Positions 1 through 64,000 of a DNA stretch of 64,000 bases are shown piece after piece. Source of the stretch: Hymenobacter sp. DG25A. GTDB lineage: Bacteria; Bacteroidota; Bacteroidia; Cytophagales; Hymenobacteraceae. The stretch spans positions 1,674,001 through 1,738,000 of the forward strand of contig NZ_CP012623.1 of NCBI RefSeq assembly GCF_001280305.1, in the 5' to 3' direction. A program made the translations under genes and the position numbers. The notes under the pieces were generated by a model. The model made no database searches, was not told the origin of the DNA, and saw nothing but the letters and a program-made list of their open reading frames with translations. Every line of letters begins with the position of its first letter. The first letter of the stretch is position 1.

Positions 1-54
1 GTAGAACAAAAAGATTTATACCAGGCACAGGCCCCGTGCCTTTATCCCAACCGA

Positions 55-495
55 ATGATTATTCAGGAACTCAGCTCGCCCGCCCAGCCCCGTTTTTGCA
101 CTATCAGCTATGAGCCCGCCGCCGACTGCGTGGTGGTAACCTGGGAGGGGTCTTTAGGGGCCGATGAAGCCAAGCAGGGCGCCCAAAAAACCCTGGAAGT
201 ATTGCGGGAGTTGCGGCCATCGTGCGTGCTCAATGACAATAGCCGCGTGATGGTTATGTGGTTTGAAACCCTGCACTGGATAGAGCAGCACTGGGCCCCC
301 ATTGCTACCACCTACGGTCTGCGGCACATGGCCCACGTCACGCATCCGGATACCTATCACATTATCATGGAAATAGCCATGCAGCACAACTTCAGCCCTT
401 ACTTTGACCTGCAGCTGTTTGATGATGTAGCGCAGGCCCAGGACTGGCTGCAGCATTGCCGGGAACTGGATGCCACTACCCTGCCCCGCCGCTAG
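55..495 (+). CDS. hypothetical protein, STAS/SpoIIAA-like fold possible
   Basis: A 146-residue soluble protein with no signal peptide or membrane segment. The alternation of short strands and helices (a strand ending in VVVTW near residue 30, a helix, then a strand ending in CVLND near residue 61) resembles the small STAS-like proteins common in Hymenobacter, but no catalytic motif is visible, so the fold is a guess. The ATG at 55 was chosen because the frame opens there with typical codon use. Its stop overlaps the stop of the convergent recombinase gene within a shared CTAG, so the two transcripts end on top of each other. The true function is unknown. Confidence 0.7.
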   Translation: MIIQELSSPAQPRFCTISYEPAADCVVVTWEGSLGADEAKQGAQKTLEVLRELRPSCVLNDNSRVMVMWFETLHWIEQHWAPIATTYGLRHMAHVTHPDTYHIIMEIAMQHNFSPYFDLQLFDDVAQAQDWLQHCRELDATTLPRR

Positions 496-1391
496 CTGCG
501 CGGGTGAAACTCCGTAATAACCTGCTTTAGATAGTCGCGGTCCAGGTGGGTGTAGATTTCCGTGGTGGTGATGCTCTCATGCCCCAGCATTTCCTGCACG
601 GCGCGTAAATCGGCGCCGCCTTCTATCAGGTGGGTGGCAAAGGAATGGCGAAAGGTGTGCGGGCTGATGGTTTTGCGGATGCCCGCTTTTTCGGCCAGCG
701 TTTTAATGGTGGTGAAGATGGTGACGCGGGAAAGCTTGGTCCCGCGCTTGTTCAGAAACACCATATCCTCGTGGCCGGGCTGAATATCCTGGTGGCAGCG
801 CACACCGCTGAGGTAGAAACCCAGGTGCTTCAGGGCATCGCGCCCAATGGGCACCAGGCGCTCCTTATTGCCCTTGCCGGTGACGCGCAAAAAGCCCTGG
901 TCGGCATACACATTGGAAAGGCGCAGCTCCGTCAGCTCGCTCACGCGCAGGCCGGAGGAGTACAGCACTTCCAGCAGCGCCCGGGTGCGGGTGCCTTCGT
1001 TGGTGCTCATATCAATGGCCTCCAGCAGCTGTACTATTTCCTCGTAGCTGAGCGTATCGGGCAGCTTGCGGCCGGTTTTGGGGGCTTCCAGCGTGTCGGT
1101 GGGGTCTATGCTGAGCTGGTCTTCCATGATGAGGAAGCTATAGAAGGCCTTCAGGCCCGAGAGGGTGCGGGCCTGCGAGGTGGCGCTCATGCCCAGCTCG
1201 CCCAGCCAGGCCAGAAACTGGCGCAGCTGAGGGGTGGTTACCTGCTGGGGCGCGGTAGTGAGCTGCCGGCTTTCCAGGAACTGGCGCAGCTTGGCTGCAT
1301 CCCGCGCGTAGGCTTCAATGCTGTTGCCGGAAAGGGATTTTTCCAGCCGCAAATAGCCTTCGAATTGTTTTAGGTAGATAGACCAGTTCAC
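492..1391 (-). CDS. xerD: tyrosine recombinase XerD/XerC
   Basis: Site-specific recombinase that would resolve chromosome dimers at dif together with a Xer partner and FtsK. The protein has 299 residues, the usual Xer length, with an N-terminal SAM-like core-binding domain (about 1-95) and a C-terminal catalytic domain. All six catalytic positions are present: Arg149 in SSGLRVSEL, Lys173 in TGKGNKER, His245 and Arg248 in HTFRHS, His271 in LGHES and the nucleophile Tyr280 in IYTHLD. The start is a GTG at 1391. It stands alone, convergent with the upstream hypothetical gene and without integrase-type neighbours, so it is most likely the housekeeping enzyme. XerC versus XerD cannot be decided from the sequence alone. 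Confidence 0.93.
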   Translation of the reverse strand: MNWSIYLKQFEGYLRLEKSLSGNSIEAYARDAAKLRQFLESRQLTTAPQQVTTPQLRQFLAWLGELGMSATSQARTLSGLKAFYSFLIMEDQLSIDPTDTLEAPKTGRKLPDTLSYEEIVQLLEAIDMSTNEGTRTRALLEVLYSSGLRVSELTELRLSNVYADQGFLRVTGKGNKERLVPIGRDALKHLGFYLSGVRCHQDIQPGHEDMVFLNKRGTKLSRVTIFTTIKTLAEKAGIRKTISPHTFRHSFATHLIEGGADLRAVQEMLGHESITTTEIYTHLDRDYLKQVITEFHPRS

Positions 1392-1553
1392 GGGATAAAC
1401 GTGGAGCTTAGGAGTTTAGGAAGAGTATTTTGGGTATTTGCGGCCCCGGCAGGTATAAAAGCTGCGGCCACCCCGTAACTTGGGCCACCTCATGGCAGTT
1501 CTTGTGGCTTACAAAGCTACAGTTCTGCCGCTCCAAGTCCCTACGCCTCTCCC

Positions 1554-2000
1554 ATGCAAATTCTCCTTCTCAACGGTCCCAACCTCAACCTGCTGGGCCG
1601 GCGCGAGCCGGGCATCTACGGTACCCGCTCTTTCGAAGACTACCTGCCCGAGCTGATTGAGGCCTTCCCCAACCTGACGCTGGAGCATTTCCAAAGCAAC
1701 CACGAAGGCCAGCTGATTGATAAGCTACACGAAGTAGGCTTTACCTACCACGGCGTGGTGCTGAACGCCGGCGGCTACACGCACACCAGCGTTGCCCTGG
1801 CCGATGCCGTGGCCGCCATTCATACTCCCGTGGTGGAAGTACACCTGAGCAACCTGCACGCCCGCGAGGAGTTCCGCCAGAAAAGCCTCCTTGGCCGGCA
1901 TTGCGTGGGCAGCATCAGTGGCTTTAAGCTGGACAGCTACCGCCTGGCGCTGCAGTATTTTGATGGCCTGCGCCCCAAGCGCATGGGGTTTAAAGTATAG
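1554..2000 (+). CDS. aroQ: type II 3-dehydroquinate dehydratase
   Basis: Converts 3-dehydroquinate to 3-dehydroshikimate in the shikimate pathway, forming the dodecamer typical of type II enzymes. At 148 residues it has the family's standard length. Visible family motifs are GPNLNLLGRREP (8-19), the catalytic Tyr22 in IYG, NAGGYTHTS (71-79), the EVHLSN segment (95-100) and His102 in LHAREEFR. The ATG at 1554 starts directly on the conserved first beta strand (MQILLLNGPNLN), so the start is firm. It is followed after about 100 bases by an aminotransferase on the same strand; the two may be cotranscribed. Confidence 0.96.
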   Translation: MQILLLNGPNLNLLGRREPGIYGTRSFEDYLPELIEAFPNLTLEHFQSNHEGQLIDKLHEVGFTYHGVVLNAGGYTHTSVALADAVAAIHTPVVEVHLSNLHAREEFRQKSLLGRHCVGSISGFKLDSYRLALQYFDGLRPKRMGFKV

Positions 2001-2107
2001 TTTCCGGCCGGAATGCTATAACGGGCCGCAGCTCGTTTTACTCGCATTGCCGGGTTGGGCCGCTTACCTTTGCAGCCTCTCTCCTTTCCTCCTGACTCAC
2101 CTATTCT

Positions 2108-3169
2108 ATGTATACATTCAACCCTGGCCCTTCGCAGGTTTATCCGCAGGTGCGGCAGTACCTGCAGGATGCCTATGATGAAGGCTGGCTCTCGGCCCCG
2201 CACCGGGGCGAGCGGTTCACCGGCCTGATGCGCCAGACCGTGACGGACCTGAAAACCCGCCTCAACGTTCCGCAGGACTACACCGTGTTCTTCATGAGCT
2301 CGGCTACGGAATGCTGGGAAGTCCTCACTCAAAGCCTCACGCCCACCAAAAGCCTGCACCTGTACAACGGGGCCTTCGGCGAGAAGTGGTATGACTACGC
2401 CAAAGCCCTGCGCCCCGCCTCCCAGGGCATGCAGTTTGGCCTCGATGACCTGCCCAACATCACCAATCTGCCCCTCGACAGCCAGACGGACCTGGTGTGC
2501 ATCACCCAGAACGAAACCAGCAACGCCACACAGCTGCGCGACGGTTTTATTCTGAACCTCTATAACCGGATTGGCAATGCGTTGCTGGCGGTAGATGCCA
2601 CGTCTTCGCTGGCCGGCATTCAGATGAAGTACATCAAGGCCGATATCTGGTTTGCCTCGGTGCAGAAGTGCTTTGGGCTGCCGGCAGGCTTGTCGGTGAT
2701 GCTGCTCTCGCCCCGGGCCCTGGACCGCCTGCGGCACATCAACGAGCGGGCACACTATAACAGCCTGGCTTCGCAGTATGAGAAGATGCTCAACTTCCAG
2801 ACCACGCACACGCCCAACGTGCTGGGCATTTACCTGCTGAGCCGCATGCTGCAGGACCGTCCGCCTATCAAGGCCGTGCACCAGCACCTCACCGACCGCG
2901 CCAACAAGCTCTACGACTACTTCGATCAGGCTACCCAGCTGCGCCCGCTGGTGCAAAACCCCGAAACCCGCTCCACCACCGTGGTAGCGCTGCAAGGCCC
3001 GCCCGCCCTGATTGATGAAGTTAAACGCCGGGCCCTTACCCAGGGCCTGCAGCTCGGCAACGGCTATGGCAGCTGGAAACCAAACAGCCTGCGCATCGCC
3101 AACTTCCCTGCCATTCCCGACGCCGCCTTTGAGCAGCTGGTGCAGTTTTTCGCCAAGGACTTCGCTTAA
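2108..3169 (+). CDS. class V aminotransferase, SerC-like
   Basis: PLP-dependent aminotransferase of fold type I, class V, 353 residues. The N-terminal FNPGPSQV motif and HRG (32-34) resemble phosphoserine aminotransferases. Asp163 in AVDATSS would contact the PLP pyridine nitrogen, and Lys187 in SVQKCFGLPAG would form the Schiff base. It could be serC, making phosphoserine from phosphohydroxypyruvate, or a related alanine-glyoxylate type enzyme; the HRGERF and SVQK contexts occur in a Bacteroidota subgroup usually annotated only as aminotransferase class V. No serine-pathway genes are adjacent. The ATG at 2108 gives the expected N-terminus. Confidence 0.88.
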   Translation: MYTFNPGPSQVYPQVRQYLQDAYDEGWLSAPHRGERFTGLMRQTVTDLKTRLNVPQDYTVFFMSSATECWEVLTQSLTPTKSLHLYNGAFGEKWYDYAKALRPASQGMQFGLDDLPNITNLPLDSQTDLVCITQNETSNATQLRDGFILNLYNRIGNALLAVDATSSLAGIQMKYIKADIWFASVQKCFGLPAGLSVMLLSPRALDRLRHINERAHYNSLASQYEKMLNFQTTHTPNVLGIYLLSRMLQDRPPIKAVHQHLTDRANKLYDYFDQATQLRPLVQNPETRSTTVVALQGPPALIDEVKRRALTQGLQLGNGYGSWKPNSLRIANFPAIPDAAFEQLVQFFAKDFA

Positions 3170-3172
3170 ACA

Positions 3173-3277
3173 GTGAGATGGTGAACTGAGGAAATGGTGA
3201 GTTGACTGGTTGGTGTAAACACCTCAGCTTGGCTATCCTTCCCTGTAACGCACCACTTAACTAGTTCACCATCTCAC
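3173..3277. repeat. 105-bp element with perfect 15-bp inverted arms
   Basis: The gap between the aminotransferase and marC genes holds a 15-bp arm at 3173-3187 (GTGAGATGGTGAACT) whose exact reverse complement lies at 3263-3277, just before the marC start. The interior repeats weaker variants of the same words (GGTGAGTTGACTGG, TAACTAG). There is no T-run, so it does not look like a simple terminator. It may be a small repeat element or a long hairpin in the 5' leader of marC. Confidence 0.6.
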
Positions 3278-3280
3278 CCT

Positions 3281-3844
3281 ATGTTCAGCCTCAAGGAAAT
3301 TACTTCCGTCACGCTTACCCTGTTTGCCATCATTGATATTTTGGGCTCCATCCCGATTATCATTCAGATCCGGCAGCGCGAGGGACGCATTAAATCGGAG
3401 CTAGCCACCCTGGTGGCGGGGGTGCTGATGGTGGTGTTTCTGTTTCTGGGGCAAAGCATTCTGGCGTTGTTCAGTGTTGATCTGCAGTCGTTTGCCTTGG
3501 CGGGCTCCATCATCATTTTCCTCATCGGCATGGAAATGATTCTGGGGGTTGAAATCTTCAAGCACAACCCCACGGCCGGCGGTACGGGCTCCATTGTTCC
3601 CCTGGCGTTTCCCCTCATCGTGGGGGCCGGCACCATGACCACGCTGCTTTCCCTGCGGGCCGTGTACTCTCTGCCCAACGTGCTGGTAGGCATTGTAGCC
3701 AACCTGGTGTTTGTGTACCTGGTGCTCAAGAGCAGCCACTGGATTGAGCGTAAGCTGGGCAAAGCCGGCGAAGACATTCTGCGCCGCGTATTTGGCGTGA
3801 TTCTGCTGGCAATTGCCATCAAGCTGTTCAAACAGAACTTCTAA
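3281..3844 (+). CDS. MarC family membrane protein
   Basis: Integral inner-membrane protein of the MarC/YhgN (UPF0056) family, 187 residues, with about six hydrophobic segments. The first spans roughly residues 7-26, and the motif IDILGSIPIII sits where family members have a conserved D-P/LGS-P signature. Another typical signature is LIVGAGTMTTLLSL (near residues 112-125). The molecular function of MarC proteins is not established; an antibiotic-resistance role was proposed and later withdrawn. The ATG at 3281 lies four bases after the right arm of the upstream inverted repeat. A 10-bp hairpin follows the gene. Confidence 0.88.
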   Translation: MFSLKEITSVTLTLFAIIDILGSIPIIIQIRQREGRIKSELATLVAGVLMVVFLFLGQSILALFSVDLQSFALAGSIIIFLIGMEMILGVEIFKHNPTAGGTGSIVPLAFPLIVGAGTMTTLLSLRAVYSLPNVLVGIVANLVFVYLVLKSSHWIERKLGKAGEDILRRVFGVILLAIAIKLFKQNF

Positions 3845-3852
3845 CTTCTCCT

Positions 3853-3877
3853 GGCAAGCGCCCGGCTGGCGCTTGCC
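3853..3877 (+). terminator. hairpin after marC, weak terminator
   Basis: A perfect 10-bp stem (GGCAAGCGCC at 3853-3862 and GGCGCTTGCC at 3868-3877) with a 5-base loop lies just after the marC stop. Only a short AT-rich stretch follows, so termination would be weak or Rho-assisted. Confidence 0.5.
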
Positions 3878-3895
3878 TATAATTTCACTTTCCTT

Positions 3896-4366
3896 TTGAT
3901 TCATTTATTTACCGATGGCTCTTCCCGCGGCAACCCGGGGCCCGGCGGCTACGGCGCTATTCTGCGCTATGGCCACCACGAAAAAGAGCTGAGCCAGGGC
4001 TTCCGCCTCACCACCAACAACCGCATGGAGCTGCTGGCCATTATAGTGGGACTGGAGGCCATAACGCGCCCGGACATTCCCATTTTGGTGGTCACCGACT
4101 CTAAATACGTGGTCGACTCGGTAGAAAAGCGCTGGGTGTTTGGCTGGGAAAAGAAGCCCGATTTCGGCAAAAAAGCCAACGAAGACCTCTGGCGCCGCTT
4201 CCTGAAAATTTACCGCCAGCGTAAAGTGCAGTTCCGTTGGGTGCGCGGCCACAATGGCCACGCCGAAAACGAGCGTTGCGACCAGCTGGCCGTGCGCAGC
4301 GCCACCCAGGGCCCGCTTCTCATTGATGAAGGCTACGAGCTGATTGAGGCCCGCCGGGCATCTTAA
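3896..4366 (+). CDS. rnhA: ribonuclease HI
   Basis: Cleaves the RNA strand of RNA-DNA hybrids. The full DEDD active site is visible: Asp7 in FTDGSSRGNPGPGG, Glu45 in NNRMELLA, Asp68 in VVTDSKYV and Asp129 in ENERCDQLA, with His119 in VRGHNGH. At 156 residues it matches the bacterial RNase HI length. The only start that fits is a TTG at 3896 (TTG ATT CAT TTA), because the conserved first strand begins at once; ATG codons further in would remove Asp7. It is followed after 66 bases by the tRNA methyltransferase gene on the same strand. Confidence 0.95.
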   Translation: MIHLFTDGSSRGNPGPGGYGAILRYGHHEKELSQGFRLTTNNRMELLAIIVGLEAITRPDIPILVVTDSKYVVDSVEKRWVFGWEKKPDFGKKANEDLWRRFLKIYRQRKVQFRWVRGHNGHAENERCDQLAVRSATQGPLLIDEGYELIEARRAS

Positions 4367-4432
4367 AGCAGCGCCAAGCGCAAGCAGCTATTACTGATAG
4401 CTGCGCCTCATTCTTTAATACCGTTCCTTTCC

Positions 4433-5155
4433 GTGGCCAACTCCTGGTTTCAGTTCAAGCACTTCCGCGTGGAGCAGGGCGCCTGCGCCATGAAAGTGTG
4501 TACCGATGCCTGCGTACTGGGCGCAACCGCTCCCCTGGCTACGGCGAAGCGTATTCTGGATATTGGTACCGGCACAGGCCTGCTGGCCCTCATGACTGCC
4601 CAGCGGGCACCTGAGGCTTTCATTGAAGCCGTGGAGCTGGATAGTCTGGCCGCCAACCAGGCCGCCGCAAACGCGGCGGCTTCGCCCTGGGCCAGCCGCC
4701 TGCGCATACATGTTCTCAGTCTGCAGCAATATGTGGTCACCGCCCCGGGCCTCTTTGATCATATCATCTGCAATCCGCCTTTCTTCCGGCACTCGCTCCA
4801 GTCGCCGGATGCGGCGCGGACCACGGCCCGGCATACCACCCCGGATACCCTCCCCTTCTCCACGTTGTGCGCCAGCGCGGCCAAGCTACTCACTCCCGGC
4901 GGGCAGCTCACCATACTGCTGCCTCCCCCGGAAATGCAGCATCTGGAACGGGAAGCAGCAGTGGCCGGCTTATACCCCAGCCACCGCATCACCCTGCATC
5001 ATCGCCCCGGCAGCAAAGCCCTGCGGCACATCACCACCTTCGGCCAAAGTGCCGGCCTGGTAGCTACGCAGGCCTTGGCTATTCACCAAAGTACCGACGA
5101 AGGCTACTCCACTGAGTTCCGGGAATTGCTGCGCGATTTTTATCTGGCTTTTTAA
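4433..5155 (+). CDS. trmN6: tRNA1(Val) N6-adenosine methyltransferase
   Basis: SAM-dependent methyltransferase of the YfiC/TrmN6 type, which methylates A37 of tRNA-Val. SAM-binding motif I is ILDIGTGTGLLAL (41-53), an acidic residue after strand 2 lies in AVELD (66-70), and the N6-adenine catalytic motif NPPF is at 114-117. The N-terminal FKHFRVEQGACAMKV segment is typical of the family. It has 240 residues and starts with GTG at 4433; the methionine at residue 20 is too far in. It is convergent with the saccharopine dehydrogenase-like gene, leaving 13 bases between the stops. Confidence 0.88.
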   Translation: MANSWFQFKHFRVEQGACAMKVCTDACVLGATAPLATAKRILDIGTGTGLLALMTAQRAPEAFIEAVELDSLAANQAAANAAASPWASRLRIHVLSLQQYVVTAPGLFDHIICNPPFFRHSLQSPDAARTTARHTTPDTLPFSTLCASAAKLLTPGGQLTILLPPPEMQHLEREAAVAGLYPSHRITLHHRPGSKALRHITTFGQSAGLVATQALAIHQSTDEGYSTEFRELLRDFYLAF

Positions 5156-5168
5156 GAAGCCCGCCGCG

Positions 5169-6515
5169 TTAGTTTAAAGCGTATTCGTGCTCCTCGAACC
5201 GGATGTTGTAGTCGGCCGCCAGCTCATCCAGAATGGGTTCGTAGATATCGGGGTGCGTTGGAATTACGATTCCGCGCTGGTGCAGCAGGCCCTTCGCCAG
5301 ACGGCGCACCACCATGCCTACCGGCAGGCCCACGGTTTTGGCCATGGCCGTGTGGGTAGCATCATCGCCCAGCACCACCAACGATGAAGTGCGCCGATGC
5401 TGCCGGCCATGCAGGGTGAAATCGAACAGATGCTGCATCACAATCATGTCATGGTCGCCGGCGGCCAGCTGCCATTTCTCGGTGAGGAGGCGCTCCAGCA
5501 GTTGCGCAGGGGTGGCATCCGGCAGGTCCAGCGTACGGTCGGTAAACAGGCCCAGCCACGTGAGCAGGGTCATTTCTTCGCCCTGAGGCGGCAGATTCAG
5601 ATAGGCAGCAACCCGCTCAGGCAGGCTGTTGGAGGTGGCAGCGGGTAGGTAGGCTTCTATCAGTTCCTGCCACGTCATGGCAGCGGAGTTGCCCAGGTGC
5701 ACGGTGTCATCGGTGAGGCCCAGGCGCACCAGGGCATGCCAGGCGGCGCAGTAGCCCGGGCGTCGCAGGGTACCGCGCAAAATGGTGGGAATGTTGTCTA
5801 GGCCGTAGGGCTGGCGGTAGCTCAGCGAGTCACGGTTGGCATAGCCTTCAAAATCGCCGTAGCCCGGCAGGGTCAGCATTTCGGTGCGGGCAAAGAGCTG
5901 CTGGTAGGGAATAAAGCGCGGGTGGCCGTTTTCCAGGTATTTCGCGGTGCTCTGCCCGGCCAATACCACATTGCGGGGGTTCCAGGTGAACTTGTATTTC
6001 CAGGGGTTAGCGCCCTCGGAGTCCGGGGCCATCAGCCCGCCGCAGTAAGATTTAAAGGAAGTAAGCTCCCCGCCCTGCTCGCGGATTTCGGTTAGCGCCC
6101 GCATCGCCGACATATGGTCTAAGCCGGGGTCCAGGCCGCATTCCATCACCAGGGCCACGCCGGCCGCCTGGGCATCTTCTTCCATCATCCGGATTTCGGG
6201 GCTCACATAGCTGGCCGTTACCAAATGCCGGCCATACCGCACGCAAGCCTGGGCCACCAGAGGGTGAAACAGCGCCGGCAGCATGGAAATAACAATATCC
6301 GCCGCAGGCACCAACACGTCCAGCTGCTCTACCTCGGCCACATCAAAGGAAATAGCCTGCGCATAGGCGCTGTGCGTTGCCAGCACCGGGTCCAGATGCG
6401 CCGGGTTGACATCCGCAATGCTCACCTGCCAGTTTTCCAGGGGGGCATAGCGTAACAGGTATTGAATGAGCGAGGAAGCGGAGCGGCCAGCCCCCAGAAG
6501 CAGAATGCGCGTCAT
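5169..6515 (-). CDS. saccharopine dehydrogenase-like oxidoreductase
   Basis: NAD(P)-binding oxidoreductase of the saccharopine dehydrogenase/lysine-9 family, 448 residues. The Rossmann motif LLLGAGRSAS sits at the N-terminus (about residues 5-14), followed by SIADVNP, where the adenosine ribose would bind, and the family segment MECGLDPGLDHMSA. In yeast and mammals the relatives catalyse saccharopine cleavage or formation in lysine metabolism; in bacteria many copies act on carboxynorspermidine or unknown substrates, so the substrate is open. ATG at 6515 is preferred over a TTG three codons upstream at 6524. No lysine-pathway gene is adjacent. Confidence 0.85.
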   Translation of the reverse strand: MTRILLLGAGRSASSLIQYLLRYAPLENWQVSIADVNPAHLDPVLATHSAYAQAISFDVAEVEQLDVLVPAADIVISMLPALFHPLVAQACVRYGRHLVTASYVSPEIRMMEEDAQAAGVALVMECGLDPGLDHMSAMRALTEIREQGGELTSFKSYCGGLMAPDSEGANPWKYKFTWNPRNVVLAGQSTAKYLENGHPRFIPYQQLFARTEMLTLPGYGDFEGYANRDSLSYRQPYGLDNIPTILRGTLRRPGYCAAWHALVRLGLTDDTVHLGNSAAMTWQELIEAYLPAATSNSLPERVAAYLNLPPQGEEMTLLTWLGLFTDRTLDLPDATPAQLLERLLTEKWQLAAGDHDMIVMQHLFDFTLHGRQHRRTSSLVVLGDDATHTAMAKTVGLPVGMVVRRLAKGLLHQRGIVIPTHPDIYEPILDELAADYNIRFEEHEYALN

Positions 6516-6755
6516 ACCAAACAACAGGGTGGGAAATAATGGCCAATGCTACTAAAATCTACCCAATCCGGCGGTTTTTATATTGGCTAATCCCTATGAG
6601 CTTCATAATTGAAGACCCAGGCACGCCATATCCTGTATTGGGGATTGGCATTAATTCATCAGGCGCAATTAAGTCAGCAGGAAATGTAGTACATTCACCG
6701 CCCCTTACTCAACCGGGGCCACTATCTGGCTTCGGCACGTTTTTTTTGCCTGCCC

Positions 6756-7250
6756 ATGGCCCACCCGCTTCACCTGACCATCTCAGTAGAGGTACTTGCC
6801 TCTGAAGCCGAACTTTCTTCCGCCGAAGCTGCTACCTGGCAGGCGGCCCGCACCGCCACCAACGATGCGTACGCGCCGTATTCCCACTTTCATGTGGGCG
6901 CCGCCCTACTGCTGGATGACGGCACCCTTTTTCAGGGTACTAATCAGGAAAATGCTGCCTTTCCTTCCGGGCTTTGCGCTGAGCGCACCGCCCTGTTTGG
7001 TCTAGCCGCCAGCCAGCCCAAGCGCCGCATAAAGGCCATGGCCGTAGCCGCCCGGCCCGCAAACGGTGACTTTGTAGCCGTAACTTCCTGCGGCGCCTGC
7101 CGGCAGGTAATGGCCGAGTACGAGCACCGCCAGGGCCAACCTATTCCGTTGCTTCTGCCCGGCCCCGATGGCAGCATTTACCGCTTTCAAAGCATGAGCG
7201 ACCTGCTGCCCTTCGCTTTTTCTGCCAACGACCTGCCCCCGCGCTCCTAG
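6756..7250 (+). CDS. cdd: cytidine deaminase
   Basis: Zinc enzyme of pyrimidine salvage that converts cytidine and deoxycytidine to the uridines. The zinc and catalytic motifs are complete: Cys74-Ala-Glu76 in CAERTAL, with Glu76 as proton shuttle, and Cys112 and Cys115 in SCGACRQ. YAPYSHFHVGAA (39-50) and NQENAAFPSG (63-72) are the usual substrate-pocket segments. It has 164 residues, somewhat longer than the 130-residue tetrameric form because of an N-terminal extension of about 25 residues. A carboxylesterase gene follows after 8 bases, so the two are probably one transcript ending at the strong hairpin at 7935. Confidence 0.95.
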   Translation: MAHPLHLTISVEVLASEAELSSAEAATWQAARTATNDAYAPYSHFHVGAALLLDDGTLFQGTNQENAAFPSGLCAERTALFGLAASQPKRRIKAMAVAARPANGDFVAVTSCGACRQVMAEYEHRQGQPIPLLLPGPDGSIYRFQSMSDLLPFAFSANDLPPRS

Positions 7251-7258
7251 CAGCCGCT

Positions 7259-7936
7259 ATGCCCACCGCCCAGGAACGCCGGCTTACGGTTACCCGCTCC
7301 GCCCGCTATTACCAGGCCGGTGAGCTATCAGAAAACACCCGCCATCTGTGGGTAGTCTGCCACGGCTACGGGCAATTGGGCGCGTATTTCATTCGCCACT
7401 TCACCCCACTCACCGACGCCGACCCTACCCTGGTTGTGGTGGCGCCGGAAGGCCTCTCGCGCTTCTATCTGCAGGGTACCAGTGGCCGCATCGGCGCCTC
7501 TTGGATGACCAAGGAAGACCGCACGGCTGAAATAGCGGACTACATCAGCTACCTCAATCAGCTGGCCGAAACGGTACTGGTGGAATGTGCGGCTGATGTG
7601 CAAATTACCGTGCTGGGATTTTCACAGGGTGCTGCTACGGTTAGCCGGTGGTTGGCGCAGGCCACCTTTCGGCCCCAACGGTTGGTCCTATGGGCCGGGG
7701 CTTTCCCGCCGGATGTTGATTTTACGGTAGCCTCCCATTTAGCCCAGCGGGTGCCTCTTTCCTTGGTTTGCGGCACCCGGGATGAGTTCATTTCGGCTTC
7801 TGACCTGGAAGCTCAGCAGGCTTTTCTGCAGAAGCTGGGCGCAACGCCACAGGTTATTTCCTTTGATGGCAAGCACGAGCTGAATGCCGCTGTGCTACGG
7901 CAGCTTCATGCCGCCGATAAAAACCCCTCTATTTAG
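7259..7936 (+). CDS. phospholipase/carboxylesterase, alpha/beta hydrolase
   Basis: Serine hydrolase of the LYPLA/carboxylesterase family, 225 residues. The nucleophile elbow is GFSQGA with Ser122, the acid is Asp175 in CGTRDEF and the base is His206 in DGKHEL; this order and spacing fit the alpha/beta hydrolase triad. No signal peptide is visible, so it acts in the cytoplasm. The substrate (short-chain esters or lysophospholipid) cannot be told from sequence. It sits 8 bases behind cytidine deaminase, most likely in the same operon, and its stop codon overlaps the left arm of the terminator. Confidence 0.88.
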   Translation: MPTAQERRLTVTRSARYYQAGELSENTRHLWVVCHGYGQLGAYFIRHFTPLTDADPTLVVVAPEGLSRFYLQGTSGRIGASWMTKEDRTAEIADYISYLNQLAETVLVECAADVQITVLGFSQGAATVSRWLAQATFRPQRLVLWAGAFPPDVDFTVASHLAQRVPLSLVCGTRDEFISASDLEAQQAFLQKLGATPQVISFDGKHELNAAVLRQLHAADKNPSI

Positions 7937-7989
7937 CACCAAACAAAAAGGCCCCGCTACTAAGTAGCGGGGCCTTTTTGTTTGGTGCT
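7935..7989. terminator. bidirectional intrinsic terminator, 26-bp perfect stem
   Basis: Arms 7935-7960 and 7964-7989 are exact reverse complements around a 3-base loop. The stem holds a GC core (GGCCCCGCTAC) flanked by A5 and T5 runs, so it can stop transcripts from both the esterase (+) and the SDR gene (-). It overlaps the esterase stop codon. Confidence 0.93.
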
Positions 7990-7995
7990 GGGGCA

Positions 7996-8754
7996 TTAGC
8001 TCAGCAGTTCTTTTTTAACCAAGGTAGCTGAGGCCTGCGCGGAAGGCAGGATCAGTACCTCGGCAATATTTACGTGGGCTGGGCGCGTTACCATAAACTG
8101 AATCAGGTCGGCTATGTCTTCGGGCCGCAGGGGCTCGTAGCCCTGGTACACCGTGGCCGCCCGGTCGGTGTCGCCTTTAAAGCGCACCTCCGAAAACTCG
8201 GTGGCAACCAGACCGGGGTTTACCTCGGCCACCCGGATGTTGTAAGGCAATAAATCCAGCCGCATGGCTTTGCTCAGGGCAGCTACGGCCGCTTTGGACG
8301 CACAGTATACATTCCCGTTGGCATACACCTCGTGGCCGGCAATAGAACCGATGTTGATGATGTGGCCCCGCTTGCGCTCCGTCATGCCCGGCAATATGGC
8401 GTGCGTTACATAGAGCAAGCCTTTCACGTTGCCATCCATCATCTGGTCCCAGTCTTTGGGGTCACCTTTTTCAATGGGTGCCAGGCCGTGGGCATTGCCG
8501 GCGTTGTTTACCAGCACATCAACTGCCCGGAACTCTTCCGGCAGGCTTTCTATGGCTGTTTCTACCTCTGCCCGGTCCCGCACATCGAAAGTGAGTATGT
8601 GAACCTTCGTAGGGGCCAGCTCCTTCACCAGTGCTTCCAGCCGCTCCCGGCGCCGCCCGGTGATAACCAACGAATAGCCCACGCGCGCCAGCGCTACGGC
8701 GGTAGCCCGCCCAATACCTGATGAAGCGCCGGTAATCAGTGCAATTCCTGCCAT
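7996..8754 (-). CDS. short-chain dehydrogenase/reductase
   Basis: Classical SDR, 252 residues, using NAD(P)H. Visible are the cofactor motif TGASSGIG (near residues 8-15), NNAG, the catalytic Ser in INIGSIAG and the Tyr/Lys pair in VYCASKAAV. An Arg-rich turn after strand 2 (ITGRRRERL) favours NADPH. It resembles YdfG-type 3-hydroxy acid (serine/allo-threonine) dehydrogenases, but the substrate cannot be assigned. The ATG at 8754 is chosen over a TTG at 8769. It lies just downstream of porT on the same strand, with the start two codons past the porT stop region. Confidence 0.9.
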   Translation of the reverse strand: MAGIALITGASSGIGRATAVALARVGYSLVITGRRRERLEALVKELAPTKVHILTFDVRDRAEVETAIESLPEEFRAVDVLVNNAGNAHGLAPIEKGDPKDWDQMMDGNVKGLLYVTHAILPGMTERKRGHIINIGSIAGHEVYANGNVYCASKAAVAALSKAMRLDLLPYNIRVAEVNPGLVATEFSEVRFKGDTDRAATVYQGYEPLRPEDIADLIQFMVTRPAHVNIAEVLILPSAQASATLVKKELLS

Positions 8755-8761
8755 AAAGGAG

Positions 8762-9559
8762 TTATTCAAAATTCAGATACAGCGTTACGGCATTCGTGCG
8801 CAAACGCTGCAGGTTACGGCTGTATACATCTTCGCCGGGCTGCAGCACATTGGGCAAGCCGTGGGAGAAGCGTAGTTCCGGCGCAAACTTAAAGAACGGA
8901 TAAAACATATCCAGCCCAACACCATACTCCAGAGAGTAGTCGATGTTATCAGTGCGCAGGTAGCTGGTTTCGGGGTCCTGGCGGCGGTTGGTAACGTTGT
9001 AGCTGCCTTTCGCACCGGCTACTACATACATGCGGGTGTTGCGCCGGCGCTCCGAGTGAAACTTTAACAGCAGCGGAAATTCCAGAATGGTACCTCCTAC
9101 TTCCTGGGTCTTGATTTCTTCCGGATCATCCTCGCTTTTAGGCGAGTAATTGAGGGCCTTATACTCAATGCGCCGCGTGGCAAATGATACGCCTGGGGTA
9201 AATCGTAGGGTAAAAAAATCGGCTAAACGGGCATCCCCAATAAAGTTGATGCCAAAGCTGGGCGCCACCAGCGCATTGGAAGAAACCTCCCGCGCATTAA
9301 TTCGCGAAGACTGCTCTATGCGGTAGCGCGTGGCACTGGCGTTCAACTGAAAGCCGCCATGAAACCATTTCTGATCATAGGCCGGCAGGTTGTTTACGGT
9401 GATGGACTTTACCTGGCCGCCCCGGCCGCGCTTGGCCCGGGTGGGGCTTTGTGCCTGGGCCGGATTTGTGAAAGCCAGCAGACTGGCAGCAGCCAGAGCC
9501 CAGCAGGTTATTTGGTGGCGGTATAGATAGAGCTGATGCCGAACGTGAGGGGTTGCCAT
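8762..9559 (-). CDS. porT: outer-membrane beta-barrel protein PorT
   Basis: Outer-membrane protein required for the type IX secretion system and gliding in Bacteroidota. The 265-residue protein has a signal peptide ending near the AQAQ site (about residue 37), a basic stretch RAKRGRGG after it, and an amphipathic strand pattern that ends in the aromatic residue of LYLNFE, as barrels do. The identification rests on this PorT-like profile ([22 protein letters not shown], the [10 protein letters not shown] strand) and on the conserved neighbourhood directly downstream of ubiE, which it overlaps by 52 bases. Finding a T9SS sorting tail on the GH16 enzyme at 45.9 kb supports an active system. Confidence 0.88.
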
Positions 9560-10236
9560 GCAGTATGAGTAAATCCTACTTGCGTGAGGATATTCAGGAA
9601 ATCGCGCCCATCCGGAAATGCCTGCACCGACTCGGGCAGGTAGGTATAGGCCGCGCGGTCTTTGGAAATCAGCTTTCCGAAAACGGGAAGAATGTGCCGG
9701 AAATAAAAATTGTAGGCCTGCTTCATGGGGAAAGCCGTGGGCTTGGAGAATTCCAGAATCACCAGCTTGCCGCCGGGGCGCAGTACCCGGTACATTTCGG
9801 CCAGACCTTTGGGCAGGTTCTCGAAGTTACGTACCCCAAAGGAAGCCGTGACGGCATCGAAGGAATTATCCGGGAAAGGCAGGTTTTCTGAATCGCCCAG
9901 CTCCAGCTGAATGCGGTTGGCTAGGCCTTTGGCGACCAGCTTCCGGCGCCCTACTTCCAGCATGCCTTCGGAGATATCAACGCCCGTAATCTGGGCATCT
10001 TTGGTGGCCGCCCGGAGCGTCTCAATGGCAAAATCGGCCGTGCCCGTGGCAATATCCAGAATGCGCGCCGGCCGCAGCTGCTTCAGCTCGTCCACTGCTT
10101 TGCGACGCCAGTAGATATCGGTGCCGGCACTCAGAAAGTGGTTGAGAAAGTCATACTTACCAGCAATGCTGTTGAACATGTTTGCTACCTGCGACTTCTT
10201 GCCGGCGGCATCATCTTTATAGGGAACTACGGACAT
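9508..10236 (-). CDS. ubiE: bifunctional demethylmenaquinone/ubiquinone methyltransferase
   Basis: SAM-dependent C-methyltransferase, the last step of menaquinone biosynthesis (MenG/UbiE). The 242-residue protein shows the family signatures [11 protein letters not shown] near the N-terminus, motif I in [12 protein letters not shown], and the segment [20 protein letters not shown], which covers the second UbiE signature. In this aerobic Bacteroidota the substrate is most likely demethylmenaquinone. The ATG at 10236 is preferred; the longer frame to 10290 adds an untypical Phe/Ser-rich leader. The 3' end overlaps the porT start, so the two are translationally linked. Confidence 0.95.
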
Positions 10237-10309
10237 ACTTCGGGAGCTGAACGAAAAAAAGGGGGCCGAATTGCCCAAACATAACGCCACACCCGCAATT
10301 ATGTTGAAA

Positions 10310-10342
10310 AAAAAGGGTCGGGCTTAATGCCCGACCCTTTTT
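10310..10342 (-). terminator. intrinsic terminator after the PorE-like gene
   Basis: A perfect 14-bp stem (10310-10323 with 10329-10342, loop TTAAT) is flanked by an A-run on the plus-strand left side, which gives a T-tail for minus-strand transcripts leaving the PorE-like gene, and by T5 on the right. Confidence 0.88.
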
Positions 10343-10362
10343 AAGGCAAGTGTCTGAGGTAC

Positions 10363-12378
10363 TTACGGCTTTACCGTAGTGGTGTCAGTAGGCGTTGCAT
10401 TCATGTTTGCCGGAGCAGTACGCGTCGAGTCCGTGGCAGGAGTCGTCATCGGAGCCATTTGAGTGGAATCCGTGGCGGGGGTAGTAGTAGGCGTCAGGTT
10501 AGCGGGCGTAGCGCCTTCTACCTGCAGCTTGGTCTTACCTTCTGCATCCTTCACTTTGGAGTCGATTTCACCTTCTTTGATGACGGTTTTCGACTCTTCG
10601 CCGTTAGGGCCTTCGGTTTTCACTTTCACTTTGTCGCTGTCCTCGTCCACCTTGGTTTTCACCTTGGTGCCATCGGCCATCTTCACTTTGCTCTTGCCGG
10701 GTACCAGCTGATTACCAGTGCTGGTACCGGTAGAACCAGTTCCCGTTGTGCGAGTAGTCCCGGTAGTAGTGGTACGCTTGGCACCGGCTGCCGGAGCTGC
10801 TGGCTGCGTTACTTTCATTTTATCCATCGACTCGCCTTCTTTCAGAATCACGCGGAACTCAACCCGACGGTTCAGCTGCATGTTCTCGGGAGAATCGTTA
10901 GGAGCAGCCGGACGACGCTCACCATAGCTGGTCGTCACCATGCGGGTTTCGCCAATACCGTTGCGCTTCAGGTAGTTGTAAGCAGCATCAGCGCGGTTCT
11001 GACCCAGTACCATGTTGTACTCGTCGGTGTTGCGGGAGTCGCAGTTACCCTCGATGGAAATATTCAGGCCGGGGTTGGCTTTCAGGATACGGCCGATGTT
11101 GTTCAGCTCCGTAACTGATTCCGGGCGCAGGTTATACTTGTCCGTATCGAAGTAAATCTTCTTGAAGGCAAACATACCGGCACTCGTGGTGTCCATGTAC
11201 GGCACATAGAAGTTCTTCTCGATAACCGTAGAATCCTTCGTGGCAACCGGTACGGCAAACTCCTCGGTGGTAATGTTCTTACCGTCTTTGGAAACCGCTA
11301 CCTGGTAAGTACGGCCCGACAGGACGGTTACCTCATAGTTGCCGGAATCAGGCTTGGTTACGTCGCGGTAGCTCAGGGCAGTTTTATCCGCCTGCGTGCC
11401 GCTGAACACCAGTTCCACACCCGGAATAACCGTCACACTGTCGCGGGAGGATATTACCTTACCGCGGATGATGGCATTCTTGATGTAGTTGATGGTGTAG
11501 ATATCTTTTTCACCGTAGCCGCCAATGCGGTACGACGACAGATAAGCATAGCTGCCATCCGGGCTCAAACGATAGTAGCTATCATCATCGGGCGTGTTTA
11601 CGGGGTAGCCCATGTTCTCGGCCTGGCCCCAACGACGACCAATAGAATCGTACTCCGACTTGAAGATGTCGTAGCCACCCATGGTGTTACGACCCCGGGA
11701 AGAGAAGTACATCGTTTTGCCATCCTTGCTCAGGAAGGGGCTGTCGTCGTCGTACTTGGTGTTGATGTTGCTGCCTACGGATTTGGCCGCACCCCAATCA
11801 CCGCCGGGCTGGCGGGTGGCGTAGTAGATATCAAGCGTACCATCTTCCGAATATTTCCCGGTAGAGAAATAAATCGTCAGACCATCGGGCGTGATGTAAG
11901 CATCCGACTCAAACTGGTTGGAGTTGATGTTATCATTCAGGCGCTTAGGCTCGGTCCAGTCACCACCCGCTTTTTCGGAGTAGTAAATGTCGCCGGCTTT
12001 GTCTTGGCGGTACATCAGCATCTTGGTGTCGTTATCGAACACCTGAATAGAAGCATCGTGGCCCTTGCCGTTGAGTACACCGCTCAAAGAACGGGGCTTA
12101 GACCAGTTCTCGTCGTCAATGCGCTCCGCTTCAAAGATATCCTCGTAGTACTCGCCATCGGAGGCCAGGTTACCCTCGCCTTTCTTGGCACCTTCTGCGG
12201 ATGTATTAGCACCCGTTACGTTCTCACCCCGCGAGGTGAATAACAGTATCTTGTCGTCGGAAGAAATAACCGGGCTGTGCTCGGAGAAGGGAGTATTAAT
12301 CGTGGGGCCCAGGTTCTTTACAAAGATGTCCTTGGGGCTGTTGAATAACACTTTAGCGTTTTTGCTGTGCTGAATCAA
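10363..12378 (-). CDS. C-terminal part of PorE-like protein: propeller, CRD, OmpA
   Basis: This open part codes for 671 residues from its first ATG, but the homologous frame stays open upstream to about 12466. It holds PD40-like blades with repeated phrases such as YFSTGKYSEDG, MYFSSRGRNTMGGYDIF and YLSSYRIGGYGEKDIY, then a carboxypeptidase-regulatory-like domain (IRGKVISSRDS), then an OmpA-C peptidoglycan-binding domain (KIYFDTDKYNLRPES, then DEYNMVLGQNRADAAYNYL). The last 150 residues form an unusual low-complexity tail rich in Thr, Pro, Lys and Ala with a repeated TPATDST unit. Without the N-terminal half it lacks a signal peptide and would not reach the outer membrane. It ends at the hairpin at 10310-10342. 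Confidence 0.85.
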   Translation of the reverse strand: MIQHSKNAKVLFNSPKDIFVKNLGPTINTPFSEHSPVISSDDKILLFTSRGENVTGANTSAEGAKKGEGNLASDGEYYEDIFEAERIDDENWSKPRSLSGVLNGKGHDASIQVFDNDTKMLMYRQDKAGDIYYSEKAGGDWTEPKRLNDNINSNQFESDAYITPDGLTIYFSTGKYSEDGTLDIYYATRQPGGDWGAAKSVGSNINTKYDDDSPFLSKDGKTMYFSSRGRNTMGGYDIFKSEYDSIGRRWGQAENMGYPVNTPDDDSYYRLSPDGSYAYLSSYRIGGYGEKDIYTINYIKNAIIRGKVISSRDSVTVIPGVELVFSGTQADKTALSYRDVTKPDSGNYEVTVLSGRTYQVAVSKDGKNITTEEFAVPVATKDSTVIEKNFYVPYMDTTSAGMFAFKKIYFDTDKYNLRPESVTELNNIGRILKANPGLNISIEGNCDSRNTDEYNMVLGQNRADAAYNYLKRNGIGETRMVTTSYGERRPAAPNDSPENMQLNRRVEFRVILKEGESMDKMKVTQPAAPAAGAKRTTTTGTTRTTGTGSTGTSTGNQLVPGKSKVKMADGTKVKTKVDEDSDKVKVKTEGPNGEESKTVIKEGEIDSKVKDAEGKTKLQVEGATPANLTPTTTPATDSTQMAPMTTPATDSTRTAPANMNATPTDTTTVKP

Positions 12379-12443
12379 TTGAGCCAGTTCGGCTTTGCGC
12401 GTATCCTTCTTCTTCAGGGTTGCATTGTAAGCCTGGTAGTGTG

Positions 12444-12794
12444 CTACTGCCTCATCAAAGTTGTAAGGTGGTCCACACGGCCCAGCCAGTATTCTACATC
12501 CTTTGAAACCTTAGGCTTAAGCCGCTGGGCTTTGTAGATGTAGTCGCTGGCCTTCTCCTTGTCAAAAGACATATAGGAAATACCGGCCCGGAACAGTGCC
12601 AAAGCATTGTTGGGGTCCTTGGCCAATACCTGTTCGTAATAAGGAATAGCAGCCCGATAGTTTTCTAAGTCGAAGAGCTTGTTTGCAGTCTTTAGCTGCT
12701 TGCGGGTGCTTTGGGCCAGCGTGGGCTGGGCCACCGCAGTGGCAAGGGCGAAGGCGCAAGAAACTTTTAATAACCTTCTGACTACGTTGTCCAT
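12444..12794 (-). CDS. N-terminal TPR half of the PorE-like protein, truncated
   Basis: Codes for about 116 residues: a signal peptide (MDNVVRRLLKVSCAFALAT, ending near TLAQS), then TPR helices (ANKLFDLENYRAAIPYYEQV, LAKDPNNALALFRAGISY, ASDYIYKAQRLKP). The frame ends in LTTLMRQ followed by a stop, seven residues of frameshifted sequence with no homology. ATG 12794 is taken as the start because it sits directly before the signal peptide; the longer frame to 12911 lacks that logic. On its own it would be a short periplasmic TPR peptide. Confidence 0.75.
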   Translation of the reverse strand: MDNVVRRLLKVSCAFALATAVAQPTLAQSTRKQLKTANKLFDLENYRAAIPYYEQVLAKDPNNALALFRAGISYMSFDKEKASDYIYKAQRLKPKVSKDVEYWLGRVDHLTTLMRQ

Positions 12795-13248
12795 TTGGGA
12801 GGAGAGTTTGGGAATAAGACGGAAGTTCTCTGAGGGAAAAATCCTCTGCCGAACGCAGAGGGCGTTTTTTAATTGCCCTGTTATACTGAAAAGGCTATTT
12901 AAGGTTAGCAACTAGCATCAAACTGGCTAAAAATTGCCGACGTTAAAGAGCTTTTACAGAGGGTATTTTCGGAGAATTCTTGCCAAAAAAAAAGACCGTT
13001 TCGGGCAAAGATAGAAACTTTATTATACGTCCATACTTCTATACTCTTTCTTAAGTATAGAAATAGTCAAATATGAGGAAAACAATCAGAAGCCATGTTT
13101 TTTCGGCTTCCGTACTATATTTCGATTCATGCTAAACTGCGCAAATATAAGGCCTCTTTGTAAACTCCAATAAAATCCAAGAAAAAATTTACTTCCAGCA
13201 GCCCATTTGGTTTGCCGTATCTTTGTGCTTTCAGCGTCTTTTCCAACT
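12795..13248. other. 454-bp AT-rich divergent intergenic region
   Basis: Separates the PorE-like gene (-) from engB (+). It holds a CAAAGATA box at 13006-13013 (TATCTTTG on the minus strand, a candidate -7 element for the PorE-like gene), a 9-bp inverted repeat TTCTATACT at 13037-13045 with 13054-13062, and a short GAAGCC/GGCTTC dyad near 13090-13111. No coding frame is credible here. Confidence 0.55.
13218..13225 (+). promoter_or_regulatory. TAnnTTTG -7 box upstream of engB
   Basis: TATCTTTG lies 24 bases before the engB ATG and matches the Bacteroidota sigma-A -7 consensus TAnnTTTG. No clear TTG -33 box is seen at the usual spacing. Confidence 0.5.
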
Positions 13249-13866
13249 ATGCTTATTCGTACGGCAAAATTTCTGACCAGCAATACCCGCGTAGACCAGT
13301 GCCCCGCACCTACTTTGCCGGAATATGCTTTTATCGGGCGCTCCAACGTGGGCAAGTCGTCGCTGATTAATATGCTGACGGACCACCGCGGATTAGCCAA
13401 AACCTCTTCGCTGCCGGGTAAAACTCAGCTTATCAATCATTTCATTATAAATGATGCGTGGTATCTGGTAGACTTACCCGGCTACGGCTATGCCAAGGTT
13501 AGCAAAGACTCCCGCGCCAAGTGGGAAAAGATGATCAACTTTTATTTACGGGAGCGGGAAAATCTGGCTTGCGTATTCGTATTAATTGACTCGCGCCACG
13601 CTCCTATTGCCTCCGATCTGGAATTTATTGACCGGCTGGGAAATATGGGCGTGCCTTTTGTACTGGCCTTTACGAAATCCGACAAGCAATCGGGTTCACG
13701 CACCCACCAAAATGTAGTGGCTTATATTGAAAAGCTGCGCGAAACCTGGGACGAACTGCCGCAGTACTTTGTTACTTCCGCTACCGAGAAAATGGGACGG
13801 GAAGAGATTCTGGCCTTTATTGAGGAAGTAAACCTGAACGCTGCGCCTACCACGGATAATGCGTAA
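13249..13866 (+). CDS. engB: ribosome biogenesis GTPase YihA/EngB
   Basis: Essential GTPase acting in 50S subunit assembly. G-motifs are in order: G1 GRSNVGKSS, the switch region KTQLINHF, G3 DLPGYGYAKVS, G4 TKSD. The protein has 205 residues, the usual EngB size, from ATG 13249. A TTG at 13207 would add 14 residues but overlaps the candidate -7 box and is rejected. A TonB-type gene begins about 60 bases downstream on the same strand. Confidence 0.96.
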   Translation: MLIRTAKFLTSNTRVDQCPAPTLPEYAFIGRSNVGKSSLINMLTDHRGLAKTSSLPGKTQLINHFIINDAWYLVDLPGYGYAKVSKDSRAKWEKMINFYLRERENLACVFVLIDSRHAPIASDLEFIDRLGNMGVPFVLAFTKSDKQSGSRTHQNVVAYIEKLRETWDELPQYFVTSATEKMGREEILAFIEEVNLNAAPTTDNA

Positions 13867-13929
13867 ATTGACGCTTAAATGCCCTTTCTGTTTTTAGCGT
13901 TATTGACTTACTCTCTCTTTTTTAGCGAC

Positions 13930-14397
13930 ATGAAAAAACACTTGCTTGTTCTGGCTTTGGGCATTTGTACCCTGACGCCTGCTTTCGCCCAATCGGTGAA
14001 GGTAAAATCCAAAGGTCCCGGCCCGGCTACCCAGACTGAGGTAGATGCTGCCGTAGCCACGGCGCAAAATCCGGTGCGCGGCGGCAAAGTCATTCCGGTA
14101 GCCGAGTACTATGAAGGAGGCCAGGAGGCCATGTATGCCTTCATTGAAAAAGAAATGAAATACCCGCTCATGGCCCGGCGCAACCGCATCCAGGGCACCT
14201 GCATCGTGAGCTTTACCCTGAACACCGACGGCACGCTGTCCGGCGTGAAGCTGGTAAAGCAGATTGGTGGTGGCTGCGGCGAAGAGGCGCTGCGCTTGGT
14301 GCATCTGCTTAAATTCAAGAAGCCGGACTACGCTATTCTGACCAGCTTGCCCATCTCATTTAAGCTGCCAGTCCCCGGACAAGCCGCCGCTGAGTAA
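13930..14397 (+). CDS. TonB C-terminal domain protein, periplasmic
   Basis: A 155-residue exported protein. It has a signal peptide (MKKHLLVLALGICTLTPAFA, cleaved before QSVK) and one TonB C-terminal domain covering roughly residues 60-150, recognisable by YPLMARRNRIQGTCIVSF, NTDGTLSGVKLVKQIGGGC and EEALRLV. There is no N-terminal anchoring helix or Pro-rich spacer, so it is not a classical TonB energy transducer; stand-alone domains of this kind are frequent in Bacteroidota and their role is unclear. ATG 13930 was chosen because it opens the signal peptide. Confidence 0.85.
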   Translation: MKKHLLVLALGICTLTPAFAQSVKVKSKGPGPATQTEVDAAVATAQNPVRGGKVIPVAEYYEGGQEAMYAFIEKEMKYPLMARRNRIQGTCIVSFTLNTDGTLSGVKLVKQIGGGCGEEALRLVHLLKFKKPDYAILTSLPISFKLPVPGQAAAE

Positions 14398-14402
14398 CTT
14401 TG
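14395..14402 (+). promoter_or_regulatory. TAnnTTTG -7 box before the DUF5606 gene
   Basis: TAACTTTG overlaps the stop codon of the TonB-like gene and lies 22 bases before the next ATG, matching the Bacteroidota -7 consensus. The -33 region has no clear TTG. Confidence 0.45.
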
Positions 14403-14423
14403 CCCCGTACTAACTGCTTTTTT

Positions 14424-15029
14424 ATGCCCTACGACCTGAAGGAAATTGCTGCCATTAGCGGCATGCCAGGCCTCTACCGCCTGGTACGCCCCACCCGTGC
14501 TGGTGTTATTGTGGAAACGCTGGATGAGCGTGCCACGCGTTCTGTTGCCTCGGCCCGCAACAAGGTGTCGCTGCTCCACGAAATTTCCATTTATACCGAA
14601 GACCTGGACCAGACCGTGCCCCTAACGGAGGTATTTGACCGGATTCAGCAGCACTACGGCGCCGATTTTCCCTTTACCAACAAGTCGGACGACCGGGACC
14701 TGACCAAGTTCATGGAAACCATTATTCCCGATTACGACCGGGAGCGGGTGTACATGTCAGACATCAAAAAGCTCGTTACCTGGTACCGCCTGGTAAGCGC
14801 TACGCTGCCTTACTTAGCGGAAGAAGAAGCCACCGAGGAAGCCCCTGCGGAAGAAGCTGAAGCTAAAACGGAGAAAAAAGCCGGCACCAAAGCCAGCAAG
14901 GCTACCGCGGATGATGCCCTGAGCACTGCCGGCGTTATCTCCTCAGCCACTGAAACCGACGAGCCTACCAACCCGGAGGCCGCCACGGAAGCTACCGCCA
15001 AAAGTCGTGGCAAAAAGAAATCGGAATAG
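14424..15029 (+). CDS. DUF5606 domain protein
   Basis: A 201-residue cytoplasmic protein whose first 135 residues match the DUF5606 type seen across Cytophagales and Flavobacteria (YDLKEIAAISGMPGLYRLV, then SRNKVSLLHEISIYT-like residues 40-60). The C-terminal 65 residues are a low-complexity Glu/Ala/Lys/Thr tail that looks disordered. Function is unknown. ATG 14424 is preferred over the TTG at 14400. The gene ends at a strong bidirectional hairpin shared with fbp. Confidence 0.85.
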   Translation: MPYDLKEIAAISGMPGLYRLVRPTRAGVIVETLDERATRSVASARNKVSLLHEISIYTEDLDQTVPLTEVFDRIQQHYGADFPFTNKSDDRDLTKFMETIIPDYDRERVYMSDIKKLVTWYRLVSATLPYLAEEEATEEAPAEEAEAKTEKKAGTKASKATADDALSTAGVISSATETDEPTNPEAATEATAKSRGKKKSE

Positions 15030-15053
15030 ATTTATTTTCTTTTCCTAGCCCAT

Positions 15054-15091
15054 AAAAAAAGGCCGCTCTGATTACAGAGCGGCCTTTTTTT
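15054..15091. terminator. bidirectional terminator between DUF5606 gene and fbp
   Basis: Perfect 17-bp arms (15054-15070 and 15075-15091), loop ATTA, with A7 on the left and T7 on the right. It serves both convergent genes. Confidence 0.93.
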
Positions 15092-15113
15092 CTTATTACG
15101 ATAATCGGGTAAG

Positions 15114-16139
15114 CTATTTGACTGCCTCGGTATCGGCGTTGGCGTACTGGGCCATAAATTCTTCGGCTTTTTCTACCAGTTCGGTAGAGCCAATGAACAA
15201 CGGGCACCGGTCGTGCATGCCGATGGGCTGTATTTCCATGGTGCGCATAAAGCCGTTGCTGGCTTTGCCACCGGCCTGCTCCACAATAAAGGCCAGCGGG
15301 TTGCACTCATAGGCCAGGCGCAGCTTGCCGTTCTTCACTTTGCGGGTGGCCGGGTACATATAAATCCCGCCCTTCAGCAAGTTGCGGTGAAAATCAGCCA
15401 CCAGAGAGCCGATGTAGCGGGCCGAGAAATGCTGCTCCTTACAATGGGCCACAAAGGCTTTCACCCCTTCCGGGAAATCTTCGGAAATACCCTCATTAAT
15501 AGAGTATACCGTGCCGGTTTTAGGCGAGGTGATGTGGGGGTGCGACAGGAAGAACTCCCCCAAAGAAGGCTCGTAGGTGAAGCCGTTTACCCCGTTGCCA
15601 GTGGTATACACCAGCATGGTGCTGGAGCCATAAATAACGTAGCCGGCGGCCACCTGATGCGTCCCGGCCTGCAGGCAGTCCTGGTCGGTGCCCTCGTTGC
15701 CGGTGGGTGATACGCGCCGGTAGATGCTGAAAATAGTGCCGATGCTGACGTTCACGTCAATATTGGAGGAGCCATCCAGCGGGTCAATGGCCACCACATA
15801 TTTACCCTGCACGTTGCCGGTCTGGATCTTCTCGTCGTCTTCTTCGGAAATAATGGTGCAAACCTCGCCGCCGTTGCGCAGCGCCCGGATAAAGCGAATG
15901 TTAGCAATAACGTCCAGCTTCTGCTGGTCTTCGCCCTGCACGTTGCGGTTGCCATAAGCGCCGGCAATATCAATGAGGCCGGAGCGGTTGATTTCTCGGT
16001 TTACGATTTTGGCGGCCAGGGCAATATCACGCAGCAGCTGGGAAAGCTCCCCGGTAGCATAAGGGAAGTCTTCCTGTTTGCGCATAATAAACCGGTCCAG
16101 AGTAGTACCGACGGGTAGCGCGAGTTTGTTGTGGTCCAT
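15114..16139 (-). CDS. fbp: class I fructose-1,6-bisphosphatase
   Basis: Gluconeogenic phosphatase converting fructose-1,6-bisphosphate to fructose-6-phosphate. The metal and substrate motif [19 protein letters not shown] is intact, and ISEEDDE upstream supplies further metal ligands. The 6-phosphate pocket region follows near [22 protein letters not shown]. At 341 residues it has the size of class I enzymes. ATG 16139 is the natural start. It is divergent from the aspartate kinase gene; a TAAATTTG box on the minus strand (plus coordinates 16174-16181) is a candidate -7 element. Confidence 0.96.
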
Positions 16140-16173
16140 TGGGTGGGAAAGTGGGTGGGGGTATTCGGGTGGA

Positions 16174-16220
16174 CAAATTTATCGTTTTTCGCCACATCTG
16201 GCGGGCGCTTCCTACTTTTG
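16174..16220. promoter_or_regulatory. divergent promoter region for fbp and aspartate kinase
   Basis: CAAATTTA at 16174-16181 reads TAAATTTG on the minus strand (toward fbp), and TACTTTTG at 16213-16220 faces the aspartate kinase gene. Both match TAnnTTTG. Clear -33 boxes are not visible. Confidence 0.45.
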
Positions 16221-16289
16221 ACCTCCTCTCCCGGTCCTTCCCTCCTGTTACGCAGGGCGGTAGTGACGCCCGCTTTTATATCATTGTAT

Positions 16290-17600
16290 ATGCAGGAACA
16301 GCACGCGCTTAAGGTTTATAAGTTTGGAGGCGCCTCCGTGCGCAATGCCGCCGCTATTCGCAATCTGGTGGAAATAGTGCGCCGCTTTGGTACCGATGGG
16401 CAATTGCTGATTGTGGTATCGGCCATGGATAAAACCACGAATGCGCTGGAGGATATCTTTCACCGGGCTTATTCTGCCCTGGACTACCAGGAGCAGCTGC
16501 GCGCTCTGCGCGACTTTCACTACACCGTGGCCGATGAGCTGTTTGGCGACGCCTGGCGGGAGCAGGAAGCCGTGGCGGCCGCCGTGCCCGGCACCGTTAC
16601 CCTGCCTGGGCTGCTGGAGCAGCTCAGCGGCCAGCTGGCCACTCTGGTCCGGGGAGAATATGACCGGCAGTACGACCAGATAGTGAGCTTTGGCGAGCTG
16701 CTGGCCACTCTGATTGTAGCGCGGGCCCTTGAAGCCGAATGGCTGGACTGCCGCCCCCTGGTGCGCACCGATTATATGTGGCGCGAAGGCCGCCTGGACT
16801 GGCCTACCACCGAGCGCAACATCCGCGCCGTGGTGCCGGATCTGCTCCAAAAGGGCCCCGTGGTTACCCAGGGCTTTCTGGGCGGCACCCCCAGCGGCCA
16901 GACCACCACGCTGGGCCGCGAAGGCTCCGATTTTTCCGCTGCCATTTTCGCACATTGTCTGCACGCGGAGTCCGTTACCATCTGGAAAGACGTGGCCGGC
17001 TTGCTAAACGCCGACCCCAAGATCTTTGCCAATACCATCCGTTTCCCGGAAATCAGCTACCAGGAAACCATTGAAATGGCTTACTACGGGGCGTCCGTCA
17101 TTCACCCCAAAACCATTAAGCCGCTGGCCGTGCGCCGCATTCCGCTGTATGTAAAGTCGTTTCTGGACCCTACGGCGGAGGGCACCAAAATTCATGACTG
17201 CCGGCATGAGTCCCTGCCCCCGGCCTTTATCCGCAAAACCGGGCAGTGTCTGGTTTCTTTTGAGTCGAAGGACCTCACGTTTATCTCGGAAGAAAACCTG
17301 GAAGTCATTTTTGGGGCGCTGGCGCAGGTGCGGCTGAAAATTCATCTGATGCAGAACTCTGCCATCAGCTTCTCTGTGTGCACTGATTTTTCCGCCTACC
17401 GGCTGGAGCAGCTCCTGGACATGCTCTACGAGCAGTTTACCATCCATTACAACACCGGGCTGGAGCTGTACACCATCAAGAATTATGATGCCGCCAGCGT
17501 TCAGCAGCTTACGGAAGGCCGGGAATTGCTCCTGGAGCAGCGCACTCGCCAAACCTTCCAGTTTGTGTGCCGCAGCGCCGTGAAGGAAGAAGTGAAGTAA
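16290..17600 (+). CDS. aspartate kinase
   Basis: Phosphorylates aspartate, the first step toward lysine, threonine, methionine and diaminopimelate. The N-terminal kinase motif KFGGASVRN is intact, as are the GREGSDFSAAIFA catalytic segment and the NADPKIF stretch. The C-terminal 130 residues form the ACT regulatory region, so feedback inhibition is likely. It is monofunctional at 436 residues, with no homoserine dehydrogenase domain. ATG 16290 directly precedes the conserved N-terminus; the frame upstream to 16131 is non-conserved leader. Confidence 0.94.
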   Translation: MQEQHALKVYKFGGASVRNAAAIRNLVEIVRRFGTDGQLLIVVSAMDKTTNALEDIFHRAYSALDYQEQLRALRDFHYTVADELFGDAWREQEAVAAAVPGTVTLPGLLEQLSGQLATLVRGEYDRQYDQIVSFGELLATLIVARALEAEWLDCRPLVRTDYMWREGRLDWPTTERNIRAVVPDLLQKGPVVTQGFLGGTPSGQTTTLGREGSDFSAAIFAHCLHAESVTIWKDVAGLLNADPKIFANTIRFPEISYQETIEMAYYGASVIHPKTIKPLAVRRIPLYVKSFLDPTAEGTKIHDCRHESLPPAFIRKTGQCLVSFESKDLTFISEENLEVIFGALAQVRLKIHLMQNSAISFSVCTDFSAYRLEQLLDMLYEQFTIHYNTGLELYTIKNYDAASVQQLTEGRELLLEQRTRQTFQFVCRSAVKEEVK

Positions 17601-17612
17601 GCGGCCGCTACC

Positions 17613-18143
17613 ATGATAACCACTCCTCGCCTGCAACTGCTTCCCTGCCGACCAGAGCATTTTGCGGCCATGCTTCAGCCAGATCTGCCAGCGTTAGCCC
17701 AGCTGCTACACGTGGCGCCCCACTTAGACTGGCTGCAGCAGGACCTGGTGTGGGAGGTGGTGCCGCAAGCCGCGCAGTTTCTGACAGAGCATCCGGAAGC
17801 AGCCGATTGGTGGCTGTATTTTTTTATTCACGCAGAACATCAGCAGCTGGTGGGCGTGGGCGGCTTCAAAGGCCTACCCACCCACGGCACAGTAGAGCTG
17901 GGCTACAGTATAGCACCGCATTTTCGGCAGCAGGGTTATGCCACCGAAGCTACCCGCGGCATGATTCAGTTTGCTTTTGAACACCCGGAAATTTCGCAGG
18001 TGCTGGCCCACACGCTCCCCAGCATCAACTATTCCACTCAGGTGCTGGCTAAAACGGGCTTCACTTTTCAGCAGGTACTGGAGGACCCCGAGGATGGTTT
18101 GGTGTGGCAATGGCGCCTGTTAAAGTCTGATTATTCCGTGTAG
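17613..18143 (+). CDS. GNAT family N-acetyltransferase (RimJ/RimL type)
   Basis: A 176-residue acetyltransferase. It begins ITTPRLQLLPCRPEH, typical of the Acetyltransf_3 (RimJ/RimL) subgroup, has the acetyl-CoA-binding region around YSIAPHFRQQGYATEATRG (the RxxGxA-type loop) and ends with the segment SINYSTQVLAKTGF. The substrate, a protein N-terminus or a small amine, cannot be predicted. It lies 12 bases after the aspartate kinase stop and 43 bases before the enoyl-CoA hydratase gene, so it may share the transcript. Confidence 0.9.
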   Translation: MITTPRLQLLPCRPEHFAAMLQPDLPALAQLLHVAPHLDWLQQDLVWEVVPQAAQFLTEHPEAADWWLYFFIHAEHQQLVGVGGFKGLPTHGTVELGYSIAPHFRQQGYATEATRGMIQFAFEHPEISQVLAHTLPSINYSTQVLAKTGFTFQQVLEDPEDGLVWQWRLLKSDYSV

Positions 18144-18186
18144 TTCTTCGTTTTTGTCTTCCCGATTTTTAAGTCTCCCTCTCCCC

Positions 18187-18960
18187 ATGGAATTTATAAC
18201 CGTAACCCCCGAGGCCCGGCCGCATGTGGCCCTGATTCAGCTAAACCGCCCCAAAGAGCTGAATGCGCTGAATCTGCAGCTGATGCAGGAAGTAGCCGCC
18301 GCCCTGAAAGACCTGTGCACCAATGATGCCGTGCGCGTGATTGTGCTCACCGGCAATGAGCGCGCCTTTGCTGCCGGTGCCGATATCAAGCAGATGGCGG
18401 GCCGCACCGCTATTGATATGCTGACCATTGACCAGTTCAGCACCTGGGACCAGATCCGCAAAACCCATAAGCCCCTAATTGCCGCGGTATCGGGGTTTGC
18501 GCTGGGCGGGGGCTGCGAGCTGGCCATGACCTGCGACATGATTGTGGCCTCCGAAACCGCCCAGTTCGGGCAGCCGGAAATCCGGATTGGCACCATGCCG
18601 GGCGCGGGCGGCACCCAGCGCCTTACGCGCGCCCTGGGCAAAGCCCGGGCCATGGAAATGGTGCTCACCGGCAAACCCATTTCGGCGCAGGAAGCCGAAA
18701 AGCACGGGCTGGTAAACCGCGTGGTGCCCGTAGGCCAGTATCTGGAGGAAGCATTCCGGCTGGCTGCCAGTATTGCGGAAATGTCGCCGGTAGCGGCGCG
18801 CCTGGCGAAGGAATCGGTGAACCGGGCATTTGAAACCCACCTGGATGAAGGTCTGCACTTTGAGCGCAAAAACTTCTACATGACGTTTGCTTCCGAAGAC
18901 CAGAAAGAAGGCATGGCGGCCTTCGTAGAAAAACGCAAAGCCGATTTCAAAGGTCGCTAA
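18187..18960 (+). CDS. enoyl-CoA hydratase
   Basis: Crotonase-fold enzyme that hydrates trans-2-enoyl-CoA in beta-oxidation. The 257-residue protein shows the oxyanion-hole segment AFAAGADIKQMA and GFALGGGCELAMTCD, and the second catalytic Glu region FGQPEIRIGTMPGAGGTQRL, so both catalytic glutamates (in GGGCELAM and PEIRIG) are present. It is close to the short-chain hydratase (FadB/ECHS1-like) type. ATG 18187 is taken because conserved sequence starts just after it; the frame to 18154 adds a Ser/Leu-rich leader. A hairpin at 19003-19030 follows. Confidence 0.94.
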   Translation: MEFITVTPEARPHVALIQLNRPKELNALNLQLMQEVAAALKDLCTNDAVRVIVLTGNERAFAAGADIKQMAGRTAIDMLTIDQFSTWDQIRKTHKPLIAAVSGFALGGGCELAMTCDMIVASETAQFGQPEIRIGTMPGAGGTQRLTRALGKARAMEMVLTGKPISAQEAEKHGLVNRVVPVGQYLEEAFRLAASIAEMSPVAARLAKESVNRAFETHLDEGLHFERKNFYMTFASEDQKEGMAAFVEKRKADFKGR

Positions 18961-19002
18961 GTCAGGAAATCAGCCTGATTACCAGACTGTATTAGCATGC
19001 TG

Positions 19003-19030
19003 AAAGGCAGCCGCTTCGGTGGCTGCCTTT
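19003..19030 (+). terminator. terminator after the enoyl-CoA hydratase gene
   Basis: A 10-bp perfect stem (AAAGGCAGCC at 19003-19012 with GGCTGCCTTT at 19021-19030), 8-base loop, followed by TTGCTT. Confidence 0.75.
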
Positions 19031-19058
19031 TGCTTATTCCGCCGAGGAATGAAACAAT

Positions 19059-19091
19059 TTTGCGGGCTTGCGGCTTATAGGCATACCTTTG
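19059..19091 (+). promoter_or_regulatory. promoter of the Fur-family regulator gene
   Basis: TTTG at 19059-19062 and TACCTTTG at 19084-19091 are separated by 21 bases, which fits the Bacteroidota TTTG-N(17-23)-TAnnTTTG promoter. The start GTG lies 20 bases downstream. Confidence 0.6.
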
Positions 19092-19111
19092 CGGAGAATC
19101 ATTCTTATCTG

Positions 19112-19588
19112 GTGAGCAATTCAGTTGACAACGCGCCCTTGCATTCTACCCCGCCCAGCCAGTCACGCCTGCGTGAGCTGTTGGGGCAGGCGGGCCTGCG
19201 CGCCACGCAGCAGCGCATCCTCATTCTGGAGAGCCTGATGCAGCTCAGCGGCCACCCTACCGCCGAGCAGGTGCACCGCTCGGTAGTGGCAGTTTCGCCG
19301 TCTATCTCTCTGGGCACCGTGTATAAGGCGCTGGATAGCTTTGTGGCGGCCGGCCTTACCAAGCGGGTAGCCGCGGCCGATGGCACCTCGCGCCGCTACG
19401 ATGCCGACTGCTCGGCGCACCATCATCTGTTCTGCACTGATACGCAGGAAATTATTGATTACTGCGACCCGCAGCTGGACGCCCTGATCCGGGACTTCTT
19501 CGCCACCCGCGGGCTCAAAAACTTCCAGCCTACCTCCTTTTCACTGCACATTACCGGCTCCCGCCTCGATGCGCCGCGCAATGACTAA
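19112..19588 (+). CDS. Fur/PerR family transcriptional regulator
   Basis: A 158-residue metal-dependent repressor of the Fur family. The winged-helix part shows AGLRATQQRILILESL and HPTAEQVHRSV, followed by SISLGTVYKALDSFVAAGL, the Fur recognition helix region. The HHH segment of CSAHHHLFC is part of the regulatory metal site. Neither of the usual structural-zinc CxxC pairs is present (the first reads CTDT, the second is absent), so zinc stabilisation must differ. Together with the peroxiredoxin gene 62 bases downstream, this suggests a PerR-like peroxide regulator. GTG 19112 was chosen because it follows the promoter closely and gives the usual length. Confidence 0.85.
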   Translation: MSNSVDNAPLHSTPPSQSRLRELLGQAGLRATQQRILILESLMQLSGHPTAEQVHRSVVAVSPSISLGTVYKALDSFVAAGLTKRVAAADGTSRRYDADCSAHHHLFCTDTQEIIDYCDPQLDALIRDFFATRGLKNFQPTSFSLHITGSRLDAPRND

Positions 19589-19650
19589 GGCTTTCTTCTC
19601 CCTCCTGTTTTCGACTTTCTTTTTTCACTCCAAATAATTCAAGCCCCACT

Positions 19651-20289
19651 ATGGCAGTTCTTGTTGGCAAGCGTGCCCCTTCGTTTAAAGCTACCGCCGT
19701 TATCGATGGCGAATTTGAAGAAGATTTCTCCCTGGACCGTTACCTGGGCAAAAAGCACGTTATTTTCTATTTCTACCCTGCTGACTTCACCTTCGTTTGC
19801 CCTACTGAAATCATTGCATTCCAGGACCGTCTGGCTGATTTTGAAGCAAAAGGCGTAGCCATTGTCGGCTGCTCTACGGATACCCACTTCTCGCACTTTG
19901 CCTGGCTGCAAACCCCGCGCGACAACGGCGGTATTTCCGGTGTAACCTACCCCCTGGTGGCTGACGCTACCAAAACCATTGCCTCTAACTACGATGTACT
20001 GGGTGGTCACTATGACTACACGGAAGCCGGCGAAATGACCTTCGTAGGCTCGCCCCTGGCGTACCGCGGCCTGTTCCTGATTGACAAGGACGGCATTGTG
20101 CGCCACCAGGTAGTAAACGATGGTCCGCTGGGCCGCAGCATTGATGAAGCCATGCGCATGGTAGATGCCCTGCAGTATTTCGAGAAGAAGGGCGAAGTAT
20201 GCCCCGCTAACTGGGAAGAAGGCAAAGAGGCCATGGAAGCTACCCGTGAAGGAGTGGCTAACTACCTCGGCAAGCAGGCAGCACACTAG
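19651..20289 (+). CDS. 2-Cys peroxiredoxin (AhpC/TSA)
   Basis: Thiol peroxidase that reduces hydrogen peroxide and organic peroxides. The peroxidatic Cys50 is in FTFVCPTEI and the resolving Cys184 in GEVCPANW, so it is a typical 2-Cys enzyme of 212 residues. The peroxide-binding Thr47 (in DFTFVC) is also present. No AhpF reductase follows, so thioredoxin is the probable electron donor. The Fur-family gene just upstream is the likely regulator. A hairpin at 20331-20362 ends the unit. Confidence 0.95.
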   Translation: MAVLVGKRAPSFKATAVIDGEFEEDFSLDRYLGKKHVIFYFYPADFTFVCPTEIIAFQDRLADFEAKGVAIVGCSTDTHFSHFAWLQTPRDNGGISGVTYPLVADATKTIASNYDVLGGHYDYTEAGEMTFVGSPLAYRGLFLIDKDGIVRHQVVNDGPLGRSIDEAMRMVDALQYFEKKGEVCPANWEEGKEAMEATREGVANYLGKQAAH

Positions 20290-20330
20290 TCCTACAGGGC
20301 TGCGGGCGTAAGCGCTCCAGCCTTACTTTA

Positions 20331-20362
20331 AAAAAGCCCTGGCCAATTGGTCGGGGCTTTTT
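20331..20362 (+). terminator. terminator after the peroxiredoxin gene
   Basis: AAAAAGCCC at 20331-20339 pairs with GGGCTTTTT at 20354-20362 around a 14-base loop; a T-rich stretch follows. Confidence 0.75.
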
Positions 20363-20384
20363 CGTTTCCGGGGTGGGAAACGCC

Positions 20385-20392
20385 TACTTTTG
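20385..20392 (+). promoter_or_regulatory. TAnnTTTG -7 box before waaA
   Basis: TACTTTTG lies about 75 bases before the waaA start and matches the Bacteroidota -7 consensus; the -33 box is unclear. Confidence 0.4.
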
Positions 20393-20465
20393 CAGGCCCC
20401 AAGGTTTTTTTCGCCCAACGAAAACCCGGTTTTAGACTTAAGAAGAACTTTCCAAGCTCCGCCCA

Positions 20466-21725
20466 TTGCGTTTTCTGTATTCTCTGGCCTTACACCTCTA
20501 CGCGCTGCTGCTGCAGCTGGTGGCTCCTTTTGTGCCCAAAGCGGCGCAGTGGGTGGAAGGAAGGCGTGGATTATTGCCCCGGATTCAGGAAGCGCTACGC
20601 CATGAAACGGCGCCTCTGGTCTGGTTTCACTGTGCTTCGCTGGGCGAGTTTGAGCAGGGCCGCCCCCTGATGGAGGCCTACACAGCCCGCCACCCGGACC
20701 ACAAAATTATCCTGACGTTCTTTTCGCCCTCCGGCTATACCGTGCGCCGCACGTGGCCCGGCGCCGCTTACGTTTTCTATCTGCCGCTTGATACTGCCCA
20801 TAATGCCCAGGCCTTTCTGGATGCGGTGCAGCCCCGGCTGGCGGTTTTTGTGAAGTACGAGTTCTGGTACCACTTCCTCACGGAGCTGCAGCGGCGGCAG
20901 GTTCCCTCCATCTGTGTGTCAGCTATTTTTCGGCCGGAGCAGGCTTTTTTCAAGCCCTGGGGCGGCTTCTTCCGTAAGGCGCTGAGCCGTTTTACGCACA
21001 TCTTCACCCAAAACGAGACCTCCGTAGCGCTCCTGCGCAGCATTGGCCTCACCCAAAACAGCGTAGCCGGCGACACCCGCTTTGATACGGTGGTGCAAAC
21101 GGCCTCGGCCCAGCCCCGCCAGCTGCCCTTGGTAGATGCGTTTGTGGATGACTGGGCGCCGGTGTTCATCATTGGCAGCAGCTGGCCGGAAGATATGCCC
21201 GTGCTCACGCCCTTGCTGCGCCAGTATGCCCAGGAGCTGCGTTTTATTGTGGCCCCGCACGAAATCAGCGAAACCAATCTGCGGCTGGTGGAAGAAGCCC
21301 TGCCGGGCGGGGTGGTACGCTACTCGCAGGCCCGCCCGGAAACGGTAGCCGAAGCGCGCGTGTTACTGATGGATAACGTGGGACTGCTCAGTCAGCTGTA
21401 CCGTTTTGGCCATTTTGCGTACGTAGGTGGGGCCTTTGGCAAGGGCTTGCACAACACGCTGGAAGCCGCCGCTTTTGGTCTGCCGCTGTTCTTCGGGCCT
21501 ACGTATCAGAAGTTTCAGGAAGCAAAAGACCTGGTGGCTATGGGCTGTGCTTTCCCGGTGCACTCAGCTGAAGAGCTGCTTAAAACGTTTGGCCCGCTTT
21601 TTCACAGCGAAGACCGCCGCCTGAAGATGCAGGACGTGAGCCTGGATTATGTGCACGACCACAGCGGGGCCACGCGCAAAATCATGACCTGGCTGGAGAG
21701 CAACGTAAAAGAAAAGTCTTCCTGA
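20466..21725 (+). CDS. waaA: 3-deoxy-D-manno-octulosonic acid (Kdo) transferase
   Basis: Glycosyltransferase family 30 enzyme that adds Kdo to lipid A precursor on the cytoplasmic face of the inner membrane. The 419-residue protein has an N-terminal hydrophobic anchor (YSLALHLYALLLQLVAPFV), the N-domain motif ASLGEFEQGRPLMEA with the catalytic Glu in GEFEQG, and the C-domain CMP-Kdo site (YVGGAFGKGLHNTLEAAAFGLPLFFG). The start is taken as the TTG at 20466, because the anchor helix begins there and no ATG lies before the conserved region. Confidence 0.94.
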   Translation: MRFLYSLALHLYALLLQLVAPFVPKAAQWVEGRRGLLPRIQEALRHETAPLVWFHCASLGEFEQGRPLMEAYTARHPDHKIILTFFSPSGYTVRRTWPGAAYVFYLPLDTAHNAQAFLDAVQPRLAVFVKYEFWYHFLTELQRRQVPSICVSAIFRPEQAFFKPWGGFFRKALSRFTHIFTQNETSVALLRSIGLTQNSVAGDTRFDTVVQTASAQPRQLPLVDAFVDDWAPVFIIGSSWPEDMPVLTPLLRQYAQELRFIVAPHEISETNLRLVEEALPGGVVRYSQARPETVAEARVLLMDNVGLLSQLYRFGHFAYVGGAFGKGLHNTLEAAAFGLPLFFGPTYQKFQEAKDLVAMGCAFPVHSAEELLKTFGPLFHSEDRRLKMQDVSLDYVHDHSGATRKIMTWLESNVKEKSS

Positions 21726-21787
21726 GTTGGTGGCTTTTTTGCTTCCTATACCTCTTATCCGCTTTACCCCTTCTCCATTTTACTCCC

Positions 21788-22714
21788 ATGACCGGAACCA
21801 TCGTCAAATCAACGGGCTCGTGGTATATCGTGCGGGAGGCCGGCACCCGTAAGCTGCACCGCTGCCGCCTGCGGGGCAAGTTCAAGAACCAGGGCCTGAA
21901 AGTAAGCAACCCGCTGGCTGTAGGTGACCAGGTAGATTTCACGGTAGAAGAACAAACCGAAGGCGCCGGGGTTATTCATCACATCGAGCCGCGCCGGAAT
22001 TATATTATCCGGCGCTCGGTGCACAAAAGTGAGCACTCGCACATTGTAGCCGCCAATCTGGATCAGGCCCTGCTGGTAGTCACGCTGGTTTCGCCAGCTA
22101 CCTCGTTTGGATTTATCGACCGGTTTCTGGTAACGGCGGAGGCTTATCACATTCCCGTAACGCTCATCTTCAACAAAACCGATTTATACGACGAAGAGCT
22201 GGCCCATTATCAGGAGCAGATTCTGAATATGTACAAGCGCACCGGCTACCCGGGGTTGCGCTGCTCAGCACACACCGGCGAGGGGGTAGCGGAGATTAAA
22301 GCGCTGCTGGAAGGCAAAGTCACGCTGCTATCGGGCCACTCGGGCGTAGGCAAAAGCACGCTTATTAATGCGTTGGTACCGGATTTAGATTTGAAAACGG
22401 CCGAAATCAGCCAGTTTTCCGACAAGGGTGTGCACACCACAACTTTTGCCGAAATGCTGGAAGTGCGCCCTGGCACCTACCTCATTGATACCCCCGGCAT
22501 TAAAGAGCTGGGGCTGGTAGACATGAAGCCCGGCGAGTTGGCCCACTACTTTCCTGAGATGCGCGCCCTGCTCAATCAGTGCCGTTACCACAACTGCCAG
22601 CACGTGCATGAGCCCGGCTGCGCCGTGCGCGAAGCCGTGGAGAAAGGCCGCATTGCCCTGCCCCGCTACGACAGCTACCTCAGCATGCTGGCCGGCGAGG
22701 ACAACCGGAGATAA
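21788..22714 (+). CDS. rsgA: ribosome small-subunit-dependent GTPase A
   Basis: Circularly permuted GTPase involved in late 30S maturation. It has an N-terminal OB domain (about 1-75), then G-motifs in permuted order: G4 FNKTD, G1 GHSGVGKST, G3 DTPGIKELG, and a C-terminal zinc finger CRYHNCQHVHEPGC (four ligands, Cys-Cys-His-Cys). At 308 residues it has the usual length. ATG 21788 lies directly before the OB domain. It stands between waaA and a dehydrogenase gene, all on the plus strand. Confidence 0.96.
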   Translation: MTGTIVKSTGSWYIVREAGTRKLHRCRLRGKFKNQGLKVSNPLAVGDQVDFTVEEQTEGAGVIHHIEPRRNYIIRRSVHKSEHSHIVAANLDQALLVVTLVSPATSFGFIDRFLVTAEAYHIPVTLIFNKTDLYDEELAHYQEQILNMYKRTGYPGLRCSAHTGEGVAEIKALLEGKVTLLSGHSGVGKSTLINALVPDLDLKTAEISQFSDKGVHTTTFAEMLEVRPGTYLIDTPGIKELGLVDMKPGELAHYFPEMRALLNQCRYHNCQHVHEPGCAVREAVEKGRIALPRYDSYLSMLAGEDNRR

Positions 22715-22851
22715 TCAGCGCATAAAGCGCACCCAGTGCCCCCTCTCATATACGTTTCTAATCAGTAGAATTGGTGGGCAGCCAAATTCTATAAGGGATA
22801 AATATGCCCTTGGCCATACTGATTTACGTTTCCCTCTGAAACGCGAATCTT

Positions 22852-23751
22852 ATGGCACAACTTGCACTTCTGGGCCTGGGCCACATGGGTCAGGCTATGG
22901 CCGCCAATCTGTTACAGGCAGGTCATCAGCTTACAGTTTATAACCGCACCACAGAAAAAACAGAGCCCTTAGTGGCTTTGGGCGCCCAGTTAGCGGCCAG
23001 CCCGGCCGAGGCCGTAAAGCAAGCCGAAGTGGTGTTTACCATGGTTACGGGCGACACCGCACTCCAGAGCCTGGCCCTGGGCATAGATGGTTTTTTGCCG
23101 GCTATGGTACCGGGCTCCATTCACGCCTCCTGCAGCACGGTGGCCCCTGCCACCAACCAGATGCTGGCCCGCCTGCACGAGGAGCACGGCACCACCTTGG
23201 TAGCCGCGCCGGTATTTGGCAAGCCCGATGCCGTGGCGGCCGCTAATCTTTGGGTGTGCGTGTCTGGTCCGGCAGCTGCCAAGAGCCGCCTAGCCCCCTT
23301 GTGGCCGGCCATCAGCCAGGGGCAATACGATGTGGGCGAAGACCCGGGCGCGGCCAGTACGGTGAAGCTGTGCGGCAACTTTATGCTGGGCGCCGCCATT
23401 GAGGCCATGGCCGAAGCCTTTACCCTGGCGGAAAAAAGCGGCGTGAGCCGGCAGCAGATTTATGAAATCATGACGGGCACCATCTTCAACAGCCCCATTT
23501 ATAAAAGCTACGGCCACATGGTGGCTACCGAAGACTATAAACCCCTGGGGGCCGCGCCCCACATCCTGCGCAAAGACCTGGACCTGGTCATGCAGGAGGC
23601 CCAGGACCACGGCGTACCCATGCCCATTGCCAACATCGTGCTCAACCACCTCACCACCACCGTGGCCCGCACCGCCGGCGACGAAGACTGGACGTCGTTT
23701 GCCCGGCGGGTTTCGGAAGAAGCCGGGTTGAGTCGTCCGGCCGTGGCTTAA
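22852..23751 (+). CDS. NAD(P)-dependent beta-hydroxyacid dehydrogenase
   Basis: Member of the 3-hydroxyisobutyrate dehydrogenase/GLYR1 family, 299 residues. The dinucleotide motif LGLGHMGQAMAANLLQAGH starts at residue 5, VYNRTTEK follows strand 2 (Arg favours NADPH), and the catalytic lysine is expected in the segment STVKLCGNFML. The substrate-binding signature near residue 120 is ASCSTVAP, slightly different from the common DxST form. Glyoxylate or succinic semialdehyde reduction is possible; the sequence does not decide. It ends at a bidirectional hairpin. Confidence 0.9.
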   Translation: MAQLALLGLGHMGQAMAANLLQAGHQLTVYNRTTEKTEPLVALGAQLAASPAEAVKQAEVVFTMVTGDTALQSLALGIDGFLPAMVPGSIHASCSTVAPATNQMLARLHEEHGTTLVAAPVFGKPDAVAAANLWVCVSGPAAAKSRLAPLWPAISQGQYDVGEDPGAASTVKLCGNFMLGAAIEAMAEAFTLAEKSGVSRQQIYEIMTGTIFNSPIYKSYGHMVATEDYKPLGAAPHILRKDLDLVMQEAQDHGVPMPIANIVLNHLTTTVARTAGDEDWTSFARRVSEEAGLSRPAVA

Positions 23752-23792
23752 GTAAAAAGGCCTGCTCTTTACGGGGCGGGCCTTTTTACTTA
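23749..23792. terminator. bidirectional terminator
   Basis: TAAGTAAAAAGGCC at 23749-23762 pairs exactly with GGCCTTTTTACTTA at 23779-23792; the inner bases extend the stem imperfectly. It lies between convergent genes. Confidence 0.9.
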
Positions 23793-23810
23793 GATACTGA
23801 AAGCACTTGC

Positions 23811-24437
23811 TTATTTAGCAGCTGGTGGCAGCAGCACCTGGTTTATTACATGGGTAATGCCGTTGCTGGATACCACGTCCGGAATAGTGACGGTAGCATT
23901 ATTGATCATTACCTGTCCGTCTTTCACGGTCACTTTTACTTTTTCACCGTTCACGGTGGTCAGTTCCTGGCCGTCGCGCAGGTCGGCGGCCATAATGCGG
24001 CCGGCAATAACGTGGTATTTCAGCACGCTCGCCAGCTTATCCTTGCTTTCCGGCTTCAGTAAGCCCGCTAATGCCCCGTTTGGCAGCTCGTTGAACGCTG
24101 CATTTGTGGGCGCAAATACGGTGAAAGGACCGGCGCTCTTCAGGGTTTCTACCAGCCCGGCGGCTTTCACGGCGGCCACCAGCGTGGTGTGGTCCTTGGA
24201 GTTTACGGCGTTGTCTACAATGTCTTTATCGGGCGTCATCATGGCGCCGCCTACTTCTATTCCACCGGTCTTGCCCATGCGGGCCGAGTCCGTCATCATG
24301 GCCGCTGAGTCCACCATGGGGGCAGTGGTGTTGGTTTCGGTGGTTTCGGTGGTTTTCTGGTCACCGCAGCTGGCCAGGCCAAGGGAAAGGGCCGCGGCAA
24401 ACAGGGCCAGGGAGGTGGTACGTAGGGTCTTTTTCAT
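23811..24437 (-). CDS. fasciclin-domain lipoprotein
   Basis: A 208-residue lipoprotein. The lipobox SLGLASC places the lipidated cysteine at residue 24, followed by a Thr/Glu-rich linker (ETTETNTTAPM) and one fasciclin (FAS1/BIgH3) domain over roughly residues 70-205, with the H1 and H2 motifs GPFTVFAPTNAAFNEL and ITHVINQVLLPP. FAS1 domains serve in cell adhesion or extracellular binding; the ligand is unknown. It is probably on the outer membrane or facing the periplasm. It is divergent from the cyclophilin gene. Confidence 0.92.
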   Translation of the reverse strand: MKKTLRTTSLALFAAALSLGLASCGDQKTTETTETNTTAPMVDSAAMMTDSARMGKTGGIEVGGAMMTPDKDIVDNAVNSKDHTTLVAAVKAAGLVETLKSAGPFTVFAPTNAAFNELPNGALAGLLKPESKDKLASVLKYHVIAGRIMAADLRDGQELTTVNGEKVKVTVKDGQVMINNATVTIPDVVSSNGITHVINQVLLPPAAK

Positions 24438-24555
24438 GAAATGCGGGAATAGTTTTTTTGGGTGGATGGAAGAATGGCAGCGTGCCGCGTTTTGGCGGCG
24501 GTGAAGTCCTTACGAAACCAATGAGGGGTCCGGATGTTCACCATAGCAAATTGGC

Positions 24556-24563
24556 TACCTTTG
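24556..24563 (+). promoter_or_regulatory. TAnnTTTG -7 box before the cyclophilin gene
   Basis: TACCTTTG lies 53 bases before the ATG and matches the Bacteroidota -7 consensus; no clear TTG -33 box. Confidence 0.45.
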
Positions 24564-24616
24564 CCTCTTGTTGGCTATTTGGCCACTTTCTCTGTTCATC
24601 CACTTACCCCATCCGA

Positions 24617-25078
24617 ATGAAAACCGCCGAAATCCACACCAATAAAGGTGTTATGAAAGTGGAGTTCTACGAAAAGGACGCTCCCAACACGGTTAAGAAC
24701 TTCACCGATCTGGCCAAGAAAGGCTTTTACGACGGTCTGAAATTCCACCGCGTTATTCCAAACTTCGTGATTCAGGGCGGCTGCCCTAACTCCCGCGACG
24801 GCGCTAAAGGCACGCCTGGCACCGGTGGCCCCGGCTACCAGATTAAGTGCGAGGTGGATGGTGAAAACCAGTACCACGAGCGCGGCGCGCTGAGCATGGC
24901 CCACGCCGGCCGCAACACTGGTGGCTCGCAGTTCTTCATTGTGCACGACCGGCAGAACACCGCCCACCTCGACCGCAACCACACCGTGTTCGGCAAAGTG
25001 GTAGAAGGCATCGACATCATCGACCAGATTAAAGCCAACGACACAATTGAGAAAATTGTGGTAAGCGAAGAAGCGTAG
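24617..25078 (+). CDS. cyclophilin-type peptidyl-prolyl isomerase
   Basis: Catalyses proline cis-trans isomerisation. The 153-residue protein is a minimal bacterial cyclophilin: [15 protein letters not shown] holds the catalytic Arg, and [16 protein letters not shown] and [14 protein letters not shown] are the other signatures. No signal peptide, so it is cytoplasmic. ATG 24617 is the start; the frame continues upstream without conserved sequence. Confidence 0.95.
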
Positions 25079-25098
25079 TTCACTACCTGATTCGAAAA

Positions 25099-25140
25099 CA
25101 TAAAAAAGCCTCTGGTCATATGGGCAGGGGCTTTTTTATG
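25099..25140 (+). terminator. terminator after the cyclophilin gene
   Basis: CATAAAAAAGCC at 25099-25110 pairs exactly with GGCTTTTTTATG at 25129-25140; the inner TCTG/CAGG bases add weak pairing. Confidence 0.88.
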
Positions 25141-25164
25141 TTAGAATTTTGGGCCTATTGAAAC

Positions 25165-25257
25165 CAGTCCTGCTGAGCGGAGCCGAAGCATCGCTACTGC
25201 TTCGTAACTTAGGGTATACCACACTAGCGAGATGTCTCGACTGCGCTCGACATGACG
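25165..25257. repeat. nested-palindrome family, degenerate copy (R1)
   Basis: The left arm (25165-25195) carries the GCTGAGCGGAGCCGAAGCAT subtype, while the right arm (25223-25257) is the reverse complement of the TCGAGCGCAGTCGAGACATC subtype. The two arms therefore belong to different subtypes and pair imperfectly. It lies between two terminator hairpins, outside genes. Confidence 0.75.
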
Positions 25258-25291
25258 TTTTAGAGGCATTCTATAGAGCTTCAGAAAAAGA

Positions 25292-25322
25292 AAAAAGCCA
25301 GCCTTCATCGGGCTGGCTTTTT
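25292..25322 (-). terminator. terminator after the AAA+ ATPase gene
   Basis: AAAAAGCCAGCC at 25292-25303 pairs exactly with GGCTGGCTTTTT at 25311-25322; the A-run upstream gives a T-tail for minus-strand transcription. Confidence 0.85.
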
Positions 25323-25344
25323 CGTTGAGTTATGCGGCGCTGTT

Positions 25345-26874
25345 TTACCGGCGACGGCCGCGCTGGGGACGCTCGTCTTCGTCCTCGTCATCATCACCCT
25401 CGCCAAAGCTGGGCATGGTGAACATGGATGAAAGCAGGTCTTTAAATTGGGCCCCCGCGGTGAGGCGGTTGCGGGAAATCAGGCTGTACTCCGACAGGCC
25501 GTGGAGAAGGAATTCCATCAGGAAGTAGGTGGTTTCCTTATCCTCCTTGGGATGCAGCTCGGTTACGATGTCGCGCAGGCCGGGTACCTGATCCAGGGCG
25601 GCGCGGTAGTCCTTGGTGGAGGCATCGTGCAGAATATCCACGGTGTGACCGGTGCCAAACCACTCCTGCACCGCTTTATAGGGCGACGGACGGCCTTTCA
25701 GCTTCTTAGCCTTATCCGGGTCGGGGAAGTAGCTCAGGAACAGCGTACGGATGGCTTTACCCATCAGCTTCTCGGCCACAATGCCGGCTCCCTCCTGCTC
25801 GCCTTCATACACCAGCTCCACCTTACCTGTAATGGCGGGCACTGCCGAGATAAAGTCGGCTACGCGGACATAGGTATTCTTTTCGCCGTTGATGAGGGCG
25901 CGGCGCTCGGCCCCGGCCACCACCTGCTCGTAAGCCGAGATGGTAAGACGCGCGGAAACGCCGGATTTGGCATCCACGAACTCCGAGCCGCGGGCTTCCA
26001 CGGCCACCTGCTCCACCAAATCGTGCATGATTTCATTGCTGGTCACCATACCTTTCTGCTCCTCTTTAATGCGGGCTTCCTGCTTGGTGATGCGCTTACC
26101 GATTTCGATGCTCTTGGGATAGTGCGTGATAATCTGGGCGTCGATCCGGTCCTTGAGCGGCGTTACAATGGAGCCCCTGTTGGTATAGTCCTCGGGGTTA
26201 GCCGTGAATACAAACTGAATATCCAAGGGCAGGCGCACTTTAAAGCCGCGAATCTGGATGTCGCCTTCCTGCAGGATGTTGAACAACGACACCTGGATGC
26301 GGGCCTGCAAGTCGGGCAGCTCGTTAATCACGAAAATGCCGCGGTGCGCCCGCGGAATCAGGCCAAAGTGAATCACCCGCTCATCGGAGTACGGCAGCTT
26401 CAGGGTGGCCGCTTTTATGGGGTCGGCGTCGCCGATAAGGTCCGCCACGGATACATCGGGCGTTGCCAGCTTTTCGGTGTAGCGCTCGTCGCGGTGCAGC
26501 CAGGTTACGGGGGTTTCGTCGCCTTTTTCGGCAATGAGGTTTTTAGCGAAGACGGACAGCGGCTGCAGCGGGTCGTCGTTGAGCTCGGAGCCAGCCACTA
26601 CGGGCACGTACTCATCCAGCAGGTTTACCAGCAGGCGGGCAATGCGGGTTTTGGCCTGCCCGCGCAAGCCCAGTAGGTTTATGTGGTGACCAGCCAGGAT
26701 GGCGCGCTGCAGGTCCGGAATTACGGTTTCATCGTAGCCATAAATGCCAGGAAACACCTCTTCTTTGTTGCGCAGCTTTTGAATGAGGTTATCGCGCAGT
26801 TCTTGCTTAACGGTGCGGGGCTGGTAGCCGGATTTCTTCAGGGCACCGAGGGTGCGGATATCGGGTTGAGTCAT
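25345..26874 (-). CDS. MoxR/Mg-chelatase-like AAA+ ATPase
   Basis: A 509-residue AAA+ ATPase of the ChlI/MoxR clade. Walker A is GLRGQAKT (69-76). The Walker B region reads GIFVINELPD, with Asn184-Glu185 where most AAA+ proteins have Asp-Glu. An arginine-finger region lies near TPLKDRIDAQI. The C-terminus ends in an acidic stretch and an Arg-rich GRRR tail. Such ATPases work with a von Willebrand A protein to insert metals or remodel complexes; the matching vWA gene is at 29507-30613 on the same strand, now separated by two cytochrome c genes. The target is unknown. Confidence 0.9.
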   Translation of the reverse strand: MTQPDIRTLGALKKSGYQPRTVKQELRDNLIQKLRNKEEVFPGIYGYDETVIPDLQRAILAGHHINLLGLRGQAKTRIARLLVNLLDEYVPVVAGSELNDDPLQPLSVFAKNLIAEKGDETPVTWLHRDERYTEKLATPDVSVADLIGDADPIKAATLKLPYSDERVIHFGLIPRAHRGIFVINELPDLQARIQVSLFNILQEGDIQIRGFKVRLPLDIQFVFTANPEDYTNRGSIVTPLKDRIDAQIITHYPKSIEIGKRITKQEARIKEEQKGMVTSNEIMHDLVEQVAVEARGSEFVDAKSGVSARLTISAYEQVVAGAERRALINGEKNTYVRVADFISAVPAITGKVELVYEGEQEGAGIVAEKLMGKAIRTLFLSYFPDPDKAKKLKGRPSPYKAVQEWFGTGHTVDILHDASTKDYRAALDQVPGLRDIVTELHPKEDKETTYFLMEFLLHGLSEYSLISRNRLTAGAQFKDLLSSMFTMPSFGEGDDDEDEDERPQRGRRR

Positions 26875-27202
26875 ACGGAGGATTAGTTACCGGCCTGCTT
26901 TATACACCGCAATACGTGCAATAGAATGCGGGCGGCTGGAGTACTGGTATAACTAGTAAGCGGGGCGGTTGGTTCGGGCGGAAAGCACACCTGTTTTGCT
27001 ATTTGGCCACCAGGGCCCGATTTAGCGCCTGGGCTTTGCACAATATCTGCTTTAAGTCATCGGCTTTCCCTAAAGCCAACCTACTCCAGCCCAAAAAAGC
27101 ACTTTCTATCACATCATTATGTGATACCGCAGACTACTAGTTGATTAGCCTAAGCTTACCTAATAGCATATACTTGCAGCTGTGTCTTTATTATGTCATT
27201 TT
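26875..27202. other. 328-bp intergenic region upstream of the first cytochrome c
   Basis: Divergent gap between the AAA+ gene (-) and the cytochrome gene (+). It contains an 8-bp perfect dyad and a TATACTTG box at 27168-27175 that resembles, but does not match, TAnnTTTG. No coding sequence is apparent. Confidence 0.5.
27107..27126. promoter_or_regulatory. 20-bp palindrome, possible operator for cytochrome c gene
   Basis: TATCACAT (27107-27114) and ATGTGATA (27119-27126) are exact reverse complements around CATT, about 80 bases before the first cytochrome start. The symmetry and length suit a dimeric regulator of the CRP/FNR fold, but the half-sites do not match the classical consensus of either. 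Function is inferred only from position. Confidence 0.4.
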
Positions 27203-28177
27203 ATGAAGAAAATATTCAAACTTCTGGGCGGAGTGCTGGCTATTGGGGTGCTGGCTATCCTGGGGTTTGTGGTATGGGTGCAGGCCCGGGGTGTTCCCAC
27301 GTATGATACTCCTAAAATTCCCGTACAGCCCGTGGCCATTACGCCGGCGCGGGTGCTGCAGGGCGAAAAAATTGTAACAGCCATGTGCGCCGACTGCCAC
27401 CTGGACCGCAACACCAACGCCCTGACCGGCAAGTTCCTGAATGATTTGCCCGCAGAATTCGGGAAGCTCTATTCCGCTAACATCACGCAGGACAAAGCGC
27501 ACGGCATAGGCGCCTGGACCGATGCCGAGCTGGTGGGTTTGTTCCGCACCGGCATTGGCCGCGACGGCCGCTTCCGGATGGTGATGCCCAACTTCGTGCA
27601 TATGTCGGATGAGGATGTGAACAGCGTTATTGCGTTTCTACGCTCCAACCATGCCCTGGTGCAGCCCAAACCCGTTCCCACGCATGAGCAGGAGCCTTCT
27701 TTCGTGGGCAAAATGCTGGTGAACACCGTCATGAAACCTACGCCCGTACCCACCAAGCCCGTACTGGACCCCGATACCACGGATGGGGTAGCCTACGGCC
27801 GCTACCTGGTGGTGGGCCGCTACAAGTGCTACGACTGCCACTCCAAGGATTTCAAAACCAACAACGCCCTGGTTCCCGAAAAATCAGAAGGCTACCTGGC
27901 GGGCGGCAATAAGCTACTGACCCCAACCGGCGAGGAGATTGTGAGCCGCAACATCACCTGTGATGATGAAACCGGCATTGGCGACTGGACCGAGGCCCAG
28001 TTTGTGCAGGCCGTGCGCTACGGGCAGTCCCCGAACGGCCTCCTGAAACTGCCCATGCCCAAATTCACGCTGATGTCGCCGCAGGAAGCCCGGGCAATTT
28101 ACGCTTACCTGCACACGGTGCCAAAACTCAAGAATGCTACGCTAGAGGATGGCGTGGGGGTAGCAGCCAACAACTAA
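27203..28177 (+). CDS. membrane-anchored diheme cytochrome c (copy 1)
   Basis: A 324-residue c-type cytochrome with an N-terminal membrane anchor (about residues 5-28) and two heme sites: Cys62-x-x-Cys65-His66 (MCADCH) and Cys210-x-x-Cys213-His214 (CYDCH). Candidate axial methionines are in VMPNF (near 129) and MPKFTLM. The domain pair resembles the cytochrome subunits of membrane dehydrogenases, but no dehydrogenase is adjacent. It faces the periplasm and would pass electrons to the respiratory chain. It is paralogous to the gene at 28455; both share RVLQGEKIV, SANIT and PMPKF blocks. ATG 27203 is chosen. A 25-bp perfect terminator follows. Confidence 0.9.
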   Translation: MKKIFKLLGGVLAIGVLAILGFVVWVQARGVPTYDTPKIPVQPVAITPARVLQGEKIVTAMCADCHLDRNTNALTGKFLNDLPAEFGKLYSANITQDKAHGIGAWTDAELVGLFRTGIGRDGRFRMVMPNFVHMSDEDVNSVIAFLRSNHALVQPKPVPTHEQEPSFVGKMLVNTVMKPTPVPTKPVLDPDTTDGVAYGRYLVVGRYKCYDCHSKDFKTNNALVPEKSEGYLAGGNKLLTPTGEEIVSRNITCDDETGIGDWTEAQFVQAVRYGQSPNGLLKLPMPKFTLMSPQEARAIYAYLHTVPKLKNATLEDGVGVAANN

Positions 28178-28188
28178 TTATCTTTTCT

Positions 28189-28248
28189 ATTCACGATCAA
28201 CAAAAAGCCCCGGCGTTTTTATACCGGGGCTTTTTGTTGATCGTGAAT
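28189..28248. terminator. terminator with 25-bp perfect stem
   Basis: Arms 28189-28213 and 28224-28248 are exact reverse complements around a 10-base loop, with A5 and T5 runs framing the GCCCCGG core. It can stop transcription from either side. Confidence 0.93.
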
Positions 28249-28257
28249 ATTAGCCAC

Positions 28258-28331
28258 ACCGATTTCCGGCGGTTGCGCTTGTAGTCTTCAAATATTAAAT
28301 GACCCAAGCCTTTCAGGGAGCTGTAATAAGC
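28258..28331 (-). pseudogene. fossil 3' end of the vWA gene
   Basis: This 74-base stretch aligns without gaps to the last codons of the vWA gene (29511-29584), with 65 of 74 bases identical. On the minus strand it still encodes AYYSSLKGLGHLIFEDYK followed by RNRRKSV, exactly as in the intact gene, and all nine base differences are synonymous. The stop codon is lost and similarity ends abruptly at 28331. It is the remains of a second vWA copy, left when this locus was duplicated or exchanged. Confidence 0.85.
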
Positions 28332-28454
28332 AATGCGTTAAGAGTGTCTCCCAACTACTATAATACCTCAAACTCGACTATTTATTTATTGATATTTATT
28401 ATGCTTTTTTATATACAACTCGCTACTAAATCCCCCCTATTATTTCGCGAGAAC

Positions 28455-29414
28455 ATGAAAAAGCCCCTGCATATCCTCGGTCTGGTAATTGGCATGCTGT
28501 TGCTGGCAGTGGCTGGCTTCGCCGCACTGATAAACAAACGAGGCAACCCTACCCAACAAGCGCCGACAGCGGTGCGGCCCAGCACCCCGAAACGCGTGCT
28601 GCAAGGCGAGAAAATAGTTGCGCTGATGTGCGTGCACTGCCACCGCAACCCGTCCACCAAGACGCTATCAGGCCGGCCCATGCCCGACCTGGGTACCGAC
28701 CTGGGCAACTTGCATTCGGCTAATATTACGAAACACCCTCAATTCGGCATCGGGCAGTGGACCGACCAGCAAGTGGTGACCCTGCTGCGCACGGGGGCCG
28801 GCCCAGATGGCCGCCCGCGCTTGGGCATGCCGCGCTTTGCCTATCTCTCCGACGAAGACGCCGCCAGCATTGTGGCCTTTCTGCGGGCTGACAACCCACT
28901 GACCCGAGCCACCGCCCAGGCCAGCCCTCCTCAGAAACTGTCCCCGCTGGCCAAGTCGCTTATGACCACCGCGCTAAAGCCAATTCCGCCGGTCAAGCAC
29001 CTCGCCGATGCGCCCCCCGCGTCCAGGCCGGTAGCCCTGGGCCGGTATCTGGTCATTGCCCGCTACCAGTGCTACTTCTGCCATTCGAAAAGCTTGAATA
29101 CCAACAACGAATCCAACCCTGAACTATCAAAAGGCTATTTGGGTGGCGGCGACAAAATGCTCGACGATGACCTCAATGTTCGCATCAGCCGCAACATCAC
29201 CATGGACCCCATTACAGGCCTCGGTAAATGGAGCGAAGAACAATTCAGCAAAGCAGTGAAATTTGGGATGGCACCCTCCGGCATCCTTCACGGCCCAATG
29301 CCCAAGTTCTCTACCCTCACCGACGAGGAAGTACACGCCTTGTGGGCTTACCTGAAAACCGTTCCCAGAATCAAAAATGCAACGCCGGAAGATGGCGTCG
29401 TACCAAACAAGTAA
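28455..29414 (+). CDS. membrane-anchored diheme cytochrome c (copy 2)
   Basis: A 319-residue paralog of the cytochrome at 27203 with the same plan: an N-terminal anchor (about residues 7-27), heme sites Cys59-x-x-Cys62-His63 (MCVHCH) and Cys206-x-x-Cys209-His210 (CYFCH), and candidate Met ligands in GMPRF and GPMPKF. By eye roughly half the residues match copy 1. ATG 28455 is chosen because the anchor follows; the frame upstream to 28299 crosses the vWA fossil and is not coding. The two cytochromes may serve different donors or conditions. Confidence 0.9.
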   Translation: MKKPLHILGLVIGMLLLAVAGFAALINKRGNPTQQAPTAVRPSTPKRVLQGEKIVALMCVHCHRNPSTKTLSGRPMPDLGTDLGNLHSANITKHPQFGIGQWTDQQVVTLLRTGAGPDGRPRLGMPRFAYLSDEDAASIVAFLRADNPLTRATAQASPPQKLSPLAKSLMTTALKPIPPVKHLADAPPASRPVALGRYLVIARYQCYFCHSKSLNTNNESNPELSKGYLGGGDKMLDDDLNVRISRNITMDPITGLGKWSEEQFSKAVKFGMAPSGILHGPMPKFSTLTDEEVHALWAYLKTVPRIKNATPEDGVVPNK

Positions 29415-29441
29415 GGCAGATTGAGGAAGGCAAACCGAAGC

Positions 29442-29491
29442 CCGTCATGCTTCGGTCCCTGGCTTAATGCGCCATATGTTCAGCATGACGG
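29442..29491. repeat. short degenerate palindrome of the GTCATGCT type
   Basis: CCGTCATGCT at 29442-29451 and AGCATGACGG at 29482-29491 are exact inverted copies of the end of the palindrome family seen elsewhere in the window. It lies between the convergent cytochrome and vWA genes and could act as their terminator. Confidence 0.55.
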
Positions 29492-29506
29492 CATTTTTGA
29501 CTTCAA

Positions 29507-30613
29507 TTACACCGACTTGCGCCGGTTGCGCTTGTAGTCTTCAAAGATCAAATGGCCCAGGCCTTTCAGAGAGCTGTAGTAAGCCTTACCCTGGTTTACC
29601 TGCGTAAACTCCTCCACAAACTGCTGCAGATACGGATCAGAGGCAATCATGAAGGTGGTGATGGGCACTTTCAGGCGGCGGGCGGCGGCGGCCAGGTTCA
29701 GGGTTTTGTTAACGACCTTACGGTCGAGCCCAAAGGAGTTTTTGTAGTAGCTGTTGCCTTCCTTCAGGCAGGTAGGCTTGCCGTCGGTAATCATGAAAAT
29801 CTGCTTGTTGGGCGTTTTGCGCTTGCGCAGCAGATCCAGGGCCAGCTCCAGACCAGCCACGGTGTTGGTGTGATAGGGGCCTACCTGCAGGTACGGCAAA
29901 TCCTTCACCTCAATCTGCCAGGCATCGTTGCCGAAAACCAGCACATCCAGGAAGTCTTTGGGGTACTTCTGCTTCACCAGTTCGGCCAGGGCCATGGCCA
30001 CTTTTTTGGCGGGCGTAATCCGGTCCTCGCCGTACAGTATCATGGAGTGCGAAATGTCAATCATGAGCACGGTGCTGGTCTGGCTCTTGTGCTCATTCTC
30101 GCGCACTTCCAGGTCGCCTTCGGTCAGCATGAAGTCCCCGCCGCTCAGGCCGTGGTTGAGCTGGGCGTTGCGGATGCTTTCCGTCATGGAAATCTGGTCC
30201 AGGGAGTCGCCAAAGCGGAACTCGCGCATGTCGGTGCTTTGCTCGTCGCCCTGCCCGGTGTGGGGCGTGCGGTGGTTGCCCTGCCCCGATTTCTTGAGCT
30301 TGCCGAATATTTCCTCCAGCGCCGACTTCCGGATTTTCTGCTCGCTTTTGCCCGTGATGTTGAAGGCACCTTGTTTTTGCGGGTCATCATCGATGTAGCC
30401 CTTCTTTTTCAGGTCCTCAATGAAGTCGCCAATGCCATAGCCATCCTCCGTCAGCCCGTATTGCTTATCCAGCTCCGAGAGCCAGGACAGCGCTTCGCCT
30501 ACATCACCACTGGTAATAGTGATGAGCTGCATAAATATCTTTAGTAGCGACTCAAACCCTTTATCGGGTAAGTCCTCGGGCACAAAATCCCGGAAACGAA
30601 AACCTGAAGCCAT
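29507..30613 (-). CDS. von Willebrand factor A domain protein, partner of the AAA+ ATPase
   Basis: A 368-residue protein with a C-terminal vWA domain whose metal-ion-dependent adhesion site is complete: Asp186-x-Ser188-x-Ser190 in MIDISHSM, a Thr in HTNTVAG and an Asp in MITDGKPT. The N-terminal half is helical, with a charged linker. In the MoxR/vWA and ChlI/ChlD pairs the vWA protein docks on the ATPase hexamer and selects the target. The ATPase is encoded at 25345-26874 on the same strand; the cytochrome genes now lie between them. ATG 30613 (MASGFRF) is preferred over an upstream start at 30640. Confidence 0.9.
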   Translation of the reverse strand: MASGFRFRDFVPEDLPDKGFESLLKIFMQLITITSGDVGEALSWLSELDKQYGLTEDGYGIGDFIEDLKKKGYIDDDPQKQGAFNITGKSEQKIRKSALEEIFGKLKKSGQGNHRTPHTGQGDEQSTDMREFRFGDSLDQISMTESIRNAQLNHGLSGGDFMLTEGDLEVRENEHKSQTSTVLMIDISHSMILYGEDRITPAKKVAMALAELVKQKYPKDFLDVLVFGNDAWQIEVKDLPYLQVGPYHTNTVAGLELALDLLRKRKTPNKQIFMITDGKPTCLKEGNSYYKNSFGLDRKVVNKTLNLAAAARRLKVPITTFMIASDPYLQQFVEEFTQVNQGKAYYSSLKGLGHLIFEDYKRNRRKSV

Positions 30614-30753
30614 AACAAAGTCAATGAGCCCTGAGAACAACTAATCGGAGAAGTTAGTTTTTAGTTGCCGGTGAATGATACTTTGTAGAAAGGTATCTGC
30701 CGGCCTATCACTTCGCGGCAACAGCCCAACCATCCTAAACCGAACACCAAGCT

Positions 30754-31035
30754 ATGAAAGCCATCTGGAACAATACGGTAGTAGCCGAGAGCGACGACAC
30801 CGTAGTGGTAGAAAACAACCATTATTTCCCCGCTGAAGCCCTGAAAAAGGAATATTTCGAGGACAGCATTGCCGGCACCTCCTGCCCCTGGAAGGGGCGC
30901 GCCAGCTATTATTCCCTGCGGATTGAGGGAGAGCTGAACAAGGATGCTGCCTGGTACTATCCTACCCCCTCAGAGGCCGCGCAGCACATTAAAGGGCGCG
31001 TGGCATTCTGGAAAGGTGTGCAGATAGTACCGTAA
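30754..31035 (+). CDS. DUF427 domain protein
   Basis: A 93-residue single-domain protein that matches the DUF427 family: MKAIWNNTVVAES, then YFPAEALKKEYF, then TSCPWKGRASYYSL and YPTPSEAAQHIKGRVAFW. Family structures show a small beta fold and no agreed enzyme activity. The conserved Cys in TSCPWKG and the Trp/Lys/Gly around it are present. It stands alone between the divergent vWA gene and a lipoprotein gene. Confidence 0.93.
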   Translation: MKAIWNNTVVAESDDTVVVENNHYFPAEALKKEYFEDSIAGTSCPWKGRASYYSLRIEGELNKDAAWYYPTPSEAAQHIKGRVAFWKGVQIVP

Positions 31036-31116
31036 ATCGGGCAACCTCTGCGTCATTTTCCGGGTACTACCTAGCTAGAGGGCCGGCTTTTTCGTGGGCT
31101 CCTTAGCCTGTTTGCT

Positions 31117-31737
31117 ATGAAAAAGCTCGTCTTACCCCTGCTGGTGGCGCTGGCAGCCTGCGACTCTTCCCGCACCACTACTGAAACCGCCGATCCGGCG
31201 CAGTTGCGTGCTACAACCACGCCGGCAGCCCCGGCCTCGGCGGTAACCTTCCGGAAAGAGATTCGGCATAGCGACTTCCGGTTTCTGGTGCAAACCACCG
31301 GCGAAGGTGCTCAGCAGCAGCTGAGTTTGCACACGGAGAAAAAGGGCCGCACCCTAGCCACCACCACCCAGCAGCTGGAAGGCCGGGTATCAGATGTGGT
31401 GGTTACCAACCTTAACCAGAACGACTTTCCTGAGCTATTGATCTTTGTGAGCGACGCCGGCAGCGGCTCCTACGGGCAGCTGCTGGGCTTTGAGTACCAA
31501 AACCAGGGCCGCCGGGCCGTTACGCTGCCCAACTTGGGCGGGCCAGCCGCCAAAGGCTACCAGGGCCACGATACCTTTGAGGTGGTAGGCCAGCAGGTGC
31601 TGCGGCACTTCCCGGTATACCAGGAAGAAGATGCCAACTGCTGCCCCAGCGGCGGCACCCGTACTATCCACTATCAGCTACCCAAGATGAGTTTGGTTTT
31701 CAAGCAGATAGCTTTCGAGAACAGCATCAATCCCTAA
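31117..31737 (+). CDS. lipoprotein, possibly PliI-like lysozyme inhibitor
   Basis: A 206-residue exported protein. The N-terminus MKKLVLPLLVALAAC looks like a lipoprotein signal with the lipidated Cys at 15, followed by a Thr/Ala-rich linker. The folded part (about 45-200) contains GSYGQLLGFEY, GYQGHDTFEVVGQQVLRHFP and EDANCCPSGGTRTIHYQL; the last two recall the PliI family of periplasmic inhibitors of invertebrate-type lysozyme, which have a similar GxDxF and CCPSGG pattern as far as I recall. The function is therefore a suggestion. It ends at a bidirectional hairpin. Confidence 0.65.
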   Translation: MKKLVLPLLVALAACDSSRTTTETADPAQLRATTTPAAPASAVTFRKEIRHSDFRFLVQTTGEGAQQQLSLHTEKKGRTLATTTQQLEGRVSDVVVTNLNQNDFPELLIFVSDAGSGSYGQLLGFEYQNQGRRAVTLPNLGGPAAKGYQGHDTFEVVGQQVLRHFPVYQEEDANCCPSGGTRTIHYQLPKMSLVFKQIAFENSINP

Positions 31738-31769
31738 GCGCAAGCAGCCTGGCGTATATATCTGGCATC

Positions 31770-31812
31770 AAAAATCCCCGCCTTCTCCTATCAGAAGAAA
31801 GCGGGGATTTTT
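31770..31812. terminator. bidirectional terminator
   Basis: AAAAATCCCCGC at 31770-31781 pairs with GCGGGGATTTTT at 31801-31812; an inner CTTCT/AGAAG adds pairing. It separates convergent genes. Confidence 0.88.
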
Positions 31813-31831
31813 TGTAGGCGACTAAGCTTGG

Positions 31832-32809
31832 TTAGTCAATCCACTTAAAGCGGTATTCCAGTTTGGGCACCGGCATGCGCTCTGATACGCGGCGCAGGCG
31901 GGCAGGCAGGGCCATAATATAGTCCCGGGCCTTTTCCGCCTGACCATTTAGGCCGGTGATTTGGCTAACTTTCCAGGTAGAAATGAGGCCTTCCAGAATA
32001 TCGGTGTAGTCCTGGCTGGTGTATACCCCAAGGCGCTGGGCAGCATCGGTGAAGTGACCGAAGGTTTTGCCCATTTCCACGCCCATTTCGCGCATGTAGT
32101 GCGCGGGCATCACAATCTTTTTGCGCATCATATCCTCAAAGGCCAGCATCATTTCTGATGGGTCAACTTCGAAGACTTTCTCCACAAACGTCTGATACAC
32201 GCGGGCGTGGCGGGATTCGTCGCCGGCAATCATACCGCAGAGCTTGGATAGCGAGGCATCCCCGGCTTTGCGGGCCAGCGTGCCTACCCGGCGGTGCGAG
32301 AGGTTGGTGGCGGCTTCCTGATAGCTGGTGTAAATAAAGGCGCGGTAGGGGTCGTGGGCAGTGCCCAGGTCAAAACCGTCGGCAATCAGGTAGTGGGTGC
32401 TGACCTCAAACTCACGCATGTTTACGCGGCCGGAAAGGTATAGGTAGCGGTTGAGCAGGTCGCCGTGGCGGTTTTCCTCGGCTGTCCAGCCCCGGATCCA
32501 TTGCGCCCACCCATTGTTGGGGTCCCGGCCCAAATCATCGAGCTGATGAAACCAGGCCTCGTAGTTAGGCAGGGCTTCTTCGGTGATGGTATCGCCAATG
32601 AGTACAGCCATCAGATCGTAGCTCAGCTCCTTGGCACGCTCCCGCAGCTCCTTTACTTCATCAAAGAATGTATCGTGGCGGGGGTCGGGCAGAAAGTCGG
32701 AAGGCTGCCAGCTTTCATCTACCTTCTTGAGGAAAGAACCCATGTTCTCCCGCAAAAATGGTTCGATGTGCTGAAGTACTTCCCCGCGGGAAGTGAGGGT
32801 CGCAATCAT
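31832..32809 (-). CDS. acyl-ACP (stearoyl-type) desaturase
   Basis: Soluble diiron desaturase that introduces a double bond into acyl-ACP using O2. The 325-residue protein carries both carboxylate/His motifs: EENRHG (Glu111, His115) and DESRHA (Glu198, His201), with further ligand helices near DDLG and EAAT. It belongs to the plant-type acyl-ACP desaturase fold rather than the membrane desaturases, and points to oxygen-dependent unsaturated fatty acid synthesis. ATG 32809 is preferred over a longer frame to 32872. Minus-strand TACATTTG (plus 32846-32853) is a candidate -7 box. Confidence 0.93.
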   Translation of the reverse strand: MIATLTSRGEVLQHIEPFLRENMGSFLKKVDESWQPSDFLPDPRHDTFFDEVKELRERAKELSYDLMAVLIGDTITEEALPNYEAWFHQLDDLGRDPNNGWAQWIRGWTAEENRHGDLLNRYLYLSGRVNMREFEVSTHYLIADGFDLGTAHDPYRAFIYTSYQEAATNLSHRRVGTLARKAGDASLSKLCGMIAGDESRHARVYQTFVEKVFEVDPSEMMLAFEDMMRKKIVMPAHYMREMGVEMGKTFGHFTDAAQRLGVYTSQDYTDILEGLISTWKVSQITGLNGQAEKARDYIMALPARLRRVSERMPVPKLEYRFKWID

Positions 32810-32845
32810 GTGGCGTGGTGGAAAAAGGGGTTCAGAATCAAGCGT

Positions 32846-32853
32846 CAAATGTA
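32846..32853 (-). promoter_or_regulatory. TAnnTTTG -7 box before the desaturase gene
   Basis: CAAATGTA on the plus strand reads TACATTTG toward the desaturase ATG 37 bases away; no clear -33 box. Confidence 0.4.
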
Positions 32854-32938
32854 AAGATTCGCTTTTCAGCACTTACGTGTGGCACGTTTAAGAGCGACTA
32901 TAAAATTTTGGCATTTTTCCTTGTTTTCACTTATAAGG

Positions 32939-34579
32939 CTATTCAAACACGGGAATATACAGCCGGGGCAGCTCATTTTTTTCCGGACCGGGCTGGCGGG
33001 TGCGCAGGCTTAGCCGGGGCTGGCCTTTTTGCTGCCGCCAGGCCAGGTGCTGATTAAGGAGCCGGGCGGTGCCAGGAGTAAGATACCATTTTACGGCCGC
33101 CCGGCGCCGGGCCAGCACCCGCAGGCTCTCGGTGAAGTCGCGGGTGCCGGTGAGGCGCTGCCGCAAGCGGGGCTGGGAAGGGTCTAGGGTGGGCCAGCCC
33201 GTGAGGTTCAGGCACGTTTTCAGGTAAGCGCTACCAATGGTATGCACCCGCAGCGGGTTCTGCGACTTATAAGTGGTGTTTACGGCATCCGTCACCACTA
33301 CCGAGGCCGGGTAGGTAAGGCGCCGAAACCGCGCCAGCGCCCGGCGGCCGCGCAGCTGCTCGGCCGTCAGCGTGGTTTGCCGGTGCCAGAGCTTGTAGCC
33401 ATAAGGGGCAGCGGCCAGCAGCAGCACCAACAGGAAGCTCAGGATTTCGTGGTTTACGGGCCGGCGCGAATCGCGCAGCAGAAACACCAGATTGGTCAGT
33501 ACCCAGAGGTCCAGCACCGGCAGCGCCAGCCGGGAGGGCAGCTTCAGCATACTGCCTAATCCAAACAACAGAACCAGGAAAGCCACCTGCAATAGCCAGA
33601 ACCGGCCGCGGCCGGCCATGCGCGCGCTGGTGGCTACCCATACCTGCAGGGCCAGAATCAGGAACAGCACGGGAAAGTAGTTGAGCACCAGCTGGCTGGC
33701 CGTAAGCAGGAGCTTTTGGGGCAGTACTTCCTGGGTGAAATACCGGGCATCGGGCACGTAGACCCGGGAGAAAAAGGCTTCGTTTATCAGGACAGAATCT
33801 CCCAACAGCCACTGCTCCACCTCCTGCACGCCTAGGCTATCGGCGGGGGTGCGCGGCATGGGGCGGTAAAGCTGGTAATCGTTGACGTTGGATTTGAGGA
33901 CATCCAGGGTGCGAAAGGTGCTGGCCTCAGGGCCACGCAGCAGGCCGGCAGCCAGCCCTCCTATCAGCGCCCAGGCTACGGCGGCCGCCAGCACTGGCAC
34001 AGCGCGTCGCCCGCCCAGCCACAGCACGCCGGGCACCACCAGCAGCAAAGCCAGATCGGCCGCGCTGGGACGTATAAGCCAGCTAAGGCCAAACGCTACA
34101 ATGCCGATGATGCGGGCGCTGAACTGCTCCGGGCGCTGGGCGGCATACAGCAGCCCCGCCCCGGCCAGCAGCAAAGGCACCCGCATATAATTAAACCACA
34201 TGGCATGCTCTACCCAGGCCATGGAGTAAAACAGCACCAGCAGCAGCGTAACCAGCCCAGGCGCCACCCGGTGCCGCACCAGTCGGTCGAGGACGGCAAA
34301 GGTTAGCGCCGTGGCCGCATACAGCAAGCCGTATAGCAGCACGCCATACCACGGCACGTTGGGCAACAGCCGGAACAGTCCGGCCAGCACCCAGGCTAAG
34401 CCATGAAAATACAGGTGCAGGTTGGTTACCGGAGTGGCCGCCGTATTGCCGCGCAGTAATTGGATGATGGCCAGATCATCGTTTGTCTCATAGTAGAAAC
34501 CTAGCACCACTCCGGTAAGTACCAGCAGCAAGGCGGGCAATACCAGACAGTGCCAGATGCGAGGCCACCTCTTTATCAT
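32939..34579 (-). CDS. polytopic membrane protein, GT-C-like
   Basis: A 546-residue inner-membrane protein with about ten hydrophobic helices over residues 1-385 and a C-terminal soluble part of about 150 residues rich in Arg. An acidic pair in YETNDDLAI follows the first helix, where GT-C glycosyltransferases keep their catalytic Asp/Glu residues, but no family signature is certain. It is divergent from a clearer GT39-like gene and lies in an envelope-glycan neighbourhood, so lipid-linked sugar transfer is a reasonable guess only. ATG 34579 is the start. Confidence 0.75.
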   Translation of the reverse strand: MIKRWPRIWHCLVLPALLLVLTGVVLGFYYETNDDLAIIQLLRGNTAATPVTNLHLYFHGLAWVLAGLFRLLPNVPWYGVLLYGLLYAATALTFAVLDRLVRHRVAPGLVTLLLVLFYSMAWVEHAMWFNYMRVPLLLAGAGLLYAAQRPEQFSARIIGIVAFGLSWLIRPSAADLALLLVVPGVLWLGGRRAVPVLAAAVAWALIGGLAAGLLRGPEASTFRTLDVLKSNVNDYQLYRPMPRTPADSLGVQEVEQWLLGDSVLINEAFFSRVYVPDARYFTQEVLPQKLLLTASQLVLNYFPVLFLILALQVWVATSARMAGRGRFWLLQVAFLVLLFGLGSMLKLPSRLALPVLDLWVLTNLVFLLRDSRRPVNHEILSFLLVLLLAAAPYGYKLWHRQTTLTAEQLRGRRALARFRRLTYPASVVVTDAVNTTYKSQNPLRVHTIGSAYLKTCLNLTGWPTLDPSQPRLRQRLTGTRDFTESLRVLARRRAAVKWYLTPGTARLLNQHLAWRQQKGQPRLSLRTRQPGPEKNELPRLYIPVFE

Positions 34580-34722
34580 CTAACTTGAAAAAGGGATTTT
34601 TTGGATACAGCAGCGGCATGCTGCCTAGTATGATGTGGCGAAGTTGCAGGTTTTTTTGTCTTTTTCAGTGATACCAACAAAAGTAACCCTGCGCCTACCA
34701 GATAAACCCCTTGTTTTGTACT

Positions 34723-36357
34723 ATGAAGGACTCCTCCCCGCGCCTGGCCGCTTGGACGCTGCTGAGCGTGGTGGTTTTCATAGTAGCTTATTTCTTCTTC
34801 ACCCACGAAGGCCTCTACGACTACGATGACTACCACTATGCCCGACTGGCCCATGAGCTGGCCACGGGCACTTTTCAGGTAAACCCCGATGCCCGGCACC
34901 TGCTGGCCGAGCCGTTTCGGGAACGGCTGCTGGTTTTTGCACCGGTGGCCTTGCTGTACCGCCTGTTTGGCGTGGGCATCTATACCACTACGCTGTGGCC
35001 GCTGCTCTGCACGCTGGGCAGCGTGGTTTTCTGCTGGGCTTTATACCGCCGCCGGGAGCCGGTAGTAGCGGCCGGCGCCATGGTACTGCTGGGGCTGCAC
35101 TATTTCATGCTCACGCTCTCCAACTTTCTCTATCCCGATAATATTCTGATGTTCGGGGCCGTGGCCAGCGCTGCGGCGCTGCTGTGGGGCCGGCGCAACG
35201 GGCAGCAGCACCCGGCACTTTGGGGAATAGGATTTGCGGCCTTAACGCTGGCCGCTTTTCTGGCGAAGGAAACCATTGTGTTTTACCTGCCATTTTATCT
35301 GAGCCTGCTGCTGGTGGACCTGCTACGTCGGCAGCACCAACGGTTCTGGCTGGCGGCGGTGGGCATGGGTGTATTCTTGCTAATCGGCTACCTGAGCTTT
35401 TACTACGCCCATACTGGCGACGCTCTCTACCGCCTGCACCGCATTGAGCAGGCCAACGTGTATTTTCAGCCGAAGAACTATCTGGGCAGCCAGCGCGGCC
35501 AGTTGCTGGCCCGGCTAACGTGGCAGCCCCTGGCCAGCTTCATCAGTTCGGGCATGGGCGTAGCAATGCTGCTGGCGCTGGTTGCTGCATTCAGTACCGC
35601 CCGCAAGCACCCGGAAGCCCGCTTCTGGTTGTGGCTTGCCCTCAGCTCGGTGGCCTGCTTTTGGTGGGGCAGCACCTCCCTGGCGCAGTACAACCCCATT
35701 ACCCTCACCCCGCGCATGATGACTCCGCTCCTGCCTCCCCTGTGCCTGGCGGCCGGTTTTGGGCTGCGCGAGGCCCTTAGGAATTACCGCTATGCGGGGT
35801 GGCTGGCACTAGGCTTGCTGGGCTGCGCGCTCTGGCTGCACAACAGCGGCGCGGTGGTGTACGCAGGCACTGCCATTTGCTTTGCGGGTTTGTTTTTGGT
35901 GCTACGGTCGGGGCGATATTCTGACAGGCTTCGCTCCCGCCTGCCGGCGGTAATGGTGCTGGCCATAGCGGCGGTGCTGGCTATTCGGCCCCTGTATTTT
36001 ATGGCCAAACCCAGCGCCTTTTCCTTTTTTGATCAGCAGGCCCTCATAAAGCAATATCTACCAGCTACCACCAAAGGCGTAGTTTTTGTAGATGAACACC
36101 TGCTGGAAAAGGCCGATTTTTACTACGGATTCACTCCGCCTCCGGCCCTGGTTTACCGGCGCTATGAAAGCGCCGACTCCCTACCCATAAAACCGGGCCA
36201 GTCGGCCTGGCTTTTGGTCAACGGCAGTACGCTCACCAACCCGGAGCTTACCCGGCAGCTTATCCGTTACTCGGAGTCGCAGGTGTTGGCGTGGTTTCCG
36301 CACCGGCAACTGGTAGCCCAAAAGGGAAAGGTGCACCTTTACCAGGTTTTTCCCTGA
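34723..36357 (+). CDS. GT39/ArnT-like membrane glycosyltransferase
   Basis: A 544-residue polytopic protein with about eleven helices. After the first helix comes YDYDDYHYARLAHELATG, the acidic loop typical of GT39/PMT_2 (ArnT-like) transferases that use polyprenyl-phosphate sugars as donors; a second landmark is the AFLAKETIVFYLPF segment with its KE pair. It would glycosylate lipid A, polysaccharide or protein on the periplasmic side. ATG 34723 is preferred to a TTG at 34711. The 3' end overlaps the convergent GT2 gene by 19 bases. Confidence 0.85.
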   Translation: MKDSSPRLAAWTLLSVVVFIVAYFFFTHEGLYDYDDYHYARLAHELATGTFQVNPDARHLLAEPFRERLLVFAPVALLYRLFGVGIYTTTLWPLLCTLGSVVFCWALYRRREPVVAAGAMVLLGLHYFMLTLSNFLYPDNILMFGAVASAAALLWGRRNGQQHPALWGIGFAALTLAAFLAKETIVFYLPFYLSLLLVDLLRRQHQRFWLAAVGMGVFLLIGYLSFYYAHTGDALYRLHRIEQANVYFQPKNYLGSQRGQLLARLTWQPLASFISSGMGVAMLLALVAAFSTARKHPEARFWLWLALSSVACFWWGSTSLAQYNPITLTPRMMTPLLPPLCLAAGFGLREALRNYRYAGWLALGLLGCALWLHNSGAVVYAGTAICFAGLFLVLRSGRYSDRLRSRLPAVMVLAIAAVLAIRPLYFMAKPSAFSFFDQQALIKQYLPATTKGVVFVDEHLLEKADFYYGFTPPPALVYRRYESADSLPIKPGQSAWLLVNGSTLTNPELTRQLIRYSESQVLAWFPHRQLVAQKGKVHLYQVFP

Positions 36358-37286
36358 AGGCGGCTTAGCAGCCATGCCGCCCGGCCTACCAGTTGGTCCA
36401 ACATAGTGACGCGGCCGGTTTGCTGAAGGAGCGCAAAGTAAGCCGCGGCCGCGCCGTAGCTACCCCAGCGGGCGGCCTGCCGCATTTCCCACCGCACCCG
36501 AATGGCCAGGGCATCCCGCTCTTCCTCGGTCTGGCATAGGGCCCAGGCTTTATGGCAGATGGTCAGCGTAGAGAGCAGGTGCGGGTCGCCGGGACGGTAG
36601 GCGCCGCGCGACATGGCCCGGCCGTGCTGCCGCTTGCGGGTGGTTACGGTATCGAGAAAGTAGAATTGCCAGTGGCGGGAGGCCCGCACCCAGAAATCGA
36701 AGTCCTCATAGTACAAAGTTTCATCATAGCCGTGCAGCTCGTCCAGGGTGGTGCGGCGCATCATCATGGTGGGGGTGCTGATGAAGTAGCGGCGCAGCAC
36801 CTCGGCAAAAACCCACCCGGAAGTCGGCGCGGGGAAAGGTTTCCCGTGGCGCTGCCGGATGTGGTAGCGTAGGTGGCGGCCCTGCTCGTCAATCAGCTCG
36901 GCGTTGGAGTACACCATACCGGCAGTGGCGGGCAACTGCTGAAAAAAAGCTACCTGCCGGGCAATACGGTCCGGCAGCAGCACATCATCCGTGGCAAAAT
37001 CAATCAGAAATTCACCCCCGGAGCTTCGATACGCTTCATTGAAAGCCCGGCAAAGCCCTATGTTTTGAGGATGCAGCTGCAGCTGCCACATGGGGTTGCA
37101 GTCCGCATATTCCTGCAGAATGGCCGCGCTGCCATCGGTACTGGCGTTATCTACGAGCAGCACCTGCACCTGCGGATAAGTCTGGGCCAGGATAGAATCC
37201 AGGGCTTCACGAAGAAAGGGTGCGTGGTTGTGGCAAATTGCCACAATGGTTACCAGCGGCAGCGCAGGATCAGCAGCGGGCATCAT
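36339..37286 (-). CDS. family 2 glycosyltransferase
   Basis: A 315-residue cytoplasmic GT-A glycosyltransferase. The nucleotide-sugar motifs are LVTIVAICHNHAPFLREALDS at the N-terminus, LLVDNASTDGSAAIL (the DxSxDxS-type signature) and FATDDVLLPDRIARQ with the metal-binding acidic pair. The donor and acceptor are unknown. It overlaps the flippase gene by four bases and follows it on the same strand, so the two are translationally coupled. Two ATG codons in tandem (37286, 37283) are possible starts. Confidence 0.92.
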   Translation of the reverse strand: MMPAADPALPLVTIVAICHNHAPFLREALDSILAQTYPQVQVLLVDNASTDGSAAILQEYADCNPMWQLQLHPQNIGLCRAFNEAYRSSGGEFLIDFATDDVLLPDRIARQVAFFQQLPATAGMVYSNAELIDEQGRHLRYHIRQRHGKPFPAPTSGWVFAEVLRRYFISTPTMMMRRTTLDELHGYDETLYYEDFDFWVRASRHWQFYFLDTVTTRKRQHGRAMSRGAYRPGDPHLLSTLTICHKAWALCQTEEERDALAIRVRWEMRQAARWGSYGAAAAYFALLQQTGRVTMLDQLVGRAAWLLSRLQGKTW

Positions 37287-38596
37287 ACAGGAGAAGAAGT
37301 AGGCAGCCAGTAATTCCGAAAACCGATGGCAGTACCTACCAGCAGTAGGCCAAACCGTACGGCGTGGGCCAGCGGGGCGCCCAGCAGCCCGAACCGGGGC
37401 AGCAACACCGCCAGCAGCACGGCATACAGCACCGCCGAGCCGGCCTGCACCGCTACATAACGCCCCACCTGCGCCCGCGCCGAAAGCAGAAACAGCAGCG
37501 TCCAGGTCAGGAATTTGGCCCAGTCGCCTAGCAGCTGCGGGCCCATGAGGGGAGCGGCGGCGGCAAAATGCTGCTCAAATAGCAGCGGTAACAGCCAGTG
37601 GCGCATCAGAAATAAAGCCCCCAGCCCCAGGGCCAGCACCGGCGCCAGCAACAGCAGCACCGTGCGCATGTAGGTACGCAGGGCCATAGGCTGATGAATC
37701 AGGGCCGCCAGCCGGGGGTAAAACACACTGCCCATCACTGCCGAAAACACCATGGTGTAGTTATCCGAGAGCTTGGCCACGGCCTGCCATAAATCCGTCT
37801 GGGCCAGGGAGAAATACCGAATCATGACGGAGCGCATCACAAAATCAACAGCTTTGCTGAACAGCAGTAGGCTGAGGGCCATCAGCAGGAAGTGACTCAG
37901 GGCGCGTAGGGCCGCGGGGCTGATGCGCCCACGGAGCCTGGGCAGCAGGCCGGCGCGACCTGCCACCACCAGAGAAACCAGCACCGTGCCGCCCTGCGCC
38001 AGCAGGTAAACCAACAACGCCCAGCGCACCGGCCAGCTGGCCGCCAACGCCCCGCCCACGGCCACTACCCCCAGCCCGCTCAACAGCACTGTGAGCCACA
38101 CATAGGCCCGCAACCGCCCGGCCGCCAGCAGCACCGACACCAGAAACGCATGACCGGTTAGCAGGCCAATGCCCAGCGTAAACAGCAGCACCCAGCCTAC
38201 AGAAGGCTGAAACACGCCCGCCAGGGGCCCACGGCCCAGCAGCAGCAACGCAGCGCCTAACGCCAGCACGGCCGCATTTACTACGATGCCAGCCCCCAGC
38301 CACAGCCGGAAACGGGCCGAGCCCGCCCGCAACGGTGCCAGGTATTTCACCATGCCCACATGCACGCCGTCGTTGGGCAGGGTGGTGAACATGGCCATTA
38401 GGTTCTGGAAATGGGCCAGCAGCGTAAGCCCACCGGGCCCGCCGTAGAGAGCCAGCAGCTTATTGAGCAGCAACGCTCCGCCCGCCCGGGCCAGCACCGC
38501 CACCCCCGACCCCAGGGAGCCGCGCAAAAAACGCCCCAGTACCGCGTTGCGGGTTTCGGGCTGTGAAGCGGGCGGAGAAGGGATGGCGGGGTTCAA
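37283..38596 (-). CDS. Wzx/WzxE-like lipid-linked glycan flippase
   Basis: A 437-residue polytopic protein with about twelve helices of the MOP (MATE/Wzx) superfamily. The N-terminal region RAGGALLLNKLLALYGGPGG, then HFQNLMAMFTTLPNDGVHVG, and MVKYLAPLRA resemble O-antigen/ECA translocases, which flip undecaprenyl-linked glycans to the periplasm. It lies between a FemAB-like gene (15 bases upstream) and the GT2 gene (4-base overlap). The start is uncertain: a TTG at 38596 is the only plausible codon before the first helix. Confidence 0.85.
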   Translation of the reverse strand: MNPAIPSPPASQPETRNAVLGRFLRGSLGSGVAVLARAGGALLLNKLLALYGGPGGLTLLAHFQNLMAMFTTLPNDGVHVGMVKYLAPLRAGSARFRLWLGAGIVVNAAVLALGAALLLLGRGPLAGVFQPSVGWVLLFTLGIGLLTGHAFLVSVLLAAGRLRAYVWLTVLLSGLGVVAVGGALAASWPVRWALLVYLLAQGGTVLVSLVVAGRAGLLPRLRGRISPAALRALSHFLLMALSLLLFSKAVDFVMRSVMIRYFSLAQTDLWQAVAKLSDNYTMVFSAVMGSVFYPRLAALIHQPMALRTYMRTVLLLLAPVLALGLGALFLMRHWLLPLLFEQHFAAAAPLMGPQLLGDWAKFLTWTLLFLLSARAQVGRYVAVQAGSAVLYAVLLAVLLPRFGLLGAPLAHAVRFGLLLVGTAIGFRNYWLPTSSPV

Positions 38597-38611
38597 TGTG
38601 CAAAAAGGTGG

Positions 38612-39640
38612 CTACGGCTGCGAGGCCGCTGCCTCAAACGTAAATTTCTGGCTAACGACGCCTCCCAGATGCTCTTTAAACCGCAACAGCGGAAAATTGG
38701 GACTACCCCCCGGCAGCATGGAAGTACCCAGATCCAGCAAACGCATGCCATTGGCGCGACCAAAGGCGTGCAGACCGGCATTCAGCAGCACTACCGGGCT
38801 AAAGGCATTATAAGCCAGCGGACTGGCCGGGTAAAAGTTATACAGCACCTGCTCGTTAATACGAATAGCCACCGTGAGGGCAGCCCAGTTGCCCTGCGCA
38901 TCGCGCACGGAAAACAGAAAAAATTCTCTCGGGAATTGCCTGAACAGCTCCTGCAGTCGCTCCAGGGGCAGGGACAGCGCCTGCGCTTTTTCCTGCCGGC
39001 AGCGCGCCAAAAACTCATAGGCCAGCGGCAGCAGCAAGGGCGGCTCCTGCTCAAACTGCATCCCGGCCCGCTGACACTTGCGCAGGCGCCGCTGCTCAGA
39101 AGGATGCAGGCGGGCTTCAAACGATGCACTCAGCGGCAAATGATGATTGACCTCGGCCTCTACCGCCCGGAAACCCAGGCTGGTGAGGGCCTGCCCCAGC
39201 AAAGGAACCGCCGCGGGATCATAAGCGCCAGGGTAGCACTTTAGGCGTGTGAGCGGTATTTTTAGGGTTTGCAGCTCGGCCAGCACAGCCGCCAGAAAGG
39301 CCTGCAGCACTTCTGCTGAAACCGAATCAGCCAGTTGAATGCCTCCGAACGGGGCCTGATAAGGGGAGATACTGTGGCCCGAAGCATGTGCCTCAAATAC
39401 CGGAAACAAGGCTACTGTCTGCTGGCGGCGCTGGTCCTCCAGCCAGAACAGAAGCCGTACGGCCGGGGCCGGCTGCAAAGCCAGGTGGGCGGGCCGCAGA
39501 AACAGGAAAGGGTCGAAGGCCAGCGGCAGGCCGGGGGCCGCGCCGGTGCCTGACTGCCACCGCACGGTAAAGCGTCCGCCTGCTACCGGCAACACCAGGA
39601 AATCATCAGAAGCAGCAGTTTCACGCAACGCAGTAGGCAT
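38612..39640 (-). CDS. FemAB/GNAT-like acyltransferase
   Basis: A 342-residue cytoplasmic protein with the two-lobed GNAT pattern of FemAB-type proteins: HLPLSASFEARLHPSEQRRLRKC in the middle corresponds to the aligned Lys/Arg-rich helix, and the second lobe runs through FFLFSVRDAQGNWAALTVAI to the ending segment MRLLDLGTSMLPGGSPN. Such proteins attach amino acids or acyl groups to cell-wall or exopolysaccharide precursors. First in the minus-strand glycan operon (FemAB-like, flippase, GT2). ATG 39640. Confidence 0.78.
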   Translation of the reverse strand: MPTALRETAASDDFLVLPVAGGRFTVRWQSGTGAAPGLPLAFDPFLFLRPAHLALQPAPAVRLLFWLEDQRRQQTVALFPVFEAHASGHSISPYQAPFGGIQLADSVSAEVLQAFLAAVLAELQTLKIPLTRLKCYPGAYDPAAVPLLGQALTSLGFRAVEAEVNHHLPLSASFEARLHPSEQRRLRKCQRAGMQFEQEPPLLLPLAYEFLARCRQEKAQALSLPLERLQELFRQFPREFFLFSVRDAQGNWAALTVAIRINEQVLYNFYPASPLAYNAFSPVVLLNAGLHAFGRANGMRLLDLGTSMLPGGSPNFPLLRFKEHLGGVVSQKFTFEAAASQP

Positions 39641-39688
39641 GGATGGAGGGCGAAAGTAAAAAAAACGCGGCGGCCCGGGGCCACCCCG

Positions 39689-39696
39689 TAGCTTTG
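39689..39696 (+). promoter_or_regulatory. TAnnTTTG -7 box before the EamA transporter gene
   Basis: TAGCTTTG lies in the divergent gap and matches the Bacteroidota -7 consensus, 93 bases before the favoured ATG. Confidence 0.4.
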
Positions 39697-39788
39697 CGGA
39701 CCAACTTTTCCGTTTCTATCGGCGCTGATCTGCAAATCCTGGCTTCAATCAATGGTTGGCTGATGATACTTCTTCTCTACTGGTCTTT

Positions 39789-40712
39789 ATGCTCGCGCTT
39801 CTGATTTACGTGCTCTTTTCGGGCACCATTGTTTTCACGTTTAAGTATTTCGGGCTCTTGCGAATTCCTACGTTTCAGGCGTTGGCAGTGAATTACCTGA
39901 CCTGCACGGTCGTGGGCTGGCTGATGAGCGGCTCCCCTTCCCTGGCCCTGCTGCAAACGGGTGGCGCCTGGCTGGTGGCGGCAGTAGTGCTGGGCGCGCT
40001 CTTCATTGCCACTTTTTACCTGGTGGCCCTCACCACCCAGCGGGTTAGCGTTAGTGCGGCCGCGGTGGCTACCAAGATGTCACTGGTGCTGCCGGTGGCA
40101 TTTAATCTGGTAGTGCTGCGGCAGGCCCAGCGGCCGTATACCGCGCTCAACTATGTGGGCATTGCGCTGGCGGTAGTGGCTATCATTCTCACCGTATGGA
40201 AGCCCGCCCCAGCCACGGCGGGCAGCCGGGGCGCCCAGGTAGCGCGCACCGACACCTGGGTACTGCCTGTGCTGGCATTCCTGGCCAGCGGCTCCGGCGA
40301 CACACTCCTGAACTACGCCAGCTCCCGGCTGCTGCCCACGCCGGAGCATCAGGCCCTGTTCCCCATTCTGCTGTTTGGCACGGCGGCTGTGGTGGGGCTG
40401 GTTGTGCTGGCGGGCCGGCTGCTGGCTAACGTGGAAACCATACAATGGCGCAGCATTCCGGCGGGTGTTGTGCTGGGGATTCTGAACTTCTTCTCCGTCT
40501 ATTTTCTAATTCGGGCCTTGGGGGCGTTTGGCAACGATGGGGCCTTTGTATACCCGCTGGCCAACATCGGCACCATTCTGCTGGGGGCGCTGGGCGGCTA
40601 TGTGCTGTTCCGCGAGCGGCTGGGGCGTACCGGGCAGCTGGGCCTGCTCACGGCCCTGGTGGCCCTGTTACTGCTCTCCTACCAGGAGGTGCTGGCGGCG
40701 GCAGGAGCCTGA
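39789..40712 (+). CDS. EamA/DMT family transporter
   Basis: A 307-residue membrane protein with ten predicted helices in two halves, as in drug/metabolite transporters. Second-half landmarks are FLASGSGDTLLNYASSRLL and GAFVYPLANIGTILLGALGG-type sequence near residues 250-280, where DMT proteins keep Pro and Gly residues. The substrate is unknown. The reading frame extends upstream to a TTG at 39756, but ATG 39789 begins the first helix and is preferred. Confidence 0.85.
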   Translation: MLALLIYVLFSGTIVFTFKYFGLLRIPTFQALAVNYLTCTVVGWLMSGSPSLALLQTGGAWLVAAVVLGALFIATFYLVALTTQRVSVSAAAVATKMSLVLPVAFNLVVLRQAQRPYTALNYVGIALAVVAIILTVWKPAPATAGSRGAQVARTDTWVLPVLAFLASGSGDTLLNYASSRLLPTPEHQALFPILLFGTAAVVGLVVLAGRLLANVETIQWRSIPAGVVLGILNFFSVYFLIRALGAFGNDGAFVYPLANIGTILLGALGGYVLFRERLGRTGQLGLLTALVALLLLSYQEVLAAAGA

Positions 40713-40795
40713 GGCGTTACTTTTTATGGTAGCTTCCGTAGCATATTCGGTTTCGCGCCGCTTTCCTTTGTTTCTCCCGCCTGCTCCTTAGCGCT

Positions 40796-41992
40796 ATGTC
40801 TTCTATCCCGCCCCTCGGCGAAGCTACTATCCCACTACCGGCTGCGGAGTCGGAGGCTGAAGTAAATCCCAGCAGCATTTCCGACAAGGAGGCGACCAGG
40901 CAGGCCCGGCGCCAGGTAGTAGGCCAGCGGCCGGGCAGCCTCGTGATTCATGAGAATTCATTCAAGCCCCGGCTGTTTATGATTTCTTATGATGCCGAAG
41001 TTTTTGAGGAGCGGGAATATGCCAGTTACGATGAGCTGATAGACTACTTTGAGCGCAACCCTCACCTGCGCCACTGGATAGACGTGCGCGGGTACGACGA
41101 CCTTCCCCTGATGGAGCGCATTATGGACGACTTTGAGCTGCACCCGCTGCAGATGGAAGACGTGCTGGGCGACTACCAGCGCGCCAAAGTGGAGGAGTTT
41201 GATGAGGGACGCCTGTTTATGGTTTCCCGCATGACGGAGTTCACCGATAATCTGGAAATCGACGACGACCAGCTTTCCCTGTTCACCGGCCCCAACTATG
41301 TGCTGTCTTTTCAGGATGATTACGATGACTGCCTAGACTCCGTGCGCCAGCGCATCCGCTCCGGCCGCAGCCAGATTATGCGCCGACCGCCGCTTTACCT
41401 GGCCTATAGCTTAACGGACGTCGTCCTCGACCACTACTTCCCCACCATGGCCGCCATTGGCGACTATATCGAGCATCTGGAAGAGCTCATCTTCCGCTCC
41501 AAACGCGCCGACCGCCGCCTGCTGGGCCGCATCCTGCAGATCAAGAAAGATATTGTGCGCTTCCGCCGGCTGGTGTACCCCGAGCGCGACAAAATCATGG
41601 AAATCCTGCGCCTGCCCGACGACGTGATGCCGGAGGAAATGAAGGTGTTTTACCGGGACTGCTACGACCACTCCGTGCAGGCCCTTGACCTGGCCGAGAG
41701 CTATAAGGAATCCGTGAACAGCCTGGTGGAGCTTTACCTCTCCGACCAAAGCAACCGCATGAATGAAGTGATGAAAGTGCTGACCATCATCAGCAGTATT
41801 TTCATCCCCCTCAGCTTCGTGGTGGGCCTCTACGGCATGAACTTCCAGCGCGAAAACCCGCACGGCGGCATCAATTACCTCAACATGCCCGAGCTATACC
41901 ACCCGCTGGGCTACCCTATTCTCCTGGGCATCCTGCTGATGGTAGTGGTGGTGCAGCTGGTGTACTTTTACCGCAAAGGCTGGCTGTCGTAA
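40796..41992 (+). CDS. corA: CorA magnesium/cobalt transporter
   Basis: Pentameric divalent cation channel of the inner membrane. The 398-residue protein has a large N-terminal cytoplasmic domain, the long stalk helix (ending in NRMNEVMKVLTIISS), then two C-terminal helices with the selectivity signature YGMNF between them and a basic C-terminus (YRKGWLS). The N-terminal 55 residues are a low-complexity extension beyond the usual size. It ends near a nested hairpin region. Confidence 0.95.
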   Translation: MSSIPPLGEATIPLPAAESEAEVNPSSISDKEATRQARRQVVGQRPGSLVIHENSFKPRLFMISYDAEVFEEREYASYDELIDYFERNPHLRHWIDVRGYDDLPLMERIMDDFELHPLQMEDVLGDYQRAKVEEFDEGRLFMVSRMTEFTDNLEIDDDQLSLFTGPNYVLSFQDDYDDCLDSVRQRIRSGRSQIMRRPPLYLAYSLTDVVLDHYFPTMAAIGDYIEHLEELIFRSKRADRRLLGRILQIKKDIVRFRRLVYPERDKIMEILRLPDDVMPEEMKVFYRDCYDHSVQALDLAESYKESVNSLVELYLSDQSNRMNEVMKVLTIISSIFIPLSFVVGLYGMNFQRENPHGGINYLNMPELYHPLGYPILLGILLMVVVVQLVYFYRKGWLS

Positions 41993-42006
41993 TACGGGAC
42001 ACTGAT

Positions 42007-42165
42007 GTGTCATTGCGAGCAAAGCGAAGCAATCCGTCCTCTAAAATGTACTGAACCCTCAAAAAACCAGAAAGCCCTTGACGTACTGCACGCGTCAAGG
42101 GCTTTCTGGTAGAAAGGAGTGTATGGCTGCGGAGAGGACGGATTGCTTCGTGCCTCGCAATGACA
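42007..42165. repeat. nested palindrome around a terminator (R2)
   Basis: The outer arms (about 42007-42042 and 42133-42165) carry TCATTGCGAGC, GAAGCAATCCGTCCTCT and their reverse complement, a different sequence subtype from the other palindromes here. A second hairpin, the terminator at 42066-42110, sits inside. The arms pair with a small internal bulge. Confidence 0.8.
42066..42110. terminator. hairpin terminator between corA and the DUF3352-like gene
   Basis: Perfect 18-bp arms (42066-42083 and 42093-42110) with a 9-base loop; the core is AGCCCTTGACG. It is nested in repeat R2. The A6 run on the left gives a T-tail for minus-strand transcripts. Confidence 0.8.
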
Positions 42166-42179
42166 CTCACTTAAACCCG

Positions 42180-44909
42180 TTACTCCGCCGTTACGCTGGT
42201 GCGGCGCAGGGCGCGGCCTTCTGTGCGGTAGAGAATCCAGCTGTTGGTGCCGGTATCAAACCGGGCCCCTATAGCGGGGGTGGTGCTGGTATAGGAGCGT
42301 CCACCCAGTTGCTTACCTTTGGAATTATAGAGATACACCTGGTTGGGGCCCGGCTCCGTGATAGTGAAAAGCCGACGGCCCGTACCAAAATCAAAGAATT
42401 GCACTGGCTTTTCGCCGGAGGTGGTGAAGCGGCGCTCCAGAACGCGGCGCCCGGCGGCATCAAACAGGGTAAGGAGGCCATTGGCTTCCTGCCGCACCAC
42501 CACATAGGAGCGCTTCTCCTGATCCGGGATAATGCGGAAGGTGCAGCCCCGGCTCCAGGTGCTGATGCGGCTGCGGTTGAGCACGTAGCCGCTCAGGTTA
42601 AACTGCACCCGCTCGCCCTGCTGCGTTACCACCGTCAGGCGGGTGCGCTGCAGCGTGGGCCCGGCTTCCACGAAAGCCGCCGTGTGCAGCCGCGCCCCCA
42701 CGCTAATGGGGAAGCCCGGGTAAGTACCGCCCTGCTTATCAAAGGCGAAGATATAGCCGTTTTCCAGCAGCACTACAATCACATCGGAGCCGGCTACGCT
42801 GAGATAGTGCGGCGGCGCGGCCGGCGAAAACTCCAGGCGCTTGGGCTGCCAGTTGGGGAAGGCATTGCCGTTGGTATCGAAGAGGAAGAAGTTGCCACCG
42901 CCGCCCCCTACCAGCAGCCGCGTGGCGCCGCCCCGGCTCTGGGGCGAAGGTGTGAGGGAGCTTACCTGCACCGAATCGGGCAGGTTGAGGGGGAAGTGCG
43001 GCGCCAGGCGGCCCTGCGGATCGAAGAGGTATAGCTGGTTGGTGGAAGCCAGCAGAAAGCCCGAGGCATCGGCTACGGGCAGGCGGTGCACGGGCCCCAC
43101 CACGGGGCCGCTGAGGGTATCAGACCAGGTAGCCACATTTTCCGGGGTGATGTAGTGCAGCACCCGCAGGCTGTCCTGCACCAGCACGCCGGGCGTGCGG
43201 GCATTGGCAATGTTCACCAGCAGGGGCGGCGTAAGCAGAGCGGATCTGAAGGTGAGGGTGCCCCCATCCTCGGCGGCCACCGCGCCCTGGGCCACGTTGT
43301 TTACGGCCGGGTGTCGGAGCAGCAGCTGGGTAAAATACTGGGCGCCTTTCTCCTGCTCACTATCGGCCGGCGGCACCAGCTGCAGGGCAAGCTGCGGAAA
43401 GCGCTTAAACAAGGTTTCGTTGCGCAGCAGGCCGGCGCGGCGGTCTTCCTTGAGGGCGCGCAGCAGTACGTTCCAGCTGTTCTGGGCGTCCATAATCACG
43501 CTGAGGCGAGCCAGCGGCTGCATCTCTTCCAGAAAAGCCACCTGGGTGGGCGACCGGGCCCACACCTGGCCGGCTACCACATCCTGCAGCCAGGGGCGCA
43601 GCTCGGCGGAGGTTTGGGCAAAGGCTACAAAGCTGCCGGCCTGCACCACAACCCCGGCGCCAAAGCCCCGGAAAAGCGGGCCCAGCAGGCGAGCCGGCAC
43701 CTCATCAATGCCTACCTGATAAATCTGATACGGCCCCACCCGCTCAAAGGAAGGGCTGCCCCCGGCGGCACGGCGCAGGCGGCCCAGCGCCACGGCCATG
43801 CGCCGGGCATCGGCGGTGTGGGCCAGAGCAATGCGGGCCGGAGGCTGCCGGGCCGAGGCCGATGCCAGGTAGCACAGGGCCACTTCGCCATCCAGCAGCG
43901 CCGCCACGGAGTCCAGCGCCGTGTTGGCGGCGGCATCGGGCAGGGCGGGCATGGGCTGGCGGAGCGTGGCGGGCTGCTGAATGCCCAAGTGCAGCAGCAC
44001 GGCCGTGCGCATGGAAAGAATATCGGCCATGCGCAGGCGCTGGGGCACCTGGCCCCGCAGGCGCAGGTGCAGGGCGTCGCGGGTGGTTTCGGGGTTCGTG
44101 AAGCCGTTGAAAACGACTTTGTTGCCGGCCAACTGCATTTCCAGCAGGCCGTTTTTACCCAGCCCGGTCAGCATTTCCATGCTGGGGCGCAGCTCGGGCC
44201 GGAAAAACAGGTTCAGGAAAGGCGGCAGCTGCCGGTAGTTTACCAGCAGGGTAGCATCTACGCCCTTCAGCTTTTGATAATCAATGTTATGAAAATCGGC
44301 GGCTACGGAGGGCTGGCCTTCGTGCTCGATGCGGGCAATAACCTTCTCAATCAGCAGCGGGCTGGCGCTGGCAATCAGGTGGTTGCGGTAGTTGAAATAA
44401 GTAACGCCCGCACCGGTGCCCTTCTCCCGGATATCGGTAATAACCTGGTTATGAAACTCACGGGTTTGCACCACAAAGCGCGGCAGGCGTCCCAGAGCTT
44501 CGGCCGCGCCCCGCACCTGCCGGAACTCGCGCACGCTGTTTAGCGGCACCTGATACAGCAGATCAAAAGAGCCGGGGCCGGTTACGTGCACGGAAACCAG
44601 CACCGTTTTGCGGCCCAGAAAGCGCAGCAGGTTGTTGCGGCTGCTGGTGAGGCTGTCCAGCAGTACGGCATTTTCCTCAAACTGCTGGAAATAGGGCAGC
44701 GCCGTGAGGTTGTCCCACAGCTGGGTTTCCTTGAGGTGGCGCACCAGCGTGGGATGGTCGCGGGTGGCAATTACAAATACGGCATCATCGGGCACCAGGG
44801 CCCAAGCATCCACGGGCACCCGGGCCACCGTGCGCCGGTAGTATACATAAGAGGCCAGGGCCGATAAGAGCAGCAGCCCGACCAGAAACGCCAGTAACTT
44901 ATTGGACAT
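42180..44909 (-). CDS. DUF3352-like membrane-anchored protein
   Basis: A 909-residue protein anchored by one N-terminal helix (about residues 5-25). The first 550 residues follow the pattern of DUF3352-type proteins (YRRTVARVPVDAWALVPDDA, then VFVIATRDHPTLVRHL); the last 300 contain repeated phrases of propeller type (LYLFDPQGRLAPHFP, FFLFDTNGNAFPNW, IFAFDKQGGTYPGFP), about 45-60 residues apart. It probably faces the periplasm. No enzyme motif is visible. The gene stands alone; a minus-strand TACCTTTG box lies 33 bases upstream. Confidence 0.8.
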   Translation of the reverse strand: MSNKLLAFLVGLLLLSALASYVYYRRTVARVPVDAWALVPDDAVFVIATRDHPTLVRHLKETQLWDNLTALPYFQQFEENAVLLDSLTSSRNNLLRFLGRKTVLVSVHVTGPGSFDLLYQVPLNSVREFRQVRGAAEALGRLPRFVVQTREFHNQVITDIREKGTGAGVTYFNYRNHLIASASPLLIEKVIARIEHEGQPSVAADFHNIDYQKLKGVDATLLVNYRQLPPFLNLFFRPELRPSMEMLTGLGKNGLLEMQLAGNKVVFNGFTNPETTRDALHLRLRGQVPQRLRMADILSMRTAVLLHLGIQQPATLRQPMPALPDAAANTALDSVAALLDGEVALCYLASASARQPPARIALAHTADARRMAVALGRLRRAAGGSPSFERVGPYQIYQVGIDEVPARLLGPLFRGFGAGVVVQAGSFVAFAQTSAELRPWLQDVVAGQVWARSPTQVAFLEEMQPLARLSVIMDAQNSWNVLLRALKEDRRAGLLRNETLFKRFPQLALQLVPPADSEQEKGAQYFTQLLLRHPAVNNVAQGAVAAEDGGTLTFRSALLTPPLLVNIANARTPGVLVQDSLRVLHYITPENVATWSDTLSGPVVGPVHRLPVADASGFLLASTNQLYLFDPQGRLAPHFPLNLPDSVQVSSLTPSPQSRGGATRLLVGGGGGNFFLFDTNGNAFPNWQPKRLEFSPAAPPHYLSVAGSDVIVVLLENGYIFAFDKQGGTYPGFPISVGARLHTAAFVEAGPTLQRTRLTVVTQQGERVQFNLSGYVLNRSRISTWSRGCTFRIIPDQEKRSYVVVRQEANGLLTLFDAAGRRVLERRFTTSGEKPVQFFDFGTGRRLFTITEPGPNQVYLYNSKGKQLGGRSYTSTTPAIGARFDTGTNSWILYRTEGRALRRTSVTAE

Positions 44910-44941
44910 GCAACACAGCCAGGGTGGAAAGCGGAAGGCGG

Positions 44942-44949
44942 CAAAGGTA
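44942..44949 (-). promoter_or_regulatory. TAnnTTTG -7 box before the DUF3352-like gene
   Basis: CAAAGGTA on the plus strand is TACCTTTG facing the gene start at 44909; no clear -33 box. Confidence 0.45.
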
Positions 44950-45866
44950 GCTATTCGGCGGTAGCAGCCGGAAGGTTTTGCGCGGCAGCCCGGGCCGGGA
45001 AATCCGGGCCCTGTTTCAGCCTGTTTTTATATAGACGGGAAGGCAATAGAATGTGCTGCTGACATTGCCAGGCTATGGTCCTGCAGAGGCAGAGCCGAAG
45101 CATCTCGCGTGCTTCGGCTGAAAGGGTATACCACCCTATCTGTCATCCTGAGGCGACAGCCGAAGGACCTTCTCACCGCAGAACGATAATCGTCACAACG
45201 ACTCGTTCAAACGTGAGAAGGTCCTTCGCAAGCTCAGGATGACAGATGGTTTTGGGCGTGATGCTTCGCCTAATCATTCATTCGACTCGATACGACTCGA
45301 CTCCGCTCCGCTCAGCAACACAGTCAAAGCAGGGTAAACGCCCTGAAAGCCTACTGCTCATAAAGCTTGGCTTATTCCGCTTCTAACATCAGTTTCTGCG
45401 CTGCCACCGCACCCAAAACCGGTACAAAAGCTTGTCATCAGCTAAAATTCTGCGTGTTTTTTAACCGTAATCCTCCCCGGCCACCAGCCGCTAGGCCTTG
45501 CGGCGCGGTAACAGATTACCCTTGGTTTTACGTGTGCAGCAAGTGTGTACAGCGGCTGAGTTGCTGCGTCTGCCTGTCGCTATAGGCTGTTACAAAACTT
45601 GATTCTTTGCCGTAAGGGCCAGTAAATTAGGTTTCGGCGAAGATAATTTCCCGGCTTCGGCGCCTGGTTTTTCCTGCTCAGTGGCTGTCTTGGCGGACGC
45701 CGCAGGTCCCCCTGGGAAAGGCATTATAAAGATACCCGGCACTGCCTCTCCCCCACGCCGCCTGGCTTTTTCCCAAACACCCGCAGGCTACCCCGGCCCT
45801 GATTTTTACGCGTGGCGGCGTTTCCGCCTTCTGATTCCCTTCCCCAATCCCCAATTCCATCCCACT
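44950..45866. other. intergenic region with repeat R3 and no supported gene
   Basis: Between the DUF3352-like gene (-) and the GH16 gene (+). It contains repeat R3 (about 45080-45320). From about 45330 to 45866 I find nothing coding: short frames there lack plausible starts or protein-like composition, and no TAnnTTTG box is seen near the GH16 start. Confidence 0.5.
45140..45245. repeat. inner hairpin unit of the palindrome family, standing alone (R3)
   Basis: Arms 45140-45176 and 45213-45245 share GTCATCCTGAG, CGAAGGACCTTCTCAC and their reverse complements, but the middle of the left arm (GCGACAGC) no longer matches the right (GCTTGC). The loop carries the conserved CGATAATCGT and ACAACGACTCGTTC words. 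Remnants of outer-arm sequence (GCCGAAGCATCTCGCGTGCT near 45093; GACTCCGCTCCGCTCAGCA near 45300) flank it. Confidence 0.8.
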
Positions 45867-46943
45867 ATGAAAAAAAGTACTCTGTCCATCTGGGCCATTC
45901 TGTGGCTGTTGTTTCTTACTGGCGGCACAGCTTCCGCGCAAACCTATTCGTTGGTCTGGGCCGATGAGTTTACGAGCGGCATCAGCTCGGCCTGGACGTT
46001 TGATACCGGCGGCGGCGGCTGGGGCAACAATGAAAAGCAGTATTACAAGGCCGCTAATGCCACGGTAGTCAATGGCAACCTGCTCATCACGGCCAAAAAA
46101 GAACGGGTGGGCGCTAATTCCTATACCTCTGCCCGCCTGAAAACCAAGGGCCTGAAGGAGTTCCAGTATGGCAAAATAGAAGCCCGGATTAAGATGCCCC
46201 TGGGCCAGGGCCTCTGGCCTGCGTTCTGGATGCTGGGCGCCAACAGCAGCACCGTTACGTGGCCGGCCTGCGGCGAAATTGACGTAGTGGAGCACATCAA
46301 CACCGAAAATCTGGTGTATGGCACCACGCACTGGGACAGCAACGGCACGCATGCCCAGTACGGCGGCAACGTGGCCACCACCCCCGCCGACTACCACGTG
46401 TATTCCATTGAGTGGGATGCCTCCTACATCCGGTGGTTTGTGGATGGCGTGCAGTACCACGAGATACTGATTGCCAACAATACCGGCAGCACCGAGGAGT
46501 TTCACCGCCCGTTTTATCTGCTCCTGAACCTGGCGGTGGGCGGCAACTGGCCCGGCCAGACCGTAGACGGCACCAAGCTGCCCGCTACCATGTACGTTGA
46601 CTATGTGCGGGTATACCAGCAGAGCACTACCACTACTGCCCTGGTGCAGCCGGCCACTTCTACCAGTGCCGCAAAAGCAGCCCCCGCCGCCCTGGCCGCC
46701 GAGCTGTACCCCAACCCACAGGCAGCCGGCCAGCCCATGCTGCTGCGCCTGAGCCGCCGTACGGCCGCAGCCCCCACCGTGAACATCCGCGTGCTGGATA
46801 TGCAGGGCCGGCAGGTTTGGCGCAAAACCACCTCGGCTGAAAGCCTGAACGTGCAACAGGAGGCCGCTCTGCAAGCAGGGGTGTACCAGCTGCAGGTAAC
46901 AGACGGGACCACCAAAATCAGCAAAAAGCTGGTGGTGCTGTAG
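45867..46943 (+). CDS. GH16 beta-glucanase with T9SS sorting domain
   Basis: Secreted endo-glucanase of the laminarinase/lichenase type. The 358-residue protein has a signal peptide ending near ASAQ (residue 25), a GH16 jelly-roll domain (about 28-250) and a C-terminal type IX secretion sorting domain (about 279-358) starting ELYPNPQAAG and ending KISKKLVVL. The catalytic motif is CGEIDVVEHI: nucleophile Glu137, Asp139 and acid/base Glu142, in the beta-bulge form. Substrate side-chains around WPAFWMLG fit beta-1,3-glucans. It would cross the outer membrane through the T9SS, whose PorT is encoded at 8.8 kb. ATG 45867. Confidence 0.94.
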   Translation: MKKSTLSIWAILWLLFLTGGTASAQTYSLVWADEFTSGISSAWTFDTGGGGWGNNEKQYYKAANATVVNGNLLITAKKERVGANSYTSARLKTKGLKEFQYGKIEARIKMPLGQGLWPAFWMLGANSSTVTWPACGEIDVVEHINTENLVYGTTHWDSNGTHAQYGGNVATTPADYHVYSIEWDASYIRWFVDGVQYHEILIANNTGSTEEFHRPFYLLLNLAVGGNWPGQTVDGTKLPATMYVDYVRVYQQSTTTTALVQPATSTSAAKAAPAALAAELYPNPQAAGQPMLLRLSRRTAAAPTVNIRVLDMQGRQVWRKTTSAESLNVQQEAALQAGVYQLQVTDGTTKISKKLVVL

Positions 46944-46969
46944 CCTAAACGTTACCGTACTTCTTATAC

Positions 46970-47008
46970 AAAACAGCGTTACCTGGCCGGGCCAGGTAAC
47001 GCTGTTTT
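46970..47008. terminator. terminator after the GH16 gene
   Basis: Perfect 18-bp arms (46970-46987 and 46991-47008) with a 3-base loop and a long T-run on the right. Confidence 0.92.
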
Positions 47009-47202
47009 TTTATACAATATGCTTGCTTAAACTACCGCTTAGGGGCCGACATTCTTATCCGCCTTGGGCAGTGCTGCCAGCCATAACAGGAGGAAGATAA
47101 GCACGCTGCTATCTACCTGGTTTCCTGAGGTCTTCCTGCGAAGCAGAAAAGCCGGCATAGCTCCAGCCGGCAGCCAGCGACAAGCATTCGGCTACTCCAG
47201 AC

Positions 47203-48411
47203 TTAAAAATTGAGCTGCGCCTGCAGGCGCAGCAAGCCACCCCGCTGTTTGTTATCGGGCTTTTGAAAATCCTCAAAGCGGCGGGATGAAAGCGTGTACA
47301 TCGTTACCAGCTCAAAGCTGCTGACGGGCTGCCATTCCATCCCCAATTCGGCTTCGTGCACGGTATAGCTGCGCGCATCCCGCTCGTGTTTTTTGCCGCC
47401 ATCATAATACTGCAGCCGCAGGAACGGGTAGAACTGCTGTTTCTTGTAGAGCATCCTATAATTCAGCAGCACGTAGCCTCCCTGCAGCTTTTGGGTTTCA
47501 ATGCTGTCGGTGCGCGGGTTGAATTCCGGGCCGCGTCCAAAATTATATTCGGCCTGCACCCCAAACGGCTGCGGATACAGCACAAACGTAGCGGCCACCC
47601 GCTGGTCAGGGTAATTTAAATCGGGGCGGTATTTCACGCCCGCCGACAGCTGGTCTCTCCCCACCACGTATTTGCCGGAATAGGCTTGCAGCGAGGGCTC
47701 AATAATTTGCTGGCCTACTGCCAGCGGATAGGTGAGGCGGGCCACCACGTGGCGCTGATTATTGAGTTCCGGCCGGTTGGCAGTTTGCCCGTTATAGAGG
47801 CCCAGCCCCAGTACGCCATAGTCGCCGGAGCCTTTCAGGCCATCCTTCACCAGCTTACTGAACGTATGGCGCACGGCTGTAGGGGCCCAGTAGAAAAAGG
47901 CCCCCAGGTCCCGCTCGTTGGAAAGGGCGCTGTTGAGTGCGTCATTGCGGTCCAGAGCCAGGCGGTTCTGGCTGGACTGCATATTCTCGAAACCAAAAGG
48001 CACTTTACTTTGCCCCAACCGCACCCTGAACTGGCTGGCTTTGTCAAGGCCCAGGTCCATGTAGGCGTCGCGGAGCAGGCCAATGTTCAGGGAGGTACTG
48101 CCGCTGATGGTGCTGGCAAAGTCCGGCTGTATGTAGAAGTATACCCGCTCGTGCAGCTGCCCGTAGAAGATTATGCGGATGCGCCGGAGCGAAAACCCGC
48201 CATTATTGCCCCAGGATTTGTCGCACTGCTCACAGTTCAGATCGGGGTTTGTTTCGAAGAGACGGTTGTAGCGCGCCTGCACGTAGCCCCGGATACTGAA
48301 GGTTTCGGACCACTTTTTGGGCGCCACGGGTGCAGGAGCAACGGTGTCGGCCACTTGGCCGTGCGCATATCCGGAGGCCACAGCCAACAGAATGGTTAAC
48401 AGTTTCTTCAT
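47203..48411 (-). CDS. porin O/P-like outer-membrane protein
   Basis: A 402-residue outer-membrane beta-barrel with a signal peptide (about residues 1-20, ending AHGQ) and repeating amphipathic strands. Landmarks of the phosphate-selective porin O/P (OprP/OprO) group are GGFSLRRIRIIFYGQLHERV, the DAYMDLGL strand, RVRLGQSKVPFGFEN and the C-terminal LRLQAQLNF with a terminal Phe. In the relatives these trimers pass anions such as phosphate; here the substrate is unproven. Two cysteines close to the N-terminus (LNCEQCDKS) are unusual for a porin and could bind metal or form a disulfide. Confidence 0.88.
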   Translation of the reverse strand: MKKLLTILLAVASGYAHGQVADTVAPAPVAPKKWSETFSIRGYVQARYNRLFETNPDLNCEQCDKSWGNNGGFSLRRIRIIFYGQLHERVYFYIQPDFASTISGSTSLNIGLLRDAYMDLGLDKASQFRVRLGQSKVPFGFENMQSSQNRLALDRNDALNSALSNERDLGAFFYWAPTAVRHTFSKLVKDGLKGSGDYGVLGLGLYNGQTANRPELNNQRHVVARLTYPLAVGQQIIEPSLQAYSGKYVVGRDQLSAGVKYRPDLNYPDQRVAATFVLYPQPFGVQAEYNFGRGPEFNPRTDSIETQKLQGGYVLLNYRMLYKKQQFYPFLRLQYYDGGKKHERDARSYTVHEAELGMEWQPVSSFELVTMYTLSSRRFEDFQKPDNKQRGGLLRLQAQLNF

Positions 48412-49000
48412 AGAATAGTAATGTTAACATAAAGCTATAGCGGATAAGTCTATTCTACTGCTTTCGCCTTCATTATTTATTGAATTGAGGCGGCGAAGCT
48501 TTGTCCGGCGTGTAGGCAGCGTAGCATCCACCGGCCAGGCAGCATCAGATAAGGCGGCATAGTGTACCTAAGGTAAAGAATGCTACCGCGCCATCTACCT
48601 TCATTAAACCGGATGATGCGGCGCAGCAGGAAGTCACTAGAACGTCCTGCGGAGCTTGTTGAAGTTGGGAAAGCACGGGCATGTCGAGCGAAGTCGAGAC
48701 ATCTCGCGTGCTGACGTTGCCAAACTATTGTCATGCTGAGCGTAGCCGAACTTAAGGTCAACAAAGCAAAGCATCCCACCCTCTTCGCCTGTCATCCTGA
48801 GCTTGCGAAGGACCTTCTCACGCTAGCATGAGTCGTTGTTACGATAATCGTTCATTGGTGAGAAGGTCCTTCGCAAGCTCAGGATGACAGAAAGGGTGGT
48901 ATACTATTGCAACGCCCCCCCCCACGCGAGATGTCTCGACTTCGCTCGACATGACCGTGCTTTTCCAACTTCAACAACCTCAACTTCACCCCACCCCCAA
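48412..49000. other. intergenic region holding nested repeat R4
   Basis: Between the porin and flavin reductase genes. The first 240 bases show nothing recognisable; the rest is repeat R4. Confidence 0.6.
48656..48977. repeat. two-level nested palindrome (R4)
   Basis: Outer arms of 55 bases (48656-48710 and 48923-48977) differ at two positions, one of which is a G-T wobble. Inside lies a unit with perfect 33-bp arms (48789-48821 and 48858-48890) and a 36-base loop. The loop reads as the reverse complement of the loops in R3 and R6, so the inner unit is inverted here. An additional unpaired GTCATGCTGAGC word lies near 48730, and a run of nine C at 48915-48923. Confidence 0.92.
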
Positions 49001-49636
49001 CTACTCCTCCAGCGGCGCGGGCGGCTGGTTTACCCGGGCATAGCCGAAGCGGGTGGGCTCGGTTGCCGCGTGGTAGGCATCCAGGCCGGAAATGCAGGCG
49101 CTGCCCAGCGTTACCAGGTCCAGGGTGCCATCCGGGCGAAGGCCGGCCTTGGAAAGATACACGTGCTCTACGGTGCCTACCAGCAGCACCGTGCCGTTGG
49201 AGATGGGCAGCTCCTCGCGCAGGCGCAGGCCCATGCTGAGAAAACTCTCGGCTACATAAGGGGCCGGAAAATCGTCGCGGTACAGGGGCGTAAATCCGCA
49301 GGCTTCAAACTCCGATACCTCCTCGGCAAAGTTGGCGGAGGTGTAGTGGGCCTGGGCGGCCAGCGCCACCGGCACGTGGTTAATGGTGTAGCAGCCGCTG
49401 CTCTGGATGTTCTGGTAGGTGTGCCGGGGCACGGTGGCGGGCCGCGTTACCAGGCCCAGCAAGGGCGGGTCGGAGCCCAGGTGCAGGGCCGAGCTGAACA
49501 CGGCCAGGTTGGTATGACCCGTGGGCGCCGCCGTGCCAATGAGGTTGGCGGGTTTAAAGCCCGGCAGCCCGTTCACCAGGTTCAGGCGGTATATTTTTTC
49601 GAAAGCGTGGATGTCGGCGGCGGTGAAATGAAGCAT
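49001..49636 (-). CDS. flavin reductase-like (FMN-binding) protein
   Basis: A 211-residue protein of the flavin reductase-like/split-barrel FMN family. Visible landmarks are the N-terminal NLIGTAAPTGHTNLAVFSSA, with the FMN phosphate-contact region, SDPPLLGLVTRPA, and the conserved NHVPVAL segment. Members provide reduced flavin or act as small oxidoreductases. No oxygenase partner is adjacent, so the substrate is open. ATG 49636. It lies immediately after repeat R4, on the minus strand. Confidence 0.88.
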   Translation of the reverse strand: MLHFTAADIHAFEKIYRLNLVNGLPGFKPANLIGTAAPTGHTNLAVFSSALHLGSDPPLLGLVTRPATVPRHTYQNIQSSGCYTINHVPVALAAQAHYTSANFAEEVSEFEACGFTPLYRDDFPAPYVAESFLSMGLRLREELPISNGTVLLVGTVEHVYLSKAGLRPDGTLDLVTLGSACISGLDAYHAATEPTRFGYARVNQPPAPLEE

Positions 49637-49784
49637 ACGCGGAGGCAGACGGCAGCCAACAGCAGCGGCCCGCTACCCAGACCATTCTACCCCGTGCTTT
49701 GTTCAGGCCAGCACAGCCCCACCATCACAAAAACAACCAACCGGGGTGCCGGGCCATACCAAAGTGCCGATTAAACCACGAAAG

Positions 49785-50861
49785 CTAATTTCGCTGGATC
49801 TTGCGGATGAGGGTTCCCAACTGCTGCGTGACGTATAGCGTGCCTTGGGCGTCACTGGTTATGCTGAAAGGATAATCGAACTCGGCCTGGGTGGCGCGGC
49901 CATTGGTAATGCCGGGCACGCCGGTGCCGGCTATGGTACTGACTACCCCCGCCGGGCTGATTTTGCGGATGGCCTGGTTTTCCATATCGGCAACGTACAG
50001 CGTGCCCTCCGCATCCACGGCAATACCAGTAGGCCCTGAAAAGGCAGCTTCTCCCTTCAGCCCATCAAAAAAACCCACTTCGTCGGAGCCGGCCACCGTG
50101 GTAACCATACCATCCGGACTTACCCGCCGAATCCGGTTGTTCTGTCTATCGGCTACATAAATGTGCCCTTGGGCATCTATCGTCAGCCCTTCAAAATATT
50201 CAAACTTAGCCGTCTGCCCGGGGCCATCGGCGTAGCCGGCCACGCCGGAACCCGCAAAGGTGGTCACCTCGCCGGTGGGGGTCACTTTCCGAATGACATA
50301 GTTGTGTCCATCGGCCACATACAAATTGCCCAGCTTGTCTAGCACTAGGGTGCCCAGCGCCTCAAAAGCCGCCACGGAGGCATTACCATCGATGTAGCCA
50401 ATTTCGCCGGAACCGGCCAACGTAGAAACCATACCTGCCGGGCTGATTTTGCGGATGCGGTAATTCAAGCCATCGGTTACATATATGTTGCCCTGCGCAT
50501 CAACCGCCACCCCCTGGGGGTCATGAAATTGAGCGGTAGCACCGAGCCCGTCGGCATACCCCCCGCTGCCTTTTCCCTTGGGCCCACTCCCGGCCACCGT
50601 GGTAACCACTCCCTGGGGCGTTATTTTTCGGATTCGATGGTTGCGAATCTCGGCAACATAGATATTGCCTTTCGCATCCAGAGCAATGCCTCTGGCACCA
50701 TCAAAACGGGCAGCAGTTCCCACCCCATCCAGATAACCCATTTCGGTGCTGCCCGCCAGCGTGCTGACGGTATAGCCGTAACGACGCGGGCTTTCCTTTT
50801 CGCACCCTGCTGAAACAAACAAAGTAAGAGCCAGCAGAAAAACGGTGGGTGCGCGAAACAT
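49785..50861 (-). CDS. NHL-repeat lipoprotein
   Basis: A 358-residue lipoprotein with the lipobox VSAGC. The mature part consists of about six NHL-type blades of roughly 55 residues, each with phrases like GNIYVADRQNNRIRRVSPDG, then VTTVAGSG and GYADG, which form a beta-propeller. NHL propellers bind proteins or ligands; many Bacteroidota copies are surface proteins of unknown role. The start ATG 50861 (MFRAP) opens the signal peptide; the longer frame to 50894 adds 11 untypical residues. It is divergent from the restriction-modification gene. Confidence 0.92.
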   Translation of the reverse strand: MFRAPTVFLLALTLFVSAGCEKESPRRYGYTVSTLAGSTEMGYLDGVGTAARFDGARGIALDAKGNIYVAEIRNHRIRKITPQGVVTTVAGSGPKGKGSGGYADGLGATAQFHDPQGVAVDAQGNIYVTDGLNYRIRKISPAGMVSTLAGSGEIGYIDGNASVAAFEALGTLVLDKLGNLYVADGHNYVIRKVTPTGEVTTFAGSGVAGYADGPGQTAKFEYFEGLTIDAQGHIYVADRQNNRIRRVSPDGMVTTVAGSDEVGFFDGLKGEAAFSGPTGIAVDAEGTLYVADMENQAIRKISPAGVVSTIAGTGVPGITNGRATQAEFDYPFSITSDAQGTLYVTQQLGTLIRKIQRN

Positions 50862-51047
50862 AGCGTAGCAAAGAATACAGGCACGAAGGTACATACCCCA
50901 CTATAAACCTGCCCGATTTAAGCGCCGCCACACCGGCATGCCTTCAGCCGGAAAGGCTTCTTTTGAGCAGTAGCGCCGCGCCAGTGCGGTTATGCACAAT
51001 AGTCCCTTATCTTCCCGGCCCCGATTTACTCTCTGCTATTATCCTCC

Positions 51048-54000
51048 GTGAATTACCCCGATTTTGAAGCCCGCTGGCGCCCGGCCGGCGGCGCCGAGCG
51101 TGCCAACTACGGCCTTTTCCTGCAGGACCTCTGCGACCTGCTGCAGGTGCCCCGCCCCGAGCCTACCACCGACCTGCCCACCCAGGACCAGTACGTGCTG
51201 GAGCGCGCCGTAGAGTTCCGCAACGGCGCCAAAAAGAGCACCGGCCGCATCGACCTCTACAAGCGCGGCTGCTTTATCCTGGAAACCAAACAAGGCACCG
51301 ATACCCCCGACGCCCAGCAGAAAGCCGAGCGGGCCGAGCTGGGTTTCAGCCCCGAAAAGCGCCGCAAGGGCCACGCCCTGCGCGGCTCCGTGAAGTGGGA
51401 GCAAATGATGCAGGCCGCCCGCCAGCAGGCCCTTGGCTACGTGCGCGCCCTGCCCGCCGAGGAGCCCCGCCCCCTGTTTGTGCTGGTGGTAGACGTGGGC
51501 TACTGCATTGATGTGTACGCCAACTTTGCCGGCGTCGGCGACTCCTTTGTGCCCTTCCCCGACCAGGCCCGCTTCCGGCTGCCGCTCTCGGCCCTGGCCG
51601 ATGAAGGCACCCGCACCCTGCTGCGCAACATCTGGCAGGAGCCCCGCGAGCTGGACCCCTCCCGCCGCGCCGCCCGCGTTACGCGGGAGCTGGCCGGCTA
51701 CCTGGCCGGCGTATCGGCGCAGCTGGAGCGGGCCGGGCACGCGCCCGAGGTAGTGGCCCAGTTCCTGATGCGCTGCCTGTTCACTATGTTTTCCGAGGAC
51801 GTGGGGCTGATTCCCAAGCACTCCTTCACGGGCATGCTGCGCACCTACTCCACCCCGGAAATGCGCGAGTTTCTGCCCGATGCTCTCGCCGGCCTCTGGC
51901 GCACCATGGATACCGGCGGCTTCTCCCCCGACCTCAAGGCCCGGCTGCGCCGCTTCAACGGCAAGCTCTTTCACGATGCCACCGCCCTGCCCCTCTCCCC
52001 CGACCAGATGGCCCTGCTGCTGAAAGCCGCCGAAGCCGACTGGACCGAGGTGGAGCCCGCCATCTTCGGTACCCTGCTGGAGCGCGCCCTCGACCCCAAA
52101 GAGCGCCACAGCCTGGGCGCCCACTACACCCCGCGCCGCTACGTAGAGCGCCTGGTGCTGCCCACCGTGCTGGAGCCCCTGCGCCGGGAGTGGACGGCCG
52201 CCCAGGCCGCCAGCGCCCGCCGCCTGGAGGAAGACCAGCCCCGCGAGGCCCGCCAGGAGCTGGTGCGCTTCCTCACCCGCCTCACCTCCCTGCGCATTCT
52301 GGACCCCGCCTGCGGCTCCGGCAACTTCCTCTACGTTACCCTGGAGCACCTCAAGCGCCTGGAGGGCGAAGTGCTGGCCGCCATCAACGCCTTTGGGCAC
52401 AGCGGCCTGCTCGATTTGGGCGGGGGCACCACCGTCTCGCCCCGGCAGCTGCTGGGCCTGGAGCTGAACCCGCGCGCCGCTGCCATTGCCGACGTGGTGC
52501 TGCGCATCGGCTACCTGCAGTGGCACCTGCGCACCCACGGCATCACCCAGCTCTCCGAGCCGCTGCTGGATGAGTACCAGAACATTCGCCAGCAGGACGC
52601 CGCCCTGCGCCACGATGCGCCCACGCCCCGCCTCGACGCCCACGGCCAGCCCGTGACGCGCTGGGACGGCACCACTCGCCTGCACCCCGCCACGGGCCAG
52701 CCCGTGCCCGATGAAACCGCCCGCACGCCCGTGCTGGACTACCCCAACCCCCAGCCCGCCGAGTGGCCCGAAGCTGACTTCATTGTGGGCAATCCGCCGT
52801 TCTTAGGAGACAAGGCAATGCGTAATTCTTTGGGTGACGGTTATGTAGAAGCGCTTCGCAAAGCATATAAAGGCATTGTTCCTGAATCTGCTGATTTGGT
52901 GATGTACTGGTGGTATAATGCGGCTCGGGCAGTTCAAACCAACCAGACAGAACGTTTTGGCTTTATCACAACAAACTCAATTACCCAGAGCTTCAACCGT
53001 CGCATTACGCAGCCTTTCTTAGAGGATTCAGCCAAACCACTTTCCTTAATTTTTGCCATCTCTGACCATCCTTGGGTTGATGCTGCGAATGGAGCTTCTG
53101 TTCGTATTGCTATGACTGCGGCAATGTCTGGTGATGTGCCCGGCACATTATTTAATGTTGAAAATGAGAAGCCCCAAGATGATGGTAGCAGTGATGTTGA
53201 ACTAGTAGCACAAGAGGGTAAAATCAACGCTGATTTAACAGTGGGTGCTGATTTAAATACTGCTAAGTCACTGAAAGCCAATATTGGCTTAACAAACGTA
53301 GGCGTAGGCCTGTATGGAGCAGGCTTCATGGTGACACCTGATGAAGCAGCAGCTTTAGGACTCGGCACGCAGCAGGGCCTTGAGCAACATATCCGTCCAT
53401 ATATCAATGGCCGTGACCTAGCCCAGAAATCAAGGGGCTATTTGGTCATCGATTTATTTGGGCTAAAGCCGGAAAATGTATTGGAACGTTTTCCTCAAGT
53501 TTATCAGCACGTTTACGAAAGAGTTAAACCCGAACGTGACCAAACTCAAGACAAAAGCACACGGGAAAATTGGTGGCAATTCGGTCGTCCTCGTTCCGAA
53601 TTACGTCCGGCTCTTGCAGGTTTGTCTCGTTTCATAGTCACTACTCGCACGGCGCGTCACCGCATCTTTAGCTTCCTTCCCGGCAATACACTTGCCGACC
53701 AAAAGCTTGTCGTTTTCGCCCTTGATGACGCGCTCGAATTAGGAGTATTGTCAAGTCGTATTCATACTGCTTGGGCTGCTGCTGCAGGTGGCTGGCTAGG
53801 TGTTGGTAATGATGCTACTTACAACCACAGTGACTGTTACCTAAAATTCCCCTTCCCCGCCGCCACGCCCGCGCAGCAGGCCCGCATCCGCGAGTTGGCC
53901 GAACAGCTCGACGCCCACCGCAAGCGCCAGCAGGCCCAGCACCCCAGCCTCACCCTCACCGACCTCTACAACGTGGTGGAGAAGCTGCGCGCCAACCAGC

Positions 54001-54527
54001 CCCTCACCCCCAAAGACCAGACCGTGAACCAGCAGGGCCTCGCCTCCGTGGTCCTCAGCCTGCACCAGCAGCTGGATGCCGCCGTAGCCGACGCCTACAG
54101 CTGGCCCGCCACCCTGCCCGAAGCCGACATCCTGCAACGCCTCGTGCGCCTTAACCACGAGCGCGCCCAGGAAGAAAAGGCCGGCCAAATCCGCTACCTG
54201 CGCCCCGCCTACCAGGCCCCCGAAACCGTGCAAACCGAAATGGCCCTGCCCGCTGTCGAAAGCACGAAGAACGGCGCAAACCAGGGAGGGGTGGCCGAAG
54301 GCCGGGGTGGTCAATCGGTGAACGAAGCCCAGCAGCCCTGGCCCACGGAGCTGGCCCCGCAAATGCAGGCCCTCCGCGACGCCCTCCAGCAAGCCGCCCA
54401 GCCCCAAACCGCCGCCCAGGTAGCCGCCCGCTTCAAGCGCCTCAAACCCGAAAAAGCCCAACCCCTGCTGGAAACCCTAGCCGCCCTCAGCCTAATCCGC
54501 CACACAGAAGAAGGCTACATGGCGTAA
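51048..54527 (+). CDS. MmeI-like (type IIL) restriction-modification enzyme
   Basis: A single 1,159-residue protein that would both methylate adenine and cut DNA. The N-terminus has the nuclease pattern D-x9-E-x-K (Asp69, Glu79, Lys81 in LETKQ), as in MmeI. A helical linker follows, then the N6-adenine methyltransferase with motif [10 protein letters not shown] from Asp419 and motif IV NPPF (582-585), a probable target-recognition region to about 930, and a C-terminal tail with a wHTH-like end. From about 52790 to 53855 the DNA drops to about 38% GC in sampled lines, versus about 74% on both sides, a sharp mosaic. Methylating its own site would protect the host DNA. The partners of BREX, DISARM or type I systems are absent. 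The substrate site is unknown. Confidence 0.88.
52790..53855 (+). other. low-GC exchange cassette inside the restriction-modification gene
   Basis: Counted by hand, lines 52861-52920 and 53221-53280 each hold 23 G+C of 60, whereas 52441-52500 holds 45 and 53881-53940 holds 44. The change begins within motif IV (NPPF) and ends near [12 protein letters not shown], a common junction after the target-recognition domain. The frame is open throughout and motif IV is intact, so a recombined, functional cassette is likely. Confidence 0.85.
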
Positions 54528-54571
54528 GGAAAAACAGAGGCCAGAAGCTGAGAGGCAGGGACTAAAAAGCT

Positions 54572-54977
54572 AGAAAGCTAGTTCCCCTCCTCAGCTGAGG
54601 AGGGGTTAGGGGTGGTTGATAATCGTTGTTTATTAGGAACGTCATGCAGAGCGTCAGCGAAGCATCTCGCGTGCTGACGTTGTGGTGCTAACGGTCATGC
54701 TGAGCGGAGTCGAACCGAAGGTCGCCGTAGGCAAGCATCTCTCCCTCTTCGCCTGTCATCCTGAGCTTGCGAAGGACCTTATCACACCTGCACGACTTGC
54801 ATAACAACGACTCGTTCTAGCGTGATAAGGTCCTTCGCAAGCTCAGGATGACAGATAGGGTGGCAACCTCAGCACGCGAGATGCTTCGCTGACGCTCAGC
54901 ATGACGTTTGGTTGGGGTAAACAATGATTATCAACCACCCCTAGCCCCTCCTTATCTGTGGAGGGAAACTAGCTTCT
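54572..54977. repeat. three-level nested palindrome (R5)
   Basis: Outermost arms of about 60 bases (54572-54632 and 54918-54977) share GAGGGG, TAGGGGTGGTTGATAATC and related words at about 85% identity. A second pair (54638-54676 and 54870-54908) matches in 38 of 39 positions. The innermost unit has perfect 33-bp arms (54753-54785 and 54822-54854). It begins about 45 bases after the restriction-modification stop and fills most of the gap to the next gene. Confidence 0.93.
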
Positions 54978-55080
54978 AATTCTAACGCCTATAGCCTGGC
55001 TTCCTCCCACGTGTTTGCAACGCCCGGCCCCGGTAGCGGGTCTTGTAGCCGGACTTATCTTTGCTGTTCATCTGTACCCT

Positions 55081-56523
55081 ATGCTCTTATCCCTTTCTGC
55101 TTTCCTTCTTAGTGCTGTAATGCCCCTGCTGCTGGGCCCGGCCACGCCACCCCAGGCGCCGCGCATAACCGTGGTGCAGGGCCACATAGACCATGCCCCC
55201 ACCACCGCCGACACGGTGCGGGTGTGGTACAGTCAGTTCAAAAAAGCCAAAGCCGCCCTTAGCCCCAACGGCGACTTCCGGGTGGAAATACCGGATTTAA
55301 CCGCTCCTACCGCGGGCATGGTGGAAGTAGGGCGCCAGCACACCAGCCTCTACTTCAGCCCCGGCGACAAACTGCAGCTGACGCTTGATTTTCCGCGTTT
55401 CGATGAGACGGTGCGCTACACCGGGCGCGGCGCCGAGGCCAACAACTACTTGGCGCAGTCGCTCTACACGTTTGAGTTTGGCCAGAAGAGCCCCGTGCCC
55501 AGCCCCAACATGCTCCTGACGGCCACCACCACGCCCGAGCAAATGCGCCAGCGCGCCGATGCCTTCCGTCAGGCGCGGCTCGACTTTCTGCAGGCGTACG
55601 CCAAAAAGCACAAGCTCTCCCCGGATTTCCGGAGCGAGGCAACCCGGCGCATTACCATCCGGTGGGCCAATAGCCTGATGGATTACCCGGCTTATTACCT
55701 GGGCGTGAACCGCAAACCCGCCGCGCTGCCCGCCAACTACTACGATTTTCTGCAGGGCCTGCCGCTTTCTACGCTTTATGAGCAAATGAGCGGCGACCAG
55801 GATGAAAACTCCACGGCCATGATGCTACTGATAAACTACCGCCTGCGCCTGTTGCCCACCGACTCGCTCACCGCCGACCCGGCCCAGGCCCGGCAAATGT
55901 ATGACCTGGCCACTCGGGAGCTGGGCCGCACCCCCACCCGCGACCAGGCCATGTACCTGCTGCTGAGCTATCAGTTGGAGAAAACGCTGCCGGGCGTACT
56001 GGCCGCCTACCCCACATTCCGCGCCGAAAACCGCGACTCATCGGCCAGCCAGCAGCTTCGCCGCCAGATTGAGAAGCGCCAAAACGTGCAGCCTGGCCTG
56101 GCGGCCCCCAACTTCACGCTGCAGGATAATACCGGCAAAACCGTGTCCCTCCACGACCTGCGGGGCAAAGTAGTGTACCTGGATTTCTGGGGTACCTGGT
56201 GCCCGCCGTGCCTGCAGGAAATGCCCGCCAGCCTGCGCCTGCGCCAGCAGTTTGCCGGCCGCGACGTGGTGTTTGTGTACATATCCGTAGGCGACAAGGA
56301 GGACAAATGGCAGCGGGTGCTGGCCGATAAGCAGCTGACCGGCCCCGGCAGCGTGCACCTCCGCTCCACGGGCTCCACTGATGCAGAGAACTACCAGGTG
56401 TTCAGCTTCCCTGCCTACTACATCATCGGCCGCGACGGGCGCCTGCTGCAGGCCGGCGCCCCCAGGCCGTCTGCCGGTCAGCCGGCCGTAACCGCGCTGG
56501 AAGCGGCCCTGCAACTACGCTAG
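55081..56523 (+). CDS. TlpA-like thiol-disulfide oxidoreductase with DUF4369-like domain
   Basis: A 480-residue exported protein. After a signal peptide (about residues 1-20), the first 130 residues resemble DUF4369 (VQGHIDHA, then SPNGDFRVEIP, then LYFSPGDKLQLTLDF); a helical middle part follows; and the last 140 residues are a thioredoxin-like TlpA domain with Trp373-Cys-Pro-Pro-Cys377 in GTWCPPCLQEMP. It would reduce or isomerise disulfides in the periplasm, for example in cytochrome c maturation. ATG 55081 begins the signal peptide. Repeats R5 and R6 flank it. Confidence 0.9.
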   Translation: MLLSLSAFLLSAVMPLLLGPATPPQAPRITVVQGHIDHAPTTADTVRVWYSQFKKAKAALSPNGDFRVEIPDLTAPTAGMVEVGRQHTSLYFSPGDKLQLTLDFPRFDETVRYTGRGAEANNYLAQSLYTFEFGQKSPVPSPNMLLTATTTPEQMRQRADAFRQARLDFLQAYAKKHKLSPDFRSEATRRITIRWANSLMDYPAYYLGVNRKPAALPANYYDFLQGLPLSTLYEQMSGDQDENSTAMMLLINYRLRLLPTDSLTADPAQARQMYDLATRELGRTPTRDQAMYLLLSYQLEKTLPGVLAAYPTFRAENRDSSASQQLRRQIEKRQNVQPGLAAPNFTLQDNTGKTVSLHDLRGKVVYLDFWGTWCPPCLQEMPASLRLRQQFAGRDVVFVYISVGDKEDKWQRVLADKQLTGPGSVHLRSTGSTDAENYQVFSFPAYYIIGRDGRLLQAGAPRPSAGQPAVTALEAALQLR

Positions 56524-56578
56524 CTTGCCGCAAACCGTCGCACGGAAGAAGGCAACGCCACTTAGTAACGCCCAAATC

Positions 56579-57147
56579 CCCTGTCATCCTGAGCCGAGCG
56601 AAGGATCTTCTCCCGTTAGAGCGATAATCGTCAGCTTAAAACACTCTTTCTAAACCGTCATGTCGAGCGTAGCCGAGACATCTCGCGTGCTGACGTTGCC
56701 ACCCTTTCTGTCATCCTGAGCAACGCGAAGGACCTTCTCAAGGCTGAACGATTATCGTAACAACGACTCGTTCTTTCGTGAGAAGGTCCTTCGCGTTGCT
56801 CAGGATGACAGGCGAAGCGGGAGAGATGCTTCGGCAAGCTCAGCATGACAGTAGCACTACAACGACCCCACGCGAGATGTCTCGGCTATGCTCGACATGA
56901 CGTTCTGTTTTCCTAACAGCGTCATGTCGCTGGTTACACAGCCCTCTGTCGGATGCGCAGAATACTCTGCTGCATAGCTACCGCTCTTGCAACCTGTAAG
57001 CATCCACCCCAAACTCTCCTGGAAAAAGCATAGCACGGCTTCCTTGATAGCAAGGTTTGGCACGTGCTGATGCTTCATTATGCCCCATCCTCACTTTCTA
57101 TCCTATTTCCCTCCTATCTTCCGGCCAAACTTCTACTCTCCTCCTTT
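56579..57147. other. intergenic region with repeat R6 and no supported gene
   Basis: The left part (56579-56635) is a half-copy of the inner unit; 56653-56904 is repeat R6; from 56910 to 57147 nothing recognisable is present. Confidence 0.5.
56653..56904. repeat. two-level nested palindrome (R6)
   Basis: Outer arms 56653-56689 and 56869-56904 match except for a G-T wobble. The inner unit has perfect 33-bp arms (56708-56740 and 56779-56811), but both arms carry GCAACGCGAAGG where the other copies have GCTTGCGAAGG, a matched change. The loop has the conserved CGATTATCGTAACAACGACT sequence, in the orientation opposite to R4. Confidence 0.92.
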
Positions 57148-58614
57148 ATGCCCGAAGAACAACAAGGACAGTTTCAGCGCGCCATCACGCTTTTTGATGC
57201 CATAATGATTGTAACCGGCAGCATGATTGGCTCCGGCATTTTCATTGTTTCCGCGGATATTGCCCGGCAGGTGGGCTCGGCGGGGTGGCTGCTGGTGGTG
57301 TGGCTGATTACCGGCGTTATTACCCTGGCTGGCGCCGTGAGCTACGGCGAGCTGGCCTCCATGTTCCCGAAAGTGGGCGGGCAGTACGTGTATCTGCGGG
57401 AAGCTTTCGGGCGCCTCACGGCCTTCCTGTACGGCTGGACGTTGTTTCTCGTGATTCAGACCGGCGTAATTGCCGCCGTGGCCGTGGCCTTTGCCAAGTT
57501 TACCGGCGTGCTGGTGCCCTGGTTCAGTGTGAAGAATGTGCTGTTCAACATCGGCCCGTTTGCCTTCAGCAGCGTGCAGCTGCTGGCCATCATACTCATT
57601 ATAGCCATTACGGCCCTCAACGCCCAAGGCGTGCGCACCGGCAAGCTCATTCAGAACGTGTTGGGCTCTACCAAGCTCATTGCCCTGGCGCTGCTCATCA
57701 TCGGGGGCATCACTCTGGGTCTCAACGCCGAAGCCGTGCAGGCCAACTTCACCGATATGTGGACGGCCATGCGCTACCCCGCCCCCGGTGTATCAGCCGC
57801 CCCCCTGCCCCTGGACATGACCGGCCTGGTTATCGCCATTGGCATGGCCATGACCGGCTCCCTGTTCTCCTCTGACTCCTGGAACAACATTGGTTTTGCG
57901 GGCGAGGAAATTGTGAACCCCGAGCGCACTCTGGTGCGCAGCATGGCCATCGGTACTGCTATTGTTACGGCTCTCTACATTCTGGTAAACGTGGTGTATC
58001 TGCTGTCCCTGCCCTTGGTAGGCTCGCCGGATGCCACCACCCTGGCCGGCCGCGGCATTCAGTACGCCACCGATGACCGGGTGGCCACGGCCGTAGCCGA
58101 GCACGTGCTGGGCCCGGCCGGAGCCATTGTTATGGCGGTACTTATCATGCTCAGCACCTTTGGCGCCAACAACGGCATCATTCTAAGCGGTGCCCGCGCT
58201 TACTACGCCATGGCCAAGGATGGTTTGTTCTTCTCCGGTCTGGCCCGCCTGAACGCGGCCGGCGTACCGGCCCGCGCCTTGTGGGTGCAGTGCCTCTGGG
58301 CCAGCCTGCTCTGCCTGAGCGGCTCTTACGGGCAGCTGCTGAACTACGTGATGTTCTCGGTTATCCTGTTTTACGTCATCACCATCATCGGGATTTTCGT
58401 GCTGCGCCGCACCCGCCCCGAGGCGCCGCGCCCTTACCGCGCCTGGGGTTACCCGGTGGTACCCGGCATTTACGTGCTGCTGGCCTCTACCTTCTGCATT
58501 ATCCTGCTGCTGGCCCCTGATACGGCCGAGTACTCGCGCTACGGCCTGCTGCTGGTGGCACTGGGCATCCCGGTTTACTTTCTGTTTGGCCGCCGCTTCG
58601 CCAGGTCGGCCTAG
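57148..58614 (+). CDS. APC-family amino-acid permease
   Basis: A 488-residue inner-membrane transporter with twelve predicted helices. TM1 carries the unwound Gly motif GSMIGSGIFIVSADI typical of the APC superfamily, TM2 includes SYGELASMFPKVGGQYVYL, and the TM6 region has GMAMTGSLFSSDSWNN. It resembles LAT/basic-polyneutral transporters (SteT-like), which exchange or import amino acids; the substrate cannot be told. ATG 57148 (MPEEQQG) is preferred to the long upstream frame. A hairpin at 58643 follows. Confidence 0.92.
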   Translation: MPEEQQGQFQRAITLFDAIMIVTGSMIGSGIFIVSADIARQVGSAGWLLVVWLITGVITLAGAVSYGELASMFPKVGGQYVYLREAFGRLTAFLYGWTLFLVIQTGVIAAVAVAFAKFTGVLVPWFSVKNVLFNIGPFAFSSVQLLAIILIIAITALNAQGVRTGKLIQNVLGSTKLIALALLIIGGITLGLNAEAVQANFTDMWTAMRYPAPGVSAAPLPLDMTGLVIAIGMAMTGSLFSSDSWNNIGFAGEEIVNPERTLVRSMAIGTAIVTALYILVNVVYLLSLPLVGSPDATTLAGRGIQYATDDRVATAVAEHVLGPAGAIVMAVLIMLSTFGANNGIILSGARAYYAMAKDGLFFSGLARLNAAGVPARALWVQCLWASLLCLSGSYGQLLNYVMFSVILFYVITIIGIFVLRRTRPEAPRPYRAWGYPVVPGIYVLLASTFCIILLLAPDTAEYSRYGLLLVALGIPVYFLFGRRFARSA

Positions 58615-58642
58615 CGCCTTCACCGGCTTACCGGAAGCACAT

Positions 58643-58677
58643 AAAAAAGGGCTGCAGAGTATCTGCAGCCCTTTTTT
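58643..58677. terminator. bidirectional terminator
   Basis: Arms 58643-58658 and 58662-58677 are exact reverse complements (16 bp) around GTA, with A6 and T6 runs at the ends. It lies between convergent genes. Confidence 0.92.
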
Positions 58678-58705
58678 GTATTCAGGCGTATCGTTTCTCC
58701 ATGGT

Positions 58706-59422
58706 TTAGCGCTTGCGGCGGCGGGTGCCTTCCTTGGGCAGCAGCGTTACGTTGCCGGACTGGCCGGTGCGCACGCGCATTACCTGGTCCTGGTAGCCGC
58801 CGTAGCCGTAAGTGAGGGTGTTTTCGCCCGTGGGTACTTCAATGGTATAGTTGCCATTGGCATCGGCGCTGGCAATTTTGCGGGAGCCTTTCAGGAAGAT
58901 GGTGGCGCCGGCCAGCGGCTGTCCTTCCTCGTCCAGCACGCGGCCGGTCAGGTTGGTGGTGGAGGGGGCTTCGGCTACTACGGCAGGGGCCGGAGCTGGG
59001 GCAGCTTCTACCGGTGCCGTTACGGACGTGGCCGCAATGGGCGCAATAGCGGCATTAGCGGTAGCGGCCGGCGTGGCGCGCTTGGCAGCCGCAGCAGCCG
59101 GAGTAGCCGTGGCGGCTTTGGTAGCGGCAGCTTCAGCAGCATCGGCTTTGGCCGTTTCTTCTTCTGTAGCAGGAGCTACTTCTGGTTTGGCGGCCGCTCC
59201 GGTCACGGTGGCTTCGCCATCCAGCATGACGGAGCTCATCATGGAAGTAGCGCCATTGCTGGCTTTTCCGCCCGGCATCATGGCATAACCAAATCCGCCC
59301 AACAGGACTATAGCGCCTACAATAATGGCCAGCCGGGTATTCCCCGCCGACAATGATTTTTCTTCTGCTTCCCAGGAAGATTCCGAGTTATCAGAGTCGT
59401 ATGCGTTTGGATCTGTGCTCAT
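58706..59422 (-). CDS. membrane protein with carboxypeptidase-regulatory-like domain
   Basis: A 238-residue protein. An acidic cytoplasmic N-terminus (about 1-29) precedes one membrane helix (LAIIVGAIVLLGGFGYAMM, about 31-49); then comes a long Ala/Pro/Thr-rich linker (about 60-150) and a carboxypeptidase-regulatory-like domain (GRVLDEEGQPLAGATIFLKG, then NGNYTIEVPTG). The C-terminus is basic (GTRRRKR). The layout, anchor plus linker plus beta-sandwich, is like an anti-sigma or TonB-like periplasmic protein without the catalytic end. Function unknown. Confidence 0.85.
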   Translation of the reverse strand: MSTDPNAYDSDNSESSWEAEEKSLSAGNTRLAIIVGAIVLLGGFGYAMMPGGKASNGATSMMSSVMLDGEATVTGAAAKPEVAPATEEETAKADAAEAAATKAATATPAAAAAKRATPAATANAAIAPIAATSVTAPVEAAPAPAPAVVAEAPSTTNLTGRVLDEEGQPLAGATIFLKGSRKIASADANGNYTIEVPTGENTLTYGYGGYQDQVMRVRTGQSGNVTLLPKEGTRRRKR

Positions 59423-59742
59423 AAGAAAAGTAGCAAGAGGTTAGGTGGTGAGTTTGTAAAGCAAAGAGAAGGGGCGCCGCCGGTGCTAATGGAAAGTAGC
59501 TGGGGAAACGGCTCCCTAAATATATTCGCTTATACAGGTAAAATCCTAGCATCAGGCTCTTAAAACCCTGACATCCCTTCTTTTGAGCGGAAACAGTGCC
59601 ATTTTAAGCGTTGCGAAAATTCACTGACAATTATCGGCACTCTTGTAGCCCGTTCTGCGCCGGTGCGTACGCTGTTTTTGGCGGTTATAACGAACTTATC
59701 CTATTCCAGGCATCGGGGTCAACCTCTGGCAGCCGCCCAAAC
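59423..59742. other. intergenic region without recognisable features
   Basis: About 320 bases upstream of the carboxypeptidase-regulatory-like gene. It is AT-richer than its surroundings. I see no convincing promoter box or coding frame. Confidence 0.4.
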
Positions 59743-59778
59743 AAAAACGTCCGGCTCAGATGTGAGCCGGACGTTTTT
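59743..59778. terminator. hairpin terminator
   Basis: AAAAACGTCCGGCTCA at 59743-59758 pairs exactly with TGAGCCGGACGTTTTT at 59763-59778 around GATG. It fits as the terminator of the minus-strand gene starting at 60160. Confidence 0.9.
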
Positions 59779-59794
59779 TAGGTACTTATTTAGG

Positions 59795-60160
59795 CTAATC
59801 GTGGGCCGGGCGGGCCGGGCCGCTGGGGGCATCTTCGCCAAAATCCTGGTCGCGGGTACGGATGGGGTTGCCCATATCTACGCTGCCTTCTTTCTGAAAA
59901 CCGGGACCCGAGGCCGTTTCGCCGGCGTTTTCGTGCTCGTTGCCGCCAGCGGGGTGGGTTTCGTCGCCGCCAATGTGCAGGTTTTCCAGCTGGTCTTTCT
60001 GGTCGGAGCGCTGGGAATAGCCGCGGGCGCCTACGTGGCGCCGGGCGGAGGGGTCGCCTACTACTTTACCGTTGCTTTGGTCGGCTTTGTAGTCCCGCTC
60101 GTTTTCCAACTGTTCGTTTTTTCGGGTGTTGTTTTCTGGATTTTTATCTTCGGTAGCCAT
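59795..60160 (-). CDS. small hydrophilic protein, unknown function
   Basis: A 121-residue, highly charged protein with no hydrophobic core: many Asn, Asp, Glu, Arg, Gly and His residues (MATEDKNPENNTRKNEQ, then DETHPAGGNEHENAGETAS). It is probably disordered; similar short proteins in Hymenobacter have no assigned role, though their composition recalls stress-related hydrophilins. It starts at ATG 60160 and ends before the hairpin at 59743-59778, which supports expression. The longer frame to 60301 lacks coding character. Confidence 0.65.
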   Translation of the reverse strand: MATEDKNPENNTRKNEQLENERDYKADQSNGKVVGDPSARRHVGARGYSQRSDQKDQLENLHIGGDETHPAGGNEHENAGETASGPGFQKEGSVDMGNPIRTRDQDFGEDAPSGPARPAHD

Positions 60161-60219
60161 ACTGCTGTGCGGTTGAGAATGAATGCTTCTCTGTTTCCTA
60201 CGCATTCTGCCCCCCTGAG

Positions 60220-60252
60220 TTGAGGACCAGCCCGGGTGGCCTGCTACCTTTG
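60220..60252 (+). promoter_or_regulatory. candidate promoter for the small membrane protein gene
   Basis: TTG at 60220-60222 and TACCTTTG at 60245-60252 are 22 bases apart, in the range of Bacteroidota promoters. The GTG start at 60359 lies 106 bases further. Confidence 0.45.
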
Positions 60253-60358
60253 GTGTCTGCCAACGCCCGCGCGGGCCAGCCAACCCGGACTGCCACCCCA
60301 CCCCGAACTTCGGGGGTGCCGCCCTACGTTACCCTTCTAACTACTTATTTTTCCGCAC

Positions 60359-60583
60359 GTGGATTTCTCCAAGCTTTACCGCCCCAGCGCCCTCAACAGC
60401 TACCAGTTTATAGCCGTAACCGGCCTGATCATGACGCTGGCGGCCCACCTGATTCTCCATTTTTTCGTGCACCGCACTCTGGAAGGCTTCAACTGGCTGT
60501 ATATCTGCTGGCTGGTGCTGTATGTGGCCGGCTCCCTGCTCAACCTGTTCGGCAAGCCCGATTCCGGCCATCATCACCATTAA
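60359..60583 (+). CDS. small two-helix membrane protein
   Basis: A 74-residue protein with two hydrophobic segments (about residues 17-38 and 45-63) and a His-rich end (GHHHH). The start is a GTG at 60359. The composition (YQFIAVTGLIMTLAAHLILH, then GFNWLYICWLVLYVAGSLLN) is that of a real membrane protein, and the promoter-like sequence upstream fits. No family is recognised; the terminal histidines may bind metal. Confidence 0.6.
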   Translation: MDFSKLYRPSALNSYQFIAVTGLIMTLAAHLILHFFVHRTLEGFNWLYICWLVLYVAGSLLNLFGKPDSGHHHH

Positions 60584-60676
60584 TCGTATCAGGAAGCCCG
60601 ACAAACCAGCGCATGCGAGGAAGCTGCCGGGCTGATATCTTTAGTCAGCTTAACACGGAACGTTAACTAACACGGG

Positions 60677-60837
60677 ACGTCATGCTGAGCGGAGTCGAAG
60701 CATCTCGCGTGCTGACGTTGTTGGGAAATAGCCCGTCATGTCGAGCGCAGTCGAGACATCTCGCGTGCTGATGTTGGGGTAGTAATCAAACTATTTACCA
60801 CACTAGCGAGATGCTTCGACTCCGCTCAGCATGACGT
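60677..60837. repeat. palindrome family element without inner unit (R7)
   Basis: Perfect 32-bp arms (60677-60708 and 60806-60837) enclose a further copy of the GTCATGTCGAGC/GAGACATCTCGCGTG subtype (60735-60771) instead of the inner hairpin unit. It lies in the gap between the small membrane protein and the DUF3109 gene. Confidence 0.9.
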
Positions 60838-60846
60838 TCAGTTTTA

Positions 60847-60894
60847 CTTAAGAATAAAAAGGCCAGCTATATAGCTGGCCTTTTTATTCTTAAG
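60847..60894. terminator. terminator, perfect 24-bp palindrome
   Basis: 60847-60870 and 60871-60894 are exact reverse complements with no loop bases between. The core GGCCAGCTAT is flanked by A5 and T5 runs. It overlaps the end of the DUF3109 gene. Confidence 0.9.
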
Positions 60895-61468
60895 ATGCCT
60901 CAGGCGTCGGGTTCTCGATTTCCTGCACCAGCTCCGCGTACCAGTCCTCGCCGTATTTGCGGATCAGTGGATCTTTCAGAAACTGATACACACGCACCCC
61001 CAGGTTGGCCCCGAACGAGCACGCCGGATTACAGATGCCCCACCGGTCATAGTTCAGGGCCTCGAACCCATCATACTTGCTGATGCGGATGGGGTATAGG
61101 TGGCAGCTGATGGGCTTTTTGAACGAGGTAGCGCCAGCCAGGTAGGCCTGCTCAATGCCGCACTTCAGAATGCCGCGCTCATCGTACAGCGCGTAGGCAC
61201 ACTCCCGGTCGTTGATGGTGGTGGTGCTGTAGTCGCCTTCCCAGTCTTTGATGTAAAGGCCCTGCTGCTCAATGGCGGCGCGGCCGGCATCGGTAAGGAA
61301 GGGCTTGATGGCTTCGTATTCGGTTTCGAGAATCTTTAACTCCCTTTCTTCCAGGGGCGCGCCCAGGTCGCCCTCCACGCAGCAGGCACCTTTGCAGGCC
61401 TCCAGGTTGCAGACAAAGAAGTTGTCCCGAACGTCATCGGAAATGACGGTATTCTGAATGATAATCAT
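60890..61468 (-). CDS. DUF3109 family cysteine-rich protein
   Basis: A 192-residue cytoplasmic protein with at least nine cysteines in grouped positions: [16 protein letters not shown] (Cys20, 25, 29, 30), RECAY, LKCGIEQ, ISCHLYP and GICNPAC. Spacing like this suits an iron-sulfur or zinc site, as proposed for the DUF3109/YkgJ-like group, which includes CxxxCxxxCC-type proteins. No partner enzyme is adjacent. It starts at ATG 61468, divergent from the helicase gene. The minus-strand TATCTTTG (plus 61568-61575) is a candidate -7 box. Confidence 0.88.
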
Positions 61469-61567
61469 GGTTGTTGCCTGACAATGGCTCCCAGTGCTTC
61501 CGTTGTAGAACAGCACTGCAACCTCCTTGCACTACTCTCCGCAAACCACTGCGAGAAAAACGAATTG

Positions 61568-61612
61568 CAAAGATAAGGTGTTTCCTAGCCCCAACCGAAA
61601 GCCGTACCTTTG
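61568..61612. promoter_or_regulatory. divergent promoter region for DUF3109 gene and helicase gene
   Basis: CAAAGATA at 61568-61575 (TATCTTTG, minus strand) faces the DUF3109 gene and TACCTTTG at 61605-61612 faces the helicase gene 30 bases before its ATG. Both match TAnnTTTG. A CAA at 61592-61594 could be the minus -33 box at 16 bases. Confidence 0.5.
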
Positions 61613-61641
61613 CTAATAAGCCAACACGCTTAGTTTACCGA

Positions 61642-63903
61642 ATGGCACTAGATTATCATAAATTACTGAATCAGTCGCAGGCGGCGGCGGTGCTCCACAC
61701 CGAAGGCCCTTGCATGATTATAGCCGGTGCGGGCTCCGGCAAAACGCGGGTGCTGACTTACCGCATAGCACACCTGCTGGAAAAAGGCGTGGATCCGTTT
61801 AATATCCTGGCCCTCACCTTCACCAACAAGGCCGCCAAAGAAATGCGCGCCCGTATTGAGAAGGTGGTAGGCCCGGAAGCGAAAAACGTGTGGATGGGTA
61901 CCTTCCACAGCATCTTCGCCCGTATTCTGCGCTCCGAGGCTGACAAAATCGGCTTCCCCCGCTCCTTCACTATCTATGACACGCAGGACTCCAAAACCCT
62001 GCTGGGCCAGATTGTGAAAGAACTGGAGCTGGACGATAAGCTTTACAAGCCCGCCATGGTGCTGGGGCGCATTTCTGCCGCCAAAAACAAGCTCATTTCC
62101 GTCAATCAGTACGTGAATGACCCCGTTATCCGGCAGGACGACGAGGCAGCTTTGCGGCCCAAGATTGGCGCTATCTACCAGCAATACCAGCAGCGCTGCT
62201 TCAAGGCCGGCGCTATGGACTTCGATGATCTGCTGTTCAACACCAATGTGCTGTTCAAAGACCATCCGGATGTACTCAACAAGTACCAGCACATCTTTAA
62301 GTATGTGATGGTGGACGAGTACCAGGACACCAACTATTCCCAGTACCTCATCACGCGCAAGCTGGCCGCCAAAGACCGGAATATTTGCGTGGTGGGTGAT
62401 GATGCGCAGAGCATCTACGCCTTCCGGGGCGCCGATATTCAGAACATCCTCAACTTCGAGAAAGACTACCCGGAGCTGCAGGTGTTCAAGCTGGAGCAGA
62501 ACTACCGCTCTACCAAGAACATTGTTAAGGCGGCCAACTCCGTCATCAAAAACAACCAGGCCCAGCTGCGCAAAGACGTTTTCTCCGACAACGAGGAAGG
62601 CCCGCTGATTGAGGTACTGAAAGCCGCTTCCGACAACGAAGAAGGCAAGCTGGTGGCCAACAGCATCTACGAGGACAAGATGAACCAGCATCTTTCCTTC
62701 GATGACTTTGCCATTCTGTACCGCACCAACGCCCAGAGCCGGGCCATGGAAGAAGCCCTGCGCAAGCTCAACATCAAGTACAAAATCATTGGGGGTCTGA
62801 GCTTCTACCAGCGCAAGGAAATCAAGGATTTGGTAGCCTATCTGCGCCTCACGGTAAACCCGAATGATGAGCAGGCCCTGCGCCGCGTGATTAACTACCC
62901 CAAGCGCGGCATCGGGGATACCACAATCAGCAAGCTGATTAACGCGGCCGAGGAGTCCAACCACACCATCTGGGAAGTGGTAGCCAACGCCGACCAGTTC
63001 CTGCCCACCCGCGTGTCTAACCCGGTGGTAGACTTCGCCGAGAAAATCAAGAGCTACACGGCCGTGGCAGGCAAGGAAGATGCTTTTGAGGCGGCCAAGT
63101 TCATTGCCAAGAACTCGGGCATGATTGAGGAGTTGTATGCCGATAAGAGCATTGAAGGCCTCTCCCGCTACGAGAACATTCAGGAACTACTGAACGGTAT
63201 CAAGGCGTACACTGAGGATGCCGAGCGCGAGGACAAGACCCTGGGCGCCTTCCTGCAGGACATTGCCCTGGTAACGGACTCCGACCTGAAAGACGCCAAG
63301 GACGAAGGCGAATCCGTGACGCTGATGACGATTCACTCGGCCAAGGGCCTGGAGTTTCGCAACGTCTACATCGTAGGCATGGAGGAAAACCTCTTCCCCA
63401 GCCAGATGATGATTACCTCGCGGGCTGATCTGGAAGAAGAGCGCCGCTTGTTCTACGTGGCTATTACGCGGGCCGAGAAAAAGCTGACGCTGAGCTACGC
63501 TACCTCCCGCTACCAGTGGGGCAACCTGCGCAGCTGCGAGAAAAGCCGCTTTCTGGACGAAATCGACCCGCAGTACGTGGACTTCAAGTTCTCAGCGGGA
63601 CCGGGTTCCGGCCCCGGCGCGGGCGACTCCCCCTTCGGGCACGTGTTTGAGCGTCGCAGCAACCTGATTCCGCCGGCCCCACGCAAAACCGTAGCCACCA
63701 AGTACGTAGCGCCTTCTGATTTTCAGCCCTCGGATACCAGCAACCTGCAAACCGGGCAGCGCGTGGAGCATCCTAAGTTTGGCTTTGGCAAGGTAACCCA
63801 GCTGGAAACCCAGGCCGGCTCTACCAAGGCCATTATCCACTTTGAAGAAGTAGGCGAGAAAACGTTATTGCTGAGTTTTGCGAAATTGCGGGTACTGGGC
63901 TAG
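61642..63903 (+). CDS. UvrD/PcrA-type DNA helicase
   Basis: Superfamily 1A 3'-5' helicase for nucleotide excision repair, mismatch repair or replication-conflict resolution. The 753-residue protein has helicase motif I GAGSGKT (29-35), the Walker B/motif II segment VDEYQDTN, motif III DDAQSIYAFRGAD, motif IV LEQNYRST, the motif V region TIHSAKGLEF and motif VI YVAITRAEKKL. The C-terminal tail ends in a Tudor-like PcrA segment (GQRVEHPKFGFGKV) that binds RNA polymerase in PcrA. ATG 61642 is preferred to the long upstream frame. A short repeat begins after it at the window edge. Confidence 0.95.
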   Translation: MALDYHKLLNQSQAAAVLHTEGPCMIIAGAGSGKTRVLTYRIAHLLEKGVDPFNILALTFTNKAAKEMRARIEKVVGPEAKNVWMGTFHSIFARILRSEADKIGFPRSFTIYDTQDSKTLLGQIVKELELDDKLYKPAMVLGRISAAKNKLISVNQYVNDPVIRQDDEAALRPKIGAIYQQYQQRCFKAGAMDFDDLLFNTNVLFKDHPDVLNKYQHIFKYVMVDEYQDTNYSQYLITRKLAAKDRNICVVGDDAQSIYAFRGADIQNILNFEKDYPELQVFKLEQNYRSTKNIVKAANSVIKNNQAQLRKDVFSDNEEGPLIEVLKAASDNEEGKLVANSIYEDKMNQHLSFDDFAILYRTNAQSRAMEEALRKLNIKYKIIGGLSFYQRKEIKDLVAYLRLTVNPNDEQALRRVINYPKRGIGDTTISKLINAAEESNHTIWEVVANADQFLPTRVSNPVVDFAEKIKSYTAVAGKEDAFEAAKFIAKNSGMIEELYADKSIEGLSRYENIQELLNGIKAYTEDAEREDKTLGAFLQDIALVTDSDLKDAKDEGESVTLMTIHSAKGLEFRNVYIVGMEENLFPSQMMITSRADLEEERRLFYVAITRAEKKLTLSYATSRYQWGNLRSCEKSRFLDEIDPQYVDFKFSAGPGSGPGAGDSPFGHVFERRSNLIPPAPRKTVATKYVAPSDFQPSDTSNLQTGQRVEHPKFGFGKVTQLETQAGSTKAIIHFEEVGEKTLLLSFAKLRVLG

Positions 63904-63977
63904 CTGATGTAGCCCTTCGTCGCCGGAAAGCGTAAGTTGCAGCTCTTTGTAAATAACCAAAGCGCTTGTATAGAATC

Positions 63978-64000
63978 TGTCATTCCGAGCAGCGCGAGGA
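63978..64000. repeat. partial palindrome-family element at the window edge (R8)
   Basis: TGTCATTCCGAGCAGCGCGAGG matches the start of the family (GTCAT followed by GAGC and a GCGA-type core) and is cut by the end of the window. Confidence 0.5.

Follow-up and report, generated by a model that had tools for sequence, protein, structure and literature searches.

How does a single gene come to carry, inside one open frame, a block of DNA far poorer in G+C than the sequence on either side of it? This question is raised by an MmeI-like restriction-modification gene of Hymenobacter sp. DG25A. Enzymes of the MmeI family (type IIL) recognise an asymmetric site, cut the DNA about 20 bp away and methylate one strand. 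An earlier note on this DNA had offered, as the simplest reading, that the recognition part of the gene was replaced by recombination with DNA from a low-GC donor. We analysed the gene in the window, the whole stretch of 64,000 nt considered here (NZ_CP012623.1, 1,674,001-1,738,000); all coordinates are positions in that stretch.

The low-GC block and its GC-rich flanks

The predicted protein matches four domains, MmeI_N, MmeI_hel, MmeI_Mtase and MmeI_TRD, each above its Pfam cut-off, and scores 12.8 bits with the MmeI_C profile against a cut-off of 27. The best PADLOC model was REase_MTase_IIG (1446 bits over residues 4-1156), with the DrmMI and PglX models weaker, and MmeI itself (5hr4, E 1.4e-38) was the sole PDB sequence matched at E 0.001. 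As in MmeI, nuclease, helical spacer, methylase and TRD follow one another in a single chain; unlike MmeI, the DG25A enzyme has 1159 rather than 919 residues and a longer C part. D-X9-E-X-K is the nuclease motif, with the spacing that it has in MmeI, and DPACGSGNF (residues 419-427) is methylase motif I. Read from the sequence, the nuclease motif and methylase motifs I and IV are intact in this one chain. The features of the gene are the following:

51048..54527, + strand: MmeI-like type IIL/IIG restriction-modification gene, an open frame of 1159 codons
51048..52772, + strand: N part, residues 1-575, with nuclease, helical spacer and first methylase half; GC3 0.90, conserved
51243..51290, + strand: nuclease motif D69-X9-E79-X-K81, read from the sequence
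52302..52328, + strand: methylase motif DPACGSGNF, read from the sequence
52773..53852, + strand: low-GC module, probably exchanged, residues 576-935, with second methylase half and TRD; GC3 0.39, borders from changepoints
52791..52802, + strand: methylase motif IV, NPPF (582-585), left exchange border, aligned with MmeI 481-484
53115..53177, + strand: alternative left exchange border, residues 690-710, from the changepoint histogram and the L009-L019 identity profile
53322..53861, + strand: Pfam MmeI_TRD match, residues 759-938, from a profile search
53841..53861, + strand: LKFPFPA (932-938), right exchange border, aligned with about MmeI 818-824
53853..54527, + strand: C part, residues 936-1159, conserved and GC-rich; GC3 0.84

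Judged by sequence, the gene stands alone, with no separate methylase and no BREX or DISARM partners: MmeI_Mtase has one match in the whole DG25A genome, and of the nine neighbouring ORFs compared with PADLOC just two matched, a UvrD-like helicase 7 kb downstream and, weakly, the NHL propeller gene that lies upstream. The helicase (61471-63903, 810 aa) matches the PADLOC RTasHel and GajB helicase models and is perhaps an ordinary UvrD/PcrA. The gap that follows the restriction gene (54575-54975) is filled by three nested inverted repeats with arms of 43-68 nt that are 85-91% complementary.

The earlier note had placed a low-GC block at 52790..53855, and this block is real. Both lines sampled in it contain 23 G+C in 60, against 45 and 40 in the 60-nt lines just before it (52681-52800) and 44 and 39 in those just after it (53881-54000). 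The sliding-window profile that the note recommended falls from 0.75 to 0.445 and comes back to 0.68 in 200-base windows, and the frame indeed remains open throughout its 1,159 codons. GC3 is 0.896 for residues 1-575, 0.389 for 576-935 and 0.839 for 936-1159. When two changepoints were fitted to GC3, they fell at residues 575 and 935 (likelihood ratio about 300). NPPF and LKFPFPA, the motifs that had been named as the limits of the block, lie no more than about 10 residues from them.

To estimate the composition of the rest of the 3.78-Mb genome, we sampled twenty 20-kb stretches. They contained 286 ORFs with 150 aa or more, whose GC3 had a mean of 0.70 and a maximum of 0.82. Both flanks, each taken whole, exceed every one of these ORFs; thus the block is low and the flanks are also high for this genome. 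Among 2,775 overlapping 200-codon segments (99th percentile 0.84), 2.0% were at or below 0.40 and none reached 0.89, and by this measure only the N part lies outside the entire sampled range. The GC-rich flanks, unusual for this genome, are a feature that the earlier note missed.

Flanks and centre have different histories

A survey of 120 Hymenobacter genomes found a match at E 0.001 in 94 of them. We took 76 loci, one of which is the window's gene; 65 had a frame of at least 1000 aa and, with the window's gene, gave 66 aligned genes, L053 and L054 being identical and both included. Ten loci (L002, L005, L032, L034, L041, L058, L069, L074, L075 and L076) were left out because their frames were too short.

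Between the DG25A gene and locus L004 of genome G076, nucleotide identity is 93.8% over residues 1-575, 57.8% over 576-935 and 93.3% over 936-1030 (86.8% over 936-1159); the N parts are 95.8% identical as protein. L004 occupies the same chromosomal site in G076: six of nine window neighbours have matches there at 90-96% protein identity (L101), on both sides of the gene and in the same order. Neither the NHL gene nor the one at 47203 was found at the G076 site. Genome G092 also has the site, with three neighbours at 54-90% (L102). In the other 38 of the 40 loci tested, no neighbours were shared with the window, except for a 29% match in L092.

Separate trees were built for each part, as the earlier note had advised, by a quick method from 28 rows: 26 of the 66 genes and two proteins. 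P0002 is the protein of Hymenobacter sp. 5414T-23. The groups used in the AU tests were chosen after the pairwise identities were known. In the N tree, DG25A joined L004 with a support of 98, and its grouping with P0002 was rejected (p-AU 2.4e-71). In the TRD tree, DG25A joined P0002 with a support of 97, and its grouping with L004 was rejected (p-AU 2.4e-69). The C tree (27 rows) joined DG25A with L004 at 84; there the grouping with P0002 was not rejected at 0.05 (p-AU 0.059). The flanks and the centre of this gene have different histories: the centre groups with Hymenobacter sp. 5414T-23 and H. canadensis, and the flanks group with G076. These results support the view that recombination replaced the recognition part: the evidence is given both by a relative at the same site with similar flanks and another centre, such as the earlier note had suggested looking for, and by the conflict between the N and TRD trees.

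Over 2,145 pairs of genes, with pairs lacking a part dropped, identities correlated at 0.61 between N and C, 0.21 between centre and N, and 0.10 between centre and C. When distances were compared in 80-residue windows, N 161-400 correlated with C 961-1040 at 0.56-0.62 and N 1-480 correlated with TRD 721-880 at -0.08 to 0.10; in the DnaE control, mean correlations were 0.30-0.67 whatever the separation. The N part is itself mosaic, and its first 80 residues correlate with residues 241-480 at only 0.17-0.19. Other pairs also have like flanks and unlike centres. N, centre and C are 98.8, 60.8 and 98.1% identical in L028-L030 and 98.3, 53.8 and 89.1% identical in L007-L010, that is, centres at 54-61% beside N parts at 98-99% and C parts at 89-98%. 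Conversely, L025 and L062 are closer in the centre (88.4%) than in N (73.7%) or C (59.1%). Left changepoints of the 66 genes are scattered, with most at 575-590 (9 of 66) and at 690-710 (13 of 66, the commonest); right changepoints fall within 915-940 in 46 of 66.

We propose that homologous recombination in the conserved flanks swaps the module. The swapped unit would run from methylase motif IV through the end of the TRD, and the change would have taken place in either the DG25A or the G076 lineage. In the alignment with MmeI, the left border maps onto motif IV (481-484) and the right one onto the end of the TRD (825). NPPF aligns directly ahead of K487, S488 and K489, through which MmeI touches bases 2 and 4 of its site; LKFPFPA adjoins residue 825, where the MmeI TRD ends (PMC4833311). 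By this alignment, the exchanged module would start at the DNA-reading methylase loop and take in the whole TRD. One TRD is common to both activities of type IIG and IIL enzymes, which hence change jointly (PMC4833311), and the earlier note's statement that cutting and methylation are coupled through one recognition domain agrees with this. An exchange would be predicted to change the site read by both the nuclease and the methylase at once.

Local inversion and switching from silent cassettes were also considered. Spare TRD copies were sought in the genome and one match only was obtained; inverted repeats whose arms lie in the gene were at most 29 nt long (79%), and the listing of direct repeats covered 20 of 32 families. 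As these searches gave neither a spare copy nor long flanking repeats, this candidate was rejected.

Some incomplete copies of the gene deserve description. L284 (G007:C17) matches the N part (1-552) at 86% and the C tail (998-1156) at 58%, and the sequence between them has no match to the DG25A centre; its frame is 572 aa, ending after the N part, in the ORF list, versus an open frame of 1133 aa in the genome search. Four draft contigs (G064:C17, G065:C41, G039:C7 and G108:C587) end within or just past a partial copy of the gene, as would be expected if alleles vary within the sample or if the gene is repeated in the genome. Fragments of the restriction-gene tail (about the last 33 to 200 codons) recur downstream in L279 (12320-12724 and 14985-15092), L281 (10286-10813 and 12643-13008) and L285 (13318-13422), alternating with long beta-propeller genes. 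SBBP repeats are present in L279 and L281, and a secretion-system sorting tail scores just above the cut-off in L279 and just below it in L281. The fragments and propellers look like an array of repeated units.

Persistent low GC in the circulating modules

Across the family, these modules keep a low GC content. Centre GC3 is below that of the N part in all 66 full-length genes of the genus, DG25A included, and below both flanks in 60, the exceptions being L051, L053, L054, L070, L071 and L072; a free changepoint model recovered a GC3 valley in 62 of 66. At 41 loci of the family, with surroundings of 41-69% GC, the centre was below the mean of its neighbours in every case and below each single neighbour in 33, with mean offsets of -0.33 for the centre and +0.16 for the N part. 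The N part was above the host mean at every one of the 41 family loci and at 109 of 114 overall, a total in which Pontibacter L183 and L194 repeat L091 and L090 and so are counted twice. These neighbour baselines covered 20 kb, except for the window (64 kb) and L092 (12.5 kb), and were built on greedy longest ORFs, a number of which must be spurious.

A scan of named genomes added 79 usable loci, mostly from Proteobacteria and including three from Pontibacter. In this wider set, drawn mostly from other phyla, the centre was below both flanks in 71 of 79. Where at least five neighbours were present (65 of 79), the centre was below the host mean in 44 and the N part above it in 62. The centre was also below the N part in seven of eight Bacteroidota loci from outside the family. 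The sole clearly low-GC host sampled, Acinetobacter sp. MB5 (L188), had values of 0.23/0.23/0.24 next to neighbours at 0.32 and showed no contrast between flanks and centre.

DnaE served as a control in 30 genomes; its GC3 varied within the gene by 0.12 (200-codon windows), versus 0.45 in the restriction gene. In the 17 genomes with both genes, the N part exceeded DnaE by +0.03 (13 of 17, p 0.05), the centre was below DnaE in 17 of 17, and the C part was above it in 10 of 16. Because the N part barely exceeds DnaE and the centre is always below it, the flanks resemble core genes in composition and it is the centre that stands out. The idea that the GC excess of the flanks signals a recombination hot spot was dropped when this comparison shrank the excess to +0.03. 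In other genera of the family, the GC excess was highest at residues 476-525 (+0.30, +0.28) and 951-975 (+0.33), and amounted to +0.22 and +0.16 over the 50 residues adjoining the left junction and to +0.06 at the start of the gene. Within the genus, a gradient toward the junctions was weak in the N part (t -1.9) and clearer in the C part (t -3.3).

A recent import of the centre directly from a low-GC organism would account for a centre GC3 of 0.39 beside a mean of 0.70 for the other window ORFs. We searched residues 585-935 against 5.8 billion proteins and scored the 7,991 candidates sharing most words, which gave 7,165 hits. Among the candidates scored, however, the best foreign centres were those of congeners, Hymenobacter sp. 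5414T-23 at 88% and H. canadensis at 82%, the latter match spanning 85% of the region. Of the 7,165 hits 120 were listed, and the remaining 117 foreign proteins on that list were at 71% or less. Among the candidates scored, no low-GC taxon had a centre more similar to this one than those of congeners. In an alignment of 171 sequences, the closest TRD lay within the genus for 63 of the 66 members and, for the remaining three, in a different genus of the same family, g6, where the surrounding DNA has 63-69% GC. L027 and L080, from different genera, share a TRD that is 86% identical and AT-rich in both (GC3 0.42 and 0.44), between flanks of 0.90-0.94. As AT-rich centres are, moreover, the rule in the genus and family, we consider recent import very unlikely.

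A low-GC donor is neither needed nor supported: low GC is typical of this segment in nearly all relatives, and the closest centres scored are congeneric. The simplest reading offered by the earlier note is thus supported in its first half, replacement by recombination, and not in its second, the origin in a low-GC donor. Our own reading, to which we give a probability of roughly 0.85, is that a type IIL module has been exchanged among alleles and species of Hymenobacter and its relatives, and that the low GC is lasting rather than the mark of a recent low-GC donor.

Origin and meaning of the AT-rich composition

Why, then, is the module AT-rich? One explanation is that its composition is a relic of older entries from AT-richer sources, with slow amelioration to that of the host; we find this plausible, if somewhat short of an even chance. 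Centre GC3 is higher where the genus holds close kin of the centre (Spearman 0.59, p 1.6e-7, n=66), with a mean of 0.49 in the 41 centres that have kin above 70% versus 0.38 in the 25 that do not. A likelihood fit to 12 close TRD triples gave an equilibrium of 0.82 versus a current value of 0.57, although its interval is wide (0.58-0.94) and the model is biased by rate variation, which in simulations drags a true 0.9 to 0.7. Simulated sets gave 0.76 under amelioration and 0.52 and 0.58 at equilibrium, and the fitted 0.82 lies closer to the first. However, no low-GC source was found among what was searched, and centre GC3 does not track flank GC3 within the genus (rho -0.09).

The tests of base change disagree. 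Parsimony gave equilibrium GC values of 0.84 for N, 0.53 for the TRD, 0.79 for C and 0.84 for DnaE, the TRD pairs being near saturation with about 44% of sites differing; likelihood on closer triples gave 0.58, 0.82, 0.66 and 0.70, respectively. For shared TRDs we lean toward amelioration.

A second explanation is a local regime. If the module rarely meets a homologous partner, a GC-raising force such as GC-biased gene conversion would be absent and AT-biased mutation would win. Data at the level of genes have been used to argue that such conversion operates in bacteria (PMC4450053). Fourfold GC in our genes is regional and nearly independent of residue conservation: from variable to invariant residues it was 0.88, 0.88, 0.87 and 0.88 in N, 0.45, 0.44, 0.46 and 0.45 in the centre, and 0.79, 0.85, 0.85 and 0.86 in C. 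The contrast is also repeated over phyla, and it recurs in the type I loci of the genus. All 33 candidate ORFs at 20 such loci were Pfam-scanned and included 17 HsdS, one per locus in 17 of 20 loci. HsdS GC3 was below that of HsdM in 17 of 17. The first 15 HsdS differed from HsdM by a mean of -0.27 and were below the host in 14 cases; the later two had 0.39 versus 0.65 (L265) and 0.43 versus 0.79 (L268). HsdM GC3 exceeded the host in 14 of 20 loci. On the other hand, the flanks hardly exceed the core gene DnaE (+0.03), the gradient toward the junction is weak in N, and Acinetobacter L188 lacks the contrast. The supporting parsimony figure of 0.53 rests on near-saturated pairs and the likelihood fit points the opposite way, and in a survey of ten species a strong correlation of GC with recombination was seen only in Streptococcus pyogenes (PMC4866539). 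We hold this explanation only tentatively.

We also noted that at the type I loci (L251-L270) HsdM GC3 reaches 0.91 (L258), and that adjoining genes of about 1000 aa, probably HsdR, are often at 0.8-0.89.

Selection on codons for expression or accuracy could in principle make catalytic parts GC-rich and the recognition part AT-rich, and the flanks are overall more conserved than the centre. Within a region, however, conservation class hardly matters; because fourfold GC is flat across the classes, conservation does not explain the contrast. The ORF holding ribosomal protein L2 has a GC3 of 0.605, so expression does not seem to explain it either. In the unannotated 20-kb stretch around L2, GC3 ranges from 0.48 to 0.70, and none of the 24 ORFs with 100 aa or more is above 0.70. 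We regard codon selection as extremely improbable.

The exchange itself resembles what is known of type I systems. TRD exchange and 'domain movement' in HsdS have been described in Helicobacter pylori and Moraxella catarrhalis (PMC3983042, PMC6241649, PMC3077401); there too recognition domains move between conserved flanks, and those papers propose homologous recombination, as we do. For type III loci, the Moraxella study reports no movement of this sort from one locus to another. Unlike HsdS, the DG25A case concerns a bifunctional type IIL gene, the exchanged unit may include half of the methylase domain, and the exchange is between species. The DG25A gene also has a strong contrast in composition, whereas the HsdS papers, in the sections available, do not mention one. 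In Streptococcus suis, the low GC of whole type I systems was taken as a hint of recent acquisition (PMC5198162). A difference in GC between core and accessory DNA has been reported (PMC5303225), and our results resemble the hypothesis of GC-biased gene conversion, in which DNA that recombines or belongs to the core has more GC than DNA that does not recombine or is accessory (PMC4450053, PMC5303225). The published contrasts are between genes or parts of genomes, whereas a contrast of the DG25A type lies inside single genes. A literature search on titles and abstract openings met no report of AT-rich TRDs as a rule.

The module-exchange system is of a known kind, and the family-wide border in composition within one gene is the part worth following. 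One consequence is that low GC in a recognition domain is unsafe as the signature of a donor. Another is that natural TRD exchange in type IIL enzymes, with its preferred borders, would be useful for the engineering of specificity. Last, it is conceivable, though we think it doubtful, that, across bacteria, the recognition modules of restriction-modification genes make up a separate compartment of base composition, in which rare, partnerless alleles escape GC-biased gene conversion while their flanks remain core-like. If a lack of GC-raising recombination is the true cause, each such gene would be a controlled test, within one reading frame, of the base-composition question.
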